From NCBI GenBank assembly GCA_904394685.1, contig CAJFNK010000065.1, forward strand, positions 1-64,000: a DNA stretch of 64,000 nt. The letters run 5' to 3'. The position numbers and the translations under genes are program-made. Numbering within the stretch: the first letter of the stretch is position 1; each line of letters starts with the position of its first letter. Positions 1 to 64,000 of this stretch are shown here, piece after piece. This DNA is from Candidatus Heritagella gallinarum (GTDB taxonomy: Bacteria; Bacillota; Clostridia; Oscillospirales; Acutalibacteraceae). The notes under the pieces were generated by a model, which searched no databases, had not been told where the DNA came from, and worked only from the letters and a program-made list of their open reading frames with translations.

Positions 1-82
1 CTCGTTTGGACATAGAAATAGCCCCCTTAGTCTAGTCTCGAAAACTTTTGTTTTTTCGAGTGTCTACTCTAAGGGGACTATA
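1..82 (-). mobile_element. possible end of a mobile element (truncated at window edge)
   Basis: Nested inverted repeats are visible: CCCCTTAG (23-30) pairs with CTAAGGGG (69-76), enclosing CTCGAAAA (37-44) and TTTTCGAG (53-60). On the minus strand a GGGGG ribosome binding site at 22-26 precedes an ATG at 11-13 that opens a frame (Met-Ser-Lys-Arg) running off the left edge. A palindrome-bearing leader directly ahead of a short basic N-terminus resembles an IS3-like end with its transposase start, but only four codons are present. It could equally be an ordinary gene with a hairpin leader. Confidence 0.3.
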
Positions 83-120
83 TCAAATAACCTATACCAC
101 AGGGGATTTTATCTGTTTGC

Positions 121-540
121 TTACTGCAATTTGTTATCGACTACGTTCTGAGCCCAATCCAATGCCTTCTTGATATCAGCATCGGTTACGGAACCCTTCT
201 TGAAGAAGGAGCTCTTTACTTCTACTACCAGTACGTCGTCTACCATATGTACGCCACGGCCTTCCAGATCCTTCTTCAGGCCATCCAGAGCTTCGGGCTT
301 GCCGTTAATCAGATAGAAAGCGACGTTCTTGGCACGGGTGGGGTTCAGGTCACGGCAGAAGTTCTCAACCGGGCCGGGAACCTTATTGGTCATATCAACG
401 CCGATGAATACAACTTTTTCGCCCTCGCAGGGATATGCAGGGGGGATCTGATCGCATACACACTGATGAACCCGGCCGATTTCAGCGGCGATGGGCTGGA
501 CAGTACCGTGTTTGGAAAAATGCAGGGACTTGGCTTTCAT
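121..540 (-). CDS. small flavodoxin-like protein, function unknown
   Basis: A 139-residue soluble protein without signal peptide or membrane segment. An alternating strand-helix pattern (GEKVVFIGVDMTNKVPGPVE near residues 40-60, KNVAFYLINGKPEALDGL near 71-88, then VLVVEVKSSFF near 103-113) resembles the second half of a flavodoxin-like domain. The P-loop-type phosphate site that starts a full flavodoxin is not evident, so FMN binding is doubtful. The start follows GGAGG with about 8 nt spacing. It appears monocistronic, with its own promoter at 585-590. The product is not confidently recognised; the fold assignment is inference from pattern. Confidence 0.7.
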   Translation of the reverse strand: MKAKSLHFSKHGTVQPIAAEIGRVHQCVCDQIPPAYPCEGEKVVFIGVDMTNKVPGPVENFCRDLNPTRAKNVAFYLINGKPEALDGLKKDLEGRGVHMVDDVLVVEVKSSFFKKGSVTDADIKKALDWAQNVVDNKLQ

Positions 541-584
541 TTATAATTCCTCCAATAATAAAGTTAGTAACGTGATTACTATTC

Positions 585-590
585 ATTATA
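585..590 (-). promoter_or_regulatory. extended -10 promoter for the small flavodoxin-like gene
   Basis: On the minus strand TGATATAAT combines a consensus -10 hexamer with the extended TGn element. No good -35 lies 16-18 nt upstream, as is common for extended -10 promoters. It sits about 45 nt before the start codon. Confidence 0.5.
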
Positions 591-698
591 TCATGTATTT
601 TTGAACATTTCGTTAGAAATAAGAAATTAACTCAAAAATTTTTGGCGGGGAATTTATAAATAGTCACCAAGTCCCTGTTTGTTTAGCAATATAAAGGA

Positions 699-1754
699 TT
701 AGAAAATATCCGTTACCACCTGCTGTGTTTCAGCAGAGCGGAAAATGGCTTCCATCAGCTTCATGACACGCATCACCTGATCGTGACGGATGAGCTGTTC
801 TTCCTCGCCGTTGCAGGCCTTGATGACATTGCGATAGAAGTCACGCACGTCGGAATGAACCTCGGGCAGCGGGAAGGTATCGATGGTTTCATCGGTACGG
901 GGGGCCATGGTCTTGGTCAGGCCAGCGGCGGTCACCACCGGAACAGCGTCACGGTTTTCCCAATCGGATACCATCACGATTTTGCCGTTCAGCGACCAAT
1001 CCTCAATGAGGGCGGTGCCGTTTTCACCCTGCATATACCAGCGGGGCAGATTGATGAAGTTGCTGGTGCCTACTTCTACCTGTACCGAAAGGTCGTCTGC
1101 AAAGGCGAGGATGGTCTTAAAGCCATCGTCCACCGCTTCGTTGGTCACGTTGGAGAGCTGTGCATAAACAGACAGAAGGGGTTTGTCGATCATCATCATG
1201 ATCTGGTCGAGCAGATGGACGCCCCAATCCAGCACCATGCCGCCGCCGTGTTCCTTCTGGTTGCGCCAGTCGCCGGGGATACCACGGGAACCGTGTACAC
1301 GGGACTCGATATTGAACACACGTCCCAGAGTGCCCTCGTCATAAATCTTTTTGATGGTGAGGTAGTCCTCATCCCAGCGGCGGTTCTGATGAACAGTAAA
1401 GATCACGCCGTATTCCTTGGAAGCATCGATCATGTCCTGCAATTCTTCGTGGTTCAGGCAAACCGGCTTTTCGCAGATGACATTTTTGCCGTGCTTCATG
1501 CAGTCGATGCAAACTTCCCGGTGCAGGTCGTTGGGGATAGCTACGGTGACCAGCTTGACAGCAGGATCGCTCAGCAGCTCCTCACGGGAAGCATAAGCGT
1601 GGATACCGGCAGCCTCGGCAGCTTTGTTGCGCTCCGGCAGGATATCATATACGCCGCACAGAGTCAGCTCGTCCATGGTTTTGAGCTGGCGGGCATGCCA
1701 GGAGCCCATTCCGCCATATCCGATAATGGCAGCGCCAAATTTCTGATTATTCAT
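699..1754 (-). CDS. Gfo/Idh/MocA family sugar oxidoreductase
   Basis: About 351 residues. The N-terminal Rossmann fold begins AAIIGYGGMGSWHARQL (GxGxxG nucleotide-binding loop) and continues to the family signature CEKPVCLNHEEL; the C-terminal half is the alpha/beta substrate domain with GGMVLDWGVHLLDQ. Family members oxidise or epimerise sugars, inositols or sugar acids with NAD(P). The start chosen is ATG 1752-1754, which has GGGAGG about 6 nt upstream; an upstream in-frame start would place that SD inside the gene. It is the last gene of the LacI-led cluster, directly after two TIM-barrel epimerases, suggesting a shared pathway for an unusual sugar. The exact substrate cannot be read from sequence. 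Confidence 0.9.
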   Translation of the reverse strand: MNNQKFGAAIIGYGGMGSWHARQLKTMDELTLCGVYDILPERNKAAEAAGIHAYASREELLSDPAVKLVTVAIPNDLHREVCIDCMKHGKNVICEKPVCLNHEELQDMIDASKEYGVIFTVHQNRRWDEDYLTIKKIYDEGTLGRVFNIESRVHGSRGIPGDWRNQKEHGGGMVLDWGVHLLDQIMMMIDKPLLSVYAQLSNVTNEAVDDGFKTILAFADDLSVQVEVGTSNFINLPRWYMQGENGTALIEDWSLNGKIVMVSDWENRDAVPVVTAAGLTKTMAPRTDETIDTFPLPEVHSDVRDFYRNVIKACNGEEEQLIRHDQVMRVMKLMEAIFRSAETQQVVTDIF

Positions 1755-1821
1755 GGTTTTTCCTCCCATTCTCCTGCAATGCAGGAGCCAATTTCGGTTA
1801 TTTGCCGGGATGTGGTGTGGA

Positions 1822-2796
1822 TCAGGCCCACCACATTCCGCTCATTTTATCCTCAAAGGTAATCACGCTCTTGAGGAACTCTACTGCCTTGGTCAGGCCT
1901 TCGTTCTGGCTCATCAGGCTGTCTTCATGCTCGATGCTGATAGCATAGTCATAGCCCACCATACGCAGTGCGCTGATGATATCCTTCCAGTACAGGCTGT
2001 CGTTGCCATAACCACAGCTGCGGAACACCCAGGAACGATGGATTTCATCGCCGTAATGCTGGGTATCGAGCACGCCGTTGATAGCGGTGTTATATTTGTC
2101 TACACGGGTATCCTTGGCGTGGAAGTGGAAAATAGCTCCCTCTTTGCCAAGCTCACGGATGCAGGCAACGGGGTCCATTCCCTGCCAAATGAGGTGGCTG
2201 GGGTCAAAGTTGGCGCCAATCTCCGGGCCAACAGCGTGGCGCAGCTTGAGCAGAGAGTGGGTGTTATAAACACAGAAGCCGGGGTGCAGTTCCAGTGCAA
2301 TCTTGTTCACGCCGTGTGCCTTTGCAAACTCGACCAGATCTTTCCAGTAGGGGATCAGCACTTCGTTCCACTGCCATTCCAGAATCTCGGAAAAATCCTC
2401 CGGCCAGGGGCAGGTGACCCAGTTGGGATACTTGGAATTCTCGCTGTCGCCGGGGCAGCCGGAGAAGGTGTTGATCTGATGGATGCCCAGTTTTTCTGCC
2501 AGCAGGATGGTGTCACGGATATCCTTATCAAAGGAAGCAGCGATTTCCTTGTTGGGATGCACCGGGTTGCCATGGCAGGAAAGGGCGCTGATCTCCATGT
2601 TGTATTTAGCAATGGTGTCCTTAAATTCCTGCAGCTTGGCGTCGTCGTTGAGCAGCACAGCGGGGTTGGCGTGTGCGTTACCCGGATAGCCGCCGCAGCC
2701 GATTTCGACCATCTGGATGCCCAGGCTGCTGAAATATTTCAGGGCTTCGTCCAGAGGAAGGTTTGCCATCAAGTTTGTTAAAACTCCAAGTTTCAT
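1822..2796 (-). CDS. sugar phosphate isomerase/epimerase (xylose isomerase-like TIM barrel)
   Basis: A 324-residue protein of the AP-endonuclease-2/xylose-isomerase-like TIM-barrel superfamily. Metal-site residues are recognisable in order: Glu in ALELHPG, Asp/His in NFDPSH, His in HFHAKD and Glu in ISIEHED, the typical arrangement for a divalent-metal epimerase or dehydratase. The start has AGGAG 10 nt upstream. It lies 36 nt after a second, shorter TIM barrel and 67 nt before a Gfo/Idh/MocA dehydrogenase, so the three are probably one transcript. Such trios act in catabolism of inositols, keto-sugars or glucosides; the substrate is unknown. Confidence 0.88.
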   Translation of the reverse strand: MKLGVLTNLMANLPLDEALKYFSSLGIQMVEIGCGGYPGNAHANPAVLLNDDAKLQEFKDTIAKYNMEISALSCHGNPVHPNKEIAASFDKDIRDTILLAEKLGIHQINTFSGCPGDSENSKYPNWVTCPWPEDFSEILEWQWNEVLIPYWKDLVEFAKAHGVNKIALELHPGFCVYNTHSLLKLRHAVGPEIGANFDPSHLIWQGMDPVACIRELGKEGAIFHFHAKDTRVDKYNTAINGVLDTQHYGDEIHRSWVFRSCGYGNDSLYWKDIISALRMVGYDYAISIEHEDSLMSQNEGLTKAVEFLKSVITFEDKMSGMWWA

Positions 2797-2832
2797 GAGA
2801 AATCTCTCCTTTTGAATGATATTTTTCTGATT

Positions 2833-3561
2833 TTACAGACCCAGCTTTTCGGTCATATAGGCAAAGCTGTTTTCTGCATCCCGTACAGATTCCGCATCCT
2901 CTGCCGCATTTTCAATTTCGGCAATCACCCATTCCACACCGATATCCTTGGCGGCTTCCACAATGGATTTCAAATCGTTGGCGCCGTCGCCAATCGAGGT
3001 GCCTTTTCCGTCCACGCCGTCCTTGAGGTGAATCAGGCCAATGCGGCTGCGATAACGGCGCAGGAACTCCGGCGGGTTATCTCCAGCATGGAACACCCAG
3101 TAGGTATCCGGCTCCAGCAAACACCACTTGGCGATCTCATCGATCGGGCGCACGCCGTCCAGAGGCTCAAACTCGTGGGCGTGGTTGTGGTATACCACTT
3201 TGATTCCATATTTTGCGGCCCTTTCCGTAGCGGTTTTCATTACCCGTTCCAGCCGTTCCATGTCTTCCCGGCTTCCGGTGGGAGAATAAGAGCAGCCAAT
3301 ATAGGGGGTTCCCAGAATATGGTGGTATTCTACGATCTCGTCCAGATGTTCATCCAGACGGTCAACACCCTCGTGGCAGCTGACCGATACCAGCCCCAGC
3401 TTTTTGAGGGCTTCTTTCATTTCTTCTGCCGGCACGCCAAAGGTTCCGGCAAACTCGACGCCCTCATATCCGATACGGGCAGCGATTGCAAGTGCTTCCA
3501 GCAGGCTCTCCCCGTCTTTTACACGGTCACGAAAGCTCCACATTTGAATGGCCTTTTTCAT
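2833..3561 (-). CDS. sugar phosphate isomerase/epimerase, second TIM barrel
   Basis: 242 residues, cytoplasmic, same superfamily as the neighbouring gene but shorter and divergent. The N-terminus MKKAIQMWSFRD is typical of the family; metal ligands appear around GVEFAG, YHNHAHEFE, FHAGDNPPE (where many relatives have a WxxDxGH-type segment), IHLKDG and VIAEIEN. The start is supported by AAGGAG 10 nt upstream. Two non-identical isomerases beside two dehydrogenases suggest successive oxidation and epimerisation steps. A long inverted repeat lies upstream (3600-3690) and may reduce transcription entering this gene. Confidence 0.87.
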   Translation of the reverse strand: MKKAIQMWSFRDRVKDGESLLEALAIAARIGYEGVEFAGTFGVPAEEMKEALKKLGLVSVSCHEGVDRLDEHLDEIVEYHHILGTPYIGCSYSPTGSREDMERLERVMKTATERAAKYGIKVVYHNHAHEFEPLDGVRPIDEIAKWCLLEPDTYWVFHAGDNPPEFLRRYRSRIGLIHLKDGVDGKGTSIGDGANDLKSIVEAAKDIGVEWVIAEIENAAEDAESVRDAENSFAYMTEKLGL

Positions 3562-3594
3562 ATCGTTATAACTCCTTGTTGTTTATCATGGTTT

Positions 3595-3690
3595 CAAACA
3601 AAACGGGGCGGCGGCCTTTCCCCTGGAAATTCTCCCGTTTTGGGCTTCCAGATGCGGATGAACCGCAGAAATGCCTTCCGGCCCCGTTTT
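3595..3690 (-). terminator. inverted repeat, possible attenuating terminator inside the sugar cluster
   Basis: AAAACGGGGC (3600-3609) is perfectly complementary to GCCCCGTTTT (3681-3690). On the minus strand the distal arm runs into GTTTTGTTTG. The loop is long (about 70 nt), so it may be a partial terminator between the first dehydrogenase and the isomerase genes. Confidence 0.45.
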
Positions 3691-3739
3691 CTATTTTTGA
3701 GTCAGTACTATATGGCCGAGGTCAGTGATAGATGACTGA

Positions 3740-4819
3740 TTAGTCGAACATGACCGGCTTGCCTTCCTTGGCAGACTTGTAGATCGCTTCCAGAATCTTG
3801 GTGACAACGATTGCCTGTTCGGGCTTTACCACCACGTCGGTGTCGTTCTTCACAGCGTCGATCCACATTCTGGCTTCGACATCCTGAGGCTCTGCTGCGC
3901 CGCCGTCATAGAAAGCCACGCCGCCGGCGTTCAGGTCAACCTTTTCCACGATCTGCTTGCCGTATTTTACCTTGTTGATACGCAGGCCGTCCTTCATGTC
4001 TGCGCCAGCCTTAACGCCGCACAGGGAGGTCTTAGCCTCGTCCACGTCCAGGCTGTTCAGTGCCCAGGAAGCTTCCAGGTTGATGGTAGCGCCGTTCTTC
4101 ATCACGATGTAACCAAAAGCGGAATCTTCCACAGTGAACTTCTCCGGGTCCCAGTCGCCCCAGGCGTTGCCGGTTTCGGTCTGGTCGCCCAGCTTTTTAT
4201 AAACAGAACCCACAACCATCTTGGGCTCGTAGTTGTTCATGGTCCACAGGGTCAGGTCGAGTGCATGGGTTCCGATATCGATGAGGGGACCGCCGCCCTG
4301 CTCTTCCTCGTTCAGGAACACGCCCCAGGTGGGAACGGCTCTGCGGCGGATAGCATGGGCTCTTGCATAATAGATCTCGCCCAGCTCGTCGTTATCGCAG
4401 GCTCTCTTGAGGTACCAGGAATCGGGACGATAACGGTTCTGATAGCCGATGGTCAGCTTCTTGCCGGTGCGGTTGGCAGCGTCGATCATCTTCTGTGCTT
4501 CTTCGGTGTTGATAGCCATGGGCTTCTCGCACATAACATGCTTGCCGGATTCCAGAGCGTCCACGGTGATGAAGCTGTGCTCACGGTTGGGGGTCAGAAC
4601 ATGAACCACATCAATGGTCTCGTCCTTGAGCAGCTCTTTGTAGTCCACATAGGTCTTGGCGCCTTCTACGCCAAACTCCTTGGCAGCCTTTACGGCACGC
4701 TCCTCGATGATATCGCAGAATGCGACCATCTCTACGTCGGGCAGCTTCTTCAGAGCGGGCATATGCTTGTTGTTAGCGATGCCGCCGCATCCGATGATAC
4801 CAATTCTTACCTTATCCAT
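3740..4819 (-). CDS. Gfo/Idh/MocA family sugar oxidoreductase (first structural gene)
   Basis: 359 residues. The Rossmann domain begins VRIGIIGCGGIANNKHMPALK (residues 4-24) with the GxGG loop, followed by HVLTPNREHSFITVDALESGKHVMCEKPMAINTEEA in which the EKP lysine is the usual catalytic-site residue; GGGPLIDIGTHALDL carries the conserved Asp/His of the substrate domain. It follows the LacI gene on the same strand with 75 nt between them and precedes the two isomerases, so the LacI protein probably controls it. It is clearly different in sequence from the second dehydrogenase of the cluster, so this is not a recent duplication. Confidence 0.9.
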   Translation of the reverse strand: MDKVRIGIIGCGGIANNKHMPALKKLPDVEMVAFCDIIEERAVKAAKEFGVEGAKTYVDYKELLKDETIDVVHVLTPNREHSFITVDALESGKHVMCEKPMAINTEEAQKMIDAANRTGKKLTIGYQNRYRPDSWYLKRACDNDELGEIYYARAHAIRRRAVPTWGVFLNEEEQGGGPLIDIGTHALDLTLWTMNNYEPKMVVGSVYKKLGDQTETGNAWGDWDPEKFTVEDSAFGYIVMKNGATINLEASWALNSLDVDEAKTSLCGVKAGADMKDGLRINKVKYGKQIVEKVDLNAGGVAFYDGGAAEPQDVEARMWIDAVKNDTDVVVKPEQAIVVTKILEAIYKSAKEGKPVMFD

Positions 4820-4894
4820 GTCGTTTTCTCCTTTACTGCATGTATCTATTTTAGAGACTGCCCCGAAAACCGGAGTTTCCCGGCAGCCTCTTTT

Positions 4895-5902
4895 TTACCG
4901 TTGTTTTTCTTTTCCCGGCGCAGATTCCCGCAATACCAGCTCGTGGGCAAGCAGGATGGTTCGCTCTGGGGATTTTTGATTTTCGATTTTTTCTGCCAGC
5001 AGGTGCAGTGCTGTTTCCCCAATCTTCTTTTTGGGCTGGGAAACTGTGCTGACAGACGGCGTGACAATTTTACTCACCGTTGTGTTGTCAAATCCAAATA
5101 CCGCTACTTCCTTTCCGGGGTACAGCCCCATTTGCAGCAGCTTTTTGCACACCCCGGCGGCGATCTCGTCTGAAACCGCAAAAATGGCGTCCGGCGGCTC
5201 CGGCAGAGCCATCAGCTTGCCGCAGGCCAGCATCCCGGCTCGATAGGTATATTCATACCGTTCGATCAGATACTCCGGACAAAAAGGCTTTCCCGCTTCC
5301 AAAAGCGCCCGGCGGTAGCCCTGTGTCCGCTGTCTGGCGGAATACATCTCCTGGTTAGAAATCATGGCGATTCTTTCACGCCCGCTTTGCAGCAGCGTTT
5401 TCACGGCGTCATACCCGGCCCGTTCATTGTCGATTCCCACCGCAGAGATTCGGATTCCTTCTTCCCATTCGCTGCACATCACCAGCGGATATTGCTGCGA
5501 AAGCGTGGCCAGCTCCTCCGACGGCAGTGTGCTGCCCACCAGAATCATCCCATCCACACTGTGGTTATGAAGCAGTTCCAGATAGCTTCGTTCCAGCTCC
5601 GGGTCGTTGTGGGTCGCAGAGATCATCACCTGTAAATGCAGTTTCCGGGCTTCGCTCTCCATCCCCCGGATTACACCCGAAAGGAACTGGTTGGAGAGGG
5701 AGGGAATCAATACCAACACCCGGTCGGTCGTGTTTTTTCGCAGGTTTCGTCCCAACACATTGGGAACATAGCCGATTTCCTGTACCACTGCCAACACCTT
5801 TTCACGGGTTTGAGTGGATACGTTTTTATCCTGATTCAGCACACGGGAAACCGTGGCAACCGACACCTGGGCGGCTCTTGCCACATCTTTAATTGTTGGC
5901 AT
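4895..5902 (-). CDS. LacI-family transcriptional regulator
   Basis: About 335 residues from the chosen ATG. The N-terminal LacI helix-turn-helix TIKDVARAAQVSVATVSRVL is canonical (residues 3-22), followed by the hinge helix and a periplasmic-binding-protein-like effector domain (RVLVLIPSLSNQFLSGVIRG onward). The start is ATG 5900-5902, preceded by GGAGG with 7 nt spacing; a longer frame reads back through the operator and lacks an SD. The gene probably represses itself through the perfect palindrome just upstream and also the adjoining dehydrogenase/isomerase genes. The effector is presumably the sugar or an intermediate, which cannot be deduced here. Confidence 0.93.
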   Translation of the reverse strand: MPTIKDVARAAQVSVATVSRVLNQDKNVSTQTREKVLAVVQEIGYVPNVLGRNLRKNTTDRVLVLIPSLSNQFLSGVIRGMESEARKLHLQVMISATHNDPELERSYLELLHNHSVDGMILVGSTLPSEELATLSQQYPLVMCSEWEEGIRISAVGIDNERAGYDAVKTLLQSGRERIAMISNQEMYSARQRTQGYRRALLEAGKPFCPEYLIERYEYTYRAGMLACGKLMALPEPPDAIFAVSDEIAAGVCKKLLQMGLYPGKEVAVFGFDNTTVSKIVTPSVSTVSQPKKKIGETALHLLAEKIENQKSPERTILLAHELVLRESAPGKEKQR

Positions 5903-5915
5903 AGCAGCACCTCCA

Positions 5916-5929
5916 TGTAATCGATTACA
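5916..5929. promoter_or_regulatory. LacI-type operator (perfect 14-bp palindrome)
   Basis: TGTAATCGATTACA is a perfect palindrome with the central CG typical of LacI/GalR operators. It lies between the -10 box and the ribosome binding site of the LacI-family gene, a position that would block its transcription. No second perfect copy was found in the window. Confidence 0.75.
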
Positions 5930-5935
5930 GTTCCT

Positions 5936-5963
5936 ATTATACAAACATTCTTTTCAAAAGCAA
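5936..5963 (-). promoter_or_regulatory. promoter of the LacI-family gene
   Basis: TTGCTT (5958-5963), a 16-nt spacer and TATAAT (5936-5941) on the minus strand. The operator starts 6 nt downstream of the -10, overlapping the expected start of transcription. Confidence 0.65.
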
Positions 5964-6024
5964 GTTGGAATTATGACGGTTTTCTCCCCTGTTTCTTTGT
6001 ACACATTCACGGTTTTTTGGCTGT

Positions 6025-6064
6025 AAAAAATTCCGGAACAAGCGTTTGAAAGGCTGTTCCGGAA
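6025..6064 (-). terminator. rho-independent terminator of the URO-D family gene
   Basis: TTCCGGAACA (6031-6040) pairs with TGTTCCGGAA (6055-6064). Read on the minus strand the hairpin is followed by six T residues. It lies just after the stop codon of the methyltransferase-like gene. Confidence 0.8.
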
Positions 6065-6078
6065 TCGGTTTGATAGAC

Positions 6079-7050
6079 TTATTTGATTGATTTTGATGGC
6101 TGGGCGCACGACTCAGCTGCTTCTACCACCCAGCGGATATGTTGGATGTCAATGTCACCGGGCAGCGTACAATCCGCCCCCAAAAGGATGCCGCTGGTTC
6201 CGGTGCTTTGAATTAGTTGTTGGGTGTATGTCTGGATAGATTCTTTGGTTCCGCTGTATAACAACCCGGACGGCCGGTTGTCAAAGCCGCCCAGCACCGG
6301 TTTGCCGAAAAATTGCCGTCCTTCCCGCAAATCCATTCCTTCGATAGAGGTTGCCCAGTTGAATACGCCTGCCGGGTAATCCTGCCAGACTTCGAGGTTA
6401 TTTTTGACGCCCGCCCAGCCGCAGCAGTGCAGGATATTATACAGGCTGAACTGGTTGGCATGGTTCAGGACGAACCGGTCGCTTGGGCCAATCAGGTTGC
6501 GGTAGTCACTGGGAGAAAAGCGGTTTTGTTCCCCGCCCTGTACACAGTAATAGATTCCGTCCATCCCGGCCTGCTGGATGAGAAGCTGTGACAAGAGGGC
6601 GTTGGTGCGGGCAATCATGCCCAGCGCATAACACAGACCCTGTGGGTTTTCTTCCAGCGACTGCATGACAAACTCCTCGGAGGAGCCAAATCGGATGGAG
6701 GAGAAGGGGGCAAAAACGTTATAAAAGATACATACATCCTGTCCCAGCCCTTTTCGGATCTTTTTAGCCCGTTCCAGCTGCTCCTGAATATAGGGATGGC
6801 TGGCCGGCAAAGGTTCCAGCGTGTCCCAGTCGGCGGGGGTTTTGATGGAATCGGGCAGAGGGTATTCGAAATATCCGTCGCTCATCACCTTGAGAAAATC
6901 AATCCCGGATTCTCGGTAGTAGGCAAGGTGAGCGTCAATACACGCCTTCCCCTTTGCCTTTTCGGGCGGGAAATGGAACCAGAAGCCCACAGGGGGACGA
7001 TCGACGGGTTTATTTTGAAAAGCGTGCAGGACTCTTTTTCGTTTGTCCAT
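6079..7050 (-). CDS. uroporphyrinogen decarboxylase (URO-D) family protein, probable methyltransferase-type
   Basis: About 323 residues. It opens MDKRKRVLHAFQNKPVDRPPVGFW, a common start for URO-D-fold proteins, and contains GIDFLKVMSDGYFEYP and the late segment HCCGWAG resembling the zinc-ligand region (HxCx) of corrinoid-dependent methyltransferases. The fold serves haem synthesis (HemE) and cobamide-linked methyl transfer; the absence of haem genes nearby and the HCCG motif favour the latter. The start is ATG 7048-7050 with AAAGGAG 9 nt upstream; upstream codons in frame lack an SD. No corrinoid protein gene is adjacent, so the substrate is unknown. Confidence 0.82.
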   Translation of the reverse strand: MDKRKRVLHAFQNKPVDRPPVGFWFHFPPEKAKGKACIDAHLAYYRESGIDFLKVMSDGYFEYPLPDSIKTPADWDTLEPLPASHPYIQEQLERAKKIRKGLGQDVCIFYNVFAPFSSIRFGSSEEFVMQSLEENPQGLCYALGMIARTNALLSQLLIQQAGMDGIYYCVQGGEQNRFSPSDYRNLIGPSDRFVLNHANQFSLYNILHCCGWAGVKNNLEVWQDYPAGVFNWATSIEGMDLREGRQFFGKPVLGGFDNRPSGLLYSGTKESIQTYTQQLIQSTGTSGILLGADCTLPGDIDIQHIRWVVEAAESCAQPSKSIK

Positions 7051-7241
7051 GAAAATCGCTCCTTTAAAGCCATGGTGGTTTTTATGACAGAGCGTGTTGA
7101 AAAGCGGGTTTCTACCACAAGCATACGGTGATTTTTCAGCAGAATCCATATCGGGTTTCTCAATACGCCTGTTGCTTTGTTATGATTAAGAATAGTGTAT
7201 CGCAAAACACAGGCGTTTTAAGTTTAAAAATAGAATAAAGT

Positions 7242-7403
7242 TTATTTTTTTTGTGAAAAAGAGCCGGATTTTGGATAAATGGAGAGTGGGACAGGGGAAT
7301 CCTTACAGGCCATCTCCTCGGTTTCCTGTTGTGCCCGCTGTAACAGGGAAATGCAATCCGTTACAGCGTTGAAAAGATGAAGATACGCTTGCTGATAGTC
7401 CAT
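7242..7403 (-). CDS. small hypothetical protein (53 aa)
   Basis: A 53-codon frame starting ATG 7401-7403 and ending TAA 7242-7244, encoding a protein that begins MDYQQAYLHLFNAVTDCISL and contains LLQRAQQETEEM, a mostly helical, acidic-to-neutral N-terminal half. This N-terminal pattern resembles a family of tiny proteins seen in many Clostridia (from memory, not verified). A GAGGTG element lies 6-8 nt upstream. It starts 8 nt after the PH-domain gene, so it is probably co-transcribed. Function unknown; no membrane segment or signal peptide. Confidence 0.55.
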   Translation of the reverse strand: MDYQQAYLHLFNAVTDCISLLQRAQQETEEMACKDSPVPLSIYPKSGSFSQKK

Positions 7404-7411
7404 AACACACC

Positions 7412-8806
7412 TCACAAATCAGAAAAAATCCCCAGATGCTCCCGTATCCAATTTTCCGCTTCCTGCTTTGAAATATGGCAGAGCTTATACCGGGCCATCC
7501 AGCCGCCGGTGGTTTGGAGTACCAGCGTACAGCGGCCGGTAATGCGCTGTGCCGGGTTTTGTAGATACTGCACCCCGGTGATCTGGGTGGGGTCGATGCG
7601 GGCGCCGAACAGCGTGAACACCCGAACCCCCCGGATACACACCTGCCCGTGGTGCATGGTGAGGCCGGAGCAGCAGTAGCCCAACAGCCGGATGGCAAAA
7701 AACCAGACGGCGGGCAGCAGCAGCAGAGGGAACACCGGCAAAAGGAAATCCAAAAATGGCAGCATCCGCTGCTCTAATAATAGCAGCACCAGAAAAATCA
7801 CGGCCGGCAGCCACAAAAACGAAAACCATGCCCCACGATGGGGACGCAGGTCTTTTTCGCTGAAATCGGGCAGCAGCCCCAGCCGCAAAAGCGCCGGGCG
7901 CTCTTTTCTTCCCAGAGCGGGATGCAAAATCATGCGGCCGCCACCCTGGAGATACCCCTCGGCCCGGTAGATTCCAAGCAGCGCCATGGGAAGGGTTTGC
8001 AGCAGTGCCACAGAACCGATGGACGACAGGGATACCTGGGCTTCACGCCGGGGCCATAGGCCAAACCGGAAAAAAATCGTCTTTTTGTGCTTTTCCCAGG
8101 AAAAGGGCAGCAGCGCCACACTTTCCCGCAAAAAAGAAACCAGCCATCCGGCCAGAAACAGCCAGCTGATTCCCGCAATTGCAGGGGGGATTCCCAGTGC
8201 AATGAGCCGCACCCGCTGGTCGGCGGCGTTTACCAGCCGCAGGGCGATTTCCTTCCCCAAAAGAGAGCTGGCAGAGCGGAAAAAGATGGTTGCCAGCAGC
8301 AGGCCGGAAGCGGGGTTGGAGAGCAGTGCCGCCGAAAGCAGCGCTTTTGGGATAGAAGCCCGCCGCCATTTGCGGCGATGTGGGGCAGATGGGTGCGGGA
8401 GCGACTTTTTAAAAAGCGGCAGGCGGAGCTTTCCCCAGCCGGGAACGCCGGGGTCAAAAAAGACGGCGCCGGTGAGAAACGAGAGCGGAGAAGTTTCCCG
8501 GCTGGGCAAAAGTGACCAGGAACGGCGCAAAATATAGGTGCGCCGCAAAAATAGGCCATGGCGATAAGCATAGGAGAGCCGGGTGACCTGCCAGCGGGAT
8601 TGCTGCCAGAGCAGGAAGAAATAGACCAGCAGCACCAGCGACCCACCCAGTAAATAGTCGGAAGGGCTGCCGCCGCTGAGGAAAACCTGAATCAGAGGCA
8701 GAAAAAAGATGGGCAGTACCCGGAAAAATGTTTTTTGGAAAAAGAGCGGATGGAGCCGGCGGCGAAAATAGCGCCGGAAATTTTGTAGCCAAAGCGGCTG
8801 TTTCAT
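7412..8806 (-). CDS. PH-domain (YdbT-like) multi-pass membrane protein
   Basis: 464 residues. Paired hydrophobic segments (roughly 25-70, 195-235, 325-375) alternate with beta-rich bacterial PH segments: RLSYAYRHGLFLRRTYILRR (about 75-95) and GLTMHHGQVCIRGVRVFTLF with DPTQITGVQYLQNPAQRITGRCTLVL at the C-terminus (about 380-440). This layout matches the YdbT/YdbS family of membrane proteins with repeated DUF304-type PH domains. The start has AAAGGAATGGTACG upstream. It is followed by a tiny ORF and preceded by a Crp/Fnr gene with its own terminator. The family is implicated in envelope stress and bacteriocin tolerance in other Firmicutes; the role here is not known. Confidence 0.8.
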   Translation of the reverse strand: MKQPLWLQNFRRYFRRRLHPLFFQKTFFRVLPIFFLPLIQVFLSGGSPSDYLLGGSLVLLVYFFLLWQQSRWQVTRLSYAYRHGLFLRRTYILRRSWSLLPSRETSPLSFLTGAVFFDPGVPGWGKLRLPLFKKSLPHPSAPHRRKWRRASIPKALLSAALLSNPASGLLLATIFFRSASSLLGKEIALRLVNAADQRVRLIALGIPPAIAGISWLFLAGWLVSFLRESVALLPFSWEKHKKTIFFRFGLWPRREAQVSLSSIGSVALLQTLPMALLGIYRAEGYLQGGGRMILHPALGRKERPALLRLGLLPDFSEKDLRPHRGAWFSFLWLPAVIFLVLLLLEQRMLPFLDFLLPVFPLLLLPAVWFFAIRLLGYCCSGLTMHHGQVCIRGVRVFTLFGARIDPTQITGVQYLQNPAQRITGRCTLVLQTTGGWMARYKLCHISKQEAENWIREHLGIFSDL

Positions 8807-8848
8807 CGTACCATTCCTTTCACGGGCGGGATGGCAAACCCGGCGGGG

Positions 8849-8889
8849 AAAAACGGTTTTCCATCCCCCAAAAAACCAGAGTGGAAAAC
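8849..8889 (-). terminator. terminator of the Crp/Fnr gene
   Basis: GTTTTCCA (8856-8863) pairs perfectly with TGGAAAAC (8882-8889). On the minus strand the hairpin is followed by CG and five T residues. It separates the regulator from the PH-domain gene. Confidence 0.65.
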
Positions 8890-8934
8890 TTGCCCGGAAA
8901 GGGCTGCTTTCTTATCTTCCCCCGATTGCCGTGG

Positions 8935-9549
8935 TTATGCCAATGAAAAATCTGCCAGCGATTCCAGCTGCAAGACCCGCAGCTCCCGATATCCGGTTTG
9001 AATCCATTGCTTTTTGGCGAATTTTTGCAAAATACGGTTGATGGTCACTCTGGAAGCCCCGATTCGGGCGCCCAGCTCCTCGTCGGTGCAAGACAGGCAG
9101 GCCGACCCGCTTTGAGCCGCCTCTACCAGAAACCGGGCGAGGCGCTTATCGGCGGGGAGAAACGCCATGCCGTCCACCTGCGCCGAAAGAATCCGGACGG
9201 TTTCGGAGAGCGCCCGCATCAGGTGCAGGGCGAATTCGGGGTGGCGGCGGATGTGGGCGGTGAGTACCTCCCATGAAATCGCCACGATTTCGGATTTTTC
9301 CAGCACCCGTGCCGAGGACACCCGTGGCTGGCGGTCAAAAAAGGCGGCTTCTCCAAAAACGCCGCCTTCGGTTTGAATCCGAAGCGTTTTTTCGGCGCCG
9401 GTTTCCGAGGTCATATAGATTTTCACGCTGCCTTTTTTGAGATAATACAGGCGCTCGGCGGTTTCTCCCTGCCAATAAACCGTGGAGCCTTTTTGATATA
9501 CGAGCGTTGGGGCAAGGCTGCAAAGGGATTCCCAGCCGTTTGTTTTCAT
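8935..9549 (-). CDS. Crp/Fnr-family transcriptional regulator
   Basis: About 204 residues. An N-terminal cyclic-nucleotide-binding-like beta barrel (TVYWQGETAERLYYLKKGSVKIYMTSETGAEKTLRIQTEGGVFGEAAFFDRQPRV, about 23-77) is followed by a long dimerisation helix and a C-terminal winged helix with the recognition motif LGARIGASRVTINRILQKF (about 160-178). There is no N-terminal Fnr-type cysteine cluster, so iron-sulfur oxygen sensing is unlikely. The start is ATG 9547-9549 with GGGAGG 8 nt upstream; the longer frame begins at TTG without an SD. It is divergent from leuC, sharing a 150-bp intergenic region, but control of leuCD is only a possibility. Confidence 0.88.
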   Translation of the reverse strand: MKTNGWESLCSLAPTLVYQKGSTVYWQGETAERLYYLKKGSVKIYMTSETGAEKTLRIQTEGGVFGEAAFFDRQPRVSSARVLEKSEIVAISWEVLTAHIRRHPEFALHLMRALSETVRILSAQVDGMAFLPADKRLARFLVEAAQSGSACLSCTDEELGARIGASRVTINRILQKFAKKQWIQTGYRELRVLQLESLADFSLA

Positions 9550-9701
9550 CTGTGTTTCCTCCCGTATCAAGCGGAGCCAGGGGCTTCTCTGTTTTGCCGT
9601 TCGATAAAAGTTTATTAGATTGTATCATGCTTTACATTCTTTTTGCAAGAGAAAGGATATAATCAAAGGGAAAGATTGTATTCGCAAAAGGAGGAATCCC
9701 T

Positions 9702-10967
9702 GTGGGAATGACCATGACACAGAAAATCCTTGCCGCCCATGCCGGGTTGGAGAAGGTAGAGGCCGGACAGCTTATCGAGGCCCGGCTGGATATGGTGCTG
9801 GGCAACGACATTACCAGCCCGGTGGCAATCAATGAATTTGAAAAATGCGGCGCCTGTTCGGTGTTTGATAAAGACCGCATCGCTCTGGTGCTGGATCATT
9901 TTGTACCCAATAAAGATATCAAGGCGGCGGAACAGTGCCGCCAGACCCGGAATTTTGCCGGGAAATATGACATCACCCACTTTTTTGATGTGGGACAGAT
10001 GGGCATTGAACACGCCCTGCTGCCGGAACAGGGCATTGTAGGCCCCGGCGACTGTGTGATTGGAGCGGATTCCCACACCTGTACCTATGGAGCGCTGGGC
10101 GCCTTTTCCACCGGCGTGGGTTCCACCGATATGGCCGCCGGTATGATTACCGGGAAAGCCTGGTTCAAAGTCCCCTCTGCCATCAAAGTGGTGTTGAAAA
10201 ACAAGCCCACCGGCTTTGTGGCGGGCAAAGACGTGATTCTGCACCTGATTGGTGAAATCGGGGTGGACGGCGCCCTCTATCAGTCGCTGGAGTTCTGCGG
10301 CGACGGCGTGGCGCACCTCTCGATGGACGACCGCCTGTGCATTGCCAACATGGCCATTGAAGCGGGCGCCAAAAACGGGATTTTCCCGGTGGACGATGTG
10401 ACCCGTGCCTATTGTGAGGGACGTTTCCGCCGCACGCCCGTAGAATACGCAGCAGACGAGGATGCCGAGTATACCCGTGTGGTGGAGATCGACCTTGCAA
10501 AGCTCCGTCCCACCGTATCGTTCCCCCATCTGCCGGAAAACACCCGCACCATCGATGAGATTGGAGAAACCGAAGTAAAAATTGACCAGTGCGTCATCGG
10601 CTCCTGCACCAATGGCCGCATGGAGGATTTGCGGGCTGCCGCCGCCATCCTGAAAGGCCGCAAGGTGGCCAAAAATGTGCGCTGTATCGTGATTCCTGGT
10701 ACCCAGCAGATCTATCTGGATGCCATGCACGAGGGGCTGCTGGAAATCTTTATCAGAGCGGGCGCAGTGGTGAGTACCCCCACCTGTGGCCCCTGCCTGG
10801 GCGGCTATATGGGTATCCTTGGCAAGGGAGAAAAAGCGGTTTCCACCACAAACCGCAACTTTGTGGGCCGTATGGGACATGTGGAGTCGGAGGTCTATCT
10901 GGCAAGCCCGGCGGTAGCCGCTGCCAGCGCCGTGACCGGCTATATCACCGACCCCGCCAGACTGTGA
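9702..10967 (+). CDS. leuC: 3-isopropylmalate dehydratase large subunit (LeuC/homoaconitase type)
   Basis: 421 residues. It isomerises 2- to 3-isopropylmalate in leucine synthesis together with the small subunit encoded next. The three [4Fe-4S] cysteines are visible: Cys302 in GSCTNGR and Cys362/Cys365 in [23 protein letters not shown] (121-133) is the aconitase-family signature. The GTG at 9702 has AGGAGG 7 nt upstream, better spacing than the ATG at 9708. TATAAT at 9658-9663 may be the -10 box, with a poor -35. The short form (about 420 aa) is the archaeal/clostridial type, which can overlap functionally with homoaconitase; leuA and leuB are not in this window. Confidence 0.93.
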
Positions 10968-11001
10968 TTTGCCAGACTGTGAATTTGAAAGGAGCTTTGC
11001 C

Positions 11002-11484
11002 ATGAACGCACATGGAATTGTCCATAAATATGGGGACAACGTGGATACCGACGTGATTATCCCCGCCCGTTATCTGAATACCGCCTCGCATCAGGAGCTT
11101 GCAGCGCACTGCATGGAGGATATTGACAAGGAGTTTGTTTCCCGTGTGAAGCCGGGCGACCTGATTGTGGCAGAAAAGAACTTTGGCTGCGGTTCTTCCC
11201 GTGAACATGCGCCCATCGCCATCAAGGCCAGCGGCGTTTCGTGCGTGATCGCCTCTACCTTTGCCCGCATTTTTTACCGCAACGCCATCAACATCGGGCT
11301 TCCGATTCTGGAATGTGACGAGGCCGCCAGAGAGATTCAAAGCGGCGACGATGTGGAGGTGGATTTTGATACCGGTGTGATTACCAACCACACCAGCGGC
11401 AAAACGTATCAGGCGCAGCCTTTCCCGCCGTTTATCCAGAATATTATCCGCAAGGGCGGACTGCTTAACAGTATTCAAGAATAA
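11002..11484 (+). CDS. leuD: 3-isopropylmalate dehydratase small subunit
   Basis: 160 residues, the swivel domain that completes the LeuCD active site. Recognisable features: [15 protein letters not shown] (10-24), [19 protein letters not shown] (about 58-76), and the closing [15 protein letters not shown]. It lies 34 nt after leuC with AAAGGAG 8 nt before the ATG; an upstream frame extension has no SD and overlaps the leuC end only loosely. The length and YLNT region fit the archaeal/clostridial-type small subunit. A strong terminator follows, so leuCD is a two-gene operon. Confidence 0.93.
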
Positions 11485-11527
11485 TTTTCATGCTTCAACA
11501 CATACACCGTTAAATCAAAATACAGAC

Positions 11528-11568
11528 AATAACCCGGTTTCCATCATAGGGAGGCCGGGTTATTTTTT
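11528..11568 (+). terminator. terminator of leuCD
   Basis: AATAACCCGG (11528-11537) pairs with CCGGGTTATT, followed by a T run (about 11563-11568). A strong GC stem directly after leuD. Confidence 0.9.
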
Positions 11569-11727
11569 ACACGCTCAAAAAACTGATAGTGTTAGGTCTG
11601 CCCGACAGCAAGGGCGAATTTTAGTCCCGTTGATGGTATCGGCTCTATGCTTTGATATTATGCAGATTTCACGATTTTTTCATCATCAGGCACTTAAAAA
11701 CAGTTGGTGGAAAATAGCGAAAACCAC

Positions 11728-11756
11728 TTGGAATCCATAAGGGAAAATGATATGAT
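11728..11756 (+). promoter_or_regulatory. promoter of the GH38 gene
   Basis: TTGGAA (11728-11733), 17-nt spacer, TATGAT (11751-11756). It lies about 100 nt before the mannosidase start. Nothing else was recognised in 11570-11863. Confidence 0.6.
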
Positions 11757-11863
11757 AGGGACAAATATCAGTCCGTAAAAAATGCTCCGAATATAGACAG
11801 CGGACCGATGCGGATAGCGGAAAGGATATTTTGTATTTTTGTTATGGAAAGAGAGTGACAGCC

Positions 11864-14800
11864 GTGTTGAATGATAAGCAAATACAACGTACGCTGCGCA
11901 AATTGAAGCGGTTCGAGGATATGCTCGACGGCATGATCTTTGAAAAGGTGTGTGAGCTGCCAGTTCTGGCTTATGAAACCAAAGAATCCCTGTATGAGAT
12001 TCCGGATGCCAGCCTGTATCACCCCATAAAGCCCGGCGATGTGTGGGGCGGGGAAAGCTCCTATGGCTGGTTTAAGTCCAATTATGTGGTGCCGGAGGAA
12101 TATGCAGGTAAGCCCCTGTATCTGCGCCCGAAAATGGGTGGATATGAAGGCATGCTCTGGGTGGACGGAAAGCCGTTTGGCACATTTGCCACCAAGATTG
12201 TGGTGACCGGCCACGGCAACCACTATTGCGACATGCTGATGAAATCCCCCAAGGCGGGTCAGAACATCCAGATCGACGTGGAATTTTATGCCGGCCATTA
12301 TGTGATGGGCTGCATGCCGTTTGAAGAAGCGGAGCGCCGTGATTTCCGGTTCCCCTTCTCCGAAATGGCCATCTGCGTGAAAAACGAGAAAATCGCTGAT
12401 TTCTATTTTAACCTGCGTGCTTTGAGTGAGCTGGTAGAGGTGCTCGACGAAACCAGCTACCGCAAGGCTGAACTCATCAATGTGATGTTGCAGCTGCATC
12501 AGGTGCTTTATTATGACCCCGCCTGTGTCAGCCGGGAGGAATTTTATGCCTCTCTCGAAAAAGGACAGGAGATCATGGCTCCGGCACTGGCACGCCATAA
12601 CAGCTCCACCGCTCCCAGCGTGGGCATAATTGGTCACAGCCATATGGATACCGCCTGGCTGTGGCATATTGGCGAGACCATTAAGAAGTGCGCCCGCACT
12701 TTTTCCAACCAGCTGAACCTGATGGAGCAGTTCCCGGAATATACCTTTGTCCAAAGCTCCGCTTATCATGGCGAAGTGATCCGCCGCCATTATCCCGAAC
12801 TTTTCTCACGGATTCAGGAAAGAGCGATAGAGGGCCGCTATGAGCCTAACGGCGGCGTTTGGGTGGAATGTGACTGCAACATTACCTCCGGCGAATCCAT
12901 GGTGCGCCAGTTCCTCTGGGGACAGCGGTTTACCCGCAAATATTTCGGGTTTACTTCCGATGCTTTCTGGCTGCCGGATACCTTTGGCTATTCCGCTGCC
13001 ATCCCGCAGATCATGCAGGGATGCGGCGTAAAATACTTCCTCACCACCAAGATGGCGTGGAACGACACCAACCAATTCCCCTATGACACCTTCTACTGGA
13101 AGGGAATCGACGGCACCCGTGTGTTCTCCCATCTGAACAAAACCCATGTGTGGCCGTCTCCCAAAGATTTTTACCCGTATGTCTATGGAACAGAGAGCCC
13201 CGACGCTGTGCGCCAGAAGTATGTGGCAGACCGCAAGCTGATTTCCTATGGCTTTGGCGATGGCGGCGGCGGGCCGCAGTCTGAGATGGTGGAGATGTCC
13301 CGGCGCTGCCATGACCTGGAAGGCTGCCCCAAAGCTGAACATACCACGGTGAGCCGCTTTATGCAGGAGCTGGAAGCCAATGTCCACAATCCCGACACGT
13401 TTAGCGGCGAGCTGTATCTGGAATTGCACCGTGGCACCCTGACCAACCAGCACAACATCAAGCGCAACAACCGTCTGGCAGAAATCGCCCTGCACAACCT
13501 GGAATACCTGACCGTATCCAACGCAGTGGAAAGCGGTGCAGAGGCTACCGACGGCAGCTATCGTGATTTGCAGGAAACCCTGCTGGTCAACCAGTTCCAC
13601 GATATCCTCCCCGGTACCTGTATCCCCCGTGCCCATCAGGAATCCTTGCAGGAAACCAATGCGCTGCTGGAAAAATCCGCCGCACTGATTGAGCAGGCCG
13701 CAGGCGTAGAGGCCAGCCAGAAGGCGGTTACGGTGATGAACCCCACCTCCTTTACCCGCCAGGATGTGGTATATCTCGATTATATCCCCGGAATGCGTGT
13801 ACAGGGCGGCTATCCCCAGCAGGTGGTGGATACCCTGAAAAACGGCAAAAAGCTGGCGGTGGCAGGCGTGGAGGTTCCCGCTTATGGCAGCGTGGTGCTG
13901 ACGCTGGAACCCGGCGAGCTGCCGGAAGGCTCTGCTTTCCATCATGAAGGAAATTCGCTGGAGACCCCCTTTGCCAAGGTGCAGTTTACCGAAAAGGGAA
14001 CCATCAGCTCCTTCTGGGATATCGCAGCAGAGCGTGAATTGAAGGGCGACGGCTATGCGCTGAATACCTTCCTTGTGGCAGAAGATGTGCCCGCTGACTG
14101 GGACAACTGGGATGTGGACGCCGATTTGGAAATGAAGTTCCGTGATACCGCCGAACTGCTCTCCTCTGAAATCGTATCCCAGGGCCCGGTAGAGCTGCGT
14201 ATCCGCAACCGGTATCAGCTCACGGAGAAATCTGTGATTACACAGGATATGGTTTTCTCCGCTTCCAGCCCGCTGGTTCGTTTTGAAACCCTGATGGATT
14301 GGCAGGATGACCACCGCTTCCTGAAAACTGCTTTTGATACCTCGATTTTCAGCGACTTTGTCCGTCAGGAAATCCAGTTTGGCTATCTCAAGCGCCCCAC
14401 TACCCGCAATACTTCGGAGGACAAGGCCAAGTTTGAAGTGCTCAACCACAAATATACCGACCTTTCAGAGCCGGGCTATGGTGTGGCGCTGCTCAACGAC
14501 TGCAAATACGGCATCTCGGTGTATGAAGGCCAGCTGCGTCTTTCTCTGCATAAGGGCGGCCTGCGTCCCGACTTTAACGGCGACCGTGGCGAGCATTATT
14601 GTGAATATGCGTTCCTGCCTCATAACTGCGGATTCTCTGCCCAAAGCGTGGCACAGCCCGCCTATGAGCTGAACTATAAGCCGCTGGTGTTTGCCGGCGC
14701 CCGTCCCATGGCCTCTCTGCTCAGCAGCAGCGCTGCCAATGTGATGATCGAAACCATCAAGCCCTGCGAGGATGGCGGACGTGCCTTTATCGCCCGTGTC

Positions 14801-14971
14801 TATGAGGCTGAGGGCACTTATACCCATGCGGATTTGAAACTGGGCTTTGCCGCTTCTGGCATTGAGGCTACCAATATGCTGGAAGAAACACAGGAAGTCC
14901 TGCCTGTTGGCGAAAGCCTGCGCCTGACCTTCCGTCCCTTTGAGATTAAGACGCTGAAGTTCAGCTACTAA
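11864..14971 (+). CDS. GH38 alpha-mannosidase
   Basis: About 1035 residues, the normal length for bacterial family 38 alpha-mannosidases. After an N-terminal beta domain (about 1-240) the catalytic domain shows the zinc ligands His260 and Asp262 in GHSHMDTAWLW and the expected nucleophile Asp372 in LPDTFGYSA; GGGPQSEM and the later HDILPGTCIPRAHQE are family hallmarks. No signal peptide, so the enzyme acts in the cytoplasm on imported manno-oligosaccharides or N-glycan fragments. GTG 11864 has AAAGAGAG upstream; TTG 11867 is an alternative, and upstream in-frame codons lack an SD. It is monocistronic between its own promoter and terminator, with no transporter nearby. Confidence 0.93.
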   Translation: MLNDKQIQRTLRKLKRFEDMLDGMIFEKVCELPVLAYETKESLYEIPDASLYHPIKPGDVWGGESSYGWFKSNYVVPEEYAGKPLYLRPKMGGYEGMLWVDGKPFGTFATKIVVTGHGNHYCDMLMKSPKAGQNIQIDVEFYAGHYVMGCMPFEEAERRDFRFPFSEMAICVKNEKIADFYFNLRALSELVEVLDETSYRKAELINVMLQLHQVLYYDPACVSREEFYASLEKGQEIMAPALARHNSSTAPSVGIIGHSHMDTAWLWHIGETIKKCARTFSNQLNLMEQFPEYTFVQSSAYHGEVIRRHYPELFSRIQERAIEGRYEPNGGVWVECDCNITSGESMVRQFLWGQRFTRKYFGFTSDAFWLPDTFGYSAAIPQIMQGCGVKYFLTTKMAWNDTNQFPYDTFYWKGIDGTRVFSHLNKTHVWPSPKDFYPYVYGTESPDAVRQKYVADRKLISYGFGDGGGGPQSEMVEMSRRCHDLEGCPKAEHTTVSRFMQELEANVHNPDTFSGELYLELHRGTLTNQHNIKRNNRLAEIALHNLEYLTVSNAVESGAEATDGSYRDLQETLLVNQFHDILPGTCIPRAHQESLQETNALLEKSAALIEQAAGVEASQKAVTVMNPTSFTRQDVVYLDYIPGMRVQGGYPQQVVDTLKNGKKLAVAGVEVPAYGSVVLTLEPGELPEGSAFHHEGNSLETPFAKVQFTEKGTISSFWDIAAERELKGDGYALNTFLVAEDVPADWDNWDVDADLEMKFRDTAELLSSEIVSQGPVELRIRNRYQLTEKSVITQDMVFSASSPLVRFETLMDWQDDHRFLKTAFDTSIFSDFVRQEIQFGYLKRPTTRNTSEDKAKFEVLNHKYTDLSEPGYGVALLNDCKYGISVYEGQLRLSLHKGGLRPDFNGDRGEHYCEYAFLPHNCGFSAQSVAQPAYELNYKPLVFAGARPMASLLSSSAANVMIETIKPCEDGGRAFIARVYEAEGTYTHADLKLGFAASGIEATNMLEETQEVLPVGESLRLTFRPFEIKTLKFSY

Positions 14972-15008
14972 GAGAACTGATAGGCAAATTTTACATCTAT
15001 AAAAAGTA

Positions 15009-15054
15009 AACCGCCGGTCATCCCTGTATTGCAGGAGTGGCCGGCGGTTCTTGT
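15009..15054 (+). terminator. terminator of the GH38 gene
   Basis: AACCGCCGGTCA (15009-15020) pairs with TGGCCGGCGGTT (15038-15049), followed by CTTGTTT. Confidence 0.8.
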
Positions 15055-15067
15055 TTCCCCATATGGC

Positions 15068-15100
15068 AAAGCCCCCTTCCGGGAGGAGTCGGAAGGGGGC
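15068..15100 (-). terminator. perfect hairpin, terminator of the small minus-strand ORF
   Basis: GCCCCCTTCC (15071-15080) and GGAAGGGGGC (15091-15100) form a perfect 10-bp stem with a 10-nt loop. Read on the minus strand it follows the stop codon of the 62-codon ORF and is trailed by TTTGCC, weakly terminator-like. Confidence 0.55.
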
Positions 15101-15117
15101 GGGAAAGCAGGAGGGGG

Positions 15118-15306
15118 TTACATCATGTGTTCTTCACAGGCGTTGTCCAGCACCAGAAGGGGATTTTTGGGAAGGTTTTTGGAAATCCCCGTGCTGTCAT
15201 AAGCAGGACAGATGGAACGTTCCGGGTCCATACGGATAGATTCCCCTTTTGGGTCTTTGCCGGAGAAGGATTTTTTTCGGGTTGGCTGTTTTTTCAACAC
15301 ATTCAC
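15118..15306 (-). CDS. small hypothetical protein (about 60 aa)
   Basis: A frame of about 60 codons ending in His-Met-Met-stop. The N-terminus is basic (KKQPTRKKSFSGKDPKG), the remainder includes MDPERSICPAYD and NPLLVLDNACEEHMM. It has no membrane segment. Candidate starts are GTG 15306, GTG 15300 and TTG 15297, with a GGGG stretch just upstream that best fits the last two. Support for a real gene is its position between two minus-strand hairpins (15318-15358 upstream, 15071-15100 downstream) and the lack of any competing gene. I do not recognise the family. Confidence 0.45.
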   Translation of the reverse strand: MNVLKKQPTRKKSFSGKDPKGESIRMDPERSICPAYDSTGISKNLPKNPLLVLDNACEEHMM

Positions 15307-15317
15307 CCCGGTTTGTG

Positions 15318-15358
15318 GAAAATTCCCGCCAGCCGAAAGGAAAAACCGGCGGGATTTC
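15318..15358 (-). terminator. terminator of the Smr gene
   Basis: GGCGGGATTT (from 15348) pairs with AAAATTCCCGCC (15319-15330). On the minus strand the stem is followed by ATTTTCC. It lies just downstream of the Smr coding region. Confidence 0.7.
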
Positions 15359-15391
15359 TATTGTACCCCCGGCGGCAAGAATTATGCTGCT

Positions 15392-15655
15392 TTATTTTTT
15401 TGTTTTTTTAAGCAGGATACGGGTTTGCCCCTGATTGAGAGAAAGGAGCTTTGTTTGGATGCGGGGATGCTTGAGCTGGTTGCGAACCATGTCCCGCAAT
15501 ACGGTGCCACGGCTGTATCCGTGGATGACCACGACTTCTTCCACTTCGGGGGCGGCGTGGGAGAGCAGATGCTCCAGACGGGCTTTGGCGTCGGAGGCCA
15601 TCAGGCCGTGGATATCCACCTCCATCACGGTGGTTCGGGGTTTGGAAACTTTCAT
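15392..15655 (-). CDS. stand-alone Smr-domain protein
   Basis: 87 residues that form almost only an Smr (small MutS-related) domain: VMEVDIHGLMASDAKARLEHLL with the conserved DxHG segment, then VVVIHGYSRGTVLRDMVRNQL, where the HGxGxG-like motif (here HGYSRG) is the nucleic-acid/nuclease core. The third glycine is replaced, so nuclease activity is uncertain. Smr domains act on branched DNA or cleave mRNA at stalled ribosomes when fused to MutS2 or other modules; this copy is alone. The ATG at 15655 has AAGAAGG 9 nt upstream. The C-terminus is basic (LLKKTKK). Confidence 0.83.
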   Translation of the reverse strand: MKVSKPRTTVMEVDIHGLMASDAKARLEHLLSHAAPEVEEVVVIHGYSRGTVLRDMVRNQLKHPRIQTKLLSLNQGQTRILLKKTKK

Positions 15656-15899
15656 CGGAGTGCCTTCTTTCTGGTTTTTGACTGATGAGGATGGCTTTAA
15701 AAGCAAAAAAGGAAATGCGGATGGAAAAGTTGCGTGAGAAGATGAAATTTGATATTTTTTCCAGATGATTTATGGTATAATGACAGGTACAGAACCTGAC
15801 AGATACCGTATTTGTATGAAACGAAAGTGTCTGTTTATAACGGAAGTGTCTATTTATTATAAAGGAATCTCCGGGAAGGGGCAAGGGGGCGTGCCGGAC

Positions 15900-17111
15900 A
15901 TGACAGTGGTGGATATCCGAAATATTGTGACAGACAGCAGCGTAGAGCTGATTTCCATCAGTCCTGCGACAATTTATTATGCAGAAGAAAAAAACGAAGA
16001 AGGACACAGGAGCCTTTTTATTTTGGAATATAACCGGGAAACCCAGCGGGAGCGGATTGTTGCCAATTATTTTCTCACTAATCCGGCGTTTGTCCAACAT
16101 TATTTTGATTTTCCCGACCGGATTTTAATCGTGATGGAAAACGGCGGCAGCACCGTGTGGCTTTTGAGCTTGGACAAAAAAACCGGGGAAGAAACCGCTT
16201 TGGAAGAAATCCATTTTGTGGGCGGGTATTTTGGCTGCAAAGCGCTGGACGAGGAGCATGTGATTTTCTATACGCAGGAGAACCAGCGCCATCAGGAGCT
16301 TTTTCGGGAATACCGGCGGGCAACGGGATTTTCCAAAGTGGCCTGCCTGTATGATTTGAACGAGCATCGTTATACCTATATCCGGGACCGGCGGATCTGT
16401 GGCCTGACGCCCGACGATTTGATCCCATACCGGTCTGGCGGGCAGACGCAGCTTTTGATTCTCCAGCCCTATGGCAGCGAGGAGGAAAAAGAGCATTGTT
16501 ATCAGGAACGCCGCTGGCTGGGCGATGGGATTCGGGACAGCGTGTGGCTTTGCCCGCTGAAAGCCTTTTTAGAGGGGGTCCAGTCGGGAGCGGGCGTTCT
16601 GCCGTTAAAGCAGCTGCTCAGCGCCGGGACAGACGGCCTGCTGCGGTTTGCCGGAATGGATGAATATAACCTGTATTTTCGAGCCAAATATTTCCCCACC
16701 AACGACCAGCGGATTTGTGCGGTGAGCAAGGGAACCAACCGCAAAGCGGTGGTGGCGGATTTGAACCTGCGGGAGCATGAGGCGCCGGCCTCCTATTATA
16801 TCGACACACAGGCGGCGCAGGTGTTCCGGGTGGAGGAGCTGGAGGACGGCTACCACATTACCGGCACGCTGAATTCGGCGGTGGACGCCTATTACAGCAA
16901 AGAGCTGGGCGATTTTGTGGCGTGTATCCAAGACCGGTTTATCGTGGCCCGGTATGTGATGAGCGACCAGGACGACAATCAGGTCAATGGCCAGATTGGC
17001 GACCAGAGCGAAGCCTATACGTTTTATTCGGTGTTTGACAGCAAAACCGGTCGGCAGCAGAGCTATGAGTGTCAATGTCAGGTAAAAGGAAACACTGTGG
17101 TGCTGTATTAA
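15900..17111 (+). CDS. protein of unknown function, beta-rich (403 aa)
   Basis: About 403 residues from ATG 15900, cytoplasmic by lack of signal peptide or membrane segment. The protein consists of short strand-like blocks separated by charged turns (for example SVELISISPATIYYAEEKN, RILIVMENGGSTVWLLSLDK, HVIFYTQENQ, EYNLYFRAKYFP), a pattern seen in beta-propellers. No catalytic motif is recognised. GGGGGC about 10 nt before the ATG may serve as SD; GTG 15891 is an alternative. TATAAT at 15775-15780 may be the -10 of its promoter, leaving a 110-nt leader that carries an imperfect direct repeat (AACGAAAGTGTCTGTTTATA and AACGGAAGTGTCTATTTATT). A Trp T-box unit follows. Confidence 0.75.
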   Translation: MTVVDIRNIVTDSSVELISISPATIYYAEEKNEEGHRSLFILEYNRETQRERIVANYFLTNPAFVQHYFDFPDRILIVMENGGSTVWLLSLDKKTGEETALEEIHFVGGYFGCKALDEEHVIFYTQENQRHQELFREYRRATGFSKVACLYDLNEHRYTYIRDRRICGLTPDDLIPYRSGGQTQLLILQPYGSEEEKEHCYQERRWLGDGIRDSVWLCPLKAFLEGVQSGAGVLPLKQLLSAGTDGLLRFAGMDEYNLYFRAKYFPTNDQRICAVSKGTNRKAVVADLNLREHEAPASYYIDTQAAQVFRVEELEDGYHITGTLNSAVDAYYSKELGDFVACIQDRFIVARYVMSDQDDNQVNGQIGDQSEAYTFYSVFDSKTGRQQSYECQCQVKGNTVVLY

Positions 17112-17153
17112 CAGAGTAAATAGAAGAATTCAGTAAAATTTATAAAAAAACGG

Positions 17154-17182
17154 TTGACAAATCGAAATTACCGGCATATAAT
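17154..17182 (+). promoter_or_regulatory. consensus promoter of the T-box/trpB2 transcript
   Basis: TTGACA (17154-17159), exactly 17 nt, TATAAT (17177-17182): a full consensus sigma-A promoter. Confidence 0.93.
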
Positions 17183-17188
17183 AACATC

Positions 17189-17468
17189 AATATTAGAAAA
17201 CCGATGAGTAAGAGGAGTACGCACACAAAGTGCTTCCCACAGAGAGCCGGGGAGGGTGTGATCCCGGCGGAGGGCTGTATGCGGAATGGACTTACGAGGG
17301 CTGGGCGATAGCCGCTTGCGGCAGGTAGCTTTAGACGGGAACTCCGCCCGTTATCAAGGGAGCATACATGATGGTGTATGGAGAAAGTGGGCGAATTTCG
17401 CCAAACCGGGTGGTACCGCAGGAGTTAACGGCTCTTGTCCCTGTGAATACAGGGGCAAGAGCTTTTTT
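17189..17468 (+). promoter_or_regulatory. tryptophan T-box leader with terminator
   Basis: The T-box sequence GGGTGGTACCGC is at 17408-17419. Upstream is a Stem I region with an AGAGAGCCGGG distal part and the specifier context GGAATGGAC, placing the codon TGG (Trp) at 17287-17289. Downstream the terminator pairs GCTCTTGTCCCTGT (17431-17444) with ACAGGGGCAAGAGC (17449-17462), followed by TTTTTT. Uncharged tRNA-Trp would favour the antiterminator and turn on the following tryptophan synthase gene. The identity of the regulated gene agrees with the specifier. Confidence 0.93.
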
Positions 17469-17538
17469 ATTTTCCGTCTTGCCTCCCAGATGAACCATCA
17501 CTGTGAAAAATTTCGTATTTTGAAAGGAGCAACCCATT

Positions 17539-18906
17539 ATGGCAAGAATCCCTCATCGACTCAACCTCACCGAAGACCAGCTCCCGAAGCAGTGGTATAA
17601 CCTGCGGGCCGACATGAAAGAGCAGCCCGACCCCATGCTCAACCCGGCGACCCTGAAACCGGTGAAGAAAGAAGACCTCTACCCGATTTTCTGCGAAGAA
17701 CTGGCAGCGCAGGAGATGGACAGCACGACCCGGTATTTTGATATCCCCGAAGAAGTGCAGGAAATCTATAAATGCTATCGTCCTTCCCCGCTTTGCCGTG
17801 CCTATACGCTGGAAAAATACCTCGATACCCCGGCCCGCATCTACTATAAATTTGAGGGCAACAACACTTCCGGCAGCCATAAGCTCAATTCGGCAGTGCC
17901 GCAGGCCTATTATGCCAAAAAGCAGGGGCTCAAGGGGCTGACGACTGAAACCGGCGCCGGACAGTGGGGCACTGCACTGGCCGAAGCCTGCGCCTATTTT
18001 GGGCTTCCGCTGACAGTGTTCATGGTGAAAGGCTCTTATATGCAGAAGCCCCATCGCCGTTCGATTATCCAGACCTTTGGCGCTGATGTGATTCCCAGCC
18101 CCAGCGACACCACCGCTGTGGGGCGTGCAATTCTGGCAGCCAACCCCGACACCACCGGCAGCCTGGGCTGCGCCATCAGCGAGGCTATTGAGAAGGCCAC
18201 CACCCACGAGGGCTTCCGCTATGTGCTGGGCTCTGTGCTGAACCAGGTGACGCTGCATCAGTCCATCATCGGCCTGGAATCAAAGCTGGCTATGGAAATG
18301 CTGGACGAATATCCGGATATCGTCATCGGCTGCGCCGGCGGCGGCTCCAACCTCGCCGGATTGATTGCCCCCTTTATGCAGGATAAACTGACCGGCAAGG
18401 CAAACCCCCACTTTATCGCAGTGGAGCCCGCTTCCTGCCCCTCAATGACCCGTGGCAAATATGCCTATGATTTCTGCGACACCGGAAAAGTGACCCCGCT
18501 GGCACGGATGTATACACTCGGCAGCGGCTTTATCCCCTCTGCCAACCACGCCGGCGGCCTGCGCTATCATGGCATGTCGCCCATCCTCTCCAAGCTGTAT
18601 CATGACGGATATCTGGACGAGGCCAGAGCGGTGGAGCAGACCAAGGTGTTTGAAGCAGCCACCCTGTTTGCCAAGACAGAAACCATCCTCCCTGCGCCGG
18701 AATCCTCTCATGCAATCCGTATCGCCATTGATGAAGCGCTGCGCTGCAAGGAGACCGGAGAGAGCAAGTGTATCCTGTTCGGGCTGACCGGAACCGGGTA
18801 TTTTGACATGACCGCCTATACTTCTTTCCGGGAGGGAACCATGACGGATTATATTCCCACCGACGAAGATTTGCAGCCTGGTTTCGACTCTTTGCCTAAG
18901 GTTTAA
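17539..18906 (+). CDS. trpB: tryptophan synthase beta chain, TrpB2 type
   Basis: 455 residues, distinctly longer than TrpB1 (about 400) and with the N-terminal extension typical of TrpB2. The PLP lysine is Lys115 in NNTSGSHKLN, and CAGGGSNLAG (265-274) binds the cofactor phosphate. The enzyme joins indole and serine to make tryptophan. No trpA, trpCDEF or trpE gene is beside it, so this copy may salvage free indole, plentiful in the gut, rather than work in a TrpAB channel complex (inference). GGAG lies 8 nt before the ATG. Expression is controlled by the Trp T-box just upstream. Confidence 0.93.
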   Translation: MARIPHRLNLTEDQLPKQWYNLRADMKEQPDPMLNPATLKPVKKEDLYPIFCEELAAQEMDSTTRYFDIPEEVQEIYKCYRPSPLCRAYTLEKYLDTPARIYYKFEGNNTSGSHKLNSAVPQAYYAKKQGLKGLTTETGAGQWGTALAEACAYFGLPLTVFMVKGSYMQKPHRRSIIQTFGADVIPSPSDTTAVGRAILAANPDTTGSLGCAISEAIEKATTHEGFRYVLGSVLNQVTLHQSIIGLESKLAMEMLDEYPDIVIGCAGGGSNLAGLIAPFMQDKLTGKANPHFIAVEPASCPSMTRGKYAYDFCDTGKVTPLARMYTLGSGFIPSANHAGGLRYHGMSPILSKLYHDGYLDEARAVEQTKVFEAATLFAKTETILPAPESSHAIRIAIDEALRCKETGESKCILFGLTGTGYFDMTAYTSFREGTMTDYIPTDEDLQPGFDSLPKV

Positions 18907-18933
18907 TCAAATTTGTTGTGGTTTCTTTACAAA

Positions 18934-18964
18934 CGCCGGTCAATCCGCAAAAAACTTGACCGGC
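18934..18964 (+). terminator. probable terminator after trpB2
   Basis: CGCCGGTCAA (18934-18943) pairs perfectly with TTGACCGGCG (18955-18964). It is followed by CAAAATCTGATTTT, a weak T tract. Confidence 0.6.
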
Positions 18965-19019
18965 GCAAAATCTGATTTTGGACAAAAAAGAGATTCTCTT
19001 TTCCACCATTGTGAAAGTG

Positions 19020-19048
19020 TTGACATACCATATGTTGTGGGATATAAT
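19020..19048 (+). promoter_or_regulatory. consensus promoter of a candidate small RNA
   Basis: TTGACA (19020-19025), 17-nt spacer, TATAAT (19043-19048). No open reading frame with a ribosome binding site follows before the terminator at 19156-19193. Confidence 0.85.
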
Positions 19049-19054
19049 AAAGAC

Positions 19055-19193
19055 ACAGCAGGACGGTTGAGAACAAAAACCGGAACGCTTTCACAAAGTT
19101 TATAAGATCGGCGGCAAGGTTGCCGCACCTTTTTCAATACAACTCCTCCCCAAAAAAGGAAAGAGCCGGGTCACCCCGGCTTTTTCCTTTTTT
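19055..19193 (+). ncRNA. candidate small RNA (about 140 nt) with exposed CU-rich stretch
   Basis: A consensus promoter is followed about 140 nt later by a strong terminator (AAGGAAAGAGCCGGG region at 19156-19170 paired with CCCGGCTTTTTCCTT, ending in TTTTTT). In between are CGGTT/AACCG and GCGGCAA/TTGCCGC hairpins and an apparently unpaired ACTCCTCCCC (19142-19151), complementary to Shine-Dalgarno sequences. No start codon with SD is present. This layout fits a trans-acting sRNA, but no Rfam family is recognised by eye. The remainder of 19194-19470 shows no gene. Confidence 0.55.
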
Positions 19194-19472
19194 ACTGTTA
19201 TGTGCAGAAAAGTCAGGATTCAAGCGCTTTTTTCACATATGGAAAAATATGGAATCGAAATAAAAAATCTGGGAGCGCACTGTCTTGAAGAAAAAGGGAA
19301 CGGGGGGCCGGGAGCGAGCTGACAACTGTATTGACAAAACTTATCAAAAAAATGGAACTATGCCCAAACACAAGATATTGTGTACCCAAAAAAACGATAC
19401 ACTTTTTATGCAACTTCACTGAAACACGTTAGCAGCTTATCAGTGCGGTAATGTATAAAAGCAGTGGGTCTC

Positions 19473-19501
19473 TTGCGGATTTGTGGATTGTATGGCATAA
19501 T
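19473..19501 (+). promoter_or_regulatory. promoter of the ABC exporter gene
   Basis: TTGCGG (19473-19478), 17-nt spacer, CATAAT (19496-19501). A small CCCGGC/GCCGGG hairpin lies in the 5' leader before the SD. Confidence 0.6.
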
Positions 19502-19574
19502 AAGGCTAATCATTTCCAGTGAGAGAAGGAACCCGGCGGTGGATGTGCCGGGATAGGAAGGGAGAATTTTGCGT

Positions 19575-21341
19575 ATGAGTAAGAGCAGGCGAAATATGGG
19601 GTTAATCCGGCGGTTTGCCCCTTATTTCAAAAAGTACAAGTGGGTGCTGGTGCTGGATTTGTTCTGCGCTTCGCTGACAACGGTGTGCGAGCTGGTGCTG
19701 CCACTGATTGTGCAGTATATCACCGACATGGGCGCCAACAATCTGGAAGCGCTCACGGTGCAGATCATTTTGCAGCTGGGGTTGTTTTATCTGATTTTGC
19801 GTGTGATCGACGGCGCCGCCAACTATTATATGGCGTCGATTGGCCATATCATGGGCGCAAAGATTGAAACGGATATGCGCCATGATCTGTTTGACCATTT
19901 GCAGGAGCTTTCGTTTTCCTATTATGACAACACCAAGATCGGCCAGCTGATGGCACGCATCACCAGCGACTTGTTTGATGTAACGGAGTTTGCCCACCAC
20001 TGCCCGGAGGAGTATTTTATCGCCGGGGTCAAAATTACGGCATCGTTCTGCATCCTGTTCCCCATGAACCCCTGGCTGACGCTGATTATTTTTGCGATTC
20101 TGCCCTTGATGGTGCTTTGCTCGCTGTATTTTAACCGCAAGATGCGGGTGGAGTTCAAGCGCTCCCGTGTGCAGATCGGAGAGCTGAATGCCCAGGTGGA
20201 GGACAGCCTGCTGGGTGTGCGGGTGGTCAAGTCGTTTGCCAATGAGGACATCGAGCGGAGCAAATTCAACGAGGGCAACCAGCATTTTCTCACCATCAAG
20301 CGGGCGATGTACCGCTATATGGCAGGGTTCCAGACCTCGACCCGCATGTTTGACGGGTTGATGTATATTGTGGTGGTGGTTGTGGGCGCTCTGTTCATGG
20401 TCAACCGCCAGCTGGAGCCTTCGCAGCTGATGGCGTATCTGCTGTATGTTTCTACCCTGTTGACCTCGATTCGCCGGATCGTGGAATTTACCGAGCAGTT
20501 CCAGCGTGGTATGACGGGAATCGAGCGCTTTGTGGAAGTGATGGACGCCCCGGTGGAAATCCACGACGAGCCGGGCGCTCAGGAGCTTCGGGAAGTAAAA
20601 GGCGATATCCGCTTTGAGGATGTGGGCTTTGCGTATAAGGACGACGGCACAGAAGTGCTGTCCCATATCAATCTGCATGTAAAGCCCGGCGAAAATATTG
20701 CGCTGGTGGGGCCTTCGGGCGGCGGCAAAACGACCATGTGCAGCCTGATTCCCCGTTTTTATGACGTTACCGAGGGGGCGGTGCTGCTGGATGGGAAGGA
20801 TATCCGCAGCCTGACGCTCCACTCCCTGCGCTCTATGATCGGGGTAGTGCAGCAGGAGGTCTATCTGTTCTCCGGCTCTGTGTTTGAAAATATCCAGTAC
20901 GGCAAGCCGGGTGCTTCCCGTGAAGAAGTGATGGAGGCGGCGAAAAAGGCGGGCGCCCATGAGTTTATCATGAACCTGAGCGATGGCTACGACACCTATG
21001 TGGGCGAGCGTGGCGTAAAGCTTTCGGGCGGGCAGAAGCAGCGGATCAGTATTGCACGGGCGTTTTTGAAAAACCCGCCCATCCTGATTCTGGACGAGGC
21101 GACCTCGGCGCTGGACAACGAGAGCGAAAAGCTGGTGCAGCAATCGCTGGAGAAGCTGGCCAAGGGGCGCACGACCTTTACCATTGCCCACCGGCTTTCG
21201 ACCATCCGCCGGGCGGACACCATTTTGGTGCTGACCGAAAACGGCATCGAGGAACGTGGCAACCACGAGGAGCTGATGGAAAAGGACGGCGCTTATGCAC
21301 GGCTGTATCGGCTTTCGGTGGGGCTGGAAAAAGTGGTGTAA
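19575..21341 (+). CDS. ABC transporter, fused permease and ATPase (exporter type)
   Basis: 588 residues. An N-terminal six-helix exporter membrane domain (about 20-305) is followed by an ATPase domain with Walker A GPSGGGKTT (379-387), ABC signature LSGGQ (483-487), Walker B ILILDEATSALD (from 503) and the IAHRLS switch histidine. It resembles MsbA/MDR-like half transporters that work as dimers; no second half-transporter gene is adjacent, so a homodimer is likely. ATG 19575 is preceded by GGAAGGGAG; TTG 19569 is too close to that SD. Substrate unknown. A strong terminator separates it from sigI. Confidence 0.93.
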   Translation: MSKSRRNMGLIRRFAPYFKKYKWVLVLDLFCASLTTVCELVLPLIVQYITDMGANNLEALTVQIILQLGLFYLILRVIDGAANYYMASIGHIMGAKIETDMRHDLFDHLQELSFSYYDNTKIGQLMARITSDLFDVTEFAHHCPEEYFIAGVKITASFCILFPMNPWLTLIIFAILPLMVLCSLYFNRKMRVEFKRSRVQIGELNAQVEDSLLGVRVVKSFANEDIERSKFNEGNQHFLTIKRAMYRYMAGFQTSTRMFDGLMYIVVVVVGALFMVNRQLEPSQLMAYLLYVSTLLTSIRRIVEFTEQFQRGMTGIERFVEVMDAPVEIHDEPGAQELREVKGDIRFEDVGFAYKDDGTEVLSHINLHVKPGENIALVGPSGGGKTTMCSLIPRFYDVTEGAVLLDGKDIRSLTLHSLRSMIGVVQQEVYLFSGSVFENIQYGKPGASREEVMEAAKKAGAHEFIMNLSDGYDTYVGERGVKLSGGQKQRISIARAFLKNPPILILDEATSALDNESEKLVQQSLEKLAKGRTTFTIAHRLSTIRRADTILVLTENGIEERGNHEELMEKDGAYARLYRLSVGLEKVV

Positions 21342-21397
21342 CAGGGCGACAGCATAACCTGTTTATACAAGGTGTATTTTTCATAATAATTATATTC

Positions 21398-21438
21398 AAA
21401 AGGCGCAGAGTGGGAAATTTCCGCTCTGCGCCTTTTTT
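21398..21438 (+). terminator. terminator of the ABC exporter gene
   Basis: AAAGGCGCAGAG pairs with CTCTGCGCCTTTTTT, a 12-bp stem with a T tract. Confidence 0.92.
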
Positions 21439-21531
21439 ACATGGATTTTACATGGGTTTGACCGGGATTGCACCTTGATACGATATGATGGATTTATAGG
21501 ATAAATTATACTGGGAATTTTTTTATCTTGC

Positions 21532-21562
21532 GACCCCGAAAATCTCAAAGTTTATCCGTATC
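21532..21562 (+). promoter_or_regulatory. putative SigI-dependent promoter of sigI-rsgI
   Basis: GACCCCG (21532-21538), 18-nt spacer, CGTATC (21557-21562). The same two elements with the same spacing occur upstream of the Asp-rich lipoprotein gene (23439-23469). SigI-type promoters in other Firmicutes have a C-rich -35 and a CGWA -10, which fits. The start codon is 21 nt downstream. Confidence 0.75.
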
Positions 21563-21583
21563 TCTATCTACAGGGGTGTCACC

Positions 21584-22321
21584 ATGAATCGGGAACAGGA
21601 TCTTACGGCACAGGTATATGCGGCTCAAAACGACAGGGACGCAGCCGACTGCCTGTTGCGGCAATACCTTCCTTTTATTAAATCTGAAACCGCCAAGTTC
21701 ATTCACCGTATCCCCATAGAGGGGGAGGATGATGAACTGAGCATCGCCATGTTTGCCTTCCACGAGGCTGTGATGAAATATCATCGTTCTCGTGGCGGGT
21801 TCCTGCATTTTGCTTCGGTTGCCATTAAAAACCGGCTGATTGATTATGCACGCCGGGAACGCCGCCACTCCAATCTGGTCTATCTTGACCAGCCGGAGCA
21901 GGAGGGGGAGGACAGCCGGAGCATGCTCGACCGGTTGGAGGATCAGCGCAATGAGGTGCAGGAGAGACAGGATCAATCGGCGGCGCAAAAGGAGATTTTG
22001 GAGTTTGCCGGACAGCTGGCAGACTTTGGGCTGGAGCTTACAGATATTGCCGAAAACTGCCCACGGCAGAAGCGCACGCTGGAGGCCTGCCATCGGGCAC
22101 TGGCCTTTGCGATTGCACATCCGGAGCTTTTGGAAAAGCTGCTTTCGAGCAAAAAGCTCCCGATTTCTCAGCTGGCGTCCGGCGCCGGGGTAGAAGTCAA
22201 AACGCTGGAACGGCATCGGAAATATATGGTGGCCCTGTTGTTGGCGTATACCAATGGATTTGAGATTATTCGGGGGCATCTGCGTCAGGTGGCTCCCCGG
22301 AAAGGAGGCAGGGCGTCATGA
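21584..22321 (+). CDS. sigI: RNA polymerase sigma factor SigI
   Basis: 245 residues, the usual SigI size. Region 2 is seen in DRDAADCLLRQYLPFIKSETAKFIHRI and DELSIAMFAFHEAVMKYHRSRGGFLHFASVAIKNRLIDYARRE (about 17-92); the C-terminal part contains PISQLASGAGVEVKTLERHRKYMVALLLAYTNGFEIIRGHL, a SigI-type region 4. It directs RNA polymerase to promoters of the GACCCCG-N18-CGTATC type proposed here, including its own. Its stop overlaps the rsgI start (ATGA), so both are translationally coupled. The SD is AGGGG 7 nt before the ATG. SigI responds to heat or envelope stress in bacilli and to polysaccharides in cellulolytic clostridia. Confidence 0.93.
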   Translation: MNREQDLTAQVYAAQNDRDAADCLLRQYLPFIKSETAKFIHRIPIEGEDDELSIAMFAFHEAVMKYHRSRGGFLHFASVAIKNRLIDYARRERRHSNLVYLDQPEQEGEDSRSMLDRLEDQRNEVQERQDQSAAQKEILEFAGQLADFGLELTDIAENCPRQKRTLEACHRALAFAIAHPELLEKLLSSKKLPISQLASGAGVEVKTLERHRKYMVALLLAYTNGFEIIRGHLRQVAPRKGGRAS

Positions 22322-23403
22322 AATATCTGGTGATGGAATCTCGCCCCAGCTATGCCGTGGTGTTGGATGAGGAAGGACGTTTCCTCAAGGTTGCCAACCT
22401 GGGGTATCAGGTGGGGCAGCGGGTGGATACGGTGATTGGTTTTCAGGAGGAAACATCTTCTCCCGCCAGAAAATGGGTGCCGCTTGTTTCGTTGGCGGCC
22501 TGCCTGTGCCTGATTACCCTTGCCGCTTTCCAGCTGGTGTTTTCTTCGATTGGAACGGTGCGGATGCAGATTAACCCGGACGTGTTGCTATCCGTCAACC
22601 GCTATAATTATGTGGTATCGGCAGAGGGGCTGAACGAGGACGGCTGGAAGCTGGTGGATGGATATCAGGCGTTTTGGAAAAAGGTGGAGGTCGTTTCGGA
22701 TGAGCTGGCAGACCGGGCGATGGAAATGGGCTTTTTGGAAGAAGGCGGCGAAATTACCCTGACGGTGGATTCTGAAGATGAAGGCTGGAAAACCGCTACG
22801 GAAGAAATGCTGCTGCTGGAACTGGATGTCCATTTTGAAAGCACGGTAAAGGTACAGGCCAATCACGATTCCCAGCAGGTGGCAAACGGGGAGGAGGATC
22901 ACACGGTGGTAATCCGACCGGAGGATATCGTTTCTCAGCTGGATGATTCCAATAATTCGTCGTCCTCGTCAAGCCAATCCAGTTCATCAAGTCGCCCCAA
23001 TCCGTCGAGTCGACCTGGTTCGTCGAGCCGGCCGGGCGATGATGACGATGACGATGATGACGGAGATGACGACGATGATCAGCCAAGCGTCAGCCGCCCT
23101 GCCGGGGATGATGATGACGATGATGACGGAGATGACGACGATGATCAGCCAAGCGTCAGCCGCCCTGCCGGGGATGATGATGACGATAACGATGATAACG
23201 ACGATGGGGACGATGATGATGACCAAAAGCCGTCGGCCGGGTCTTCTGCTGTCAGCCGTCCCGATGATGATGACGACGACGAACGTCCCGCCGGTACTGG
23301 GGGAACCTCTCGTCCTGCTGAAAACGATGACGATGACGGCGATGATCGTGATGATGACAGTGGGGACGACGGGGATAATGACCATGATGACGATGACGAA
23401 TAA
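22318..23403 (+). CDS. rsgI: RsgI-type anti-sigma-I factor with poly-aspartate tail
   Basis: 361 residues. N-terminal cytoplasmic anti-sigma domain (1-50, MESRPSYAVVLDEEGRFLKV), one membrane helix (about 53-75), then an extracellular domain containing MQINPDVLLSVNRYN; Asn86-Pro87 corresponds to the Asn-Pro self-cleavage site known for RsgI SEAL domains. From about residue 208 the chain is Ser-rich, then strongly acidic: long Asp blocks separated by QPSVSRPAG. RsgI holds SigI at the membrane and releases it after proteolysis. In cellulolytic clostridia the outer end carries carbohydrate-binding modules; here it is poly-Asp, suggesting a cation- or cell-wall-related input (inference). The start overlaps the sigI stop. 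Confidence 0.9.
   Translation: MKYLVMESRPSYAVVLDEEGRFLKVANLGYQVGQRVDTVIGFQEETSSPARKWVPLVSLAACLCLITLAAFQLVFSSIGTVRMQINPDVLLSVNRYNYVVSAEGLNEDGWKLVDGYQAFWKKVEVVSDELADRAMEMGFLEEGGEITLTVDSEDEGWKTATEEMLLLELDVHFESTVKVQANHDSQQVANGEEDHTVVIRPEDIVSQLDDSNNSSSSSSQSSSSSRPNPSSRPGSSSRPGDDDDDDDDGDDDDDQPSVSRPAGDDDDDDDGDDDDDQPSVSRPAGDDDDDNDDNDDGDDDDDQKPSAGSSAVSRPDDDDDDERPAGTGGTSRPAENDDDDGDDRDDDSGDDGDNDHDDDDE
23041..23172 (+). repeat. 66-bp tandem duplication inside rsgI
   Basis: Two in-frame 66-bp copies (23041-23106 and 23107-23172) differ at one base only. Each encodes 22 residues: an Asp-rich block followed by QPSVSRPAG. The near identity implies a recent expansion, and the following copies are degenerate. 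Confidence 0.92.
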
Positions 23404-23438
23404 GGACTTTAAAAAAATATTTGAAAAAAATTCCATTT

Positions 23439-23469
23439 GACCCCGGTTTTGAAAAATTGCTTGCGTATC
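23439..23469 (+). promoter_or_regulatory. putative SigI-dependent promoter of the Asp-rich lipoprotein gene
   Basis: GACCCCG (23439-23445), 18-nt spacer, CGTATC (23464-23469), identical in both elements and spacing to the promoter proposed upstream of sigI. The ATG lies 74 nt downstream. Confidence 0.75.
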
Positions 23470-23542
23470 CTGTATACAGTAAGCAAAAACAAAACAAATC
23501 CAAAATCAAAAAATTTATTTATGAGGTAAAGGAGTTTTGAAC

Positions 23543-24661
23543 ATGAAAAAGACCAATCTGAGAGCAAAAGCCATTGTGATCGCCGCCGCTATGGGAATGA
23601 CCCTGTTTACCGGCTGCATGTCCGCACAGGAAAAACCCGCTGCCGCCTCTAACCAGAACCAGCAGAGCGCTGCCGCCGGAACCATGCTGTTGAGCGTGAA
23701 CCCCGAAATTGAAATCGATTATGATGACAAGGGAAAGGTTCTGGAAATCGAAGGCAAGAACGATGATGGCAAAAACGTGGTGAAGGGATACACCTCCTAT
23801 GAAGGAAAAGACTGCGAAGCCGTGGTAAAAGAGCTGGTGGAAAAAATCTACGAAGGCGGATACTTTGAGAAAACCGTTGGCGGCCATGAGAAAAACATCG
23901 TGGTAAAGCTGGCAGAAGGTTCGAAATATCCTGATGACGATTTTCTGGAGGATGTAGCCGAGGGCGTTCGTGGCGCAGTGAAAAACTGCCATCTGGAATC
24001 CTCTGCCATTACCGTTGACGAAGACGATTATGCAGAGAACGGATATATCGGACTGGAAAAGGCCAAAGAGCTGGTGCTGGCACAGTTGGGACTGAAGGAA
24101 GCCACTTTTACCGACCGTGAATATTCCCTTGACGACGGCGTATATGAGCTGGAGTTTACCGCAAATGGCGTGGAGTATGAGTTTGAAGTGAATGCGGTTA
24201 CCGGCAAAATTCTGGAAGCCGATTATGAGCATAACGACGACTGGAAAGACTATGACGATGACAAAGACGACGATCACGATGATGATCGTGACGACGACAA
24301 GGATGATAAGGACGATATTGACGACAAGGATGATAAAGACGATAAAGATGATGATCAGGACGACCGTTATGATGACGATGACGACGATGATCGCCCGGCC
24401 GCAACAGCCAAGCCTACTTCCAAGCCGTCTGTAAAGCCCAACTATAACGATGACGACGATGATGATGATCGTTATGATGATGACCGGTATGAGAATGACG
24501 ATGATGACCGCTATGACGATGACAAGGACGACGATAACGACCGTGATGACGATGATAAAGACGACGATCACGATGATGACAAAGATGACGACCATGACGA
24601 CGATGATGATGATGACAAAGATGATGACCGTGACGACGACAAGGACGATGATGATGACTAA
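23543..24661 (+). CDS. Asp-rich lipoprotein with SEAL-like and PepSY domains
   Basis: 372 residues. A signal peptide ends in lipobox LFTGC with Cys25 as the lipidated residue. Residues 48-75 (MLLSVNPEIEIDYDDKGKVL) match the RsgI middle/SEAL-like pattern, including Asn53-Pro54. Residues about 167-230 (GYIGLEKAKELVLAQLGL through VNAVTGKILEADY) are a PepSY domain. The remainder (231-372) is almost all Asp with Lys, Arg, His and Tyr, plus a short ATAKPTSKPSVKP linker. ATG 23543 has AAAGGAG 8 nt upstream. It has its own SigI-like promoter and a downstream terminator. Probably surface-anchored; the tail suggests binding of divalent cations or basic wall components (inference). Confidence 0.88.
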   Translation: MKKTNLRAKAIVIAAAMGMTLFTGCMSAQEKPAAASNQNQQSAAAGTMLLSVNPEIEIDYDDKGKVLEIEGKNDDGKNVVKGYTSYEGKDCEAVVKELVEKIYEGGYFEKTVGGHEKNIVVKLAEGSKYPDDDFLEDVAEGVRGAVKNCHLESSAITVDEDDYAENGYIGLEKAKELVLAQLGLKEATFTDREYSLDDGVYELEFTANGVEYEFEVNAVTGKILEADYEHNDDWKDYDDDKDDDHDDDRDDDKDDKDDIDDKDDKDDKDDDQDDRYDDDDDDDRPAATAKPTSKPSVKPNYNDDDDDDDRYDDDRYENDDDDRYDDDKDDDNDRDDDDKDDDHDDDKDDDHDDDDDDDKDDDRDDDKDDDDD

Positions 24662-24708
24662 ATAAAATGCAAACACACATGGTAAAATTGTTTTGCAATA
24701 AGCAGGAA

Positions 24709-24785
24709 AGAAACTCCATCACTATTTATCTGCATAAAATTTAGAGGAATGAGTTTCTGATTTTTATGAAGGCACAGAAACTCAT
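24709..24785. repeat. competing inverted repeats in the 3' region of the lipoprotein gene
   Basis: ATGAGTTTCTG (24749-24759) pairs perfectly with CAGAAACTCAT (24775-24785) and can also pair imperfectly with AGAAACTCCAT (24709-24719). The two hairpins are mutually exclusive and lie just before the terminator at 24789-24832. Confidence 0.6.
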
Positions 24786-24788
24786 ATC

Positions 24789-24832
24789 AAAAAAGCTCTG
24801 CTATCTGGAATCACAGACAGCAGAGCTTTTTT
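24789..24832. terminator. bidirectional terminator between lipoprotein gene and purC
   Basis: AAAAAAGCTCTGCT pairs with AGCAGAGCTTTTTT, so a T tract follows the stem in both directions. It serves the converging lipoprotein gene and purC. Confidence 0.92.
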
Positions 24833-24861
24833 AGAAGATATCTCTGGCTAAACCGATTTCA

Positions 24862-25719
24862 TTAATAGGAGAGTTCTTCTCCGGTCAGGCGCTTATAAGC
24901 GTCCAGATACTTGTTGCGGGTTTCGGTAATGACTTCCTCCGGCAGATGCTCAGGAGCGCTTCCCTTATAGCCGTTGTTTTGCAGCCAGTCACGCAGATAC
25001 TGCTTGTCAAAGCTGTCCTGTCCTCTGCCCACCTCATAGGTGTCCTGTGCCCAGAAGCGGCTGGAATCGGGGGTCAAGACTTCGTCGCCCAGTACCAGCT
25101 CGCCGTTCTCGTCCAGGCCAAATTCCAGCTTGGTGTCGGCCAGGATGATGCCCTTGGTCAGCGCATAGTCGGCGCACTTCTTATAAACCTCGATGGTCTT
25201 GTCACGCACCTTGGCGGCCAGCTCATCGCCCAGAATCTCGCAGGCACGTTCAAAGGAGATGTTCTCGTCATGCTCGCCCAGCTCGGCCTTGGTAGAAGGG
25301 GTAAACAGGGGCTCCGGCAGCTTCTGGGATTCCTGCAATCCTTCGGGCAGGGGCATGCCGCAGATGGTGCCGGTTTTCTGGTAATCCGCCCAGCCGGAAC
25401 CGGTGATATAGCCACGCACAATGCACTCCACGGGCAGCATCTTGAGCTTCTTTACCCACATGCTGCGGCCTTTGAATTCCTCTTTGCGGAATTCCTCAGG
25501 GAACTCGTTCCAGTCGGTGCTGATGATGTGGTTGGGCACCACGTCGGCCACATAGCGGAACCAGAAGGCAGAAAGCTGGTTCAAAATAACGCCCTTGTCC
25601 TTGATATCATCGGGCATAATCACATCATAAGCCGAAATTCTGTCGGATACCACAATCATCAGGCTGTCGTCGTTTACTTCATAAATGTCACGAACTTTTC
25701 CGCTGCTAATCTTACGCAT
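24862..25719 (-). CDS. purC: phosphoribosylaminoimidazole-succinocarboxamide synthase (SAICAR synthetase)
   Basis: 285 residues. ATP-dependent joining of aspartate to CAIR in purine synthesis. Diagnostic segments: ISSGKVRDIYEV (4-15), VVSDRISAYDVIMPDDIKDKG (about 22-42), VECIVRGYITGSGWADY and LADTKLEFGLD with the catalytic/metal site, then DEVLTPDSSRFW. The internal ATG at 25719 is chosen: it has AGGTGG 7 nt upstream and matches the usual N-terminus, whereas the longer frame adds an arginine-rich stretch absent from the family. No other pur gene is adjacent; it shares the strand with aspS. Confidence 0.95.
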   Translation of the reverse strand: MRKISSGKVRDIYEVNDDSLMIVVSDRISAYDVIMPDDIKDKGVILNQLSAFWFRYVADVVPNHIISTDWNEFPEEFRKEEFKGRSMWVKKLKMLPVECIVRGYITGSGWADYQKTGTICGMPLPEGLQESQKLPEPLFTPSTKAELGEHDENISFERACEILGDELAAKVRDKTIEVYKKCADYALTKGIILADTKLEFGLDENGELVLGDEVLTPDSSRFWAQDTYEVGRGQDSFDKQYLRDWLQNNGYKGSAPEHLPEEVITETRNKYLDAYKRLTGEELSY

Positions 25720-25806
25720 AATCATCCACCTTTTCATCATAAAATCGCATTTATCGAATCCGGCGGCTTCTCTGCGCCGCCGGAATCCCAAACCAAAAGC
25801 TGCCCT

Positions 25807-27591
25807 TTATTCTTCTGTTTTCTTCAGGGCAATTCCCAAGTCATCCAGCTGCTGCATATCCACGCTGCCGGGAGCCTCGGTCATCAGCTCGCTGGCGTTC
25901 TGCACCTTGGGATAAGCTACCACGTCACGCAGAGTGGCACAGCCCAGCATCTGCATCACCAGACGGTCGAGGCCGATGCCCATGCCGCCGTGGGGCGGTG
26001 CGCCATATTTGAACGCATCGGTGAGGAAGCCGAATTTCTGATAGGATTCTTCCTCGCTCAGACCCAGCAGGCGGAACATCCGCTTTTGCAGGTCGGGGTC
26101 GGTGATACGGATAGAGCCGCTGGAAAGCTCGATGCCGTTGAGCACCAGGTCATAGGCTTTTGCACGCACATTGCCCTGATCGCTCTCCAGATAAGGGATA
26201 CACTCGTCCAGCGGAGCAGTGAAGGGATGGTGCATCGCCACATACTGCCCCAGATCCTCGTCGAACTCGAAGAAGGGGAATTCCACCACCCACAGGAAGT
26301 TGTAGCCTGTGCGCTCAATCTGGAGCTTGTCGGCCACTTCCAGACGCAGGGCGCCCAGCTGCGGAAGCACATGGCTGGTTTTGGTGTCGGCAATAATCAG
26401 CACCACATCCCCGGTTTCGGCTCCGGCTCTCTCCAAAATTGCATTCATTTCTTCCTCGGTCATAAACTTGGAGAAAGAAGCCTTCATGCCGTCGGGAGCC
26501 ATGCGAACCCAGGCCAGACCCTTGCCGCCGATGCCACGCACAAATTCCGTCAGTTTATCGATCTCCTTGCGGGTAAGCACCGACACCGCATTTTTGGCGG
26601 TGATGCAGCGCACGGAACCGCCTCCCTGTACAGCGCCGGAGAATACGCCAAAGCCGCAATCCTTTACCAGGTCGCTCAGGTCGATCAGCTCCATCCCAAA
26701 ACGGGTATCGGGCTTATCGGAGCCATAGCGCTCCATGGCCTCTTTATAGGTGAGGCGGGGCAGCGGCAGGGGGATATCCACATTCAAAGCGTCCTTAAAC
26801 ACCCGGCGGATATAGCCTTCTCCGATCTCCAGCACGTCTTCCATGTCCACGAACGACATCTCCAGGTCGATCTGGGTAAACTCAGGCTGGCGGTCGGCAC
26901 GCAGATCCTCGTCACGGAAGCAGCGGGCAATCTGCATATAGCGGTCAAAGCCGGCTACCATCGAAAGCTGCTTATACAGCTGCGGGGACTGGGGCAGCGC
27001 ATAAAAGCTGCCCTTGTGGATACGGCTGGGTACCAAAAAGTCACGGGCGCCTTCGGGGGTAGACTTAATGAGCATGGGGGTTTCGATCTCGATAAAGCCG
27101 TTCTCGTCAAAATAGTCACGGGTGATCTTGGCGATCTTGTGGCGCATCAGGATATTGCTCTGCAAGTCGGGACGGCGCAGGTCGAGATAGCGGTACTTGA
27201 GCCGGAGATCCTCTTTCACACGGGAGTTCTCCACGATCTCAAAGGGCGGGGTTTCGGATTTGCCCAGCACCCGCAGCTCCTGCACATAGATTTCCACTTC
27301 ACCGGTGGGGATCTCCATGTTTTTGGAGTCACGCTCCCGAACCTGCCCACGGGCAGCCAGCACAAACTCGGAACGGGCGGAAAATGCCTTTTCAAAAATG
27401 CTGCGGTCGGTGCTGTCGTCAAAGGTCAGCTGGACAATACCGGTGCGGTCACGCAAATCGATAAAGATCAGCTGCCCCAGGTCACGCTGGCGCTGTACCC
27501 AGCCAAACACAACGGCCTCTTTGCCGATATCGGACGGGCGAAGCTCCCCACAATAATGGGTGCGCTTGAGCCCCTTGATGGTTTCTGCCAT
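25807..27591 (-). CDS. aspS: aspartyl-tRNA synthetase, bacterial type
   Basis: 594 residues, the bacterial class IIb enzyme. An N-terminal OB anticodon-binding domain (AVVFGWVQRQRDLGQLIFIDLRDRTG, about 27-52) is followed by the class II core: motif 2 FRDEDLRADRQPEFTQIDLEMSF (about 215-237), the bacterial GAD insertion (about 290-415) and motif 3 GMGIGLDRLVM near 530. It lies 64 nt after hisS on the same strand, so the upstream T-box probably governs both. The missing gatCAB context prevents saying whether it is discriminating. Confidence 0.96.
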   Translation of the reverse strand: MAETIKGLKRTHYCGELRPSDIGKEAVVFGWVQRQRDLGQLIFIDLRDRTGIVQLTFDDSTDRSIFEKAFSARSEFVLAARGQVRERDSKNMEIPTGEVEIYVQELRVLGKSETPPFEIVENSRVKEDLRLKYRYLDLRRPDLQSNILMRHKIAKITRDYFDENGFIEIETPMLIKSTPEGARDFLVPSRIHKGSFYALPQSPQLYKQLSMVAGFDRYMQIARCFRDEDLRADRQPEFTQIDLEMSFVDMEDVLEIGEGYIRRVFKDALNVDIPLPLPRLTYKEAMERYGSDKPDTRFGMELIDLSDLVKDCGFGVFSGAVQGGGSVRCITAKNAVSVLTRKEIDKLTEFVRGIGGKGLAWVRMAPDGMKASFSKFMTEEEMNAILERAGAETGDVVLIIADTKTSHVLPQLGALRLEVADKLQIERTGYNFLWVVEFPFFEFDEDLGQYVAMHHPFTAPLDECIPYLESDQGNVRAKAYDLVLNGIELSSGSIRITDPDLQKRMFRLLGLSEEESYQKFGFLTDAFKYGAPPHGGMGIGLDRLVMQMLGCATLRDVVAYPKVQNASELMTEAPGSVDMQQLDDLGIALKKTEE

Positions 27592-27655
27592 GATAATTGC
27601 CTCCTACGATTACCGTTCCTTTACAGAACGTATAAAATATTAGATTTATTACAAT

Positions 27656-28957
27656 TTAAAATGCGAGTTCGCCCAGATCAGCCGCCGCCACAGAAACCGA
27701 CAGATAATCATCCATAAAAGCCTCTCCCAGAGAGATGGAGGTTTCCTCGCCGGTCTTCATGTTTTTGATTTTGGCCTTTTTCTGCTCCAGCTCGTTGTCG
27801 CCCAGAACCAGCGTAAACGCAGCGCCGATTTTGTTGGCATACTTCATCTGCGCCTTGAGGCCACGGCTGCAAAGGTCGCAGGCGGCCACAATGCCGCTGC
27901 GCTGCAATTCTGTCACCAGACGGAACGCCTCTTTGGAAGCGTTTTGTCCCATCGAAGCGATATACACCTCGCAGGAAGGCGGAGCTGGCAGCTCAATCTT
28001 CTGTGCTTCCAACACCAGCATCAGGCGCTCCATGCCAAGGCCAAAGCCCAAGCCTGCCATGGACTTGCCGCCCATCTGCTCGGTGAGGCCGTCATAACGG
28101 CCGCCGCCGCAAACCGTGCTCTGGGCGCCCAGGTCGTTGCTGACAAACTCAAACACGGTGCGGTTATAGTAATCCAGTCCACGGACAATGGTGGGGTTCA
28201 CAACATATTCCACCCCGGCAGCGTTCAAATAAGACTGTACACCCTCGAAGTGCTCTTTGCAGTCGTCGCACAGATAATCCAGAATGTGCGGTGCGCCCTC
28301 GGCAATTTTGGAGCAAACCGGACTCTTGCAGTCCAGAATCCGCATCGGGTTGCGCTCCAAACGGGAAAGGCAGGTTTCACAAAGCTCGTCCCGATGCCCC
28401 TCGAAATACTCTTTGAGCGCCTGATGGAACTTTGCACGGCAGGTAGGACAGCCGATGGAGTTCAGCTCCAACGTCAGGTTGCGAACGCCCAGACGGTCAA
28501 AAATGGATTTTGCCAGACAGATGACCTCTGCATCGGCAACTGGAGCCTCTGCGCCAAACATCTCCACGCCAAACTGGTGGAACTCACGCAAACGCCCTGC
28601 CTGCGGCTTCTCATAGCGATAGCAGGATGTGAGGTAATACAGTTTTACCGGCAATCCCTCGTTATAAACCGCATGCTCCAGCATAGCACGGACAGCGCCG
28701 GCGGTGCCTTCGGGACGCAGGGTAACGGAGCGGCCGCCCTTGTCGTTAAAGGTATACATCTGTTTTTCTACCACATCTGTGGTATCTCCCACGCTCCGCA
28801 GGAACAGCTCGGTATGTTCAAACACGGGCGTGCGAACTTCGCCAAACCCGTGGATAGCAGCCTCGCTTCTCATCACATCCTCAACGGTCTGCCAGTTCCC
28901 GCTCTGAGGAGGAAGAAGATCCTGTGTGCCTTTGGGCGCCTGTGTTAATAGTGCCAT
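27656..28957 (-). CDS. hisS: histidyl-tRNA synthetase
   Basis: 433 residues, class II. Features: KGTQDLLPP near the N-terminus, motif 2 VTLRPEGTAGAVRAMLEHAV (about 79-98) followed by YYLTSCYRYEKPQAGRLREFHQFGVEMFG, the histidine-A loop RGLDYYNRTVFEF (about 260-272), motif 3 GLGFGLGMERLML and a C-terminal anticodon-binding domain from about 330. The start has GGAGAG 9 nt upstream. It is the first gene after the T-box leader and precedes aspS, a pairing common in Firmicutes. Confidence 0.96.
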   Translation of the reverse strand: MALLTQAPKGTQDLLPPQSGNWQTVEDVMRSEAAIHGFGEVRTPVFEHTELFLRSVGDTTDVVEKQMYTFNDKGGRSVTLRPEGTAGAVRAMLEHAVYNEGLPVKLYYLTSCYRYEKPQAGRLREFHQFGVEMFGAEAPVADAEVICLAKSIFDRLGVRNLTLELNSIGCPTCRAKFHQALKEYFEGHRDELCETCLSRLERNPMRILDCKSPVCSKIAEGAPHILDYLCDDCKEHFEGVQSYLNAAGVEYVVNPTIVRGLDYYNRTVFEFVSNDLGAQSTVCGGGRYDGLTEQMGGKSMAGLGFGLGMERLMLVLEAQKIELPAPPSCEVYIASMGQNASKEAFRLVTELQRSGIVAACDLCSRGLKAQMKYANKIGAAFTLVLGDNELEQKKAKIKNMKTGEETSISLGEAFMDDYLSVSVAAADLGELAF

Positions 28958-28987
28958 AGTATTTTGCTCTCCTTTATATGAAAATAA

Positions 28988-29215
28988 AATACCCCCGTCC
29001 CAACAAAGGGACGAGGGGATATCCTCGTGGTGCCACCCTTTTTCAAGGACGCAAAAGCGCCCTCCTTTTCCTTCTTTAACGCAGAAGAACGTGCGGCAAA
29101 CCGCAACAGCTCCCGGGTGTCCTTCTGGGGTTTTCTATTTCCGGGCAGACTCTCAGTCACGGCCTGCCCTCCCTGTGGAGAAACCCCCATACTGCTCCCG
29201 TTCATCGCTGTATGA
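28988..29215 (-). promoter_or_regulatory. T-box leader of hisS-aspS
   Basis: On the minus strand GGGTGGCACCACGAGG (29023-29038) is the T-box sequence. The terminator pairs CCCCTCGTCCC with GGGACGGGGG and runs into TATTTTATTTT (about 28985-29018); the ACGAGG/CCTCGT part can form the competing antiterminator. The specifier area reads GAAGGACACCCGGGAG, with GACAC at 29117-29121 containing both GAC (Asp) and CAC (His). The leader begins almost directly after the mgsA stop codon, and no clear promoter lies between, so it may be transcribed from within or upstream of mgsA. Confidence 0.9.
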
Positions 29216-29225
29216 GAAATCATGA

Positions 29226-29627
29226 TTAAGCCGGATTAACAATAGTACGCCAATCCAGATCGCCACGCTCCAAGCCGTGAATCAGCACCTCGGCGGTAGC
29301 AATATTGGTTGCAACCGGGATGTTGTGCATATCACACAGCCGCAGCAGGTTCATGTCGTTAGGCTCGTGCGGTTTGGGGCTAAGCGGGTCACGGAAAAAC
29401 AGCAGCAGGTCGATTTCGTTGCAGGCAATGCGTGCTGCAATCTGCTGGTCGCCGCCCTGAGAACCACTCAGGAAACGCTGGATCTGCAGGCCGGTCGCCT
29501 CTGAAACCATCTTACCGGTGGTACCGGTAGCGCAGAGAATATGGCGGCTGAGAACGCCGCAGTATGCAATACAAAATTGAACCATGAGTTCTTTTTTAGC
29601 GTCATGAGCAATCAGTGCAATTTTCAA
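29226..29627 (-). CDS. mgsA: methylglyoxal synthase
   Basis: 133 residues, slightly short but complete. It converts dihydroxyacetone phosphate to methylglyoxal, an overflow valve of glycolysis. Visible: [16 protein letters not shown] (3-18), [14 protein letters not shown] phosphate-binding loop (about 34-47), [16 protein letters not shown], and [35 protein letters not shown] with the catalytic aspartate. It lies at the end of the mre-PBP2-minD block, its usual neighbourhood in Clostridia, and just ahead of the hisS T-box. Confidence 0.95.
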
Positions 29628-29729
29628 TGGGAACTCCTCCTTCTATTTTGACAGCTTGATTTCCAGAAAATAAAATACAGTATGAGAAACTCTATTTTGA
29701 TGAGTCAGGAAAACACTGATAAAAACCTC

Positions 29730-30476
29730 TTAAAATTTCCGCAGGGATGGCAAAGGGACCCGCTCCCCTTCTAACCGGGCAGCAAGCCGGGAATACGCCA
29801 TCGACCCGGCAGACCGGTGAGAGGCCGGCTGCGCTTTGGCAGATGCTGCCGCCAGCTGTACGTCTTCGGGAATCACAGCAATCAGCTGAATCCCGGATTC
29901 ATCGATGATGTCATCCAAGTCCTGAAAACATCCCAGCTTTTTAAAGCGGCTGTATTGAAATCGATTGATGACCAGCCGCTGCTCCCGGATTCCCAATTCT
30001 TCCAGCACACGGCGGGTAATGGCATTATCACGGAGACAAACGGGGTCGGGATTCGACACCACCAGCGCCCTCTGGGCGGCGGCAGCGGCTGAAAGAAGCC
30101 CGGTTCCCACTCCCGCCGGACTATCGATCAACACATGATCGTAATAAGCAGCCAGCATGGGGATGAGCTTTTTCATGACATCAGGCGCAATGGTGTCCTG
30201 CTCCCGTGCAGGGGCAGGCAGGAGAAACAGATCCTGAAATCCGGGGCAGGGATAAATTGCCCGAATCGGCTCACACCTTCCGGCCGCCACATCTGAGATA
30301 TCATAAACCAGACTGGCTTCTACTCCCAGCATCCGGTCAAGACTTCTCAAACCGGCGTCGCCGTCTACCAGCAGCACCCTGCGGCCTCTGCGGGAAAGGG
30401 CGCAGGCCAACCCCACAGATGTGGTAGATTTTCCCACACCGCCTTTACCTGATGTAATTACCGTAATTGCTCCCAT
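29730..30476 (-). CDS. minD: septum site-determining ATPase MinD
   Basis: 248 residues, somewhat shorter than typical MinD (260-270). The deviant Walker A is SGKGGVGKSTTSVGL (9-23), followed by LLVDGDAGLRSLDRMLG and the Walker B-type VLIDSPAGVG (about 114-123); NRFQYSRF is where MinD has its base-recognition segment. The C-terminus SRLAARLEGERVPLPSLRKF has an amphipathic stretch but lacks the usual KKGFLKRLFG-like membrane-targeting end. minC and minE, normally adjacent, are absent here. It sits between PBP2 and mgsA. Confidence 0.88.
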   Translation of the reverse strand: MGAITVITSGKGGVGKSTTSVGLACALSRRGRRVLLVDGDAGLRSLDRMLGVEASLVYDISDVAAGRCEPIRAIYPCPGFQDLFLLPAPAREQDTIAPDVMKKLIPMLAAYYDHVLIDSPAGVGTGLLSAAAAAQRALVVSNPDPVCLRDNAITRRVLEELGIREQRLVINRFQYSRFKKLGCFQDLDDIIDESGIQLIAVIPEDVQLAAASAKAQPASHRSAGSMAYSRLAARLEGERVPLPSLRKF

Positions 30477-30631
30477 GAAACAATACCTCTTTAATCATGT
30501 TACCACAAACCGAAACGCTAGTCAAAGCGTTTTTGTGGAATTTATCCCATTTTCTCAAATCTATCCGTTTTCTACAAAAAATATCCAACAATTCAGCAAC
30601 TATACATAGCAAAACTTATGATAAACCGCCA

Positions 30632-32746
30632 TTATTTGTCGTCTTTCAGGGCATCAGCGGCCGAAGGAACCACAATCTCACCCTTTTCGTCAACATACGC
30701 ATTATAGAAATAAGCGTTGAGCATATCACGGGCGATGTTTTTGGAATAAGTGCCGTTGGAGCCGTGTTCCAGCACCACTGCAATCGCAATTTCGGGCTCA
30801 TCATAGGGAGCGAACGCAATAAAGGTGACGTTATCCGAGTTCCCGGTTCCTGTCTGAGCCGTACCGGTTTTTGCACCGATCTTTACGCCATAGTTGGCAA
30901 AATCAGCAGCCGTTCCGCCTGCCTCTGTTACCTTTGCCATTCCTTCCCGCACAATTTCCAGATTCTCATCGCTGACGCCAACCTCATTGAGGACCGTCTT
31001 TCCTTTTTCTTCCACTACATTCTGGCGGGTATAGTCGGTCACCTTATCCACCAGATGCAGCTGTAAGCGGTCACCGCCATTTGCAATCGAAGCACAGTAG
31101 CTCACCAGCTGTACCGGGGTAAAGGAGTTATCCATCTGTCCGATTGCTGCCGAAAGTGTCATACCATCGGTCCAGGTATCGCCCGAACGGCGCTCGTAAT
31201 CCTCTGGATTTGTCAGTACGCCGGCGCTTTCCGGCACTTCCAATCCGGTTTTTTGTCCCAATCCAAACAGGGTTCCATAAGCGTCGAGCTTTTCAATCCC
31301 CAAGCGACGTCCCACATCATAGAAAAAGATATTGCAGGATTTTTCCAGCGCTTTATAAATATTCGTGTCATAATGCCAGCCCATACAGGTGGGAGCCAGT
31401 TTCGTGTCTTTGGTATAATAAGTGTAGTAATGTCCGCAGTACACGGTGCTGGTAGGGTTAATAATCCCCTCCTCCAGCGCAGCTGCCGCCACTACCGGCT
31501 TAAAAATTGAGCCAGGAGCAAACGTACCGCTGAACGCCCGGTTAATCATCGGGAACGTTTCATCGTTATTGAGCTGATTATAATAGGCGATATCGCTGAT
31601 ATATTTATTCAGGTCATAAGTGGGATACGTGCTGGCGGCCAGCACAGCACCGGTTTTTAGGTCGATCATCACCGCCGCACCGGCTTCACAGTCGGCACCC
31701 TTGGGGTCCTTCTCGGTAGGGACTGCATTTTCTTTGGCAGCTTTGGCGTTTTTGGCAAGCGAAGTATTGACCACCGACTGGATTCGGGAATCCAGTGTGA
31801 GATACACCGTATTTCCCGCCTTTGGGGAGACCTCTATTTCCGAACTGGTGAGGTTTCCTTCCCGGTCTGTTTCCAGCGTCAGTTTCCCGTTTTCCCCTCG
31901 CAAAGTATCTTCCAGCGCCCATTCAATCCCGTTTTGTCCAATGGTATCGTCATAGGAATAACCCGAAAGATTCTCCAGGCTAAAGGTGTTGTTTTCCTTT
32001 TTGATCTCGTCATACTGCTCGGCAGAAAGAGGGCCTGTCTTCCCGATAATATGCGGAGCCAGCGCACCGTCGGGGTATTCCCGGATGGTGCTTACATCTA
32101 CCCGAACGCCGGGCATATTGGCTGTACGCTCGTTGACAACGGTCATTACGTCTGCCGAAATATCCTTGGCAAATGTATAGGGAGAATCTGCGTCAAACAG
32201 GTTCTTCTTCATGTTATAGCGCACCGAAATGATTTTGATGGCGTCCTGCGGGTCATAGTCCTGACAGTCAAACATCTCGATCAGCTGCTTCATGCACTCA
32301 TCCGCCGTGGCATAAGAGTTCATATGGAGCATGCTGCTGCTTTTTAAAAATTCAATCTCGGAATCATAGTCTTCCTTAAAAGAATAGGTACCATCTGCCT
32401 CCAGTTGAATGGGAAGCACGTCAATCCATTCGCTTTTGGTTTCCTCCATGATGCCAATCAGCTCCAAGATCGTGTCGTTGAGCTTTTCATGGTCGATCAA
32501 AGTATCGTCAAATACGATATTATAGCAGGTGCGGTTCTTGGCCAGCTCCTTCCCGTTCCGGTCGAGAATCTCCCCACGGGTAGCGGTGAGCTTGATATAC
32601 GAAGAAACAGTTGTGTTGGACAAGTCATAATAGCTCTGTCCGTCCACAATCTGCCACTGGAACAGGCGCAGCGCAAACGCACTGAAAATTCCAATCAGCA
32701 ACAATGCACACACCACATAGCGGCCGATTCCTGCAAACTTCTTCAC
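30632..32746 (-). CDS. mrdA: penicillin-binding protein 2 (class B transpeptidase, elongation)
   Basis: 704 residues. One N-terminal membrane helix (about 10-28), dimerisation domain (50-300) and transpeptidase domain with active-site Ser413 in SIFK, the SCN triad at 470-472 and KTGTAQTG from 626. It crosslinks lateral-wall peptidoglycan with the Mre complex. It directly follows mreD. RodA, the usual glycosyltransferase partner, is not in this window. The insertion between the two domains (residues about 80-200) is long, as in clostridial PBP2 proteins. Confidence 0.95.
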   Translation of the reverse strand: MKKFAGIGRYVVCALLLIGIFSAFALRLFQWQIVDGQSYYDLSNTTVSSYIKLTATRGEILDRNGKELAKNRTCYNIVFDDTLIDHEKLNDTILELIGIMEETKSEWIDVLPIQLEADGTYSFKEDYDSEIEFLKSSSMLHMNSYATADECMKQLIEMFDCQDYDPQDAIKIISVRYNMKKNLFDADSPYTFAKDISADVMTVVNERTANMPGVRVDVSTIREYPDGALAPHIIGKTGPLSAEQYDEIKKENNTFSLENLSGYSYDDTIGQNGIEWALEDTLRGENGKLTLETDREGNLTSSEIEVSPKAGNTVYLTLDSRIQSVVNTSLAKNAKAAKENAVPTEKDPKGADCEAGAAVMIDLKTGAVLAASTYPTYDLNKYISDIAYYNQLNNDETFPMINRAFSGTFAPGSIFKPVVAAAALEEGIINPTSTVYCGHYYTYYTKDTKLAPTCMGWHYDTNIYKALEKSCNIFFYDVGRRLGIEKLDAYGTLFGLGQKTGLEVPESAGVLTNPEDYERRSGDTWTDGMTLSAAIGQMDNSFTPVQLVSYCASIANGGDRLQLHLVDKVTDYTRQNVVEEKGKTVLNEVGVSDENLEIVREGMAKVTEAGGTAADFANYGVKIGAKTGTAQTGTGNSDNVTFIAFAPYDEPEIAIAVVLEHGSNGTYSKNIARDMLNAYFYNAYVDEKGEIVVPSAADALKDDK

Positions 32747-32797
32747 GATGGAATTCCTCCTTCCGGGACAAATGGTTATAAACTATCAAAGTCAGAG

Positions 32798-33310
32798 TTA
32801 CTCTGATGGTCGTATCAACAAAGCGAATGCACGGTTAAAATAGAACGTAATCGGGGTCAAAATCAACGAATAGGCGATTCGGGGCAGATAATGGTATACC
32901 AGCGCATAGGTACAATTATCATACCCATACAGCACATAATAAAACAGCCATTGCAGCAAAACAATCAGCACCAGCGCCAGCGTGTTCACCAAAAACGAGG
33001 TGAGCAGGTTGGTACGCAGAAGGTCGGCGGAAAAGGCGCTGATGACATAACAGGCCACGCCCAACAAAATCCCGTGAAATCCCAGTGCATCGCCGATGCC
33101 GAAATCAATCAGCAGCCCGCCAAAAATACCAAAGGCCATCGACGGCAGTTCGGTTTCAAACATGGCGATTGCCAGAGCGGCAGGGATAATCAGAATCGGC
33201 CTTGCCCCCAACAGCGGCGGGAGCAGACCCGGTGTCTGCTGAATCATATACAGCACCAGCAATTCCAGCGCATAGGCAAAATACCGGATAAAGCGATAAC
33301 GATTTTCCAT
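32798..33310 (-). CDS. mreD: rod shape-determining protein MreD
   Basis: 170 residues with five or six predicted membrane helices and little polar sequence, the normal MreD layout. The segment MAFGIFGGLLIDFGIGDALGFHGILLG (about 57-83) is characteristic. It lies 3 nt after mreC and 51 nt before the PBP2 gene. It links cytoplasmic MreB to extracellular wall enzymes through MreC. Confidence 0.92.
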   Translation of the reverse strand: MENRYRFIRYFAYALELLVLYMIQQTPGLLPPLLGARPILIIPAALAIAMFETELPSMAFGIFGGLLIDFGIGDALGFHGILLGVACYVISAFSADLLRTNLLTSFLVNTLALVLIVLLQWLFYYVLYGYDNCTYALVYHYLPRIAYSLILTPITFYFNRAFALLIRPSE

Positions 33311-33313
33311 ACA

Positions 33314-34255
33314 TCATCCCTCCGGCGAAGGGGACGGGCTGGGACTTTGGCTGGGAGAAGGGCTAGGGGACGGGGTAGCCGAATCTTTTTCGGGGTCCGT
33401 CTGTTCGGTAATCGCAATTTCACCCTTGCCCACAAAATCGGTGATAATAAAGATGTCCCGCACATTCTTGATATCGACAAAGGGCTTTACCAGCGCATAC
33501 TGGGAAACCCCGTTATCTTCATATTGGATATCCGTCACCGTACCGATGAGCAGGTCTTTGGGATACATGCCCGAAAGCCCGGTGGTGGTGATGATGTCCC
33601 CGGCCTCGATGGTGTTTTCCGAGGTGAGATAGGCCATTTTAATCAGCCCCTGATCGGCCAGAGTAATATCGCAGCCCGTCACACCGGTGTCACGGCTTTC
33701 TTTTGCGATTGCGCCGATTTTGGTGTTGGGGGAATACAGCGTCGTCACTTGGCTGGAAGTGGCGTATACCTCCGAAACCCAGCCGACAATTCCGTCGCCG
33801 GTAATCACCGGGTCATTTTTGGAAACCCCGTTAAGATATCCCTGATCGATGGAAAATCCATAGAACACATCGTTGGGGTCACGCCCAATGACCGTTGCCG
33901 GCAGCATTTTATAATCTCGGTTTTCATCTTTCAACTCCAACACGGTTTCATACTGTTCATTTTTCTGCTTAATATCATAATAGTCCACCAGCTGCTCCCG
34001 CAGCTTGCGGATCTCCTCTTTTAACGCATCGTTTTCCGCCTGAAGCTGCTGGTTGGAAACCGTCAGCTCCTGCGCCAGCACCGAAGCGTTGGTGGTAACG
34101 CCGGTACTGATCCGCTGCATGGGAGAAGACAGCAGGCTCAAAAGGTTGGCGGTAGCGGAACTGCCCACGCTGTTGGTGTAGAGCATCAGCCCCAGCAACA
34201 CAAACACCGAGGCGAGCAGAATTTTAAAGCTCCTGTTTTGAAAAAAACCTTTCAA
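33314..34255 (-). CDS. mreC: rod shape-determining protein MreC
   Basis: 313 residues. N-terminal membrane helix (about 10-28), coiled coil (about 60-110, rich in Leu/Glu: QAENDALKEEIRKLREQL) and a beta-rich periplasmic domain with DPNDVFYGFSIDQGYLNGV and the typical GIVGWVSEV. The C-terminus ends in a Pro/Ser repeat (PSPSPSPSQSPSPSPSPEG), an unusual disordered tail. The gene is followed at once by mreD. A hairpin with terminator-like features separates it from mreB. Confidence 0.94.
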   Translation of the reverse strand: MKGFFQNRSFKILLASVFVLLGLMLYTNSVGSSATANLLSLLSSPMQRISTGVTTNASVLAQELTVSNQQLQAENDALKEEIRKLREQLVDYYDIKQKNEQYETVLELKDENRDYKMLPATVIGRDPNDVFYGFSIDQGYLNGVSKNDPVITGDGIVGWVSEVYATSSQVTTLYSPNTKIGAIAKESRDTGVTGCDITLADQGLIKMAYLTSENTIEAGDIITTTGLSGMYPKDLLIGTVTDIQYEDNGVSQYALVKPFVDIKNVRDIFIITDFVGKGEIAITEQTDPEKDSATPSPSPSPSQSPSPSPSPEG

Positions 34256-34284
34256 TCAAAACGCCTCCTTACAAATCAGTTCCC

Positions 34285-34362
34285 AAAAAAGAACAGGGGC
34301 TATCACCCATTCCCCCCCAGCCGGAGCAGCGCCGGCCGCATGGGGAAAAGGGTGGCAGCCCC
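34285..34362 (-). terminator. long hairpin between mreB and mreC, possible partial terminator
   Basis: GGGGCTATCACCC (34296-34308) and GGGTGGCAGCCCC (34350-34362) pair with a small internal mismatch; CCCCA/TGGGG and GCCGG/CCGGC extend it inside. On the minus strand it is followed by TGTTCTTTTTT. It would reduce mreCD-PBP2 expression relative to mreB. Confidence 0.6.
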
Positions 34363-34418
34363 AGACATGATATATCGGACAAAATATGCCGTAACAGAAC
34401 AGCCAAGGCGCCCCCCGC

Positions 34419-35432
34419 TTAGCGGCGGTTTGCCTTATAATACTCTCTGGGCATTACGATTTCCAAGCGCTTGCCGGTACCGTCAACCACACAGTCCAGA
34501 GGACGCTCCGCCACATGGACGGGCATACCGGTTTCCTGGGAAACCAGCTGATCCAGACCCAGCAGCAAAGCGCCGCCGCCGGTCAGCATGATACCATGGT
34601 CGATCACGTCGGCAGAAAGCTCCGGCGGGGTCTTTTCCAGGGTGCTCTTGATGGCGTCTACAATCGTCATCAGCGGGTCGGCCAGTGCATCCCGCACCTC
34701 GTCGGCGTGGATGGTCACATTTTTGGGCAGGCCGTCCACCAGGTTGCGACCCTTGATCTCCATGGTCACATCCTTCATTTCCTCGGTGGGATAGGCAGAA
34801 CCAATCTTGATCTTGATATCCTCAGCGGTGCGCTCACCGATGAGCAGGTTATACTTCTTCTTCACATAAGAAATAATGGACTCGTCAAACTTGTCGCCGG
34901 CAACCCGCACGGAGCAGGAAGTAACGATATCGCCCAGAGAAATAATAGCGACCTCGGCGGTACCGCCGCCGATATCCACCACCATGCTGCCGGTAGGCTC
35001 TGCCACAGGCAGGCCTGCGCCGATAGCGGCGGCCATGGGCTCCTCGATCAGTTCCACTTCTTTAGCGCCAGCCTGACGGGCAGCGTCCTCAACCGCACGG
35101 CGCTCCACCTCGGTCACGCCAGAGGGGATACACACCACCACACGGGGACGGCTGAAAGAATTGGATTTAATCGCCTTGCGGATAAAATGCTTGAGCATGG
35201 TTGCGGTCACATCAAAGTCGGCAATAACGCCGTCTTTCAGCGGGCGCACGGCCACAATCGAGCCGGGGGTACGGCCAATCATCTCTTTGGCCTGTGTGCC
35301 TACTGCCAGAACTTCTTCAGAACGGATGTCTACCGCTACCACAGAAGGCTCCCGCATGACAATGCCCTTACCCTTCATAAATACCAGGGTATTCGCTGTG
35401 CCCAGATCAATTCCGATATCCTTTGAAAACAT
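34419..35432 (-). CDS. mreB: rod shape-determining protein MreB
   Basis: 337 residues, actin-fold. Phosphate 1 loop [19 protein letters not shown] (5-23), the connecting and phosphate 2 motif [21 protein letters not shown], and the adenosine motif [18 protein letters not shown] near 285 are all intact. It polymerises on the inner membrane to guide wall synthesis. The promoter (35589-35617) and a 12-bp repeat array lie in the leader. The ATG has AAAGGGGAAT upstream. Confidence 0.96.
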
Positions 35433-35504
35433 GAAAAATTCCCCTTTCCTTCACCAGCATATATCAACCATAAACATCACACAATATTCAAGTCAAACCC
35501 GGTT

Positions 35505-35555
35505 CCCGGCAACCTGCCTGGCAACCTGCCCGGCAACCTGCCTGGCAACTTGCCA
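35505..35555. repeat. four tandem 12-bp repeats in the mreB leader
   Basis: Four consecutive copies of CYGGCAACCTGC (the last with CTTGC) fill 35505-35555. Each unit is nearly self-complementary (GGCAAC/TTGCC-type). They lie between the mreB promoter and its ribosome binding site, so they are transcribed as part of the mreB leader. Confidence 0.85.
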
Positions 35556-35588
35556 GATTTGAGAAACCGATTTTAGATAGTACGCTTT

Positions 35589-35617
35589 ATTATACCCCTT
35601 TTTCCTCTTTTTCTCAA
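35589..35617 (-). promoter_or_regulatory. promoter of mreB
   Basis: On the minus strand TTGAGA (35612-35617), 17-nt spacer, TATAAT (35589-35594). The predicted 5' leader of about 150 nt contains the tandem repeats. Confidence 0.8.
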
Positions 35618-35687
35618 CAGGAAACTGGCGCTCAAACCCGGATTTATGTAAATTTTATCAGATTTCAGCACCCAATGGCAACCCCGG

Positions 35688-35730
35688 AAAAAAATTCTGG
35701 ACAGAGTGCCTGCATACCGGCGCTCTGTCC
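35688..35730 (-). terminator. terminator of the zapA-U32-dut-DUF4321 operon
   Basis: GGACAGAG (35699-35706) pairs with CTCTGTCC (35723-35730), extended by GCC/GGC. On the minus strand a T tract (AGAATTTTTTTCC) follows. Confidence 0.88.
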
Positions 35731-35746
35731 ATGAAAAATACATGAA

Positions 35747-36013
35747 TTAAACATTAATTTTTATCTGGCTCCCAAGCAAAACAGCGCCCAAAACCAGCAC
35801 GGTTTCTGCAACGCTGATATTAATATGGGCGCCAAATGCCAGCTGCATCACATAGAGGTCCAGCGTGACAGGGTCCCAGCCGAATTGAATCCGCCAGGCC
35901 AACCACGAAAGGAAGGGGATTCCCTCGCAGCCCTGGGCAGCGGCGTTTCCCAAAAACACGGCCAGCACCAGCAGCACGGCCAACAGCAGCAGCCGGAAAA
36001 CTACCCGCTTCAT
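35747..36013 (-). CDS. DUF4321-like small membrane protein
   Basis: 88 residues with two hydrophobic helices (about 4-25 and 60-83) around a short loop, YVMQLAFGAHINISVAETVLVLGAVLLG. This layout and the position near mreB match the DUF4321 family of clostridial membrane proteins, which is often encoded beside mreB or maf. Function unknown. It starts 13 nt after dut, and a terminator follows. Confidence 0.7.
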   Translation of the reverse strand: MKRVVFRLLLLAVLLVLAVFLGNAAAQGCEGIPFLSWLAWRIQFGWDPVTLDLYVMQLAFGAHINISVAETVLVLGAVLLGSQIKINV

Positions 36014-36026
36014 TTTTGTCCTCCCC

Positions 36027-36488
36027 TCACAGGCGGCCGGTAGAGCCGAACCCGCCTTCTCCTCTCAGCGTGTCGTCCAGCTCCTCCACCTCGCACACTT
36101 CCGGCATCAGCACCGGGTGCAGCACCAGCTGGGCAATCCGTTCTCCCGGCTGGATGGTAAACGGTTCGCTCGAAAAGTTACACAGCCCCACCTGGATTTC
36201 TCCCCGGTAGTCGCTGTCCACCACGCCGACTCCATTGGAAAGCGCCACGCCATGCCGCACGCCCAGGCTGCTCCGGGCATAAATCATCCCGGCGGCTCCC
36301 TGTGGGATTGCAGCGGCAATCCCGGTGGGAATCAGCGCCCGCTGTCCCGGCTCCAGCACCATTGGCTTCTCGATGCAGGCGCTCAAATCCATCCCGGCGC
36401 TCCCCTGTGTGGCACGTTTGGGTATGATCGCCTCCGGGCGCACCTTCTTAATTGGCAAACACATATTACAGGTATTTTTCAGTTCCAT
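36027..36488 (-). CDS. dut: dUTP diphosphatase
   Basis: 153 residues, trimeric dUTPase. Motifs: SAGMDLSA (motif 1, about 30-37), ARSSLG (motif 2, about 71-76), GVVDSDYRGEI (motif 3, about 88-98), GERIAQLVLHPV (motif 4) and the C-terminal arm RGEGGFGSTG (motif 5), all intact. It removes dUTP and supplies dUMP. The start has AAAGGA 9 nt upstream. It lies 108 nt after the U32 gene and precedes the DUF4321 gene. Confidence 0.96.
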   Translation of the reverse strand: MELKNTCNMCLPIKKVRPEAIIPKRATQGSAGMDLSACIEKPMVLEPGQRALIPTGIAAAIPQGAAGMIYARSSLGVRHGVALSNGVGVVDSDYRGEIQVGLCNFSSEPFTIQPGERIAQLVLHPVLMPEVCEVEELDDTLRGEGGFGSTGRL

Positions 36489-36596
36489 TCGGATATCCTT
36501 TCTTGGGGCAAAATCATTCTCAAAAAGCCCCTTTTATCAGTGTTTAGAGGTTTCCCCAGGCTTTTCACAGAGTTTTCAACGTTTTCCACCGAATTT

Positions 36597-38690
36597 TCAA
36601 CATGACTCCCAACCACGGTAATATAGTCCTCTGGTATAGTTTCCATGCGGGTTTTCCCCCGTCTGCCACCGCCGGAAGACTTCCTCTGTTTCCACAGGAC
36701 TTTCCACAGTAAAACGAAATACGACAAAATCCTGTCCTCGGATTTCTCGTTTGCGGTCACCCATCGACAGCGGGACGCTGTTGAGCACCTCGCTATACCG
36801 GTATCCCGCCGTGCGGGTACAAAGCACCGGGAACTGGGCGCCTTTCCGGTCACGCAGCAGGGGCGCTTCCTTGCAGTTGAGGCAGCCCTTGGGCGAATTG
36901 GCAGCCGGGCAGTTTCGGCAAAGCATCACCGGTAGCCTGCCATAGGCCAAAATCCCTCTGGGCAGGCTCCCGCCCAGCCGGGCGCACTGTTCCAGCGTCA
37001 GCTCACACGAAAGCTCCGCCGAAGCAAAGTCCCGCTCCTCCAGCCAGCGCAGCGACTGCGAATTGGTGATATTCAGCGAAAATCCGCCGTGAAGCGCCGC
37101 CCCCATTTCCCAAGCAAGCGCCACAGCGCCCAGATTGCCTACCCAGGTATCCAGGAACCCGGCGTCCATCCGCTCCGAAAGCAGCCGGCGAACGGTTTCT
37201 TCCCCGCCAAAAAAGGCTCTTGGCAAAGCCAGCCCCACCGGGAAGCCCTGCTCCCGCAGGCGCAGCAGCTCCGGCAGCGGCGTGTGCAGGGGCAGCCAGA
37301 CTTTTTCGCAGTCTTTTGCCCAATCGCCCACCTGCTCCGGGCGCTGGAAAAATCCTCGGATTGCAGGTTCCGGCGCTCCCGGATGCGCCGTTTCGGTTAC
37401 ATCGGGCATGGTAAAGGGAACCGGGCTTCGGGAAGCCCGCTGTGCCAGAAGATTTTCCAGCACCTCTCGCCGCAGCCGGTTCAATAGTGAAACCGGAATG
37501 GAAAGCCCTTCTCCCAGGCAGCAATCCAATTCCCGGCAGACAAACGGCGTCCCGCCTGTTTTTTCCAGCTGGGAAGCGCACCGCTCCCGGTCAATTGGGC
37601 GATTTTTGGCGGGTTCGGGGAACACCTCGCTCACCGCCTGCGCCGTGTGCCCCTCGTCATCCCAGGCAGAAAGGGACACCGGCTCGCCCGAAAGCACCCG
37701 CAGGCGCAGCGTTACCGGCACCCGCTGCCGTTCTTCCCGATACAGGCCGTGCAGACGGGCAAATACCGCCGAGGTCGCCCCGGTCACATCTTCTTTGGTG
37801 CGGGTGCCGAACATCTCCACCCCCAGCTTTCCATCCGGATAGCCGCTGGTGAATCCCGAACGGGAAAACACCGATTCCAAATCTGCCAGCAGCTGTGGGT
37901 CGGGCGGCATCCCGTCTGCCGACTGGCGGCAGGCCGCCGTGGCCGCCGCCACATATTCCGGGCGCTTCATGCGCCCTTCAATCTTGGCGGAGCACACCCC
38001 TGCCCGGCGCAGTTCCTCCATACGGGTAATCATCGAAAGGTCCCGCAGGCTCAAATCGTGCCCTGTACCACCGGGCGCTGCAAACGGCAGACGGCAGGTT
38101 TGGGCACACATGCCCCGGTTGCCGCTTCTGCCCCCCAGCATGGCGCTGAAATAGCACTGCCCCGAAACCGACATGCAAAGCGCCCCATGGACAAACGCTT
38201 CCAGCTCCACCGGGCAGCTGTCGGCAATCTCCCGCATCTCTAAAAGGGAAAGCTCCCGTGCAAGCACCACCCGCTCCATGCCTTCTTCATACAGCATCCT
38301 GGCCCCTGCGGGTGTGTGGATACTCATCTGGGTGGAAGCATGGACAGGAAGCTCCGGCGCCGCCTTGCGTATCAGGCGGAAAAGGCCCAAGTCCTGCACC
38401 AGCAGGGCGTCAACGGGCAGCGAACAGACAAACTCCAAAAACGACAGAACGGCGGGCAGTTCGTCCTCACGCAAAAGGGTATTCACGGTCAGATATACTT
38501 TTACCCCACGGGCATGGCAGTATTCCACCGCCTGCCGGAGCTGGTCATTGGTAAAATTTTTGGCGGAAGCCCTTGCGCTGAAGGCGCTCCCACCCAAATA
38601 AACGGCATCGGCACCCGCCCGCACCGCCGCTTCCAGCGATTCACCGGACCCGGCAGGGGCAAGCACCTCCACACAGGAAGGAAGTTTCAT
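36597..38690 (-). CDS. U32-family peptidase (YhbU/RlhA type, extended)
   Basis: About 697 residues. The N-terminal half is a U32 TIM barrel: EVLAPAGSGESLEAAVRAGADAVYLGG (8-34), LPVHASTQMSIHTPAG, VELEAFVHGALCMSVSGQCYFSAMLGGRSGNRGMCAQTCRLPF with the four conserved cysteines, then KIEGRMKRPEYV. An additional C-terminal half (about 380-697), containing LCRNCPAANSPKGCLNCKEA, resembles the DUF3656/second U32-like module. Relatives hydroxylate 23S rRNA (RlhA) or process collagen-like substrates. The ATG at 38690 has AGAGAGG upstream. It follows zapA by 33 nt, a pair often seen in Firmicutes. Confidence 0.9.
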   Translation of the reverse strand: MKLPSCVEVLAPAGSGESLEAAVRAGADAVYLGGSAFSARASAKNFTNDQLRQAVEYCHARGVKVYLTVNTLLREDELPAVLSFLEFVCSLPVDALLVQDLGLFRLIRKAAPELPVHASTQMSIHTPAGARMLYEEGMERVVLARELSLLEMREIADSCPVELEAFVHGALCMSVSGQCYFSAMLGGRSGNRGMCAQTCRLPFAAPGGTGHDLSLRDLSMITRMEELRRAGVCSAKIEGRMKRPEYVAAATAACRQSADGMPPDPQLLADLESVFSRSGFTSGYPDGKLGVEMFGTRTKEDVTGATSAVFARLHGLYREERQRVPVTLRLRVLSGEPVSLSAWDDEGHTAQAVSEVFPEPAKNRPIDRERCASQLEKTGGTPFVCRELDCCLGEGLSIPVSLLNRLRREVLENLLAQRASRSPVPFTMPDVTETAHPGAPEPAIRGFFQRPEQVGDWAKDCEKVWLPLHTPLPELLRLREQGFPVGLALPRAFFGGEETVRRLLSERMDAGFLDTWVGNLGAVALAWEMGAALHGGFSLNITNSQSLRWLEERDFASAELSCELTLEQCARLGGSLPRGILAYGRLPVMLCRNCPAANSPKGCLNCKEAPLLRDRKGAQFPVLCTRTAGYRYSEVLNSVPLSMGDRKREIRGQDFVVFRFTVESPVETEEVFRRWQTGENPHGNYTRGLYYRGWESC

Positions 38691-38723
38691 TGGTTTCCTC
38701 TCTCTCACAGGATTTGTATCAGA

Positions 38724-39251
38724 TTATGATTCGGCGTCCTTTTTTTCAAAAAAGCTCATAAACCCTTCTTGCTCCGGCGTAACCGTAGGCTTGAGAGGGT
38801 TGGAAAAGCTGCCTTTCTGCACGCTCTGCGGGGCAGGCCGTTTCACAGGCAAAGAGGGGGCGCTTTCTTCCCCGCCATCTTTTGATGTGGCAGAGGCGGT
38901 TTCCTTTTCTTCCAGCCGGGCACGCAGGGTCTGGATTTCCTGCTTCATGCGCCCGATTTCCCGCTGTGCTTCTTCGGCCTCGATTCTGGCACGGGTCGCA
39001 TCCTCCAGATAATCCCGAATCTGCGAGCGCAGCTGGTCGGCAGACTGGGCTGCCTTGTGGGAAGCGTCACAAAAGTTCAGTGCGGCGATCACAGCCGCCA
39101 TTGTCAGCGAAGCACGGTCATTCTGGCGGAGCACCCCCCGAACCGCTTCTTCGACTTCGTGGCCAACCGAGGTAATATATTCATTGGAATCATCCGAAAC
39201 GATGCTGCACGCAACGCCGCAGATCTCAAGTTTTACTTTGTTTTTACTCAA
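38724..39251 (-). CDS. zapA: cell division protein ZapA-like with extended C-terminus
   Basis: About 176 residues from TTG 39251. The N-terminal ZapA domain reads KVKLEICGVACSIVSDDSNEYITSVGHEVEEAVRGVLRQND (about 4-44), then TMAAVIAALNFCDASHKA, a coiled coil (about 70-125) and a long Ser/Pro-rich tail ending in FMSFFEKKDAES. The TTG start is chosen since AAAGGAG lies upstream and it gives the usual family N-terminus; no ATG with an SD fits. ZapA promotes FtsZ bundling at midcell. The tail of about 50 residues is not typical. Confidence 0.82.
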   Translation of the reverse strand: MSKNKVKLEICGVACSIVSDDSNEYITSVGHEVEEAVRGVLRQNDRASLTMAAVIAALNFCDASHKAAQSADQLRSQIRDYLEDATRARIEAEEAQREIGRMKQEIQTLRARLEEKETASATSKDGGEESAPSLPVKRPAPQSVQKGSFSNPLKPTVTPEQEGFMSFFEKKDAES

Positions 39252-39547
39252 TGGAGTTCCGCTCCTTTCCGGCAGTTTCATTCTGTTCCCATTATACGGC
39301 ATCCTGACAAAATAAGAAAGAGGAATCCGAAAAAGAATTGCCGGACTTACGGTTGATGGCCGCATCTTTTACAAAATGACCTGTGTTTTCCTCTGAAAAA
39401 ATGAATTTTGTCTAAATTTTACAAGAAATACTCAGAAATTTCCCTCGCATATTTTTTGTGATTTCATCCAAAGAAATCTTAAAATTTCGCATAGTCAAGC
39501 CAAAAATTAATCATTTTCACAAAAAAACCACCAATCCCCCTACCCTC

Positions 39548-39576
39548 TTGTATCCGGGGTTAATTTGGTATATAAT
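39548..39576 (+). promoter_or_regulatory. promoter of glgP
   Basis: TTGTAT (39548-39553), 17-nt spacer, TATAAT (39571-39576). Upstream, 39252-39540 is AT-rich and shows no gene. Confidence 0.8.
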
Positions 39577-39584
39577 AACATATT

Positions 39585-39728
39585 GTAAGGATTTGGAACT
39601 CTGTTCCTTCTGCCAACGCCTTATAGTACGTCTGAAACTGGATGAGCCTTCGCCGGAGAATCGGAGCGCTCTCAGGTGGCTTGAGGCGATACCGGTAAAC
39701 CCTTACGGTATAAAACCACGTTTGGAGG
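39585..39728 (+). promoter_or_regulatory. structured 5' leader of glgP
   Basis: About 145 nt of leader hold several possible stems: GGAAC/GTTCC (39595-39607), CGCCT/AGGCG closing a multi-branch region that contains GAGCC/GGCTT and CGCCG/CGGAGCG, and ATACCG/CGGTAT near 39690-39712. No known riboswitch class was recognised, and no terminator is present, so any control would be on translation or stability. The SD GGAGG lies immediately after. Confidence 0.4.
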
Positions 39729-39740
39729 TCATGATGATTT

Positions 39741-42212
39741 ATGAATTATAATCTTTCCGTACCCCAGATTGAATCCCTGATTAAAGAAAAGCTCTCCCAC
39801 AATTTTGGCGTGAGCCCCGAAAATGCAACGGATGAGCAGTATTACAAGGCTGTCGCCCTGATTCTGCGTGATCTGATGGTGCGGGGACGCAACGAATGTA
39901 AGGAAAAAGCCGAAAAAACCAACACCAAAAAAGTCTATTATCTCTGCATGGAGTTTTTGCTGGGCCGTTCCCTGCGTAATAACCTGTATAACCTGCATCT
40001 GGAAGAACCCTTCCGCAAAGCGCTGGCCAACATGGACATCAAGCTCGATGCTCTCTATGAGCAGGAGCCGGATGCCGGCTTGGGCAATGGTGGTCTGGGA
40101 CGTCTGGCTGCCTGCTTTATGGATGGACTGGCTTCTCAGGGATATTATGCAATGGGCTATTCCCTGCGTTATGAATACGGCATTTTCCGCCAGAAGCTGG
40201 TGGACGGCTGGCAGACGGAGCTGCCCGATTTCTGGCTGCCCGGCGGCCGTGTGTGGATGCAGGAAGTGCCGGAGAAATCCGTAGAAGTACACTTCAACGG
40301 CCACATCGAGGAATACTGGAATAACCAGTATCATATCGTCAATCACAAAGATTACACCAAGGTGATCGCTGTCCCCTATGACCTGTATATCGCCGGCAAC
40401 GACGGCAAGGGCGTCAGCGTGCTGCGTATCTGGAAGGCACAGGCCGACGAGTTTGATATGAAGCTCTTTAACGGCGGCAACTATATGCGTGCCATGGAGC
40501 AGAACGCCATGGCCGAGGTCATCACCAAGGTGCTGTATCCCGAAGATAACCACATGGAAGGCAAAAGCCTGCGCCTGATGCAGCAGTACTTCCTGGTATC
40601 CGCCACCATTCAGGATATTATCCGCCGCCATCTGTTCAGCAACCAGTCACTCGACAACCTGCCGGAGCTGGCAGCCATCCACCTCAATGACACTCATCCC
40701 GTGCTGGCTATCCCCGAAATGATGCGGATCATGCTGGACGAGTGTGGCTACGGCTGGGATGATGCCTGGAATATCGTTACCCGTACCATCGCCTACACCA
40801 ACCACACCGTTATGAGCGAGGCGCTGGAGTGCTGGGGCGTGGATATGTTCAAGATGTATCTGCCCAGAATCTATCAGATCGTGGAAGAAATCAACCGCCG
40901 TTTCTGCGCCGATATGCACGCCCGTGGCGTAGACGGATACAAAGTAGGCCGTATGGCCCCGCTGAACGACGGCTATGTGAAAATGGCAAATCTGGCCGTT
41001 ATCAGCAGCCACTCTGTCAACGGCGTTTCCCAGCTGCACAGCGATATTCTCAAGGACTCCGTGTTCAACGATTTCTATACCGAAATGCCCCATAAGTTCA
41101 AGAACGTCACCAACGGCATTGCACACCGCCGCTGGCTGAATCAGGCCAACCCGAAACTGGGCAGCCTGCTGGACGAACTGATCGGCAACGGCTATACCAC
41201 CGACGCCAACCAGCTGGAAAAGCTGCTGCAATACAAAGACGACGCAGCGGTACTGGCACAGATGCAGAAAATCAAGCACGACAACAAGGTTCGCCTTGCC
41301 GAGTATGTTGCCAAGAACTGCGGCGTTAAGGTCAACCCCGATTCCATCTTTGACGTGCAGGTAAAGCGTATGCACGAATATAAGCGCCAGCACATGAACG
41401 CTCTGCACATTCTGGCTACCTATCAGTGGCTGCGTGAAAATCCCAACGCCGATTACACCCCCCACACCTATTTCTTTGGCGCAAAGAGCGCACCCGGCTA
41501 TTATTTTGCCAAGCAGATGATCCGGATGATCGCCACTCTGGCCAAAGTCATCAATAACGATCCCAAGGTGAATGATAAGCTCAAGGTCGTATTTATGGAG
41601 AACTACTGCGTTTCTCTGGCCGAGCTGATGATTCCTGCCGCCGAAATCAGCGAGCAGATTTCTCTGGCCGGCACCGAGGCTTCCGGTACCTCTAACATGA
41701 AGTTCATGATTAACTCCGCCATCACCATGGGTACTTTGGACGGCGCCAATGTGGAGATTCATGAAGCAGTGGGCGATGAGAACATCTTCCTGTTCGGCAT
41801 GACCACACCGGAGGTCAACACCTTCAAGCAGAACGGCTATCATCCCTATGAATATATGAACAACAACCCCGTGATCCGCAACGCCATGCAGGAATTGCAG
41901 CGTGGATTCGGCGGCGTAGACTTCAAGGATATTTATAACTCCCTGTCGAAGGTTGACCCGTATATGGTGCTGGCTGACTTTGAGTCTTATTCTCAGATTC
42001 AGCAGAAAGCCGCAAAGGTCTATCTGGATCAGAAGCAGTGGAACCGTATGGGCCTGGTGAACACCGCCAAGGCCGGACGTTTTGCTGCTGACCGTGCGAT
42101 TCGTGAATACGCCGATAACATCTGGCACGCCAAACCGGTGCCGGAGAATGTAACGGTAAAACCGGCTAAAAAAGCCGCTGCAAACGTCTCCCTGATCGAG
42201 CCCCAGAGATAA
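39741..42212 (+). CDS. glgP: glycogen/maltodextrin phosphorylase
   Basis: 823 residues, the normal length for GT35 phosphorylases. The PLP lysine is Lys654 in EASGTSNMKFM; GNGGLGRLAACFMDGLA (near 115-131), YGIFRQ and VKRMHEYKRQHMN are family signatures. It releases glucose-1-phosphate from glycogen or maltodextrin. GGAGG is about 12 nt before ATG 39741; a six-codon mini-ORF (ATG 39731 ... TAA) overlaps the start. It has its own promoter and leader and is followed by a GH13 gene, fitting alpha-glucan use. Confidence 0.95.
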   Translation: MNYNLSVPQIESLIKEKLSHNFGVSPENATDEQYYKAVALILRDLMVRGRNECKEKAEKTNTKKVYYLCMEFLLGRSLRNNLYNLHLEEPFRKALANMDIKLDALYEQEPDAGLGNGGLGRLAACFMDGLASQGYYAMGYSLRYEYGIFRQKLVDGWQTELPDFWLPGGRVWMQEVPEKSVEVHFNGHIEEYWNNQYHIVNHKDYTKVIAVPYDLYIAGNDGKGVSVLRIWKAQADEFDMKLFNGGNYMRAMEQNAMAEVITKVLYPEDNHMEGKSLRLMQQYFLVSATIQDIIRRHLFSNQSLDNLPELAAIHLNDTHPVLAIPEMMRIMLDECGYGWDDAWNIVTRTIAYTNHTVMSEALECWGVDMFKMYLPRIYQIVEEINRRFCADMHARGVDGYKVGRMAPLNDGYVKMANLAVISSHSVNGVSQLHSDILKDSVFNDFYTEMPHKFKNVTNGIAHRRWLNQANPKLGSLLDELIGNGYTTDANQLEKLLQYKDDAAVLAQMQKIKHDNKVRLAEYVAKNCGVKVNPDSIFDVQVKRMHEYKRQHMNALHILATYQWLRENPNADYTPHTYFFGAKSAPGYYFAKQMIRMIATLAKVINNDPKVNDKLKVVFMENYCVSLAELMIPAAEISEQISLAGTEASGTSNMKFMINSAITMGTLDGANVEIHEAVGDENIFLFGMTTPEVNTFKQNGYHPYEYMNNNPVIRNAMQELQRGFGGVDFKDIYNSLSKVDPYMVLADFESYSQIQQKAAKVYLDQKQWNRMGLVNTAKAGRFAADRAIREYADNIWHAKPVPENVTVKPAKKAAANVSLIEPQR

Positions 42213-42240
42213 AAAGGGGCCTGCTGAAACAACCCCTCAA

Positions 42241-42292
42241 CGGGCGGATGCTTCTGGCTTTGACAGCCGGAAACACCGCCCGCTTTTTATTT
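42241..42292 (+). terminator. terminator of glgP
   Basis: CGGGCGG (42241-42247) pairs with CCGCCCG (42276-42282), enclosing CTGGC/GCCGG, and is followed by CTTTTTATTTT. Confidence 0.82.
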
Positions 42293-42459
42293 TGAACATC
42301 ATACTATTTTGCTCTGTCTGAATCTGTCAGCGATTTGTTTTTGGATGCTCCGCACAGGTTTTGTAAAAGATCAAAATGGGTGCTGTCTGTGTTTTGAGAA
42401 AAGAAGCGCCGGGGTATCCTAAGAAGGAAAAGAACCTTATTCAGGAAGGAAGAATTATC

Positions 42460-44328
42460 ATGTTCCATTCTCGCAATCCTCAATATCGATTCCCTACCGG
42501 AGCGGTGGAGGAGGGCACCAATGTCCACTTTAAAATCAGCATGGACCGGGATCTGCGCTGCTCTGCTGCCGCCCTGCTGATCTCCGATACCCACGGAAAC
42601 ACCGAGCGCTACGGCATGTTCTGGTGCGGCATGAACGGCGATCACGCCGAATGGTGGGAATGTGATTACCGCCCGGAAACCGCCGGCCTGCGCTTTTACT
42701 GGTTTGAGGTGGACACCTGGCGTGGCCGCCTGACTCTGAACCGCACCTATGGCGGCGACGGCATCCTTTCGGGGAAAGACCGCTGGCAGCTGACGGTGTT
42801 CAGTCACGAATACAAAACCCCCGACTGGCTCAGCGGCGGCATTATGTACCAGATTTTCCCCGACCGCTTTTTCTGCTCCGGAGCGCCCAAAGAGAACGTC
42901 CCCGCCGACCGGAAGATGCACCAGAACTGGATCGAAGGCCCTCACTGGTGGCCGGATGAAACCGGGGAGATCACCAACAAGGACTATTTTGGCGGCGATT
43001 TAAAGGGCATCGAGGAAAAGCTGGACTATCTGGAATCTCTGGGCGTGACCTGCCTGTACCTCAACCCGATTTTTGAGTCGCACTCCAATCACCGTTATGA
43101 CACAGCCGATTATTCCCGCATCGACCCCCTGCTGGGAGACGAGGAGGATTTCCGCAGCCTTTGCGAGTCTGCCAAAAAGCACGGCATCCGGGTGATTCTG
43201 GACGGCGTGTTCAGCCACACTGGAAGTGACAGCGTCTATTTTAACCGGGAAGGGCGCTATCGTTCCCAAGGCGCTTATAACTCCAAAAATTCGCCGTATT
43301 CTTCCTGGTATACCTTCCGCCACTGGCCAAACGACTATGAATGTTGGTGGAACTTTATTACGCTTCCCAACGTGAACGAAACCAACGAGGACTATATGCG
43401 CTATATCAACGGCAAAAACGGCATTATCCGCAAATGGCTGCGGGTTGGCGCTGCCGGTTGGCGGCTGGATGTGGCCGACGAGCTTCCCGATGAGTTTCTC
43501 AACGCCCTCACCAAAGCCGCCAAAGAGGAAAAATCAGATGCGCTGGTGCTGGGTGAAGTGTGGGAAGACGCCTCCAACAAATGCGCCTATGGGCAAAACC
43601 GCCGCTATCTTCTGGGCGGCCAGCTGGACAGCGTGATGAATTATCCCTTCCGGGATGCGATTCTGGGCTTTTTGACCGGCGCAAACCCTGCGGACATGAT
43701 GGAATGTGTCATGAACATTCTGGAAAACTATCCTCCGCAGACCATCCACATCCTGATGAACCACATCGGCACCCACGACACCGAGCGTGCCCTCACCGTG
43801 TTGGCCGGTGAACCGGCATATCATCATGGGCGGGAATGGCAAAGCTGCCATCATCTTTCTCATGAACAGCGGGAAAAAGGGCTCAAGCTGCTGCGGCTGG
43901 CCTCGCTGCTGCAATACACGCTCCCCGGCATCCCCTGCATTTATTATGGCGATGAAGCCGGGCTGGAAGGATACCGTGACCCCTTTAACCGGGGGACGTA
44001 TCCCTGGGGGCAGGAAGACCAGGAGCTGCTGGAATGGTATCGGAATCTGGGAAAAATCCGCAAGAACTGCCCTGCTCTTACCGAAAGCGGCATGGTTCCG
44101 TATCTTGCCGAAAAAGAATGTTTCTCCTTCCTGCGAATCGGAAAAGATCAGGCTGTTTTTGTGGCGGTCAACCGTTCCGGTTGGGATCAGTATATCCACA
44201 TTCCCTATGAATGGCAGCAGGTACATGTCCTGCTGGGAGAAGCCCCCAAAAACGAACAGCTTCATCTGGGGCCATATGGATACAGCCTGCTGACCATGGA
44301 AGCAGCACCGGAGGAGGACGGAGAATGA
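42460..44328 (+). CDS. GH13 alpha-glucan hydrolase (neopullulanase-like)
   Basis: 622 residues from ATG 42460. An N-terminal beta domain (about 1-115) precedes a GH13 barrel: ILDGVFSH (region I, about 247-253), GWRLDVADE with nucleophile Asp337, LVLGEVWED with acid/base Glu366, and NHIGTHDTER with Asp440. No signal peptide, so the enzyme is intracellular and probably cuts imported maltodextrins or cyclodextrins. The start is preceded by AGGAAGGAAG. It overlaps the next gene (ATGA) and follows glgP, suggesting cooperation in alpha-glucan breakdown. Confidence 0.92.
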   Translation: MFHSRNPQYRFPTGAVEEGTNVHFKISMDRDLRCSAAALLISDTHGNTERYGMFWCGMNGDHAEWWECDYRPETAGLRFYWFEVDTWRGRLTLNRTYGGDGILSGKDRWQLTVFSHEYKTPDWLSGGIMYQIFPDRFFCSGAPKENVPADRKMHQNWIEGPHWWPDETGEITNKDYFGGDLKGIEEKLDYLESLGVTCLYLNPIFESHSNHRYDTADYSRIDPLLGDEEDFRSLCESAKKHGIRVILDGVFSHTGSDSVYFNREGRYRSQGAYNSKNSPYSSWYTFRHWPNDYECWWNFITLPNVNETNEDYMRYINGKNGIIRKWLRVGAAGWRLDVADELPDEFLNALTKAAKEEKSDALVLGEVWEDASNKCAYGQNRRYLLGGQLDSVMNYPFRDAILGFLTGANPADMMECVMNILENYPPQTIHILMNHIGTHDTERALTVLAGEPAYHHGREWQSCHHLSHEQREKGLKLLRLASLLQYTLPGIPCIYYGDEAGLEGYRDPFNRGTYPWGQEDQELLEWYRNLGKIRKNCPALTESGMVPYLAEKECFSFLRIGKDQAVFVAVNRSGWDQYIHIPYEWQQVHVLLGEAPKNEQLHLGPYGYSLLTMEAAPEEDGE

Positions 44329-44870
44329 CTTCTTTCATGCAGGCATTGACAGAAGCACTCCCCGGCTGGGAAATCGAGCCGGTTGCAGAAGGGAACCTCA
44401 CACAGGGGCTGGAAATTCTGGCAAGCAACCGGGAGGGCTACTACGCCCTTACCGGAGAGCCTGCCCCCACCCTGCAAAATCTCCGAGAAGATCTCACCCA
44501 TCTGCCGCCGGGGCGCAGCTTGTGCGACAAATCCTTTCTTCTGCTTTCCTTTGATGGAAAAGCAACCGCCCTGATGGATTATGTCCGGGGCTATCCTACC
44601 GAACAGACCGGATATATCGGGCTGCTGATTCTCCATCAAAACTGCCACCGGCAAAAGCTGGGAACCGTTTTGTTCCAGGCCGTTGAGCAGGCCGCCCGCA
44701 AAACCGGCGCCCGGCGGCTGGAACTTGGCTGCTTTGAGGCCAACACGCCGGGGCTTTCTTTCTGGCGCTCCAACGGCTTTAAGGTTCTCCGCAGCTGCAT
44801 CCACCCAGACGAATCGGGAGCTTCCCAGGGAAATTCCCGATGCTTACTGGTGTTGGAAAAAAACTTATAA
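44325..44870 (+). CDS. GNAT-family N-acetyltransferase
   Basis: 181 residues. The GNAT core is visible: GYIGLLILHQNCHRQKLGTVLFQAVEQAARKTGARRLELGCFEANTPGLSFWRSNGFKVL, with the acetyl-CoA loop QNCHRQKLGT (close to Q/RxxGxG/A) and the C-terminal beta-bulge NxxGF. The start overlaps the GH13 stop (ATGA), so translation is coupled, yet no functional link is evident. Substrate unknown. Confidence 0.85.
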   Translation: MTSFMQALTEALPGWEIEPVAEGNLTQGLEILASNREGYYALTGEPAPTLQNLREDLTHLPPGRSLCDKSFLLLSFDGKATALMDYVRGYPTEQTGYIGLLILHQNCHRQKLGTVLFQAVEQAARKTGARRLELGCFEANTPGLSFWRSNGFKVLRSCIHPDESGASQGNSRCLLVLEKNL

Positions 44871-44887
44871 TTTTTTAAAAAATGCTA

Positions 44888-44916
44888 TTGACAAATCTCG
44901 ACGCATAAGCTATAAT
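44888..44916 (+). promoter_or_regulatory. consensus promoter of tRNA-Arg
   Basis: TTGACA (44888-44893), 17-nt spacer, TATAAT (44911-44916), 26 nt before the tRNA. Confidence 0.92.
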
Positions 44917-44941
44917 AGTGGAGCTGTTTCAAATAGCATAT

Positions 44942-45018
44942 GCGCTCGTAGCTCAGCTGGATAGAGTGTCTGACTACGAATCAGAAGGTCAGGGGTTCGA
45001 GTCCCTTCGGGCGCGCCA
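44942..45018 (+). tRNA. tRNA-Arg (anticodon ACG), CCA encoded
   Basis: The acceptor stem GCGCTCG (44942-44948) pairs with CGGGCGC (45008-45014), followed by discriminator G and encoded CCA (45016-45018). The D arm is GCTCAGCTGGATAGAGT, the anticodon arm is CTGACTACGAATCAG with anticodon ACG, and the T loop is TTCGAGT. It reads CGU/CGC after adenosine-to-inosine editing at position 34. Confidence 0.97.
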
Positions 45019-45021
45019 AAC

Positions 45022-45053
45022 AAAAGAGGTCAACCGATGGTTGACCTCTTTTG
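45022..45053 (+). terminator. terminator of tRNA-Arg
   Basis: AAAAGAGGTCAACC (45022-45035) pairs perfectly with GGTTGACCTCTTTT (45039-45052). Confidence 0.93.
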
Positions 45054-45159
45054 TTATAAATAATTCTATATTGCTTTTTAAATATTTTTTGTCTATAACA
45101 AAAAACACTTAAAAAAACCGTTCTGACTATAAAGCAGAACGGTTTTTTTATAAATCATT

Positions 45160-45723
45160 TTACATCTGGAAAACGATTCCTGCCACAGCAGCGCCGGCAA
45201 TGTATACCACCGGATGCAGCTTGAATTTCCTAAGCAGAACGAAAATCAGCACGAAGAAAAACAGGGTTTTCCAGTTGAAAAGGTCGAGGTAATTCTGTGT
45301 TTCGGCAAACACATCGAAGTAAAACAGGGTAATCCGCATCACCTGCCAGCAGGCGGCGGCAATCAATGCGGCCACAATGGGACGCAGCCCCGAAAAGGCA
45401 TCCTGTACCAGGCGGGCATTCTGGAATTTTTTGAGGAAATTTGCAATGATGATGATCACGATCAGCGACGGCAGCACCAAGCCCACCGTTGCCACAATCG
45501 AACCCAACACGCCATAAGCCTGATATCCGGCATAGGTGGCCATGTTGATGCCCAGTGGGCCGGGGGTGGATTCCGAAATAGCGATCATGTCCGGCATGGA
45601 TTCCATGGGAAGCCAGTCATACCGGGCGGCAATGTCATACAGGAAGGGCAGGGTTGCCAGTCCGCCGCCAACTGCAAACAGGCCGGCCTTAAAAAACTCA
45701 TAGAATAATAAAAGCAGAGTCAT
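45160..45723 (-). CDS. chromate transporter, half-length (ChrA type), second gene
   Basis: 187 residues, one ChrA-type domain with about six hydrophobic helices. Signatures: FFKAGLFAVGGGLATLPFLYD (about 10-30) and ISESTPGPLGINMATYAGYQAYG (about 48-70), where PGP is the family motif. It overlaps the stop of the companion half-transporter, so the pair is made together as two short-chain (CHR3-type) proteins. Members efflux chromate by proton-linked exchange; in gut Clostridia the true anion is uncertain. An in-frame extension upstream lacks an SD. Confidence 0.88.
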   Translation of the reverse strand: MTLLLLFYEFFKAGLFAVGGGLATLPFLYDIAARYDWLPMESMPDMIAISESTPGPLGINMATYAGYQAYGVLGSIVATVGLVLPSLIVIIIIANFLKKFQNARLVQDAFSGLRPIVAALIAAACWQVMRITLFYFDVFAETQNYLDLFNWKTLFFFVLIFVLLRKFKLHPVVYIAGAAVAGIVFQM

Positions 45724-46262
45724 TTCTTCAACACACCAACCTTCCCCAAAAGCATACCCAAAACAGCGCCGGCCAGCACAAACCATACCGGCGAGGGGTT
45801 CCAGATGACCATTAACACCAGCGTAATCAGGAACAGGCTGATGCCCACCCATCCTTTTACGCTCTTTTTGGCCAGCTTTACAACCGTATCCGCTACCAGT
45901 ACGCAAACGGCTACCCGGATACCGGCAAAGGCGTGCTGTACATAGAGATTGTCCTGAAAGTTGGAAAGAAACGCCGCAATAATAACAATAATCACCAGCG
46001 AGGGGAACACCACACCGGCTGTGGCGCAGATAGCGCCGAGAATCCCCTTACGCCGATATCCAATAAAGGTTGCTGTGTTGACGGCAATGATGCCGGGGGT
46101 ACATTGTCCCACCGCATAATAGTCCATTAGTTCTTCCTCAGTTGCCCAGCCGTATTTTTCCACCACTTCTTTTTGCAGCATGGGGAGCATGGCATAGCCG
46201 CCGCCAAAGGTCAGGCCGCCAATCCGGCAAAAGGTGAGGAACAGGGTCCAAAGCTCTTTCAT
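45720..46262 (-). CDS. chromate transporter, half-length (ChrA type), first gene
   Basis: About 180 residues. LFLTFCRIGGLTFGGGYAMLPMLQKEVVEK (about 6-35) and YYAVGQCTPGIIAVNTATFIGYR (about 47-69), with PG in place of PGP, mark the ChrA domain. ATG 46262 is about 12 nt after AGGAGG. A putative promoter lies upstream on the minus strand (TTTTTC, 17 nt, TATAAT at 46380-46385). It pairs with the following half-transporter; both halves have opposite membrane topology in this family. Confidence 0.88.
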   Translation of the reverse strand: MKELWTLFLTFCRIGGLTFGGGYAMLPMLQKEVVEKYGWATEEELMDYYAVGQCTPGIIAVNTATFIGYRRKGILGAICATAGVVFPSLVIIVIIAAFLSNFQDNLYVQHAFAGIRVAVCVLVADTVVKLAKKSVKGWVGISLFLITLVLMVIWNPSPVWFVLAGAVLGMLLGKVGVLKK

Positions 46263-46494
46263 GATTCCGATTCGCCTCCTGTTCAGATTCCATCCCAAAA
46301 GGATAGGGTTCAAAGCCTTTCTGTGATAGAAAAGAAAGTTTTTGAACATTGTAAGAATATAGTCATGTCACAATTAATTATTATACCATATTTTGCAGAG
46401 CAGAAAAAGTGTCACAATAGGATTAGAATTCCTGTGCCATGTGGTCAAGGTATTTATACTAACTTGTGGTTAGGTATTTTAGTTTTGGATAACA

Positions 46495-46525
46495 AAAAAC
46501 ACCGTATTGCTACGATGTTTTTCTG
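46495..46525 (-). terminator. terminator of the GNAT gene at 46.6-47.0 kb
   Basis: AAAACACCGT and ACGATGTTTTT form a stem with one mismatch around ATTGCT. It lies downstream of the GNAT stop. The rest of 46263-46567 shows only the chrA promoter region. Confidence 0.6.
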
Positions 46526-46567
46526 TCATGCAAATATGGTATGCCGATAAACTGGGATGGATGGGAT

Positions 46568-47014
46568 TTATAGGTTGAACTTAAAAATACACTTGTGGGT
46601 TTCACCATCATTTACCCGCATATCATTATCTTCGGGCAATTCCACTATGCCAATAAATTCTCCCTGTAAATATTCACAAGTTTTTCTGGAAGCTATATTA
46701 TCTGGATTACAGGTGATATACAAAAAGTCCATCCCGTGCTTTTGTGCCAAGGAAAATAGAAGCTTACAAGCCTTTGCAGCATAATGGTGCCCTCTATATT
46801 CCTCATTGATACTATATCCGATGTGCCCACCATAGTAGAGCCCCTCGTTATATCCAATTCGCAAATCACATGTTCCCATTATGGTTCCATGCAAATTGCA
46901 AATATGAAAATAATACGCAGGCACCCAATTTCTATCGGGATTTCCGTCAGCCAATCGCTCCACAACTAATTTGACTTCTTCGTTTTCTAAGAAATCTGTA
47001 TTCAAAAACTGCAT
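46568..47014 (-). CDS. GNAT-family N-acetyltransferase
   Basis: 148 residues. The GNAT core reads GHIGYSINEEYRGHHYAAKACKLLFSLAQKHGMDFLYITCNPDNIASRKTCEYL; EEYRGHHYA is the acetyl-CoA loop. ATG 47014 has AAGGG 8 nt upstream; GTG 47023 is an alternative. It is AT-richer than its neighbours, which could reflect acquisition. Substrate unknown. Confidence 0.82.
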   Translation of the reverse strand: MQFLNTDFLENEEVKLVVERLADGNPDRNWVPAYYFHICNLHGTIMGTCDLRIGYNEGLYYGGHIGYSINEEYRGHHYAAKACKLLFSLAQKHGMDFLYITCNPDNIASRKTCEYLQGEFIGIVELPEDNDMRVNDGETHKCIFKFNL

Positions 47015-47147
47015 AGTACACACCCTTGCCTAAAAATTCCAAGTTTATGGCTTTTAATGTATTATACTACATCTTTGTAAAATTTTCTATGCAGGTGTTA
47101 CCACCCTATTGTGTAACACATCATTGACAACTCTATATGCAATGGAA

Positions 47148-48089
47148 TCAGAGAGCGCTTTTTTTCAAAGAAAGCCTCTCCGGATGCTGCGAAAACACCT
47201 GTACCAGCTCCTGTGCTGTTACCGATTCCGGACGGTCGAGCAGCCCGGCACGGAATCCCAGCTGTCCCAAAATCGGCTCCGGCCTGCCATAAAAAGAACG
47301 CAGATAGCCCAGATCCTGATCCCGATCCCGCTTGGAAAGGCGTTTTCCGGTTTCGGAGAGAATCAGCGGCAGGTGGAAAAATTCGGGTTCGGGATAGCCC
47401 AGCAGCCGGTAAAGATAAAGCTGCCGGGGGGTGGAGTCCAACAGGTCGCATCCCCGCACCACCTGTGTGATCCCCATTTCCCCGTCATCCGCCACCACAG
47501 CCAGCTGATAGGCATACACGCCGTCGGAGCGCCGGATGATGAAATCCCCGCAATCACGGGCAAGGTTTTCCCGGTATTTCCCCTGCCAGCCATCCACAAA
47601 GGAAACCTCGCCGTCCGGCACAGTCAGCCGCCATGCCGGACGGCGGTTTTCTGCCAGCCGGGCACGTTCTTCGGGAGAGAGGGAGCGGCAGCGCCCGGAA
47701 TACACCGGCATGCCGTCCTCCCGGTGGGGCGCCTGTGCGGAATGAAGCTCTCCACGGGTGCAGTAGCAGGGATAGACAAGCCCTTTTTCTTCCAGACGGT
47801 GAAAACATTCCTCATATAAAGACTGGCGGCGGCTTTGATAATACGGGCCGCACGGGCCTCCTTTTTGCCCGCCTTCGTCCCAGTCCAGCCCGAACCAGCG
47901 CAGGTCGTCCTCAATTTGCAGGGCATATTCCAGCTTGGAGCGGTCGGGGTCGAGGTCTTCAATCCGAAGCACCATTTCCCCGTTGGCTGCCCGAACCGGA
48001 ATCCACGCCATCAGGGCGCAGAAAAGGTTGCCCAGGTGCATCCGTCCGCTTGGGCTGGGGGCAAACCGTCCCCGCACGGGTTTTGACAT
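47148..48089 (-). CDS. gluQ: glutamyl-Q tRNA(Asp) synthetase
   Basis: 313 residues, a truncated glutamyl-tRNA synthetase homologue lacking the anticodon-binding domain. Class I signatures are intact: GRFAPSPSGRMHLGN (7-21, HIGH-like) and KRLSKRD (KMSKS-like). Zinc ligands appear in PCYCTRGEL (about 106-114) and a later Cys. The enzyme glutamylates queuosine in tRNA-Asp. It lies 13 nt after hydF on the same strand, probably one transcript without an obvious functional link. Confidence 0.92.
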   Translation of the reverse strand: MSKPVRGRFAPSPSGRMHLGNLFCALMAWIPVRAANGEMVLRIEDLDPDRSKLEYALQIEDDLRWFGLDWDEGGQKGGPCGPYYQSRRQSLYEECFHRLEEKGLVYPCYCTRGELHSAQAPHREDGMPVYSGRCRSLSPEERARLAENRRPAWRLTVPDGEVSFVDGWQGKYRENLARDCGDFIIRRSDGVYAYQLAVVADDGEMGITQVVRGCDLLDSTPRQLYLYRLLGYPEPEFFHLPLILSETGKRLSKRDRDQDLGYLRSFYGRPEPILGQLGFRAGLLDRPESVTAQELVQVFSQHPERLSLKKSAL

Positions 48090-48101
48090 CGTGATTCCCC
48101 C

Positions 48102-49319
48102 TTATGCGTTTGGCAGCAGACGTGCAATTTCGGGGAACAGCTCCACGCTCCGGGGGAGAATTCCGGTCATATAGGCGATGAGAATCCCGTAATTGGTCAT
48201 GGGAACCCCCTGTTGAGCAGCCCGAAGGGTGCGGGATTCCATTTCCCGCTGGTTGAGCATACAGCCGCCGCAGTGGACGATCAGGCGATAGGGGGTGAGG
48301 TCGGCGGGAAATTCGCCGCCGCTGGTAAAGACAAATTCCGGCTCACATCCGGTTTTTTTGCGAATCATGTTGGGCAGCTTGACCGATCCGATATCGTTGC
48401 ACTGGCGGTGGTGGGTGCAGCCCTCAGAAATCAGCACTTTGTCGCCGTCTTTAAGCGAATCGAGCGCCAGCACGCCCTGTACTGCTCCGGCAAGGCTCCC
48501 CTTATACCGGGCGAACAGAATCGAAAAAGAGGTAAGGGGGATAGAGTCCGGGGTGTCCATAGACACCTGCCGGAAGGCCTGACTGTCGGTGATGACCATG
48601 CGGGGCGGCTCTTTGAGGGCGGCAAGGGTGCGGGGCAGCTGGGTTTCACGGGTGACCAGCGCCACGGCGTCGGTGTCCAGAATATCCCGGATGGTTTGCT
48701 GCTGCGGGAGAATCAGCCTGCCTTTGGGGGCGGATTCATCAATCGGCGTTACCAGTACCACCGTGTCGCCGGGGGAGAGGAGGTCTGCCACAATGCGGCG
48801 TTCTTCCTGCTGGGGACGAAGGGCGGCGATGGCCTCTTTCAGGGCGTGGATGTTTTCGCCTGTGGCGGCGCTCACCCAGAATACGGATTCTTCCCCTTCA
48901 AACTGGCGGGGAGCGTTGGGGGCAAGGCGGTCGCATTGGTTCATCACAACCAGGCGGGGGAGTTTTTTCTCCTGGAGCTTTTTGAGCAGGTCGTGGTCTT
49001 CCTGCCGGAATCCCTGAACGGCATCGACGACGAGAAGGGCGATGTCGGTTTTGGCTAATACCTGCCAGGTTTTCTCCATACGGAGAACGCCCAGCTGGCC
49101 GATATCATCGAGGCCGGGGGTGTCGGTGAGGAGGACAGGGCCGAGAGGGAGTAATTCCATTGCTTTGGAAACGGGGTCGGTGGTAGTTCCCTTGTGGTCG
49201 GAAACGATGGCGAGGGATTGGCCGGTGATGGCGTTGATGAGGCTGGATTTTCCGGCGTTACGGCATCCGAATAGGCTGATGTGGATGCGTTCGCTGGAAG
49301 GAGTTGAATTGAGGCTCAT
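48102..49319 (-). CDS. hydF: [FeFe]-hydrogenase H-cluster maturation GTPase HydF
   Basis: About 405 residues. P-loop FGCRNAGKSS (about 17-26), switch motif DTPGLDD, NQCD (NKxD-like) guanine-specificity motif, and a C-terminal cluster-binding domain with EGCTHHRQCNDIG and HCGGCMLNQREM, whose Cys/His residues hold the [4Fe-4S] scaffold. HydF carries the 2Fe subcluster to the hydrogenase. ATG 49319 has AAAGGTGG 5 nt upstream. hydE lies upstream on the same strand across a 780-bp repeat region; hydG is not in the window. Confidence 0.96.
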   Translation of the reverse strand: MSLNSTPSSERIHISLFGCRNAGKSSLINAITGQSLAIVSDHKGTTTDPVSKAMELLPLGPVLLTDTPGLDDIGQLGVLRMEKTWQVLAKTDIALLVVDAVQGFRQEDHDLLKKLQEKKLPRLVVMNQCDRLAPNAPRQFEGEESVFWVSAATGENIHALKEAIAALRPQQEERRIVADLLSPGDTVVLVTPIDESAPKGRLILPQQQTIRDILDTDAVALVTRETQLPRTLAALKEPPRMVITDSQAFRQVSMDTPDSIPLTSFSILFARYKGSLAGAVQGVLALDSLKDGDKVLISEGCTHHRQCNDIGSVKLPNMIRKKTGCEPEFVFTSGGEFPADLTPYRLIVHCGGCMLNQREMESRTLRAAQQGVPMTNYGILIAYMTGILPRSVELFPEIARLLPNA

Positions 49320-49381
49320 AGAAACCACCTTTCTAAATATAAGAATAAGAAACAGGAAATGGAGCGGAGCGCTTATGGAGT

Positions 49382-49431
49382 CCAGAGGGGATTATTCCCT
49401 CTGGCGGGGGGTGTGGGGGCGAGGAGCCCCC
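49382..49431. repeat. pair of intergenic hairpins
   Basis: CCAGAGGG (from about 49382) pairs with CCCTCTGG, and GGGGGC pairs with GCCCCC (to about 49431). They open the hydE-hydF intergenic region, which has no gene on either strand. Confidence 0.7.
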
Positions 49432-49592
49432 ATAAAAGGCAAGCAAAGCGAAGCCGAAAAAGCAATCTTAATGAAAAGCCAAACCAGCAAGAATTGCCTG
49501 GCAAGTATTGCCGGCAATGCGAGCAGATAGAGGAAGCCGCCAAAGGAACCGGGGCGGAGCGGAAGGAAGATTCCAATATATTTGACACGATT

Positions 49593-49693
49593 TGTAGGGG
49601 CGCATATCATGCGCCCGTTTGCGTCCCATTCGATACCGGGGGCAATTTGGGGATTGGTTTCCTGTTTTCGGGCGGTTGATAACCGCCCCTACA
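49593..49693. repeat. REP/MITE-like element with terminal inverted repeats
   Basis: TGTAGGGGCG at the left end and CGCCCCTACA (49684-49693) at the right end are inverted repeats about 100 bp apart. Each end carries its own perfect hairpin: GGGCGCAT/ATGCGCCC (49598-49616) and GGGCGGTT/AACCGCCC (49670-49688). A related half element, GTAGGGGCGCACG with AATACC/GGTATT, follows from about 49731. Confidence 0.75.
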
Positions 49694-49810
49694 TAGTTGT
49701 TTCCCATTTTCTAGCGCTGCTCGTAGGGGCGCACGAATACCTGCGGTATTCCCTGTGTGCGCTCGATATAGCCGCATCAGGAACGTAGCAGAAAAACTTT
49801 TTTTCTTGCA

Positions 49811-49886
49811 GAAAAGTGAAGAAAGCTAACGCTTTCTTCCTAAAGTTGACGTAAGCGTCAACTTCTAAAATTAAAATTCACTTTTC
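49811..49886. repeat. three-stem cloverleaf element
   Basis: The outer stem GAAAAGTGAA (49811-49820) pairs perfectly with TTCACTTTTC (49877-49886). Inside, GAAAGC/GCTTTC (49821-49836) and AAGTTGACG/CGTCAACTT (49843-49864) form two perfect hairpins with 4-nt loops. Confidence 0.75.
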
Positions 49887-49934
49887 AAAAATGCGCCCTG
49901 CGGCATGGGGATTTCGCCCATTGAGATGGGCGAC

Positions 49935-50075
49935 GCAAAGGGGGTGCCGTGTGCCAGTGGCACACAATAGGGCACCGACCGAGCCGGCAGGCGAGACCCT
50001 GCCCCCTGTACCCCCACGATTTTTTGAAAAAAATCGAGTAAAACTTTTAAGTTGCGGGGCAGCTACTGCTAGCCT
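49935..50075. repeat. dispersed hairpin repeat, copy 1
   Basis: Holds TGTGCCAGTGGCACACA (49950-49966) flanked by GGTGCC and GGCACC, then a CGATTTTTT/AAAAAATCG hairpin and TTTTAAGTTGCGGGG. The same palindrome, flanking GC box and TTTTAAGTTGCGGGG recur at 59685-59785. Confidence 0.75.
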
Positions 50076-50101
50076 TTTGGTTTTGTCCACGCAAACAGGT
50101 G

Positions 50102-51142
50102 TTACAGACGGTCGCCACGGTCTACGACTACTTCATAACCAATTGCCGCCATGCTTTCCCGCAAATGCCGGACACTCTCGGCGGCTTCATCTCCCGAATG
50201 GAGCTTATTGTCATACAAAAGATATTTTTCCCGCACGTCACTGGGCGATAAATTCGGCATCACCACATTGGCGCCCGACAACATCCCCCGTTCCCTTCCG
50301 TCTGTCAGCAGCGTTCCCAACGCTGTGGTGGCAGGAAGCAACACTCTGGGCAGCATAAGCCGTACCAGCGAGAGCAGATAACATGTCAATGCCCCGCTTC
50401 CCGGCGCTTCTTTGGCAAAAGGTGTGTCATGATGCGGCAGAAACGGCCCAATCCCCACCATGTCCGGCTGCAATTTTTGCAAAAACAGCATGTCTTTGGC
50501 AAGTGTGGCGGGCGTTTGCCCCGGCGAGCCTACCATAAACCCGGCGCCGGTCTGGAATCCCAGCTGCTTTAGTGTCTGCAAACACGCCAAGCGGTGCGAA
50601 AGCGAAAGCTCCTCCGGGTGCAGGCGGCGGTAATGGCAATCGTCTGCTGTTTCGTGGCGCAGCAGATAGCGGTCGGCTCCCGCTTCCCGATAAGCACGAT
50701 AGCTGCTCTCCTCTTTTTCGCCAATTGACAGTGTGACTGCACATTCTGGATAGCGCCGCTTGATTTCCCGCACCAGAGCGCAGATTTTTTCATCGGTGAA
50801 CCAGGGGTCTTCTCCGCCCTGCAACACAAAGGTGCGGAATCCCAGCTCCCAGCCAACCTCACAGCAGGAGAGAATCTGTTCTTCCGTCAGGCGGTAGCGC
50901 TGGGCGTTCCGGTTGCTCCGGCGCAGCCCGCAATAATAACAGTCATTGCGGCAATAGCTGGTAAACTCAATCAGCCCACGGATAAACACCCGGTTCCCAT
51001 AAATTTCATGGCGCACAGCACACGCCATCTCTGCCGCACGGGCGGCCAGCTCCGGGGAGTTGGCGGCAATCAGCGCTTCCCACTGGGATGCGTCAAGCGT
51101 GTGTTCTGCCGAAAGCTGTTCCAGCAGGGAAAAAGCATTCAT
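50102..51142 (-). CDS. hydE: [FeFe]-hydrogenase maturation radical SAM enzyme HydE
   Basis: 346 residues. The radical SAM cluster motif is Cys64-Cys68-Cys71 in SYCRNDCYYCGLR, followed by FRTFVLQGGEDPWF and GFMVGSPGQTPATLAKD, all typical of HydE/BioB-like barrels. HydE acts on a cysteine-bound iron complex during assembly of the 2Fe subcluster. Its start overlaps the stop of the TM1266-type gene (ATGA), so the two are coupled. The structured leader at 51481-51606 probably controls both. Confidence 0.96.
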   Translation of the reverse strand: MNAFSLLEQLSAEHTLDASQWEALIAANSPELAARAAEMACAVRHEIYGNRVFIRGLIEFTSYCRNDCYYCGLRRSNRNAQRYRLTEEQILSCCEVGWELGFRTFVLQGGEDPWFTDEKICALVREIKRRYPECAVTLSIGEKEESSYRAYREAGADRYLLRHETADDCHYRRLHPEELSLSHRLACLQTLKQLGFQTGAGFMVGSPGQTPATLAKDMLFLQKLQPDMVGIGPFLPHHDTPFAKEAPGSGALTCYLLSLVRLMLPRVLLPATTALGTLLTDGRERGMLSGANVVMPNLSPSDVREKYLLYDNKLHSGDEAAESVRHLRESMAAIGYEVVVDRGDRL

Positions 51143-51441
51143 TGGGCACCTCCCGATACTTTGGAATAAATCGTCTTGCTGCTCACGCCCGGAAGCATGC
51201 CCAGCTTGCCGGAAAGGGCGCTGATTTCACTTTGCGGGGCGTCCAGCACCACGCTGATGATGGAAATCCCCCGCTTATGGTAGGGAACGCCCATACGCCC
51301 CACAATCCGGCCAGCATACTGGTGAAGCAGCTCGTTGATTTTTTCAGCGGAATCCATATTTTCTACCACAATTCCGATGAGTGCAACCCGGTTCTCAATC
51401 GGATTGCAAATCGGGGTTCCGGTTTCAGTCTGAATTTCCAT
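51139..51441 (-). CDS. TM1266-type iron-only hydrogenase system regulator
   Basis: 100 residues. The sequence NRVALIGIVVENMDSAEKINELLHQYAGRIVGRMGVPYH followed by GISIISVVLDAPQSEISALSGKLGMLPGVSSKTIYSK matches the TM1266 family, an ACT-like fold found next to hyd maturation genes. The start is ATG 51441 with AAAGGA about 9 nt upstream. It is the first coding gene of the transcript that begins at the promoter 51613-51641, and overlaps hydE by 4 nt. Its regulatory role is assumed from the family. Confidence 0.9.
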   Translation of the reverse strand: MEIQTETGTPICNPIENRVALIGIVVENMDSAEKINELLHQYAGRIVGRMGVPYHKRGISIISVVLDAPQSEISALSGKLGMLPGVSSKTIYSKVSGGAQ

Positions 51442-51480
51442 AGAGCACAGTCCTTTCCTTTTATCAATCAAATTTGCCGG

Positions 51481-51606
51481 CAAACAAAAACGCCCCCGGC
51501 CTATCCGGGGGCGCAGAAACACACAGACCAGGCCGCACGCCCGTCTGTCTGCAAAAAGCAGGGTTTTCTGCCTTCCCCCGCAGGCGAACCTTTGGGTTCA
51601 GAACAT
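51481..51606 (-). ncRNA. structured leader or small RNA with strong terminator ahead of the hyd maturation genes
   Basis: Between the promoter (51613-51641) and the TM1266-type gene the minus strand folds into successive hairpins: GAACC/GGTTC and GCCT/AGGC enclosed by TTCT/AGAA, then CTGC/GCAG, then ACAGAC/GTCTGT, and a terminator CGCCCCCGG/CCGGGGGCG (51491-51513) followed by TTTTTGTTTG. No other promoter is seen before the gene, so expression of hydE would need readthrough or antitermination, or this RNA is independent. It was not recognised as a known riboswitch. Confidence 0.6.
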
Positions 51607-51612
51607 GCCCTT

Positions 51613-51641
51613 ATCATAGCATACCAGCCGGGGCATTGCAA
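51613..51641 (-). promoter_or_regulatory. promoter of the hyd leader
   Basis: On the minus strand TTGCAA (51636-51641), 17-nt spacer, TATGAT (51613-51618). Confidence 0.75.
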
Positions 51642-51680
51642 TTCCTTTTGAATGGTTGAATGAGTGTTTGAGAGGCGGCT

Positions 51681-51965
51681 TTATTTGGATTTTTTCAGTT
51701 CGATTTCTGCCAGCTTGTTTTCCAGCTCCTCTAATTTTGATTCCAAATCAATCATGCGGCGGCTGACGCCATAGCTTTCGCTTTCCATTTCGTTTTCCAG
51801 AATTTTTAAAAACGCCCGAAAAGCGATAATGATTATAGGGAGCAAAATGACTGCCATCAAACAACCGATGCTAATATCGACAATCATCCCGATAAAGAAA
51901 AAAATCCCGGCAATAACGGAGAGAATAGTAAAAATTACCTTTAGATTTTTAAATGAAGATGGCAT
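51681..51965 (-). CDS. small membrane protein with C-terminal coiled coil
   Basis: 94 residues. Two adjacent membrane helices (about 9-27 and 34-52) are followed by a charged helix with heptad-like spacing (RRMIDLESKLEELENKLAEIELKKSK). It is not recognised. ATG 51965 has AAGGAG 9 nt upstream; the GTG at 51974 would overlap the SD. No signal peptide cleavage site; probably a membrane anchor with a cytoplasmic coiled coil. It lies between the hyd promoter and a divergent Nudix gene. Confidence 0.75.
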   Translation of the reverse strand: MPSSFKNLKVIFTILSVIAGIFFFIGMIVDISIGCLMAVILLPIIIIAFRAFLKILENEMESESYGVSRRMIDLESKLEELENKLAEIELKKSK

Positions 51966-52121
51966 GTAAATCACTCCTTTTTCAAATCACAACTTCAAAG
52001 CACAGGTCAATTTCCCTGAGAACCCTTATATTTATCATAACAAGAGCTGCTGCTAAAATCAATAGTATATATTTTTTATATAAAATATTTTTGTTTAATT
52101 TCATCACATATAGAAGGATAA

Positions 52122-52151
52122 TTGACAAACCCGGCAGGGACGGTTTATCAT
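52122..52151 (+). promoter_or_regulatory. promoter of the Nudix gene
   Basis: TTGACA (52122-52127), 18-nt spacer, TATCAT (52146-52151). Confidence 0.65.
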
Positions 52152-52189
52152 AAAGATGATAATTTACTGGATTAAAGGAGGATTGTCTG

Positions 52190-52783
52190 ATGGAGCTTCG
52201 AGATAAAAACGGCCTCACAGAGGCGGAGTTTTTGGCAAATTACCGTCCGGGGGATTACCCACGGCCTTCGGTAGCTGCCGATATCGTCATTTTTACCCGG
52301 AAAGAGGATACCGTCCGGGTGCTGCTGGTTCGCCGGGGCGGCCACCCCTGCCTGGGACAGTGGGCGCTGCCGGGCGGGTTTGTGGAGCCGGGAGAAACCG
52401 TGGGACATGCCGCCGCACGGGAGCTGGAGGAGGAAACCGGGATTTCCGGGGTGATTCCCCGCCAGCTGTTCACCTTCAGCCAGCCGGGGCGTGACCCCCG
52501 CACCTGGACGATGAGCGTGGTGCATATGGCGGTGGTAAAAGAGGAAGAAATCACGGTGCAGGCCGGCGACGACGCAGCAGATGCCGCCTGGTTTACGGTG
52601 GTAAAAACCGAGCTGAAGCCGGGCGTGTGCGAGCTTTGCCTTGATAATGGAGAAGATGTCCTCACCGCATGGGTAAAGCAGCGCCCCAACGGGGGCGACG
52701 GCCCCTATGTGATTCTGGAAAACCACGGGCTGGCCTTTGACCATGCCAAAATCCTGGCGCTGGCGCTGGAACAGCTGGCATAA
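52190..52783 (+). CDS. Nudix hydrolase
   Basis: 197 residues. The Nudix box GGFVEPGETVGHAAARELEEETGI fits GX5EX7REUXEEXGU. The N-terminal segment PSVAADIVIFTRKEDTVRVLLVRRGGHPCLGQWALPG is typical of ADP-ribose/NAD-type Nudix enzymes. It has no C-terminal winged helix, so it is not an NrtR regulator. The AAAGGAGG SD lies 10 nt before the ATG. Likely hydrolyses a nucleotide sugar or dinucleotide; substrate unknown. Confidence 0.9.
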   Translation: MELRDKNGLTEAEFLANYRPGDYPRPSVAADIVIFTRKEDTVRVLLVRRGGHPCLGQWALPGGFVEPGETVGHAAARELEEETGISGVIPRQLFTFSQPGRDPRTWTMSVVHMAVVKEEEITVQAGDDAADAAWFTVVKTELKPGVCELCLDNGEDVLTAWVKQRPNGGDGPYVILENHGLAFDHAKILALALEQLA

Positions 52784-52858
52784 GCCAAAAAACCGGTGCT
52801 TTTCCCAAAGAGAAGAAAAAGTGGGGACAAATTTGCATATATTGGCATAATCCGTTCC

Positions 52859-52888
52859 TTGCGGGAAAACACCCAATCACACTATAAT
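52859..52888 (+). promoter_or_regulatory. promoter ahead of the beta-helix gene
   Basis: TTGCGG (52859-52864), 18-nt spacer, TATAAT (52883-52888). The leader then contains AAGTCGA/TCGACTT and a terminator-like hairpin (52976-53005). Confidence 0.6.
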
Positions 52889-52975
52889 AAACACAGGTAC
52901 TTTAGGGGCTATCAGAAAAGTCGAAATTATCGACTTTCCCTACAATCAATGGCAGCTACTGCGTTAAAAATACTC

Positions 52976-53005
52976 GGAATCCATCAAGGATTCCTGCGTT
53001 TTTTT
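52976..53005 (+). terminator. terminator-like hairpin in the leader of the beta-helix gene
   Basis: GGAATCC (52976-52982) and GGATTCC (52988-52994) form a stem followed by TGCGTTTTTTT. It lies between promoter and gene, so it is either an attenuator or the end of a short RNA. The segment has the look of a dispersed intergenic repeat but no second copy is in the window. Confidence 0.55.
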
Positions 53006-53085
53006 CCTTGTATCTGCCGATTGCTTGTGGAAAATTCTTCAATTTCTTTGTTTTCAGATACGCCCTTGTGCCGAAAGGAGCAGTT

Positions 53086-53757
53086 ATGAATACTTCCCTG
53101 ATGATCCGCAACCTGTTTGACCTTAGCCATACCGCTGCCGCCCCCCTTCTGGAAAAATACACCTACCCCTGGGAGGCGCTGCCGGAAATCGGCTCCTTCA
53201 TCACCCGTTTGGGCGCTTCTTTGCCCGAAAACGAGTATGAGCAGCGCTGGGCAAACGTGTGGATTCACAAAAGCGCCCGAATCTACCCCAACAACTATAT
53301 CGGCGGCCCGTGCATCATCGGCCCCAACACCGAGGTGCGCCCCGGCGCCTTTATCCGTGGCAATGCGCTGGTAGGGGCAGACTGTGTGGTGGGAAATTCC
53401 ACCGAGCTGAAAAACGTCATCCTGTTCGACCATGTGCAGGTACCCCACTATAACTATGTGGGCGATTCGATTCTGGGATATTGCTCCCACATGGGCGCAG
53501 GCGCTGTGACCTCCAACGTCAAGCAGGATAAAACACTGGTAACGGTGTATGACGGAAACGAGAAAGTAGTGACCGGGCTGAAAAAGTTTGGCGCTATGCT
53601 GGGCGACCATGTGGAGGTTGGCTGCAATTCGGTATTGAACCCCGGAACCGTGGTAGGCAGAGGAAGCCATGTGTATCCCCTCTCCATGGTGCGTGGACTG
53701 GTACCGGCAGGACATATCTATAAAAAAGCCGGAGAACTGGCAGAAATTCAATATTAA
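53086..53757 (+). CDS. left-handed beta-helix (hexapeptide) transferase-like protein
   Basis: 223 residues. Repeated hexapeptide-like turns (IHKSARIYPNNYIGGPCIIGPNTEVRPGAFIRGNALVGADCVVGNSTELKNVILFDHVQVPHYNYVGDSILGYCSHMGAGAVTSNVK, about 75-160) form a left-handed beta helix similar to the C-terminal half of GlmU. It lacks the pyrophosphorylase domain, so it is probably an acetyl- or acyltransferase for a sugar nucleotide. ATG 53086 has AAAGGAG 6 nt upstream. It precedes galT by 59 nt, which supports a nucleotide-sugar link. Confidence 0.8.
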   Translation: MNTSLMIRNLFDLSHTAAAPLLEKYTYPWEALPEIGSFITRLGASLPENEYEQRWANVWIHKSARIYPNNYIGGPCIIGPNTEVRPGAFIRGNALVGADCVVGNSTELKNVILFDHVQVPHYNYVGDSILGYCSHMGAGAVTSNVKQDKTLVTVYDGNEKVVTGLKKFGAMLGDHVEVGCNSVLNPGTVVGRGSHVYPLSMVRGLVPAGHIYKKAGELAEIQY

Positions 53758-53816
53758 TTCTGTTTGCGGGCAGTCTTGCTTTCGGGGCGTCCCCAAACAG
53801 GGAGGGAGAGCAAACC

Positions 53817-55334
53817 ATGACAGAAATCAGCAGAGAAATCGCACGCCTTCTGCAATTTGGCCGCCAGCACGGGCTGCTGGAAAGCGCCGACTGCCCCTAT
53901 GCCGCCAACCGGATGCTGGTGGTGTTGGGGCTGGATAGCTGGGATGATACCCAGGAGCCGCCGGAGGAGGCGCTCGACAGCCCCGCCCCCATTCTCAACT
54001 CTATTTTGGACTGGGCCTATGAAACCGGGCGGCTGGAGGGCAACACCGCTCCCTATCGGGATGTTTTGGACACCGAGCTGATGAACTGCATGATGCCCCG
54101 TCCCTCTGAGGTCATCCACCGGTTTTATGACCTCTATCGGGAAGACCCCCGTTCCGCTACGGAGTATTACTATCAGCTGAGCCGCAGCTCCAACTATATC
54201 CGCACCGACCGGGTAGCCAAGGATGAGATGTGGACGGCTCCTACCAAGTATGGCGAGATGGTGATTACCATCAATCTCTCCAAGCCGGAAAAAGACCCCA
54301 AAGCGATTGCCGCCGCCCGGAATATGCCCCAAAACGGCTATCCCAAATGCGCCCTTTGCCGGGAAAACGAGGGCTTTAGGGGGAACCTTTCGCAGGCTCC
54401 CCGTGGCAACCACCGGTTGATCCCCATCCAGCTTTGCGGGGAAAACTGGTTTTTGCAATATTCCCCCTATGTGTATTATAACGAGCATTGCATCGTGCTG
54501 AATCAGGCGCACACCCCCATGAAGGTGAGCCGGGAGTCCATGGCGCATCTGCTGGACTTTGTGCGGCAATTCCCCCATTATTTTGTGGGTTCCAATGCCG
54601 ACCTGCCGATTGTCGGCGGTTCCATTCTCAGCCACGACCATTTTCAGGGCGGCTGCTATGAGTTCCCCATGGCCAAAGCGCCCATGCGGGAGATGCTGGC
54701 GTTTGAAGGCTTTGACGATATCGAGGCGGGAATCGTAGACTGGCCCATGTCGGTCATCCGTATTTCCGGGGAAAACAGCGAGCGCCTGCTGGATTTGGCA
54801 GAGGTCATCCTGCATCAGTGGCGTGGCTATACCGATGAAGCCGCCGGGATTTTTGCCCACACAGACGCCCTGCACAATACCATTACCCCCATTTGCCGCA
54901 CCCGAAACGGCCGTTTGGAGATGGATTTGGTGCTTCGCAACAACCTGACAACGCCGGAGCATCCGCTGGGAGTATATCACCCCCACGCACAGTATCACCA
55001 TATCAAAAAAGAGAATATCGGCCTGATTGAGGTGATGGGGCTGGCCATCCTGCCTGCACGGCTCAAAAAAGAGCTGGCGCTGGTGGAAGAAGCCCTGAAA
55101 AACCCGCAGCGTGAGGCGGAGCTTTTTGCCGACGACGCCATGAAATCCCACTGGGAATGGTATGAGCAGCTCAAAGCCAAATCCCCCGCCAAAGACGACG
55201 TACACACCCTGATTCAGCAGGAAGTGGGCGTAATCTTCTCAGAGATTCTGGGCAACGCCGGGGTGTATAAGGATACCGAAGAAGGGCAGGAGGCGTTCCG
55301 TCGCTTCTGCCGGCAGGTAAACCGCTGCCTGTAA
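53817..55334 (+). CDS. galT: UDP-glucose-hexose-1-phosphate uridylyltransferase, GalT class 2
   Basis: 505 residues, the long clostridial/bacillus GalT form. The segment YPKCALCRENEGFRGN (about 178-193) begins the family core; GSILSHDHFQGG (about 278-289) carries the catalytic histidine triad HDH. It exchanges UMP between UDP-glucose and galactose-1-phosphate (Leloir pathway). The SD GGGAGGGAG lies about 8 nt before the ATG. galK and galE are not in the window. Confidence 0.95.
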   Translation: MTEISREIARLLQFGRQHGLLESADCPYAANRMLVVLGLDSWDDTQEPPEEALDSPAPILNSILDWAYETGRLEGNTAPYRDVLDTELMNCMMPRPSEVIHRFYDLYREDPRSATEYYYQLSRSSNYIRTDRVAKDEMWTAPTKYGEMVITINLSKPEKDPKAIAAARNMPQNGYPKCALCRENEGFRGNLSQAPRGNHRLIPIQLCGENWFLQYSPYVYYNEHCIVLNQAHTPMKVSRESMAHLLDFVRQFPHYFVGSNADLPIVGGSILSHDHFQGGCYEFPMAKAPMREMLAFEGFDDIEAGIVDWPMSVIRISGENSERLLDLAEVILHQWRGYTDEAAGIFAHTDALHNTITPICRTRNGRLEMDLVLRNNLTTPEHPLGVYHPHAQYHHIKKENIGLIEVMGLAILPARLKKELALVEEALKNPQREAELFADDAMKSHWEWYEQLKAKSPAKDDVHTLIQQEVGVIFSEILGNAGVYKDTEEGQEAFRRFCRQVNRCL

Positions 55335-55344
55335 TCAAAAAAAG

Positions 55345-55378
55345 AACCGCTCCCAGTTGGGGGCGGTTTTCTCGTTTT
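55345..55378 (+). terminator. terminator of galT
   Basis: AACCGCTCCC pairs with GGGGGCGGTT around AGTT, followed by TTCTCGTTTT. Confidence 0.8.
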
Positions 55379-55388
55379 GACAGAATGA

Positions 55389-55417
55389 TTGCCAACCTTT
55401 CTCAAACGTGAGATAAT
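55389..55417 (+). promoter_or_regulatory. promoter of the flavin reductase-like gene
   Basis: TTGCCA (55389-55394), 17-nt spacer, GATAAT (55412-55417). Confidence 0.6.
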
Positions 55418-55452
55418 AAAGCCGGTTATTATTTTTGGAAAGAGGGATGAAG

Positions 55453-56076
55453 ATGAAAGTCTTATTGCTCAATGGAAGCCCCCATCAAAACGGCTGTACC
55501 CATACGGCGCTGAGCGAGGTGGCGGGCGAACTCAACCGGCTGGGAATCGAAACACAGGAGCTTTGGATTGGCAATCAGCCGGTTCGCAGCTGTATCGGCT
55601 GCGGCGGCTGTTTTCAGACAAAGCGCTGTGTGTTTACAGACGACCGGGTGAATGAATGTGTGGAGGCGCTGGAGCAGGCCGACGGCTTTGTGGTAGGGGC
55701 GCCTGTCCACTATGCCGGGCCTGCCGGAGCCTGCAACGCCTTTTTGGATCGGGTGTTCTATGGCAAAAACAGCCGTTTTGCCTATAAACCGGCTGCGGCG
55801 GTGGTGAGCTGCCGCCGGGGCGGCGCAAGCGCTTCTTTTGACCGCCTGAACAAATACTTTACCATTTCTTCCATGCCGGTGGTGCCTTCTCAATACTGGA
55901 ACTCTGTACACGGGAACACCCCCGATGAAGTGCGGCAGGACTTGGAGGGGCTTCAGGTGATGCGGACGCTGGCCCGCAACATGGCGTGGCTGTTGCGCTC
56001 GATTGAAGCCGGAAAGGCGGCGGGCGTGCCGCTGCCCGAAAAAGAAAAGCGGGTCAATACCAATTATATCCGCTGA
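55453..56076 (+). CDS. flavodoxin-family NAD(P)H-dependent oxidoreductase
   Basis: 207 residues. The N-terminus [18 protein letters not shown] (about 3-20) is the FMN-binding loop of NADPH-dependent FMN reductases; [13 protein letters not shown] is the cysteine-rich segment common to this clostridial subfamily, and [24 protein letters not shown] is conserved after it. Probably an FMN-dependent quinone, nitro or iron reductase. ATG 55453 has GAGGG 7 nt upstream; ATG 55447 is an alternative. The 3' end overlaps the convergent ogt gene by 13 bp. Confidence 0.87.
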
Positions 56077-56534
56077 GCCGGTTGGCCGGATTCCAGCGCC
56101 AGCAAAAACCGCTTGGTTTCCAGCCCGCCAGCATAGCCGGTGAGCGAGCCGTTGGCGCCAATCACCCGGTGGCAGGGGATGAAAATGGGCAGAGGGTTGC
56201 GGTGGTTGGCCGCCCCTACTGCCCGGCTGGCGCCTTTTCGGCCGATAGCCTCAGCGATTTCGCCGTAGGTGCGGGTTTCGCCATAGGGGATTTCTGCCAG
56301 TGCCTGCCACACCTGCTGCTGAAAGGGCGTGCCTTGGGGCGCCAGCGGGAGCTGGAAGGAGCGGCGCTGTCCGGCAAAATATTCCCGAAGCTGGCGGCAG
56401 GCTTCCAGCAGCAGCGGGGTGGGTTCCGGGGCTCCCTGCATCGAAACTCCCGGAAAATCCAGCCGGATAATGGAATCATCCTGTTGGGTAAGGGTGAGAA
56501 TCCCGATGGGGGAAGGACAGAAAAAATAAGGCAT
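56064..56534 (-). CDS. ogt: methylated-DNA-protein-cysteine S-methyltransferase
   Basis: 156 residues. The acceptor Cys121 lies in the signature [19 protein letters not shown]; the Arg-finger region [25 protein letters not shown] is intact. It removes O6-methylguanine lesions in a suicide reaction. ATG 56534 has GGAGG 7 nt upstream; the longer frame adds a non-family N-terminus. Its end overlaps the convergent flavin reductase gene. Confidence 0.94.
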
Positions 56535-56690
56535 AGAAAACCTCCTGTTATTCTTTAGAGTTGGCGGCTTTTGGAAACCGTGATGCCGCAGCCAAAGTAT
56601 AACAGTTTTTTTCTTGTTTTGCAAAAGTCTAGATTTCCAATTTAGTAAAACAACACAACTTTATTTCTAAAAAAACGGCATAATATCCTC

Positions 56691-56719
56691 TTGCGATTTT
56701 GGAGAGATATGGGTATTCT
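56691..56719 (+). promoter_or_regulatory. promoter of the GH172 gene
   Basis: TTGCGA (56691-56696), 17-nt spacer, TATTCT (56714-56719). Confidence 0.5.
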
Positions 56720-56789
56720 GTAACTGTTGGCAACGTTATCTGACGGAATACAGCCGTTAAAACTTGCGTTGCAGAAGGAGTTGTATTGG

Positions 56790-57875
56790 ATGTTTGATGG
56801 ACTGAATATGGGCATGGGGAATCTTTTCCGCCTGTCCAACGCCAAAACCCGCTCGATTTGCCCCGAAAACTTTAGCGGAGCCAAGGGTGCGGGCGGCATG
56901 TGTGAAGTAGAAAACGGCTCGGCCGGTTCAGCGGCCCGTGACCTGGGCAGAGGCTGGAAGGTGAACCCCTATGTGATGATCCCTGCGGGAGAGACCTTTA
57001 CGCTGGCTGAAATCGAAGGCCCCAGCTGTATCCAGCATTTTTGGATGACGATTCTGCATAACCGCTGGCGCAATATCATTTTGCGGATTTATTGGGATGG
57101 ACAGGAGTTCCCCTCGGTCGAGTGCCCGCTGGGTGACTTTTTCTGCTGCGGCTGGAATGAGGAACAGCAGATCAGCACGCTGCCGGTGTGTGTGAATCCC
57201 CGCCACGCTTTTAACAGCTATTGGCCCATGCCGTTCCGCAAGAGCTGCCGCATGATGCTGGAAAACCGTGCGGAGGAGCCCTTGCAGCTTTATTATCAGA
57301 TCGATTATACCCTCACCGAGGTGCCGGAGGACGCCGCTTATTTCCATGCCCGGTTCCACCGTTCCCACCCGCTGGCCTATAAGACGCCCCATGTGATTCT
57401 GGATACCATCCACGGCAAAGGCCACTATGTGGGAACCTATATCGCATGGCAGAGCAACAGCTGCGGCTGGTGGGGCGAAGGCGAGATCAAATTCTATATG
57501 GACGGCGACACGGAATATCCCACCATCTGCGGAACCGGTACCGAGGATTATTTCTGCGGCGCTTATGATTTTGAGCATCGTGATTTGCACCGGTATGTAG
57601 ACTTTACCACGCCCTATGCCGGGTTCCATGTGGCCGAGACCCCGGACGGCCTGTATCGCAGCCAGCAGCGTTTTAGCATGTACCGCTGGCATGTGATGGA
57701 CCCCATCCGCTTTGAAAACGACCTGCGGGTCACCATTCAGGCGCTGGGCTGGCGGGAAGGCGGACGGTATCTGCCGCTGCAGGACGACATCGCCTCCACC
57801 GCTTTCTGGTATCAGGAGCTGCCCGGCGAGCCGTTCCCGCCGCTGCCGGATAAAGACGAGCTGGAAGTGATTTAA
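56790..57875 (+). CDS. GH172/DUF2961 glycoside hydrolase
   Basis: 361 residues. It matches the DUF2961 family, now GH172: PAGETFTLAEIEGPSCIQHFWMTI (about 65-88), CPLGDFFCCGWN (about 111-122), PMPFRKSC and the late TGTEDYFCGAYDF (about 230-250) with acidic catalytic candidates. Family members act on fructofuranose dianhydrides or D-arabinofuranose linkages as oligomers of jelly-roll protomers. No signal peptide, so cytoplasmic. ATG 56790 has AAGGAG 9 nt upstream; earlier ATGs lack an SD. Monocistronic; substrate unknown. Confidence 0.87.
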   Translation: MFDGLNMGMGNLFRLSNAKTRSICPENFSGAKGAGGMCEVENGSAGSAARDLGRGWKVNPYVMIPAGETFTLAEIEGPSCIQHFWMTILHNRWRNIILRIYWDGQEFPSVECPLGDFFCCGWNEEQQISTLPVCVNPRHAFNSYWPMPFRKSCRMMLENRAEEPLQLYYQIDYTLTEVPEDAAYFHARFHRSHPLAYKTPHVILDTIHGKGHYVGTYIAWQSNSCGWWGEGEIKFYMDGDTEYPTICGTGTEDYFCGAYDFEHRDLHRYVDFTTPYAGFHVAETPDGLYRSQQRFSMYRWHVMDPIRFENDLRVTIQALGWREGGRYLPLQDDIASTAFWYQELPGEPFPPLPDKDELEVI

Positions 57876-57887
57876 TCTTATAGAAAC

Positions 57888-57935
57888 AAATCCCTGTGTT
57901 GGCAAACGGTATGTTTGCTCAATACAGGGATTTTT
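57888..57935. terminator. bidirectional terminator between GH172 and GH18 genes
   Basis: AAATCCCTGT (57888-57897) pairs with ACAGGGATTT (from 57924), enclosing GGCAAAC/GTTTGCT, with T runs in both directions. Confidence 0.9.
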
Positions 57936-57953
57936 GCTGCCTACTATCAAATG

Positions 57954-59393
57954 TTACGAAGAAAGGGTTTCTCCGATCACCTTCAAAAGGCTGTGGGTGG
58001 GGCTGTCCTGCGTGACTTCCCAGATCATCACCCCGCCGGCATTTTGCCGGGCAAACCATGCTTTTTGTCGGATGGTTTCCATTCCGTTATACCAGACCTG
58101 CGTCCCCTGATAGCGGATAGAATCGTGATAGGGAGCCTGTGGGTCGGCCTTTACCAGTGCATCATAGGAAACTCCGCCGGGGCGTGCATAAAACGGAACG
58201 CCCAGCACGATTTTTCCCGCCGGTACGCCACGGGTGTTGCGCCAGTGATAATAACAGTTGGTCATGAACGAAAAAGTGGAGTGTTCCCCTTCGTTGGCGT
58301 CATAGGCCATCACATTGATCCAGTCTACGGCCTGAATCACGGCGGGGGTGTGGGCGCTGGTGTCATAATAGGAATGGCCGGAGGCATCCACCCCGCCGAT
58401 CACAGCGGTGGTGAGCAGCCTGCCCTGTGGGTGCAGCTTTTTGGCAAGGGAGAGCATCAGGGATTCATACTGCTTTTGGGAAGCCGTGCCGGTACGGGGA
58501 TATTCCCAGTCCATGTCGATTCCGTCAAAGCCAAAATCGTCACACATCGCCACCAGAGAGGCGGCGAGCTTTTCCCGCTTTTCGGCGGTTTCCGTCGCCT
58601 TGACAAAGGTGCTTTCCAGCGGAACGCCCTGATAGCTCCAGCCGCCCACAGCCAGCAGCACCCGCACGCCGTTTTTGTGGGCGTCCCGGATGATCTGGCG
58701 GGCGGTAGCGGCGTTTTCCAGCGGCAGAAGCTCGCCGTCCTCGGTGGGAATGGCAAACGCATAGATCACATGGGTCAGGCAGTTATACCGAAGTCGGCTG
58801 AGGGAGGCGGGCTTCCACGAGGGATAATAGGCCACTGACTTGCGATAGCCGAGAACCGGGTTGGAGGGCTGGGAACCAGCCGCCGGGGCGGACTCGGTGG
58901 GGGAGGCTTGTGGGCGTGCCGGAGTGGCGGTTGGAGCAGCAGTTGGGGATGCGGTTGGGCGGGACGAGGAATTGCCGGAAGGAGAGGCAGAGGCGGTGGC
59001 GGCGGGGGAGTGCGATGGCGAAGGGGAACCGCCCGCCGAGGATTCCGGGGCGGGAGAGGAAGCTCCATCAGGCGACGGGCTGGGAGCGGGGACTTCCTGC
59101 CAGACGTCGGACTGTCCGGGAACCTCGCCCTGGGTTTCTTCCAGCGCCTGATATTGCTTCCCTTCGTGAGAAACCTGGTCGCCGGGCAGATAGACGGTTT
59201 CGGATTGCCATTCGCCGGGCTGCATGGAATCAGCAGAGGTGCTGCTGGCAGCGGAACTGCCGGCAGAGATGCCGGAGGATGAAGAATCAGATGGATTGGA
59301 AGCGGCAAAGAGGCTGTATAGCATGATGCCCAGCACCACGCCGATTGCCAGCAAAATCAGCAGCAGGCGCAGCCAGGCAGATTTTTTCCACAT
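57954..59393 (-). CDS. membrane-anchored GH18 chitinase-like protein with CBM5/12
   Basis: 479 residues. One N-terminal membrane helix (about 7-29), Ser-rich spacer, a chitin-binding CBM5/12-type module (WQSETVYLPGDQVSHEGKQY to WQEV, about 62-101), a Pro/Ser/Ala/Thr linker (102-180) and a GH18 barrel with the catalytic motif FDGIDMDWEY, Glu297. It would act outside the cell on chitin, N-glycan or peptidoglycan-like amino-sugar polymers. ATG 59393 has AAAGGAGG 8 nt upstream; the much longer frame runs through a repeat region and is not used. Confidence 0.9.
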   Translation of the reverse strand: MWKKSAWLRLLLILLAIGVVLGIMLYSLFAASNPSDSSSSGISAGSSAASSTSADSMQPGEWQSETVYLPGDQVSHEGKQYQALEETQGEVPGQSDVWQEVPAPSPSPDGASSPAPESSAGGSPSPSHSPAATASASPSGNSSSRPTASPTAAPTATPARPQASPTESAPAAGSQPSNPVLGYRKSVAYYPSWKPASLSRLRYNCLTHVIYAFAIPTEDGELLPLENAATARQIIRDAHKNGVRVLLAVGGWSYQGVPLESTFVKATETAEKREKLAASLVAMCDDFGFDGIDMDWEYPRTGTASQKQYESLMLSLAKKLHPQGRLLTTAVIGGVDASGHSYYDTSAHTPAVIQAVDWINVMAYDANEGEHSTFSFMTNCYYHWRNTRGVPAGKIVLGVPFYARPGGVSYDALVKADPQAPYHDSIRYQGTQVWYNGMETIRQKAWFARQNAGGVMIWEVTQDSPTHSLLKVIGETLSS

Positions 59394-59448
59394 GATGAAT
59401 CCCTCCTTTGAGATGGAAACTAGTATGTGTAGGCCGGGCATAAAAAAT

Positions 59449-59878
59449 ACCGGGATACTCTTTCGTATCCCGGTCAGACTGTGGAAAAAGGTTTTTGTTA
59501 CTGGCAGATTACACAAGATGTTAGCTTTACAAGGGGAAACCCCAGACGTGGGTTTCCCCTCGAAAACAGTCCACTGGACTGTTTTCTCACCCTTTCCTGC
59601 GTTTTCGGAGTATAAAAGATTCCGCTCTCTGCGGAGAGCGGCCAAAAGGGCGCTGCCCTTTTGGATTTCCTGCCACCTTTTATATAAGGGCGCCGTGTGC
59701 CAGTGGCACACAAATAAGGCGCCGACCGTAGCGGCAGCGAAGACTTGGACGAAAATTTTAAGTTGCGGGGGAGCAGCTGCAAATTTCTAACTTGTTCCCC
59801 GCAAACTGCTTTTGTGCAGTTTTTTTAGCCATTCAGGTTTATCGACAAGCTGACCGGGATACTCTTTTGTATCCCGGT
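59449..59878. repeat. hairpin array bounded by two copies of one hairpin
   Basis: Both ends carry ACCGGGATAC, 6 nt, GTATCCCGGT (59449-59474 and 59853-59878, one base different overall). Between them are perfect palindromes GGGGAAACCC/GGGTTTCCCC (59533-59559), GAAAACAGTCCA/TGGACTGTTTTC (59562-59586), CCGCTCTC/GAGAGCGG (59622-59641), CCAAAAGGGC/GCCCTTTTGG (59642-59664) and TGTGCCA/TGGCACA (59696-59710), the last shared with 49950-49966. No gene is seen in the interval. Confidence 0.8.
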
Positions 59879-59896
59879 ATTGAAAATTTATGGTTT

Positions 59897-61186
59897 TTAA
59901 TAAATCGAAGCGCCGCTGAGCCATGCAAATAGATAAACTCCCATCAGGGCAGACATGGCGGCTGTAAGGCCACGGTCCAGCGTTGGGCGCTTTTCGGTGA
60001 GGGCGGCGGCAAAAAGGAAAAAGGGCACGCCGCACGCCAGATACCGCCCGCCGCTTAGCAGCCAGGAGAGGGAATAGTTGAGGAACAGATAGAAAAAGGC
60101 ATACAGGGTATACATGGCGGGGAATCTTCGCCAGCAAAGAGCCAGCGCTGCCAAAAACAGCGCAAACAGCAGCAGCTGTGGAATCCAGATGGCGGCACGG
60201 CCGGAGAGGTCTTCCCAATAAAAAGCGTTGTATCCCACATATCCCAATGTCTGGCTAAACCAGGAGAATCCCTGTGACCAGTGTTCCTGATGTGTGACAA
60301 AGGCAAACGGGTCGCCGTCTACCCACCAGTTCAGCCCCAGATAGACCCCGGTTCCCACCAGTGGCAATAAGACCGGAACCAACCGGCGCAGAACCGGCGC
60401 CAGCCGCTGGCAGAAGCTGCGCCCGTCCCTGGCCAGAAACTGCTGGCTTTCCATCAGCTCGGCGCCAGCCGCCACAATCAGCAGCACGCCATGCATCCGG
60501 GTCATGGCTGCCATCATCCCCCAGATTCCCGCAGTCCACCAGTGGTGGCGGCGAATCTCATAGAGGGCGGCGGCGGTGGTGAGCAAAAACAGGCTTTCGG
60601 TCATCATCCCGCCAAAGAAAAACGAAAACGGGAATACCGACAGATATACAACGGTGCGCTGGGCGGCACGGCGGTTCATTTCCAGATAGGCCAGCCGGTA
60701 GAGATACACACACGCAGCGCTGTAACACACGAACGAAACCAACAGGCCGGCATAGACCGTGTCCCCGATGAAGAAAGCCACGATACGGGTAATCCACACA
60801 TACAGCGGGAAAAACACCAGAAACAGGTGCTGGCCGTCTTCGACATAGCCCGAATAGCCCTTTTCGACTAAGTTTACATAATGTACACTGTCGCCCAGCA
60901 GCCAGCTTTCTGCCAGATTGGGCCATTCGTTGGAGAGAAACAGTAAAATCAGCCCACTGAGCAGGAAAATCATCAACCGGTAGGTAAAAGCCGTGAAAAA
61001 GATTTCAGCAGTTTCCCTTCGTCGCAGCGACTTTTGCCGGGGCGAAACCGCCGCTTCCTGCCGCTGGCGCAGGTCAAAAAATGAATCTTCTATCGGCAGG
61101 CCCAGCCCGCAGGCCATGAGCCAGCGCAACACCAGAAAGCAGCCCAGCAGGGCGGCCCCCAGCGTTAAAATCACATCTACAAACAT
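59897..61186 (-). CDS. PIG-V-like mannosyltransferase/glycosyltransferase membrane protein
   Basis: 429 residues with about ten membrane helices. LLGDSVHYVNLVEKGYSGYVEDGQHLFLVFFPLYVWITRI (about 117-156) and FFFGGMMTESLFLLTTAAALYEIRRHHWWTAGIWGMMAAMTRMHG (about 208-252) match PIG-V/GT-C type transferases that use a polyprenyl-phosphate sugar donor. ATG 61186 has AAGGAG 5 nt upstream. Role, such as addition of mannose to surface polymers or proteins, is inferred only from the family. Confidence 0.8.
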   Translation of the reverse strand: MFVDVILTLGAALLGCFLVLRWLMACGLGLPIEDSFFDLRQRQEAAVSPRQKSLRRRETAEIFFTAFTYRLMIFLLSGLILLFLSNEWPNLAESWLLGDSVHYVNLVEKGYSGYVEDGQHLFLVFFPLYVWITRIVAFFIGDTVYAGLLVSFVCYSAACVYLYRLAYLEMNRRAAQRTVVYLSVFPFSFFFGGMMTESLFLLTTAAALYEIRRHHWWTAGIWGMMAAMTRMHGVLLIVAAGAELMESQQFLARDGRSFCQRLAPVLRRLVPVLLPLVGTGVYLGLNWWVDGDPFAFVTHQEHWSQGFSWFSQTLGYVGYNAFYWEDLSGRAAIWIPQLLLFALFLAALALCWRRFPAMYTLYAFFYLFLNYSLSWLLSGGRYLACGVPFFLFAAALTEKRPTLDRGLTAAMSALMGVYLFAWLSGASIY

Positions 61187-61461
61187 AGGTCTCCTTCTTT
61201 CCCCAAATCTTGTTTTGAGAATATCATTGCTTTGCATCAAAGCTGTATCATCTAAAAGTTTAGTTGGTTAAATCGATCACTTCTCATACTGAAACATTGT
61301 GCCGTCAAGGTGTGGGCTGCCTTTTCGCCATCTGGGTTCTATGGTATAATATCGGTAATCAAGAGCCTTGAGGGTTGCAAAAAAATCTCAATTTGCGCCG
61401 TGGCGATATGATATACTTACGGCAGCGGAAAGGCTTGCCGTTTTAGAAAGGGAGAAGCCTG

Positions 61462-62793
61462 ATGAAACCAGAGAAAAAAAGAACGGGTTCCACACGCCCC
61501 GCTTCCAGAACACATCCTGCCCGCAATTCTTATACAAAGCCTGTTGCCCGTCCAAAGCAGACTGACCGGCCAAAGCAAATTGACCGGCCAAAATCTTCTG
61601 CTATGGCAGCAGATTTTGAAACGGCGCAGCCAAAGACGGAAACGGCGCACACCCCCTGCCCGCTGTATCGTAAATGCGGCGGCTGTCAGCTGCAAAACAT
61701 GGATTACCCCCGCCAGCTGCACTGGAAGCAGGAGCGTGTCCAAAAGCTGCTGGGCAAGTTTTGCCGGGTAGAGCCTATCATCGGGATGGAGCATCCCTAT
61801 CATTACCGCAACAAGGTGCAGGCCGCCTTTGCCTGGGATCGCCGCCGTCAGATCGTGTCGGGCGTCTATCAGGCCAGCACCCACCGGGTGGTTCCGGTGG
61901 AGAGCTGCATGACCGAAGACCAGACCGCCGACCGCATCATGGGGACGATCCGCAAGCTGATGAAGGATTTTCACATGACCCCCTATGACGAGATCACCGG
62001 AAAGGGATTTTTGCGGCATGTGCTGGTGCGGCGTGGGTTTTCCACCGGGCAGGTGATGGTGGTATTGGTAACGGGAACGCCGGTTTTCCCCGCCAAAAAC
62101 AATTTTTGCAGTGCCCTGCGCCGGGAGCATCCCGAAATCACCACGATTGTCCAGAACCTCAACGACCGGTATACCAGCATGGTGCTGGGGGAGCGGGAAA
62201 AGGTGCTGTTTGGGCCGGGATACATCGAAGATGTCCTTTGTGGCTGCACGTTCCGCATTTCGCCCAAGTCGTTTTATCAGATCAACCCGGTACAAACCGA
62301 GGTACTGTATCAGACGGCGATCGATCTGGCGCAGCTTACCGGAAAAGAAACCGTATTGGATGCGTATTGCGGCGTGGGAACCATCGGCCTGGCTGCCGCC
62401 CGGCAGGGTGCCGGGAAGGTGATCGGCGTGGAGCTGAACCGGGATGCGGTGCGGGATGCCATCGCCAACGCCAAAACCAGCGGGATCCAGAACGCCCGTT
62501 TTTATTGCGCTGATGCCGGGGAGTTCATGGTGGGGATGGCAAATGCCGGAGAAAAAGTGGATGTTGTGCTGATGGACCCGCCCCGTGCGGGAAGCGATGA
62601 AGCGTTTCTCTCGTCGGTGTGCCGCCTTGCGCCGGAGCGGGTGGTGTATATTTCGTGCAACCCCGAAACCCAGGCCCGTGACCTGCAATATATGGCGGCG
62701 CACGGCTGGAAGGTGGAGGCTATCCAGCCGGTGGACATGTTCCCCCACACCAACCATATCGAAACGGTGGTTTCGCTCTCCAGAGAAAATTAA
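61462..62793 (+). CDS. 23S rRNA uracil-5-methyltransferase, RlmD/RlmCD type
   Basis: 443 residues. The [4Fe-4S] motif is Cys66-Cys72-Cys75 in CPLYRKCGGCQLQNM, followed by the SAM-binding LDAYCGVGTIGLAAA (near 295-309), VLMDPPRAGSDE and the nucleophile Cys in YISCNPETQARDL. In place of an N-terminal TRAM domain it has a basic repetitive tail (VARPKQTDRPKQIDRPK). TATAAT at 61345-61350 may be the -10 with a poor -35. Bacterial RlmCD modifies U747/U1939; which site is unknown here. Confidence 0.9.
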   Translation: MKPEKKRTGSTRPASRTHPARNSYTKPVARPKQTDRPKQIDRPKSSAMAADFETAQPKTETAHTPCPLYRKCGGCQLQNMDYPRQLHWKQERVQKLLGKFCRVEPIIGMEHPYHYRNKVQAAFAWDRRRQIVSGVYQASTHRVVPVESCMTEDQTADRIMGTIRKLMKDFHMTPYDEITGKGFLRHVLVRRGFSTGQVMVVLVTGTPVFPAKNNFCSALRREHPEITTIVQNLNDRYTSMVLGEREKVLFGPGYIEDVLCGCTFRISPKSFYQINPVQTEVLYQTAIDLAQLTGKETVLDAYCGVGTIGLAAARQGAGKVIGVELNRDAVRDAIANAKTSGIQNARFYCADAGEFMVGMANAGEKVDVVLMDPPRAGSDEAFLSSVCRLAPERVVYISCNPETQARDLQYMAAHGWKVEAIQPVDMFPHTNHIETVVSLSREN

Positions 62794-62844
62794 CTCCAAA
62801 AAGGTAACCGAAGATGGTAGAGTTTATTTGTAAAGGAGAAAATC

Positions 62845-63360
62845 ATGTACATAGAGACATCACGAATGATTATCCGTGAATTTATACCACAGGATGCCGC
62901 TGACCTCTACGAAATCTTTGGCGATGCTGAAACTATGGTCAACTGTGAACCAGTATACGACTATGAAAAAACAAAAAAGTTTTTGAATTCCTTTTGTATT
63001 GATCATCATGGTGCAGTGGCGGCGGTTGATAAGGAAAGCGGAAAAATGATAGGATACATTCTGTTCAACCAGCTTACAGAGGGCGTTTATGAAATGGGAT
63101 GGTTTTACAACCGAAATTATTGGAGGCAGGGTTATGCCTATGAGTCTTGCAAAGCCGTGATTAATTATGCTTTTGCCGAAAGGAAAGCCCATAAAATTTT
63201 TGCAGAAACGGTAGACACTGTAAAGTCAGTGAATCTGATGAAGAAGCTAGGAATGCAGCTTGAAGGTATCCAACGGAGTCAGGTAAAAGATCATTACGGG
63301 AACTGGACAGACCTGTATTTATATGGATTACTTGAAACAGAGTGGAATGAAAAATGGTAA
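62845..63360 (+). CDS. GNAT-family N-acetyltransferase (RimJ/L-like)
   Basis: 171 residues. It starts ETSRMIIREFIPQDAADLYEIFGD, the usual beginning of RimJ/RimL-type GNAT proteins, and continues GWFYNRNYWRQGYAYESCKAVINYAFAERKAHKIFAETVDTVKSVNLMKKLGMQLEG, with the WRQGYA acetyl-CoA loop. Such enzymes acetylate protein N-termini or antibiotics. It has AAAGGAG 8 nt before the ATG. AT-richer than its neighbours. Confidence 0.88.
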   Translation: MYIETSRMIIREFIPQDAADLYEIFGDAETMVNCEPVYDYEKTKKFLNSFCIDHHGAVAAVDKESGKMIGYILFNQLTEGVYEMGWFYNRNYWRQGYAYESCKAVINYAFAERKAHKIFAETVDTVKSVNLMKKLGMQLEGIQRSQVKDHYGNWTDLYLYGLLETEWNEKW

Positions 63361-63487
63361 TTATTAAAATGATAAACAACGAGAATCTGTTTTTAGATTT
63401 ACCTTGGAGAGAAAACAAAATAAAAAAACATGCGGCTGAAAAAAGCCGTATCTTGAGGGAGTTTTCCAAACTGAGGAGGGGAAAAAG

Positions 63488-64000
63488 ATGGCTAAGGTGT
63501 TGTTTTTTGCGCTGGCAGCTTTGGCGCTGTCACAGGGAATGGTGACCGAGGCGCTTACATGTGGTGCAATTGCGCTGCTGATTATGTATTTTACGGATGA
63601 GGACAGGAAAAAAGCAGCTGAAAGAGAACGGCTGGAAAGAATCGGACAGCGGCGGTTTGGCAGCAATTCGTTTGTGAATCAACTGCTCAATGACTTTAGA
63701 CGGTATAACTGGCAAGACCTTGATTATGACAAAGGCGGTGTTGAGATTTATAATACCTATATCAAAACCGATCGAAAAAGCTATTACTATGGAGATCATA
63801 ATTTGAGAGGTCTGGACAAGCAGGGAATGAGGGAGCTGGCCTATTATCTGCGGTCTATGATGAGTGAAAAAGAGAGGATTACGATCACTGCCATCACAGA
63901 CATAACAGGCCACGATTCCCCCACATATTACTATGAAACACCGGGCGGACATCTGGCGATGGGCGGCGGAGGAACTTATGGTGAAACCATAATAGGATAT
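63488..64000 (+). CDS. membrane-anchored protein, function unknown, truncated at window end
   Basis: 171 codons are open to the right edge with no stop. The N-terminus AKVLFFALAALALSQGMVTEALTCGAIALLIMYF (about 2-35) forms one or two membrane helices, then a basic coil (RKKAAERERLERIGQRR) and a more regular domain with DYDKGGVEIYNTYI and SYYYGDHNLRGLDKQGM. A Gly-rich end (LAMGGGGTYGETIIGY) is visible. The start has GAGGAGGGG upstream. Not recognised; the end lies beyond the window. Confidence 0.65.
   Translation, partial: MAKVLFFALAALALSQGMVTEALTCGAIALLIMYFTDEDRKKAAERERLERIGQRRFGSNSFVNQLLNDFRRYNWQDLDYDKGGVEIYNTYIKTDRKSYYYGDHNLRGLDKQGMRELAYYLRSMMSEKERITITAITDITGHDSPTYYYETPGGHLAMGGGGTYGETIIGY

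Follow-up and report, generated by a model that had tools for sequence, protein, structure and literature searches.

An apparently autoregulated SigI/RsgI module with one probable output, a lipoprotein that shares the SEAL domain of its sensor

Do two matching sequences ahead of neighbouring genes mark promoters of one sigma factor, and what would this factor control? The question arises from the 64 kb of DNA analysed here (the window), in which an earlier note had read GACCCCG, an 18-nt spacer and CGTATC at positions 21532-21562 and 23439-23469. We confirm both positions on the + strand and the identical layout of 7 + 18 + 6 nt. The predicted sigma-I promoter of sigI-rsgI (GACCCCGAAAATCTCAAAGTTTATCCGTATC) has an AAAA tract in its spacer and ends 21 nt before the ATG of sigI at 21584. 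The predicted sigma-I promoter of the lipoprotein gene (GACCCCGGTTTTGAAAAATTGCTTGCGTATC) has a TTTT tract, lies 36-66 nt downstream of the rsgI stop and ends 73 nt before the lipoprotein ATG at 23543. Such agreement had been called unlikely by chance, and the numbers bear this out: GACCCCG-N18-CGTATC had no match in 100 dinucleotide shuffles of the window, and the whole-genome search that had been proposed, run with N14-21 on the genome of 2.23 Mb (99.9% complete), returned exactly two matches, both at this locus, against none for the reversed control. The looser 10-base core ACCCCG-N18-CGTA found the same two sites only, its reversed control pattern six. Since the spacers differ and the agreement is confined to the promoter elements, a recent sequence duplication can be ruled out as the source of the two sites.

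The elements fit published sigma-I promoters, which read ACCCCC--AA-15N-CGAA in Bacillales and C-----AAA-13/14N-CGWA in clostridia (PMC4711584); the sigI promoter itself reads GACCCCG AAAA ... CGTA. Among 39 orthologous loci, 37 have a sigma-I promoter ahead of sigI and 29 have one ahead of the downstream gene at the score used, with weaker or variant sites in two more, and the arrangement before both genes extends over nine families. The spacer is strictly N18 with the exception of two genomes, and no promoter match scoring at least 18.9 occurred in 468 kb of opposite strand. In some loci the promoter is present in two to four tandem copies. If one sigma factor reads both promoters, unusual variants should be shared within genomes, and this is seen for CGGA in G302 (where that variant has exactly two genome-wide matches, both there), for CGCA in L114 and for N19 in G416. 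The pairing is imperfect, as L113 has CGTA before sigI and CGCA before the lipoprotein gene. Thus, the assignment as SigI-type promoters with a C-rich -35 and a CGWA -10 agrees both with the published forms and with conservation and co-variation in relatives. Of the description of the promoters as unusual, the identity of the elements stands; they are the norm in this SigI subfamily and not peculiar to this genome. Taken as a regulatory circuit only, we consider it highly probable from these comparisons that the locus encodes an autoregulated SigI/RsgI module with one dedicated lipoprotein output.

Two other accounts of the promoters have to be weighed. That both motifs are chance matches or a small repeat devoid of promoter function has a negligible probability: shuffles, genome scans and conservation all reject it, given that position, spacing and paired variants are kept over nine families and that the motif is absent elsewhere in the genome. 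A larger SigI regulon, of which further targets with degenerate promoters were missed, appears improbable to us. It would agree with the many members of the sigma-I regulons known in B. subtilis and C. thermocellum and with the VTC-CotH genes that follow the lipoprotein promoter in some relatives, and our searches covered near-consensus motifs only. However, promoters in relatives stay near the consensus, so true further targets should be visible, and the 10-base core gives only two sites here and only the lipoprotein sites, four tandem copies, in G101. A motif search of seven genomes likewise hit mostly the same two places. Outside SigI loci the exact pattern with N14-21 is uninformative as a guide, since its matches elsewhere in 120 genomes of the family (about 0.2 per genome) are at chance level. 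A VTC cluster on contig C43 of the same genome was considered as a further target and discarded because it has no sigma-I promoter upstream.

The names sigI, rsgI and lipoprotein gene given in the earlier note were correct, all three genes lying on the + strand. The gene sigI (21584-22321, 245 aa) encodes a SigI-type, Group V-like sigma factor that matches TIGR02895 (spore_sigI) with E 3e-50 and 170.8 bits. As this is below the equivalog cut-off of 185, the protein belongs to a divergent subfamily outside the equivalog; none of 120 family genomes searched reached 185 bits. Residues 17-233 align over both domains with the SigI6 and SigI1 chains of solved open complexes (E 1e-19 and 6e-18), the C-domain alone also with 6ivu, and the architecture is that of Group V, with a sigma2-like N-domain, a SigI C-domain and no sigma4. 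Three of the four residues with which SigI6 reads the -10 element (R97, R98, D101, R104) are kept, R97 being N here. This position is S, N or H in nearly all relatives with CGTA and R in the three loci with CGAA, the exception being G236.

The rsgI gene (22318-23403) overlaps the end of sigI by four bases, and from gene order and domain content its product is the predicted SigI inhibitor, an anti-sigma-I factor. Its cytoplasmic RsgI_N domain (aa 4-36) reaches 24.8 bits with PF12791, just under the gathering cut-off of 25 (E 2e-5), and is followed by a transmembrane helix at about aa 53-76, an extracellular SEAL/RsgI_M domain at aa 80-187 (PF23750, 66.9 bits, E 3e-18) and an acidic tail at about aa 200-361. 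An N-P dipeptide within INPDV lies at aa 86-87 (22573-22578), and the PDB chains of the RsgI1 and RsgI6 periplasmic domains start at the Pro of this site. In a Foldseek comparison, the predicted structure of RsgI hits 8t9n, the RsgI of B. subtilis, with E 8e-8.

The output gene (23543-24661) encodes a protein of 372 aa. The earlier label, Asp-rich lipoprotein, holds for the surface anchor and the tail and is incomplete as to identity, as the protein is paralogous to the ectodomain of RsgI and has a PepSY domain in addition. By regular expression and inspection, the signal peptide carries an LFTGC lipobox (aa 21-25, Cys25), and the orthologues picked have a lipobox as well. A SEAL/RsgI_M domain at aa 48-166 (PF23750, 65.7 bits, 8e-18) and a PepSY domain at aa 169-225 (PF03413, 5e-9) precede the Asp-rich tail at about aa 232-372. 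In the AF2 model the SEAL part superimposes on 8t9n_B (Z 14.6, rmsd 2.4, 107 aligned) and the PepSY part on YpeB/YpmB (Z about 8). The N-P dipeptide (aa 53-54, 23699-23704) is conserved in all 27 SEAL lipoproteins used and is a putative autocleavage site. A conserved N-P could also mark the fold and not cleavage. Two further RsgI_M paralogues of the genome are no additional lipoproteins: that on C48 is an ECF anti-sigma factor with PepSY, and that on C59 is membrane-anchored and without lipobox. Some orthologous loci (G237, G168, G198b, G106, G236, G258, G424) are without the SEAL lipoprotein, which is thus not indispensable to SigI.

How did a target acquire the domain of its own regulator? 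In our tree the lipoprotein SEALs form one clade (98/96), the partner RsgIs form another (96/88), and both together stand apart from other RsgIs (97/88). This indicates that the lipoprotein SEAL arose by one old duplication of the RsgI ectodomain and has been co-inherited since; the module apparently also moved as a unit into Olsenella-labelled genomes. The tails of sensor and lipoprotein are more similar within than between genomes (0.575 vs 0.441; 0 of 5000 permutations, uncorrected for relatedness). Agreement of acidic tails could have general reasons.

The proposed mechanism follows the regulated intramembrane proteolysis of RsgI (PMC12203970). RsgI would keep SigI at the membrane with its SEAL domain cut by itself between Asn and Pro and the halves staying joined, until they are parted by a signal or by tension on the long acidic tail. 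RseP, which is encoded in the genome, would then cut the membrane helix and release SigI, and free SigI would transcribe its own operon and the lipoprotein gene from the two near-identical promoters. We infer autocleavage, the RseP step and release from the known systems. In the lipoprotein, a lipid anchor replaces the cytoplasmic inhibitor and transmembrane helix, PepSY is added, and the tail is of the same type as that of RsgI. Its origin in an old duplication of the sensing domain suggests that the output feeds back on the sensor: as a partner of RsgI the lipoprotein may share or sequester the same load or ligand, and the response would thereby shut itself off. We put this forward tentatively, at somewhat below even odds.

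A serious competitor, to which we likewise give a little less than an even chance, keeps the same regulon and makes the lipoprotein a plain effector with SEAL merely as an anchor-and-release device. The protein would then be an abundant, wall-spanning anionic polymer that buffers cations, cushions the wall or acts as scaffold or substrate of CotH kinase/VTC. Tandem promoters suggest high expression. In 14 loci the genes immediately downstream of the one for the lipoprotein are VTC-DUF4956-CotH, and in one locus it is CotH alone. The tail type tracks CotH: TDY/DSGY repeats are present in the tails of 15/15 CotH-bearing loci, whereas the five SEAL-lipoprotein loci that have enough sequence and no CotH all lack them and have Asp/Glu tails. 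On the other hand, a plain effector has no obvious need for the autoproteolytic domain of an anti-sigma factor with N-P in every copy, its tail follows the sensor tail, and CotH/VTC genes are absent from this locus in the genome studied. A doubtful extension of the feedback reading goes further: the only conserved output would be a lipid-anchored duplicate of the module's own mechanosensor domain, a decoy that takes up part of the sensor's load or ligand and switches the response off, with tails of sensor and decoy co-evolving with the adjacent CotH/VTC module as substrates or partners and with poly-Asp as a stand-in where CotH is missing.

The module resembles SigI-RsgI of B. subtilis in the gene pair, the ACCCC-type -35, the CGWA -10 and the SEAL domain of RsgI (8t9n), although the spacing here is 1 nt shorter and the -10 is CGTA. 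In B. subtilis, SigI acts on wall genes, lytE among them, and no SEAL lipoprotein target was found in the B. subtilis SigI literature searched; here the target is such a lipoprotein, apparently the one regulon gene beyond sigI-rsgI. A literature search for SigI-driven PepSY/SEAL lipoproteins yielded nothing relevant, key SEAL papers lying outside its scope. C. thermocellum shares autoregulated sigI-rsgI, promoters with A-tract and CGWA, and RsgI with an autocleaving periplasmic domain processed by RseP and ClpP complexes (PMC4711584, PMC6056542, PMC12203970). Its RsgIs are mostly carbohydrate-binding sensors that govern cellulosome genes, whereas here an Asp-rich sensor tail is paired with a SEAL lipoprotein target. 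RsgI_M and PepSY also share one extracellular part in the ECF anti-sigma factors of C48, G497 and G499, yet there both belong to a membrane protein and here to a free lipoprotein under SigI. Fold and N-P site are like those of the SEA/SEAL domains, reportedly described as autoproteolytic by Brogan et al. and Chen et al. in 2023. To our knowledge, the known members signal via a membrane helix, whereas this lipoprotein is lipid-anchored and has no cytoplasmic part.

As a minimal circuit found in nature, with only one target, itself a SEAL protein, and conserved in nine families, the module bears on wall sensing by SigI/RsgI and its switch-off. It makes it possible to ask directly whether an anti-sigma factor is tuned by a SEAL domain that is shed or acts as a decoy. 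The matched promoter variants (CGTA, CGAA, CGGA, CGCA) provide a naturally occurring series in which to study -10 recognition by SigI. The module moreover connects SigI with kinases of the CotH type and polyphosphate polymerases of the VTC type, a connection that did not turn up in the literature searched.

The circuit had also been called self-contained. Autoregulation and a dedicated target are supported by genome uniqueness and conservation; self-containment is limited to the sigma-I promoter because a conserved WalR/PhoP-type box lies 132-148 nt upstream of the sigI start (21436-21452, - strand, TGTAAAATCCATGTAAA). On the + strand it reads TTTACA-N5-TTTACA, and TTTACA repeats with an 11-nt period also suit PhoP-type regulators. 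With the consensus taken from PMC9210968, it is the only TGTWAH-N5-TGTWAH match in the 64 kb. A box with at most one mismatch occupies the same place in 20/39 orthologous loci against 18/1401 control segments, and 13/39 loci have three repeats spaced by 11 nt. The box is a predicted site of a WalR/PhoP-type regulator; in B. subtilis, WalR-type control acts beside SigI control, with a link to cell-wall stress (PMC7299342, PMC7478892). At the other end, a terminator scan with a loop limit of 8 gave nothing useful; the likely terminator exceeds that limit. Read directly from the sequence, a probable bidirectional terminator (AAAAAAGCTCTGCT...AGCAGAGCTTTTTT) at 24789-24832 separates the lipoprotein gene from purC, which is convergent with it.

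An autoregulated SigI-RsgI pair with promoters of this type is already known. Here, however, the regulon seems to consist of a single paralogue of the system's sensor domain, an arrangement conserved across nine families, and a literature search that stopped short of the papers on the SEAL domain (RsgI_M, the extracellular autoproteolytic domain of RsgI) themselves returned no earlier report of such a regulon. The earlier note had proposed two identical promoters driving sigI-rsgI and one dedicated surface lipoprotein. Its coordinates for both elements (GACCCCG, 18 nt, CGTATC; 21532-21562 before sigI and 23439-23469 before the lipoprotein gene) are exact, and a chance origin is indeed unlikely, as shuffled versions of the window contained none. 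The genome-wide motif search it had suggested, run with spacers of N14-21 over the 2.23 Mb, 99.9% complete genome that includes this contig, matched these two places only. The 10-base core ACCCCG-N18-CGTA gave the same two matches in this genome, against six for the reversed control.

The promoter scan covered 39 sigI loci: that of the window, those from genomes of nine families in its order, and those on two contigs labelled Olsenella. A promoter precedes sigI at 37 of them and the next gene at 29 of the 39 at the score used; beyond these, G213 has a weaker site and the Olsenella-labelled contig L113 a CGCA version before the downstream gene, and some loci without a promoter are contig ends. 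In opposite-strand sequence from these loci (468 kb), not one site reached a score of 18.9. The consensus over loci is gACCCCGgTTTT-N-CGTAttCTat, with a spacing of 18 in all genomes except two. The tract after the -35 element is TTT in 34/39 downstream sites and AAA in 11/35 sigI sites, including that of the window. In Bacillales the published sigma-I promoters read ACCCCC--AA-15N-CGAA, and in clostridia C-----AAA-13/14N-CGWA (PMC4711584), the A-tract being recognised by the C-domain of SigI and CGWA by the N-domain (PMC10575876). Both sites carry CGGA in G302, where genome-wide matches to this variant number exactly two, both at this locus (none in its congener G398); both carry CGCA in the second Olsenella-labelled contig, L114, and N19 in G416. 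Such paired drift is the trace expected from one sigma factor reading both promoters; L113 breaks the pairing, with CGTA before sigI and CGCA before the lipoprotein gene. Several genomes have two or three promoter copies ahead of the lipoprotein gene, and the congener G101 has four in tandem, about 105-115 nt apart (G101:C2:134375-134731, locus L079), from which one may reasonably infer that lipoprotein expression is high or graded. A minus-strand lipoprotein-like gene sits between rsgI and this array.

Among NCBIfam families the sigI gene (21584-22321) comes nearest to spore_sigI, its 170.8 bits falling short of the equivalog cut-off of 185; its product aligns over both domains with the chains of SigI6 and SigI1 from solved open-complex structures. 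According to PMC10575876, R97 of SigI6 acts as a wedge at -13/-12. Three CGAA-type paralogous SigI loci, all from one genus, have Arg at this position, whereas Ser, Asn or His stands there at CGTA loci, G236 being the one exception. It may be this residue that sets the third -10 base, although few independent events are involved. At the CGAA-type loci L179 (5664-9821) and L180 (6145-10275; both in oriented copies) a very large surface-type protein (~1380 aa) takes the place of the lipoprotein downstream.

The start of rsgI (22318-23403) overlaps sigI by 4 nt, and its product comprises RsgI_N (scoring just under cut-off), a TM helix, RsgI_M and an Asp-rich tail. The target (gene at 23543-24661) is an Asp-rich lipoprotein, as proposed before, with an LFTGC lipobox and an Asp-rich tail, but it also has RsgI_M (8e-18) and PepSY (5e-9) domains that had been missed, so the target shares the regulator's extracellular domain. 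Its globular part is predicted as two domains (mean pLDDT 78). Both B. subtilis RsgI (8t9n; Z 14.6, rmsd 2.4, 107 aligned) and the periplasmic domains of C. thermocellum RsgIs match the first of these, and also the modelled RsgI ectodomain; the second matches YpeB/YpmB, PepSY-type domains (Z ~8). The Asn-Pro dipeptide, the predicted cleavage site, is invariant in the SEAL domains of both proteins, and the RsgI1 and RsgI6 domain chains in the PDB start at its Pro, as expected of cut products. One locus is exceptional (L088, G106): its RsgI is without Asn-Pro and its lipoprotein has PepSY-like repeats instead of SEAL. Elsewhere in the own genome (contig C48; 5717-7953 of locus L091), an ECF sigma factor is accompanied by an anti-sigma factor joining RsgI_M to PepSY-like sequence, the domain pair of the lipoprotein; similar pairs occur in further genomes of this genus (L200, L201).

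Among 61 SEAL domains placed in one tree, the 27 from lipoproteins and the 27 from partner RsgIs each formed a single clade (98/96 and 96/88). These clades are sisters, separate from other RsgIs (97/88), and subclades correspond between the two halves; several long branches make the outer joins uncertain. Most simply, the sensor domain would have been duplicated a single time, the copy then staying linked to its regulator. The Olsenella-labelled MAG contigs (GC 64-66%) fall within a Gallacutalibacter-related group, a nesting that suggests transfer of the whole sigI-rsgI-lipoprotein unit, possibly between phyla, although their label may be due to mis-binning.

In studied RsgIs the periplasmic domain self-cleaves and its first strand parts on stimulus; cleavage of the helix by RseP follows, and ClpP complexes clear the remainder (PMC12203970). 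By analogy the same steps are likely here, and RseP is encoded in the genome: a stimulus would separate the first strand of the self-cut domain, RseP would cut the helix, ClpP complexes would remove the rest, and SigI would then activate the sigI-rsgI and lipoprotein promoters. That the lipoprotein feeds back on this circuit is favoured by the domain identity, the kept Asn-Pro, the matching tails and the exclusive co-regulation, yet we give this role somewhat less than an even chance; a structural or CotH-linked effector is just as plausible. RsgI tails resemble the lipoprotein tail of their own genome more than others (cosine 0.575 vs 0.441, 26 genomes; 0/5000 permutations, uncorrected for relatedness). 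VTC, DUF4956 and CotH genes lie directly 3' of the lipoprotein gene at 14 loci (among L079, L081, L166-L176, L185, L188 and L191), and L177 has CotH alone. TDY/DSGY-type repeats occur in the lipoprotein tails of all 15 CotH loci and in none of the five SEAL-lipoprotein loci without CotH and with >5 kb of downstream sequence (own genome, G406, G302, both Olsenella contigs), whose tails are plain Asp/Glu (present 15 vs 0, absent 0 vs 5, leaving out two loci whose chosen gene is no SEAL lipoprotein). Since G101 and G302 are each placed among relatives of the opposite type, tail and CotH likely changed together at least twice. One may speculate that the repeats are CotH substrates.

Upstream of sigI, the only match to TGTWAH-N5-TGTWAH within the window lies on the minus strand at 21436-21452, 132-148 nt before the gene. 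With at most one mismatch, the box recurs at this position in 20/39 loci against 18/1401 control segments, and 13 loci show three TTTACA-type repeats with an 11-nt period; the box was not seen in the Olsenella-labelled loci. Such repeats would also suit a PhoP-type regulator. The motif is the WalR consensus (PMC9210968), and B. subtilis lytE is under joint WalR and SigI control (PMC7299342). The box is therefore a candidate WalR- or PhoP-type site. Elsewhere in the window, T-box leaders (Rfam RF00230) precede a pyridoxal-phosphate enzyme gene of the PALP family (17195-17445, plus strand) and a likely histidyl-tRNA synthetase gene (29004-29214, minus strand).
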